This document shows, piece after piece, positions 1-6,229 of a stretch of DNA of 6,229 nucleotides. The stretch covers positions 1 to 6,229 of the forward strand of contig CADCOV010000182.1 of the NCBI GenBank assembly GCA_902803185.1, read 5' to 3'. The stretch is from an uncultured Eubacteriales bacterium. Lineage in GTDB: Bacteria; Bacillota; Clostridia; Peptostreptococcales; Anaerovoracaceae. Positions within the stretch are counted from its first letter, which is position 1; each line of letters opens with the position of its first letter. Position numbers and translations under genes: made by a program. Below the pieces are notes generated by a model. The model had not been told where the DNA came from. It searched no databases and was given only the letters and a program-made list of their open reading frames with translations.

Positions 1-1133
1 CCGTGGTAGATGGAGGCGCACTCCCCCACGGCGAAGAGGTTCCGGATGTTGGTCTCGTGGTCCAGGCCCACCGCCAGGCCGCCCATGAAGAAGTGGACGG
101 ACGGCGCCACGGGGATCGGTTCCCTGGTGATGTCGATCCCACCGTATTTTTGGCAAAGGTCTCTGACCTCGGGGAGCCGCCGGTCGATCTCTTTCGCAGG
201 CAGGAAGGAGATGTCGAGGAACACGTCCCGGCCGCACCGGTCGATCTCCCGGCTGATCACGTCCCGGGTCATCAGGTTCCCCCGGGGCCCGAACTTGTCC
301 TCCATGAAGTAGACCCGCTCCCCCTTCTCCAGATAGAAGAGCCGGCCGCCCTCGCCCCGGACCGCCTCGGAGATCAGCATCCGCTTCTGGGCGGTCTCCA
401 GGGTCGTCGGATGGTACTGGATGAACTCCAGATTCTTGAGGGCCGCCCCCTGCAGGAACAGCCGGCCGGCGGTGTAGCCGTCGCACTGGGTCGACCCCGT
501 GGTCTTCCCGAACAAAGCGTTCTGCCCGCCGGTGGCGATCACCACCGCGTCCGCGCAGACCGCATCCAGACCGCCCCGGCTCTCGTCGAACAGGATCACG
601 CCGTGGCAGACCCCCTCCCGGATCAAAGCCGAGTGGAAGCAGCTCCAGAGCCTGCGGGTGATGAGGCCCGCTGCTTCGTACCGCCTGGTCTCCATGACCA
701 GGGCGGAGACGATCTGCTTGCCGGTGGAGGAGCCGCAGAAGCAGGTCCGCTTGTGGGACTGCCCGCCGAAGGCCCGCCGGGCGGGACGCCCGGCCACATC
801 CAGCGTGAACACCGTGCCGATGCTCTCCAGATAGCGGATGATGGTTTCCCCGTCCTCGCAGAGGCCGGTGACCGCCTTTCGGCCGGCCAGGAAACCGCCG
901 CCCTTCAGGGTGTCCTCCACGTGGCAGGCCACGGAGTCCCCCTCTTCACAGTCCGCCAGGACCGCGTTGATCCCGCCCGCCGCCATGACGGACTGGGACC
1001 GCTCCGACGGGAACGGGGAGACGAGAGTGACCCGGATCCCCTGCTCCGCCAGCCGGACGGCGCAGGTCATCCCGGAGATCCCGCTGCCCACCACGACCAC
1101 GTGTCTGCCGCTGTTTTGTTCCATATCCTTCAT
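1..1133 (-). CDS. sdhA: Succinate dehydrogenase / fumarate reductase flavoprotein subunit, 3' end outside window
   Basis: Catalytic FAD subunit that interconverts succinate and fumarate on the cytoplasmic face of the membrane, passing electrons to an iron-sulfur subunit and a cytochrome b anchor. The 377 complete codons show the N-terminal dinucleotide fold (VVVVGSGISG, about residues 12-21), the FAD loop AAGGIN (51-56), the substrate site EFIQYHPTT (H241), SEAVRGEGG (R259), TRD (R290) and the conserved His of VHFFMGG (H347). It breaks off at SIYHG, just before where family members continue with the ANRLGGNS motif. The start at 1133 is chosen because AGGAGG lies 7 bases upstream, overlapping the stop codon of the cytochrome gene. 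At the covalent FAD position, usually RSH, this protein has R45-S46-Q47. The preceding cytochrome argues for a Bacillus-type sdhCAB/frdCAB operon and against the related L-aspartate oxidase. The physiological direction cannot be read from sequence; fumarate reduction is likely in an anaerobe. Confidence 0.93.
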   Translation of the reverse strand, partial: MKDMEQNSGRHVVVVGSGISGMTCAVRLAEQGIRVTLVSPFPSERSQSVMAAGGINAVLADCEEGDSVACHVEDTLKGGGFLAGRKAVTGLCEDGETIIRYLESIGTVFTLDVAGRPARRAFGGQSHKRTCFCGSSTGKQIVSALVMETRRYEAAGLITRRLWSCFHSALIREGVCHGVILFDESRGGLDAVCADAVVIATGGQNALFGKTTGSTQCDGYTAGRLFLQGAALKNLEFIQYHPTTLETAQKRMLISEAVRGEGGRLFYLEKGERVYFMEDKFGPRGNLMTRDVISREIDRCGRDVFLDISFLPAKEIDRRLPEVRDLCQKYGGIDITREPIPVAPSVHFFMGGLAVGLDHETNIRNLFAVGECASIYH

Positions 1134-1144
1134 CGTCCCGCCTC

Positions 1145-1501
1145 CTAATGCATGAGGAACATGGCGATCTGCCCCTTGACCACGGCAAAGGCCGGGATCA
1201 AAAACAGCACTGCGCCGATGACGTAACAGGCCTTGTCCACAGCCTCCGCCGTCCTCTCGGAGGTCAGGAGGCCCAAGGTGATGAAGGCCTTGCTGAAGGA
1301 GGTCGCCGCGTGGGTCAGGACCACAGCGAAGAACAGGAGCTCCGCCGCGATGAGGAGCAGGATCACGAGGGTCTGTCCCCCTTCCGCCGCCGCCTGCATC
1401 AGGGCGAAGGTCTTCATGTGGAGGATCAGGAGCGGGAAGATCAGCGCCGCGGAAGTCCGCTGCAGGATCGTCCTGCGGTTCTGCTTCGGGTAGAGGTCCA
1501 T
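1145..1501 (-). CDS. sdhC: Cytochrome b subunit of succinate dehydrogenase, C-terminal part (helices 3-5)
   Basis: This 118-residue reading frame begins MDLYPKQNRR and contains three hydrophobic segments at about 15-33, 44-66 and 91-115. H28 (in LILH) and H64 (in LTHAA) are candidate haem ligands. It matches in layout the last three helices of the five-helix, di-haem cytochrome b that anchors Bacillus-type succinate:quinone oxidoreductase and exchanges electrons with menaquinone. The first two helices lie in the preceding, overlapping frame, so this is probably the second half of one broken gene and not an independent protein. It could still be translated separately: the ATG at 1501 follows a purine-rich AAGGAAGGGAG. 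It ends 11 bases before the flavoprotein start, and its TAG overlaps that gene's ribosome binding site, which supports a single operon. Confidence 0.85.
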   Translation of the reverse strand: MDLYPKQNRRTILQRTSAALIFPLLILHMKTFALMQAAAEGGQTLVILLLIAAELLFFAVVLTHAATSFSKAFITLGLLTSERTAEAVDKACYVIGAVLFLIPAFAVVKGQIAMFLMH

Positions 1502-1707
1502 GCGGCTCCCTTCCTTTGGGTGAACACGATCGTCATCCCGAGGACCGCGTGAAGACAGGTCAGCACCAGGAACGGCACCGCGAACAGATTCTTCAGCACC
1601 GGGTTGTAGTAGAAGGTCAGGTAGGCGAAGGCGCTGTATCCCACGTGGAGCAGGATGCACAGGATCGCCAGCAGCGCCAGGGCCGCGTTGAGTTTCTTGA
1701 GTTTCAT
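1441..1707 (-). CDS. sdhC: Cytochrome b subunit of succinate dehydrogenase, N-terminal part (helices 1-2), frameshifted tail
   Basis: An 88-residue frame starts MKLKKLNAAL, with hydrophobic helices at about 7-25 and 42-62. H21 (LLHVG) and H53 (CLHAV) are the other two candidate haem ligands. The motif AYLTFYYNPVLK fits the N-terminus of Bacillus/Clostridia-type SdhC anchors. After about residue 67 the frame becomes arginine- and serine-rich (TSTRSRTAGR) and stops, which is not membrane protein sequence; the proper continuation is in the other frame. Joined, the two halves give roughly 185 residues, five helices and four histidines, the usual form of this subunit. AAGGA lies 7 bases upstream of the ATG. 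The gene begins 33 bases after the stop of the cysteine-tailed membrane protein, with no terminator between them. Confidence 0.85.
   Translation of the reverse strand: MKLKKLNAALALLAILCILLHVGYSAFAYLTFYYNPVLKNLFAVPFLVLTCLHAVLGMTIVFTQRKGAAWTSTRSRTAGRSCSGLPRR
1505..1520 (-). other. Probable one-base frameshift within the cytochrome b gene
   Basis: Adding one G to the GGG run (C run at 1508-1510 on the plus strand) changes the frame-1 reading QRKGAAWTST into QRKGSRMDLYPKQN and joins both halves of SdhC in one frame. No canonical X XXY YYZ slippery heptamer is visible in the correct frame, so programmed -1 frameshifting is not obvious. A sequencing or assembly error, a real mutation, or re-initiation at the ATG at 1501 remain possible. 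Confidence 0.65.
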
Positions 1708-1740
1708 ATCAGTATCCTTATTCTTTATATCGGGCCCTTC

Positions 1741-3036
1741 TTATTCCTGTCGGCTCTCCACCCGGATCCGGCCTTCGTGCAGCTTCTCCTTGAAGAAGTC
1801 TTTGACCGAGCAGCCGGCCCGCCCGGAGGACGCGCAGGCACAGGCGCAGGCGCAGGAGGACACGCAGGCGCAGGCACAGGAGGACGCGCAGGAAGACGCG
1901 CAGGAAGAACGGTGGGAAGAACCGCCGCTTCGGTGGCTGCTGCCGCCGGAGTGCCGGGAGCCGCCGGAGGACCGCACCGGCACGTTGATCACGTTGACGT
2001 GGATGTAGGTGTTCGGGGAATCCCCGTACCGATAGGTGCCCTTTCTCCTGTATTTCTCCGGTTCGTTGACCTGGCTCTCCTCCAGGACCTCTTTGCTCTT
2101 GATCATGCTCCTGCCGCAGTACTCGCAGTTGTCCTTGCCCTCCACACGGCCGGCGCCGCAGCTCGGGCAGTGATCGTAGTACTCGATCTTGGTGCGGATG
2201 ATCTTCTTCCCCATCGTCTGGCTCGAGCCGAAGCCCGCGCCCCGGGCGATCCAGCGGATGAACAGGACGACCAGGACGATCGGGGCCACGAAGACGCACA
2301 GCACCGCCGCGATGCCGATCAGGCCGAAGACGATATCGATGGGATCGAACCCGTCGTCATAGTCGTAGTCGTAATCGTCACCGCCGTCCGGCACGAACCC
2401 CTTGGAGCCCTCCTGCCGGTCCTCGGAGAAGGCGAAGGCGTCGTTCGGATAGGTCACGCCGACGGTGTACCGATCCCCCGCCGAAAGGGAGGTCTCAAAG
2501 ACCAGATACCCGTCCTCCGTATAGCAGTCCGGCTGCCAGGCGCCGGCGTTCTCCCCGTTCCAGCGGATGGTGAGCTCATCCACGTCCATCCCGTCGAACC
2601 AGGCCGGCGTGAAGGAATAGACCGTCTCGCCCGCCGTGAATTTGTCGATCTGGTACATGTGATCCTGGGTCATGGAAAACTCCAGGCTCACCGTCTCCCC
2701 CTCCCCGTACGGCCGGTCCAGATAGATGGAGAGGGAATCGCCCTCGTCGTCGATGTAGTCGATGGTGTCGGTCAGCGGCGTGATGTCCGTGTGGTATTGG
2801 TTCGGCACGCCCAGGTCGATCCACTCCAGCTCGCCGATCGAATCATCGAGCACCAGCCAGTCGATGTGGTAGGTCATGTCCAAAGATGCGTCCTCGTTCA
2901 CGTCCACCGTGATGGTGAAGTCCAGGATCTCATCCGTCGCTTCCGCGGCCACCGGGACCGCTGAAGCCAGCAGGAGGATCAGACAGACCGCCGCGATCAA
3001 AACCAGTCTCGCGGATCTTCTTACACTTCTGTTCAT
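1741..3036 (-). CDS. Signal-peptide membrane protein with cytoplasmic zinc ribbon and Cys-rich (Cys-Ala) tail
   Basis: A 431-residue protein. In order: a signal peptide (1-31, basic start, hydrophobic LVLIAAVCLILLL, AAEA-type cleavage region); an acidic beta-rich extracellular domain (about 34-200); a DYDYDYDD acidic stretch; one transmembrane helix (about 234-261) followed by positive residues, which puts the C-terminus in the cytoplasm; a zinc ribbon (C290-x2-C293-x10-C304-x2-C307); a linker with GGSSHRS-like repeats (356-378); and a tail with cysteines at 379, 383, 387, 389, 391, 395, 397, 399, 401 and 409, ending GRAGCSVKDFF. From memory, similar extracellular domains and CACACA...GRAGCS tails occur in other Clostridia as uncharacterised proteins; I know of no assigned function. 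The start at 3036 is set by AAGGAGG 8 bases upstream and the signal peptide right after it; a longer open frame upstream belongs to another gene. Its start codon overlaps the stop codon of the radical SAM gene, so the tail is a plausible substrate of that enzyme. Metal binding by the tail is an alternative. Confidence 0.88.
   Translation of the reverse strand: MNRSVRRSARLVLIAAVCLILLLASAVPVAAEATDEILDFTITVDVNEDASLDMTYHIDWLVLDDSIGELEWIDLGVPNQYHTDITPLTDTIDYIDDEGDSLSIYLDRPYGEGETVSLEFSMTQDHMYQIDKFTAGETVYSFTPAWFDGMDVDELTIRWNGENAGAWQPDCYTEDGYLVFETSLSAGDRYTVGVTYPNDAFAFSEDRQEGSKGFVPDGGDDYDYDYDDGFDPIDIVFGLIGIAAVLCVFVAPIVLVVLFIRWIARGAGFGSSQTMGKKIIRTKIEYYDHCPSCGAGRVEGKDNCEYCGRSMIKSKEVLEESQVNEPEKYRRKGTYRYGDSPNTYIHVNVINVPVRSSGGSRHSGGSSHRSGGSSHRSSCASSCASSCACACVSSCACACACASSGRAGCSVKDFFKEKLHEGRIRVESRQE
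1807..1971 (-). repeat. Low-complexity coding repeat: Ser/His/Arg linker and Cys-Ala tail
   Basis: The plus strand shows a run of near-identical GCAGGC, GCACAG and GCAGGA hexamers between about 1828 and 1902, which encode Cys-Ala and Ser-Ser-Cys steps on the minus strand. CACAC lies at 1864-1878 and CACACAC at 1834-1854. The stretch at 1900-1971 encodes GGSSHRS-like units. The repeat is in frame and within one gene, so it is a protein repeat and not an intergenic element. Such repeats can change length by slippage. Confidence 0.8.
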
Positions 3037-4433
3037 CAGCAGGACCTCCTTAATGGGCATTCTCCAGTGAGATCGGCGGAATAGTTTCTGCGCTCCGTGC
3101 AGGCCCGGCTTTCCCAGATCCCCTGCCAGTCGTCCCGCAGCATGTTGCCCAGCGGCTGATCCGACAGCCAGCTCTGGCAAGGCACCACGTTCCCGCCCGG
3201 CGTGATGGCCATGTTCGACAGGCACGCGCCGCAGGAAGGAGACGCGATGTTCAGTTCATCGAACACCTCCTGGGCGATCCAGCCCGGCGAGGTGAAGGCG
3301 ATCTCCATGCCGTTCTCGTGGCAGAAGGCGACGGCGTCCCTGAGGATCTCCTCCAGCTCTTCGCCGGTCAGCTGCAGCCGCTCCGCGTCCTCGCTCACGG
3401 CGTTCCCCGTCAGGATCATGCCGGAGCAGGTCACGTAGGCCACGCCCTTCTCCTTCAGGAAGGCGAGGGTCTTCCGATAGTCCCGGTTCAGGGTGCACAG
3501 CGGCGTGTTGATGCTGACCGAGAGACCTTCTTTGACGGCGTTCTCGATGCCCGCCACCGTGTTGTCGAACTGCGCAGCTCCCACCAGCAGGTTGTGGACC
3601 GCCGGATCGCAGGAGTAGAAGGTGATCTGCACGCTGTCCAGCTCCGCCTCGTGGAGCTTCCGGCAGTAGTCCTCCGTCAGCTTGATGCCGTTGGTGTTCA
3701 GCCGGGAGATGAACCAGCGGGCGTGGCGGATCAGCTCGAAGAGATCCTCCCGCATGGTCGGCTCCCCGCCGGTAAAGGTGACCTGCGGGATCCCCACCGC
3801 CCGGCAGCGGTCCAGGATCGCCTTCCACTCCTCCGTGGAAAGCTCCTCTTCCTCCGCGTTCGGCTGTCCCGCCGCGTAGCAGTGGACGCACTTCTGATTG
3901 CAGTGCCACTTCCCGCCCTTCGTCATGGCGCTCACCATCACGTCCATGCGGTGCGGGGCGGACATGTATTCCTCGTAGTCCCCGATGCTCATGTAGTGCA
4001 CGTCTGTGGTGACCGGCTCCCGGTAGGCGATCTGGCGGATCGTGGTGTAGATGGTCTCGAGGTCAGCGGCGATGCGCTTGCGGGAGAACACAGGGATGAT
4101 GCCCTTTACGTTCTCCACTGTCCGGTCCAGGATGCCCCGGATCTCCCCTTCTCCGATCTCCTTCCCGTCGAACCGGTTGGTCTCCCGGATCAGCTCCGCG
4201 AGCATGACCGCCCAGACAAAGCTCACCGGGACGATGTCCGTGCCGTTGATGATGGCGATGCTCGGGTTCAGCGCGTCCTCCTCCGCCTTCGGCGGGATGA
4301 GATGGATGCGCACCGCCCCCGGTCCGTCCGGATTCAATGTCGTGTGCAGGACCTCGCTAAAGGTCGTGTCCATATACGCCCGGATCCTCTGCACGGTCCG
4401 GGTCTTTCGGAATATCTTTGGTACAGGTATCAT
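3036..4433 (-). CDS. Radical SAM enzyme with C-terminal SPASM-like cysteine region, putative peptide/protein maturase
   Basis: A 465-residue protein. C178-x3-C182-x2-C185 (CNQKCVHC) is the radical SAM motif that binds the SAM-cleaving 4Fe-4S cluster. FTGGEP (220-225) is the SAM-contacting motif, and the strand-helix pattern expected of the partial TIM barrel follows (RLNTNG, VQITFYS, VSINTPL). The C-terminus carries C401-x2-C404-x14-C419 within AITPGGNVVPC, then PLGNMLRDDWQGIWES and C445, C459 and C465, typical of SPASM/twitch auxiliary-cluster domains, though with fewer cysteines than a full SPASM set. Residues 1-155 form a domain I do not recognise; a role in substrate recognition is only a guess. 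Such enzymes usually install thioether or carbon-carbon links in ribosomal peptides or activate protein radicals. The start at 4433 has AGGAGG 7 bases upstream. TGA overlaps the ATG of the cysteine-tailed membrane protein, its likely partner. The exact reaction is unknown. Confidence 0.9.
   Translation of the reverse strand: MIPVPKIFRKTRTVQRIRAYMDTTFSEVLHTTLNPDGPGAVRIHLIPPKAEEDALNPSIAIINGTDIVPVSFVWAVMLAELIRETNRFDGKEIGEGEIRGILDRTVENVKGIIPVFSRKRIAADLETIYTTIRQIAYREPVTTDVHYMSIGDYEEYMSAPHRMDVMVSAMTKGGKWHCNQKCVHCYAAGQPNAEEEELSTEEWKAILDRCRAVGIPQVTFTGGEPTMREDLFELIRHARWFISRLNTNGIKLTEDYCRKLHEAELDSVQITFYSCDPAVHNLLVGAAQFDNTVAGIENAVKEGLSVSINTPLCTLNRDYRKTLAFLKEKGVAYVTCSGMILTGNAVSEDAERLQLTGEELEEILRDAVAFCHENGMEIAFTSPGWIAQEVFDELNIASPSCGACLSNMAITPGGNVVPCQSWLSDQPLGNMLRDDWQGIWESRACTERRNYSADLTGECPLRRSC
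3045..3051 (-). promoter_or_regulatory. Ribosome binding site inside the radical SAM gene
   Basis: AAGGAGG, near-perfectly complementary to the 16S rRNA 3' end, sits within the last codons of the radical SAM gene (reading LRRS) and 8 bases before the ATG at 3036. Together with the TGATG stop/start overlap it fixes the start of the membrane protein and predicts translational coupling. Confidence 0.85.
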
Positions 4434-4440
4434 CGTTCCC

Positions 4441-4446
4441 CCTCCT
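4441..4446 (-). promoter_or_regulatory. Ribosome binding site of the radical SAM gene
   Basis: AGGAGG lies 7 bases before the ATG at 4433 and sets the start of this gene. Confidence 0.8.
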
Positions 4447-4477
4447 GTCCCGATCCTGATCTGTAGGTTCTGCTACT

Positions 4478-4486
4478 ATGATACCA
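4478..4486 (-). promoter_or_regulatory. Candidate extended -10 promoter of the radical SAM operon
   Basis: The minus strand reads TGGTATCAT, an extended -10 (TGn followed by TATCAT, one mismatch to TATAAT). No good -35 is visible at the right distance; only T-rich sequence from the terminator lies there, which is tolerable for an extended -10 site. Transcription would start near 4471, giving a leader of about 38 bases that includes the ribosome binding site. It lies just after the terminator of the upstream block, as expected for a new transcription unit. Confidence 0.5.
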
Positions 4487-4501
4487 CATTCTTTGGGACG
4501 C

Positions 4502-4531
4502 AAAAAGCGGCAGCTCCTGCCGCCGCTTTTT
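4502..4531 (-). terminator. Rho-independent terminator of the upstream block (symmetrical, could act both ways)
   Basis: A perfect 10-base inverted repeat, AAAAAGCGGC at 4502-4511 and GCCGCTTTTT at 4522-4531, with a 10-base loop. The G+C-rich core followed by five T on the minus strand makes a good terminator for the gene ending at 4630, about 100 bases after its stop. It separates this block from the radical SAM operon. The 98 bases between it and that stop hold no recognisable gene. Confidence 0.85.
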
Positions 4532-4629
4532 CGTGTATTCTCTCCTTATCGTGTCATGGAGCCGGAGACCTGCTTCAGAGGTTTTGCTGTCTCCAGTCCG
4601 TTCCGAGCACCATGTCGGCATACTCTGCG

Positions 4630-4845
4630 CTAATCTTCTTCCTCTGCATAGTCCAGTCCCGACGGAGGAATGGCAAAGCAATAGCTGGCCTTTTCCTCTC
4701 CATCCTTCGGCGGAGTCTTTCTCCACGCCCACAACAGGCTGCGGATCTCGACCACACCGGTCTCCTCATCTGTCTGAACGCTGTATGGGATCAGTGATAC
4801 CAGAAATGCCCCTAACGCCATTCCGCCAATGAATGCTTTTTTCAT
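4630..4845 (-). CDS. Small membrane-anchored or secreted protein (71 aa), unknown function
   Basis: The protein starts MKKAFIGGMALGAFLVSLIPYS, a basic start and a hydrophobic helix (about 4-20), which is either a membrane anchor or an uncleaved signal. It continues with DEETGVVEIRSLLWAWRK, a short charged stretch, CFAIPPSGLD and an acidic end. The motif order (hydrophobic N-terminus, D-x-ETG-x-x-x-x-x-SLLW, Gly-Leu-Asp near the end) resembles small hypothetical proteins I remember from Clostridia; no function is known to me. The start has AGGAGG 7 bases upstream. It lies 85 bases after the CPBP gene with no clear promoter, so it may be the last gene of that transcript. It is followed by the terminator at 4502-4531. 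The open frame one base out of register continues in protein-like sequence, so a shortened C-terminus is possible. Confidence 0.72.
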   Translation of the reverse strand: MKKAFIGGMALGAFLVSLIPYSVQTDEETGVVEIRSLLWAWRKTPPKDGEEKASYCFAIPPSGLDYAEEED

Positions 4846-4930
4846 ACAAGTACCTCCTCTTTTGTGTCTGTCCGATCGATTGCCGGCGTCTCAACGTGCT
4901 TTACAAGATAAATACAGTTCATGTCCCTTT
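4846..4930 (-). other. Intergenic spacer between CPBP gene and small 71-residue gene
   Basis: Apart from the AGGAGG of the next gene I see no hairpin terminator and no convincing -35/-10 pair in these 85 bases, so read-through from the CPBP gene is the simplest reading. Confidence 0.4.
4853..4858 (-). promoter_or_regulatory. Ribosome binding site of the small 71-residue gene
   Basis: AGGAGG lies 7 bases before the ATG at 4845. This strong site is the main support for calling this short gene real. Confidence 0.75.
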
Positions 4931-5602
4931 TTACCCGAACAGGATCGGCACGAGGAAGAACCCGATCATATTGCTCAGGAAATGCGGGATAAAGCTGATC
5001 AGGCAGTTTCCGGTCTTGCGGTACAGGATCGCAAAAAGAATCGCGTCGATAAAGATACCGCCAAGATCCCACGCAACGACCCCCGCAGGGCCTGCGGCAT
5101 AGTGCGCTGCGGCAAAGAGTGCAGCTCCGGCAATTGCCACCGGCCAGAACGAAAAGCGCTTCATACCCTTCCCCACAAAGAACGCGCGGAATTCGATCTC
5201 TTCACCGAGAACGGAAGCGACCTGGGTCAGCAGCAGCATCGGAAGCTGGTCGAGACCCGGCACATCGAGTCGGCCCAGTACGTGGTCTATGTAGGCGCTG
5301 CCGAACACCGCCTTGCTCAGAAGCATTTCGACAGGGGACAAAACGAGCATGAAAAGGATCAGGGGGATGACCCACCGCTTCTTCAGATCCGAAAAGAAAC
5401 GTTTGAAACTGAGTCCGGATTCGGCATCGGGCGTTTTCTCAATGCCCTCGATGATGAAGAAACACGCCAGACCGGCGGCATGGATCGCTGCGGCGGCAAT
5501 CACGGAGGATGTCGCTGCTTTGAAAGCGACCGCGACGATCATAACAGCCATGCCGATGAGTGTAATGATCTTGACCTTGTCATTTTTCTTAGAATCAACC
5601 AT
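4931..5602 (-). CDS. CPBP family intramembrane glutamic endopeptidase (CAAX/Abi type)
   Basis: A 223-residue multi-pass membrane protein with the three conserved motifs of the family: E134-E135-x3-R139 (EEIEFR), F163-x3-H167 (FAAAH) and H207-x3-N211 (HFLSN), each in or beside a predicted helix. These residues form the catalytic site of the Rce1-like glutamate proteases. About six to seven hydrophobic segments are visible (about 11-30, 34-52, 78-97, 119-133, 154-168, 182-195, 201-221). Bacterial members are linked to processing or immunity of peptides and to other roles; the substrate here is unknown. The start at 5602 is supported by AAGGAG 8 bases upstream, which overlaps the stop codon of the preceding flavodoxin-fold gene, so the two are co-transcribed and probably coupled. 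Length and motifs look intact. Confidence 0.9.
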   Translation of the reverse strand: MVDSKKNDKVKIITLIGMAVMIVAVAFKAATSSVIAAAAIHAAGLACFFIIEGIEKTPDAESGLSFKRFFSDLKKRWVIPLILFMLVLSPVEMLLSKAVFGSAYIDHVLGRLDVPGLDQLPMLLLTQVASVLGEEIEFRAFFVGKGMKRFSFWPVAIAGAALFAAAHYAAGPAGVVAWDLGGIFIDAILFAILYRKTGNCLISFIPHFLSNMIGFFLVPILFG

Positions 5603-5614
5603 AACTCCAACTCC

Positions 5615-6229
5615 TTATTCTTTCTTTGCCAGCCATCCGCGGAAGATGCCGCCCTGCAGCAAAGAGATGATCGTGAAAAAAATGTCGGCGAACAGGATGA
5701 AGACGAAAGAAGGGATCAGGATACGGGTGTATCTCTTGCCGAAAGCCGTTCCCCTCACGATCGCCCTGCCCATGCCGAAGAGGTAACACAGCACGCCCAA
5801 GTTAAAATATAACAGCAGCGCTGCACTTTCAGCGAAATTGAGCCAGGCGTCCTTCGGGAAAAAGTTGCCGGTATTGACCGCGCTCAGCACGGTATTTACA
5901 ACCAACAGCGCGATCTCCACGAAGAAGAGGATGCGGGTCACGTTCAGCATGACGCCGCCGCCGATCCCCACGCCGCCGCTCCAGGCAAGGCCTGTCCGCG
6001 CGCAGAAGTTCTCAAACACCTGCATCAGCGGTTCGTTTTGCTTCCCTTCGATGAAGCCGTTGTTTGCGACACAGTAAACATTGATCTTCAGGCCGTTTTC
6101 GCGGCAGAAGGCCTCCATTTCCTCCATGAAGCGGAGCACGTGAGACGGAACGCCGTCCACATAGAGCGGCAAGCCGAACACCACCGCCTGCGCGTCCCGA
6201 AGCTGTTCCAGAATGCGGGCGTGGTCGGC
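5615..6229 (-). CDS. Flavodoxin-fold NAD(P)H/FMN-dependent oxidoreductase with C-terminal membrane helices, 5' end outside window
   Basis: The visible 204 residues lack the N-terminus, where the phosphate-binding loop of the FMN site should be. AVVFGLPLYVDGVPSHVLRFME (about 15-36) is the loop after the third strand that holds the flavin ring in NADPH-dependent FMN reductase-like proteins. VYCVANNGFIEG (51-62) and the glycine-rich GGVGIGGGV (85-93) fit the later strands of the fold. The rest is membrane sequence with helices at about 97-117, 132-153 and 169-195, ending GWLAKKE. The protein is therefore a membrane-tethered redox protein; substrate and partner are not visible. A GTG at 6184 could be read as a start, but the open frame and the fold both continue upstream to the window edge, so it is treated as truncated. 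The CPBP protease gene begins 12 bases after its stop. Confidence 0.8.
   Translation of the reverse strand, partial: ADHARILEQLRDAQAVVFGLPLYVDGVPSHVLRFMEEMEAFCRENGLKINVYCVANNGFIEGKQNEPLMQVFENFCARTGLAWSGGVGIGGGVMLNVTRILFFVEIALLVVNTVLSAVNTGNFFPKDAWLNFAESAALLLYFNLGVLCYLFGMGRAIVRGTAFGKRYTRILIPSFVFILFADIFFTIISLLQGGIFRGWLAKKE

Follow-up and report, generated by a model that had tools for sequence, protein, structure and literature searches.

The window, i.e., the whole stretch of 6,229 nucleotides that we analyzed, carries a two-gene unit found in many gut and rumen bacteria: a gene for a radical SAM enzyme and one for a membrane protein with a Cys-Ala tail. The enzyme gene (3036..4433, minus strand) is an ORF of 465 amino acids whose product matches PF04055 and PF13186 above their gathering scores, and the ORF next to it (1741..3036, minus strand) encodes a single-pass membrane protein of 431 amino acids with a Cys-rich tail, hereafter the partner. 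The stop codon of the enzyme gene and the start codon of the partner gene overlap in the sequence TGATG (3034..3038, minus strand), with the partner ATG inside it at 3036-3034; the TAA stop codon of the partner gene lies at 1741-1743. These ORF coordinates and the overlap agree with the first-pass annotation, which had described a radical SAM/SPASM gene overlapping that of a membrane protein. Of the 21 listed loci in which the enzyme gene comes first, 12 have an ATG at offset 0 or -3 relative to the stop codon of that gene. A gene for a CPBP-type protease (4931-5602) is present upstream of the pair in the window.

The membrane protein and its Cys-Ala tail

The partner starts with a hydrophobic segment (residues 11-29) followed by a predicted extracellular domain (residues 30-215; 2392..2949, minus strand) that has the fold of the luminal domain of Ost1/ribophorin I and of the N-domain of M1 peptidases. 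Acidic residues precede and Arg/Lys residues follow a transmembrane helix (residues 242-260; 2257..2313, minus strand; hydropathy 3.26), and from these flanking charges an N-out, C-in orientation is predicted. The predicted topology bears out the earlier placement of the tail in the cytoplasm, the compartment of the enzyme. A zinc ribbon (CPSCG...CEYCG, residues 290-307; 2116..2169, minus strand) is visible in the sequence; it is present in the longer partners and missing from the short ones, the complete proteins ranging from about 310 to 690 amino acids. The window's partner has 1796 relatives at E ≤ 0.001 (7996 scored) and matches none of the Pfam and NCBIfam families at E ≤ 0.01. It presumably resembles membrane proteins of the DUF2207 type; the Pfam model DUF2207 gave no match in the window's partner (E ≤ 0.01), in six others (E ≤ 0.1), or in those of loci L149 and L153 (E ≤ 0.05).

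The tail, recognized from the sequence and from alignments, spans residues 379-409 (1810..1902, minus strand) with the core CACACACASSGRAGC. It contains exactly ten Cys residues (379, 383, 387, 389, 391, 395, 397, 399, 401, and 409), the number that had been counted at first sight; ten is not a fixed figure, because the count ranges from 6 to 11 among 77 tail genes. The region is predicted to be disordered, with AlphaFold pLDDT values below 50 for residues 358-416 and 422-431. A tail that is cytoplasmic and disordered, as predicted, would be able to reach the enzyme while the helix anchors the protein in the membrane.

Since the rows of alignment A2 and the locus rows of alignment A3 were chosen by the tail motif, their invariant tail columns do not constitute independent evidence for conservation. 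We counted the tail core in partners that had been chosen by their outer domain, disregarding the tail. This gave 72 distinct ORFs, 4 of which run off the end of their contig; the 68 complete ones all possess the tail, with (CA)4-xx-GRAGC being exact in 66 and carrying one substitution in the other two. When the tail cores are compared in pairs, 11% of the comparisons show a difference at codon positions 1 and 2, as opposed to 57% at position 3; in the four Ala columns of the core the corresponding values are 0.7 and 61%. These data demonstrate that the tail core is maintained by selection at the protein level. The segment that follows the core (SVKDFFKEKLHEGR..., 1744..1809, minus strand) is conserved within subfamilies. 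Its KDF[FY] motif is replaced by ERGYQVLHWL in L104 and L106 and is missing from L145-L148; the segment is a possible recognition site for the enzyme, albeit not a universal one.

Motifs, domains, and fold of the enzyme

The enzyme possesses the radical SAM cluster motif CNQKCVHC (residues 178-185; 3879..3902, minus strand), whose three Cys residues (C178, C182, and C185), in the CX3CX2C spacing of RiPP maturases, are invariant in an alignment of 25 enzymes. Both the radical SAM motif and the SPASM-like C-terminus that had been read from the letters are confirmed by Pfam scores above the cut-offs (PF04055, 79.6 vs. 29.5 bits; PF13186, 29.0 vs. 21.5 bits). Within the SPASM/twitch region delimited by the latter match (3057..3233, minus strand), C401, C419, and C459 are invariant and C404 and C445 nearly so among the 25 aligned enzymes; the set of Cys residues is reduced in the clade of the window, and distant clades have extra, later Cys residues there. 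Among the best 25 of 57 NCBIfam models, the window's enzyme scores below every curated cut-off, and, among the best 25 families for each protein, the scores against named radical SAM equivalogs (e.g., NirJ2, PqqE, SkfB, HxsC, and mycofactocin) are far below the cut-offs.

The AlphaFold model contains a putative RRE-like domain at the N-terminus (residues 29-136; 4026..4349, minus strand), formed by strands and then helices. A relative, P0355, matches the PqqD family (PF05402) at residues 50-99; the window's enzyme itself gave no Pfam match to PqqD. The enzyme may well have an N-terminal RRE, the kind of domain that holds substrates in RiPP maturases. SkfB is its best sequence match in the PDB, and SkfB and SuiB are the best full-length structural matches of the model, aligning over model residues 41..456 and 31..462, respectively; both alignments extend into the putative RRE-like region, but the comparison barely tests the model outside residues 146-465. 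They cover 338-357 residues as compared to 277-284 for anSME, with equal match quality; EpeE matches much more poorly. The modeled fold is that of RiPP maturases, a match that leaves several chemistries indistinguishable: the thioether formation of SkfB and CteB, the C-C bond formation of SuiB, the oxidation of Cys or Ser by anSME, and the nucleotide chemistry of viperin.

Co-occurrence and genetic neighborhood

The first-pass annotation had proposed to search for the tail motif across genomes and to score the adjacency of the enzyme gene; a tail common without this neighbor, and an enzyme found mostly beside other substrates, would have spoken against the pairing. The pairing withstood this test. 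In 391 genomes of the class, the enzyme, the tail, and the outer domain of the partner all occur in the same 11 genomes, and of 61 relatives 8 carry the enzyme, these being also the 8 that carry the tail; these genome samples overlap, and the outer-domain profile (A6) contained sequences from G501 and G427, which are among the 11 genomes. Both genes are present in 4 and both are absent from 9 of the 13 genomes of the window's genus. Neither a clear tail without the enzyme nor an enzyme without the tail was found in the genomes compared, and where both genes are present they are nearly always neighbors. Three further tail matches (G421, G412, and G228; E-values of 7.6e-5 to 0.008) were counted as chance, because no enzyme matches at E ≤ 1e-50, no frame of at least 30 amino acids with CxCxC or GR(A/G)GC exists, and a stop codon lies inside each match.

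A search at the level of the phylum, made with the enzyme as the sole query, revealed ten far more distant enzymes that likewise adjoin Cys-Ala-tailed membrane proteins. The outer domains of the partners at L145-L148, L149, L150, and L152 are not recognized by profile A6 (E ≤ 1e-5), and their likeness to the window's partner consists in the tail. In a tree of 41 chosen enzymes, which does not include L142, L144, or the majority of the near-identical loci, the pair persists through at least two changes of gene order. Distant enzymes also have relatives in Methanocella (P0317 and P0340). A cultured type strain, Roseburia inulinivorans DSM 16841 (L058) from the human gut, carries the pair, and its enzyme has 6761 relatives at E ≤ 1e-40, an upper figure that may include neighbors outside the pair.

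To describe the neighborhood, ORFs of at least 70 amino acids from 70 loci were clustered. Apart from the pair, each cluster is limited to at most 7 of the 70 loci, and no small ORF in this size range is recurrent. Leaving aside common genes, no protease or transporter cluster is found in three or more of the 70 loci, and the surroundings of the pair show no recurrent gene for a protease, an exporter, or a small peptide; the CPBP-type protease was accordingly rejected as a processing partner. The ORFs were picked by length, and in G+C-rich contigs antisense ORFs displaced true genes (the partner was counted in 61 of the 70 loci); since some true genes were missed in this way, the adjacency counts were drawn from the other comparisons. 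In one distant clade, genes for LemA and for a TPM-domain protein are linked to the pair, which points to a role in the envelope. As for carriage by mobile elements, plasmid records gave no match to the pair, and one "phage" record, an unverified 7.4-kb fecal scaffold with the enzyme and the tail protein, may be mislabeled bacterial DNA. In IMG/VR, 16 loci have radical SAM matches, which we place outside the family because their identity is just 24-35%; phage or plasmid carriage was rejected.

Relation to described systems

With sactipeptide (SkfB, AlbA, RumMC) and ranthipeptide (CteB, PapB) synthases, the enzyme shares the radical SAM and SPASM/twitch domains and a predicted Cys-rich substrate; the putative N-terminal RRE would be a further common feature. 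The substrates of these synthases are short leader-core peptides, commonly encoded with export or protease genes, whereas here a membrane-anchored partner of more than 300 residues is encoded with no such genes nearby, and no small ORF of at least 70 amino acids that could be a leader-core precursor recurs near the enzyme. SuiB, the streptide Lys-Trp cyclase, links two carbon atoms of its short substrate peptide, and no Cys tail is involved. Systems with ACGX or CXXX repeats likewise combine a radical SAM/SPASM enzyme with regularly spaced substrate Cys residues, their substrates being small peptides; the distant-clade enzyme of L145 reaches 63.7 bits against TIGR04340 (ACGX; cut-off 400). In the His-Xaa-Ser (Hxs) system, which the first-pass annotation had mentioned, a repetitive substrate is likewise combined with a radical SAM enzyme, the repeat being a different one, and the window's enzyme scores 55.3 bits against TIGR03977 (cut-off 267.9).

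The closest published parallel is that of Antoine et al. (2025; PMC12452194), who describe TIGR04222 membrane proteins, mostly from Actinomycetota, with Cys-containing low-complexity C-termini, encoded beside MNIO (DUF692) enzymes, a subset of them being proposed as MNIO substrates. Like the window's pair, these systems combine a large membrane protein, a disordered Cys-containing low-complexity C-terminus, and an adjacent RiPP-type modifying enzyme. They differ in their unrelated MNIO enzyme and a tail predicted to be periplasmic (here a radical SAM enzyme and a tail predicted to be cytoplasmic), in a Ser/Gly-rich tail with scattered Cys residues (here (Cys-Ala)n-GRAGC), in several membrane segments (here a single one), and in a looser association, MNIO being missing from 490 of 1372 genomes with TIGR04222 (here no clear tail without the enzyme). 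TIGR04222 matched none of the 11 partner proteins scanned, and the enzyme encoded beside the partner is a radical SAM protein and not an MNIO (DUF692), with no other cluster shared by more than 7 of the 70 loci. The initial statement that no system of this design had been described consequently needs narrowing: the idea of a modified membrane-protein tail exists, and the window's pair departs from it in the class of the enzyme and the predicted side of the tail. A description of the enzyme/tail pair was not found in the literature searched, preprints and most subscription papers lying outside its scope; PMC11898968 contains the string "gggragc" once, probably unrelated, and PMC8188230 gave no match for acceptor residues.

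Proposed modification of the tail

We consider it probable that the radical SAM/SPASM enzyme modifies the Cys-Ala tail of the neighboring membrane protein, with thioether bridges from the Cys sulfurs as the most probable product. The first-pass annotation had likewise inferred that the tail is the substrate, a reading that the co-occurrence, the predicted topology, and the fold of the enzyme support in part. The enzyme would bind the tail or the adjoining segment and abstract a hydrogen atom from acceptor residues, which may be Ala, Gly, Ser, or the conserved Arg; the Cys sulfurs would then close short rings and yield a stiff, sulfur-bridged tail. The protein would remain membrane-anchored, with the outer domain exposed outside the cell and the modified tail inside. 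The zinc ribbon and the outer domain could be alternative targets of the enzyme.

An unlikely alternative, yet the strongest one, is that the enzyme alters the tail without cross-linking it, in the manner of radical SAM epimerases or anSME, for example by converting the alternating Ala residues to D-Ala or by oxidizing Cys residues. SkfB and SuiB fit the model as well as anSME does and over a longer stretch, and the spacer and GR(A/V)GC do not alternate, yet Cys is kept there. Less probable is a tail that serves as a metal- or Fe-S-binding strand, where the pairing would provide for the supply of electrons or the delivery of clusters, or the enzyme would act on another target. The alternating Cys residues could simply bind metal: CxCxCxC with nearby His-rich stretches (HHSSC in many relatives) looks metallothionein-like, and the window's partner already has a zinc ribbon. 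However, a purely metal-binding tail would not require an enzyme in every genome, a peptide substrate is favored by the probable RRE, and beyond the pair the 70 loci contain neither a recurrent gene nor a further candidate for the substrate. It is more doubtful still that the membrane protein serves as a RiPP precursor of unusual size whose modified tail is later cleaved and released. The tail does have the C-terminal or nearly C-terminal position of a core peptide, and the window has its upstream CPBP-type protease gene; against this, protease and transporter clusters are not recurrent, the outer domain is conserved in its own right, and in some relatives the chain stops right behind the core, while in one it runs on into a fused TPM domain. 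Co-inheritance, which is expected in close relatives, does account for part of the co-occurrence among them, but that the pairing reflects nothing beyond the shared ancestry of two adjacent genes is scarcely credible, given its joint presence or absence within one genus and its survival through gene-order changes and very deep enzyme divergence.

Beyond thioether bridging of the tail at this locus, we give an even chance to a wider proposal: that these proteins form a phylum-wide class of membrane-anchored RiPP-type proteins, in which the cytoplasmic (Cys-Ala)n tail of a single-pass protein that is never cut and never exported is thioether-bridged, and which arose in parallel to the MNIO/TIGR04222 systems of Actinomycetota. 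Possible physiological roles are sensing, the handling of metals or redox equivalents, and scaffolding in an envelope complex. The pair is compact, comprising two genes, and occurs in a cultured type strain, and the predicted change (2 Da per bridge and a loss of free thiols) is directly measurable.

The known products of RiPP enzymes are small peptides that are secreted or serve as cofactors. Should the window's enzyme modify the tail, the use of radical thioether chemistry would extend to the finishing of ordinary-sized membrane proteins in rumen and human gut bacteria. Large protein sets would then gain a name, i.e., the 1796 relatives of the membrane protein and, as an upper figure, the 6761 relatives of the enzyme, and, under the wider proposal, the modified "peptide" would remain for good a part of an envelope protein that lies inside the cell.

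The two-gene unit and its surroundings

The radical SAM protein of the window (465 aa; 3036-4433, minus strand) matches the Pfam families Radical_SAM and SPASM, and its gene overlaps by TGATG with that of a 431-aa partner (1741-3036, minus), for which no Pfam or NCBIfam family was matched at E<=0.01. The partner possesses a hydrophobic N-terminal segment, an outer domain, a single helix (residues 242-260), a zinc ribbon and a ten-cysteine tail; this tail and the gene overlap had been pointed out in the first-pass annotation and are borne out by the window's ORFs. Since acidic residues precede the helix and basic residues follow it, the tail is predicted to be cytoplasmic, in agreement with that annotation.

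The source assembly spans 1.73 Mb in 304 contigs (completeness 79%). Downstream of the unit lie a succinate dehydrogenase/fumarate reductase-like flavoprotein and small hydrophobic ORFs (3-1133, 1145-1504 and 1441-1707, minus), which could provide a membrane anchor for the flavoprotein. Upstream are a CPBP (Rce1-like) intramembrane protease and a weakly FMN-reductase-like membrane protein (4931-5602 and 5615-6229, minus). When every ORF of at least 70 aa in 70 loci was clustered, neither of these two was a recurrent neighbour, and we regard them as local to the window rather than as members of the unit. Broad recurrence was restricted to the enzyme (66 of 70 loci) and the partner (61 of 70); the next-largest cluster covered seven loci and resembles antisense frames. 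Neither a transporter nor a protease nor a small peptide of at least 70 aa recurred across these 70 loci.

Strict pairing of enzyme and partner

The pairing of the two genes is strict. Scanning genome contigs with the enzyme yielded 66 loci (48-80% identity), and a profile of the outer domain alone detected a partner ORF at 65 of them; at the sole exception, L055, a shortened enzyme is followed by just the tail end of the partner (6001-7168), reflecting either a deletion or an assembly chimera. The tail motif is found on the strand of the enzyme at 62 of the 66 loci, and at the remaining four (L015, L020, L029, L030) the partner frame stays open up to the contig end. A collection of 197 family genomes gave 11 matches including the window's own, and the other ten loci all carry partner and tail; four of these ten are identical in DNA to loci among the 66, so that the two collections overlap. 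Translational coupling is common: among the 21 enzyme-first loci listed, 12 have an ATG at position 0 or -3 relative to the enzyme's stop codon.

Two tandem tail proteins precede a single enzyme in L062 (4081-6023) and in genome G433 (L080, L093). Enzyme and tail protein are also encoded on a faecal scaffold deposited as 'Bacteriophage sp.' (L154, MT837216.1); the record is unverified and possibly mislabelled bacterial DNA. Contigs break at or near the tail in L020, L029 (within the Cys repeats) and L107/L108, and the deposited partners P0050, P0053 and P0055 seem to have the tail in a shifted frame. The hexamer repeat of the tail seems to trouble sequencing or assembly, and intact tails may therefore be under-counted in databases.

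Joint presence and absence across genomes

The first-pass annotation had asked whether the tail is common without a radical SAM neighbour. Across 391 genomes of the class, the enzyme profile (E<=1e-50) matched 11, the tail profile (E<=0.01) the same 11 plus three weak matches in which no Cys-rich frame was found, and the outer-domain profile (E<=1e-5) the same 11 and none besides, although it was not blind for G501 and G427, rows from both having been built into it. The outer-domain match adjoins the enzyme on the same contig in all 11. In G389 and G427 an assembly break within or ahead of the partner leaves the tail on a separate contig; in G510 it lies 2.8 kb from the enzyme because an insertion element divides the partner gene. 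At this last locus (L106; 3663-6568, minus) transposase-like ORFs (4543-6264) split a third-clade partner while the enzyme is still open; the unit is perhaps decaying once its partner was lost.

The probability of two 11-genome sets coinciding by chance would be 1.4e-21 if genomes were independent, and 7.8e-15 counted by genera (8 of 222); given relatedness, both values are too small to be read at face value. More telling are 61 relatives, in which the tail (E<=1e-5) and enzyme (E<=1e-40) profiles match the identical eight genomes, four of which, besides the window, had already turned up in earlier samples. Within the window's genus, four of 13 genomes hold both genes and nine hold neither, four of the latter being 90-99% complete. 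Enzyme gene and tail gene are found or missing as a single unit.

Selection on the tail core

Partners were picked by the outer domain alone from the 66 loci and the family-genome loci, close relatives included. This gave 72 distinct partners, four of them cut short by a contig end. The tail is present in every one of the 68 complete partners, with an exact (CA)4-xx-GRAGC core in 66 and one substitution in two (L042, L062). Over the 16-residue core, 11% of pairwise comparisons show a difference at codon positions 1/2 and 57% at position 3; for its four Ala columns the values are 0.7% versus 61%. The Cys-Ala core is thus under protein-level selection. Tail cysteines number 6 to 11 in 77 tail genes chosen by motif.

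Distant clades

A sample of 299 genomes of the phylum, scanned with the enzyme profile only (E<=1e-40), gave 11 matches, the window among them. The other ten enzymes are very distant (200-332 bits versus 813 for the window), and a Cys-Ala-tailed membrane protein adjoins each of them, one being cut at the locus edge. Tails of the L139-L144 group read, for example, CACVSCACACVSCACACACAGGGGAGC; in L145-L148 the partner precedes the enzyme and ends, right at its C-terminus, in CACACACACASSGGCT or a near variant; the third group (L104, L106) has GGRVGCSERGYQVLHWL. From these differences, the Cys-Ala core is common to the clades and the segment after it clade-specific. In full-length second-group partners (L149, L150, L152), a hydrophobic N-terminus is followed by an outer part, a single clear helix and roughly 190 more residues that lead up to the tail. 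They are not matched by the outer-domain profile, so that the tail is the part that points to kinship with the window's partner. A tree of 41 selected enzymes implies two or more changes of gene order.

The Methanocella (archaeal) proteins P0317 and P0340 are relatives of the distant enzymes (45-46% identity to L145), and in P0201 (625 aa; 15 contigs) a VanZ membrane domain is fused to the enzyme's N-terminus, giving a membrane-tethered form. In one distant clade TPM-domain and LemA genes follow the unit (L151, 7169-8466; L153, 1735-4439), and in L153 a TPM domain is fused onto the tail protein; neighbours and fusion provide a link to LemA/TPM proteins. The late SPASM region holds fewer Cys in the window's clade than in distant clades, which retain CxxC...CGG.C (enzyme-profile A1 versus A7 alignments), and the auxiliary cluster of the window's clade therefore seems reduced.

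Proposed activity and relation to known systems

The enzyme is predicted to be RRE-type and would act on the predicted cytoplasmic tail of its partner, whose cysteines would become joined in thioether bridges. We consider this chemistry the likeliest because of the way the cysteines are spaced, the resemblance of the enzyme to SkfB and the known acceptor residues: Ala and Arg are described as acceptors in RumC1 (PMC8172795; for RumC also PMC6779426) and Ser in streptosactin (PMC8172795), and the tail offers the steps C-A-S-S and C-A-G-G-G-R. Epimerisation or oxidation of the tail by the enzyme is a rival explanation, as is metal binding by the tail; thioether bridging ranks ahead of both.

No NCBIfam equivalog among the matches listed fits, and our literature search did not turn up this enzyme-partner pair. 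The nearest published idea concerns some Actinomycetota TIGR04222 membrane proteins with Cys in low-complexity C-termini, proposed as MNIO substrates (PMC12452194). That system differs in enzyme class (MNIO versus radical SAM), in tail motif, in the predicted membrane side of the tail, which is opposite, and in its loose rather than strict pairing. Because of these differences, the present pair would be a variant among enzyme-modified Cys-rich substrates.
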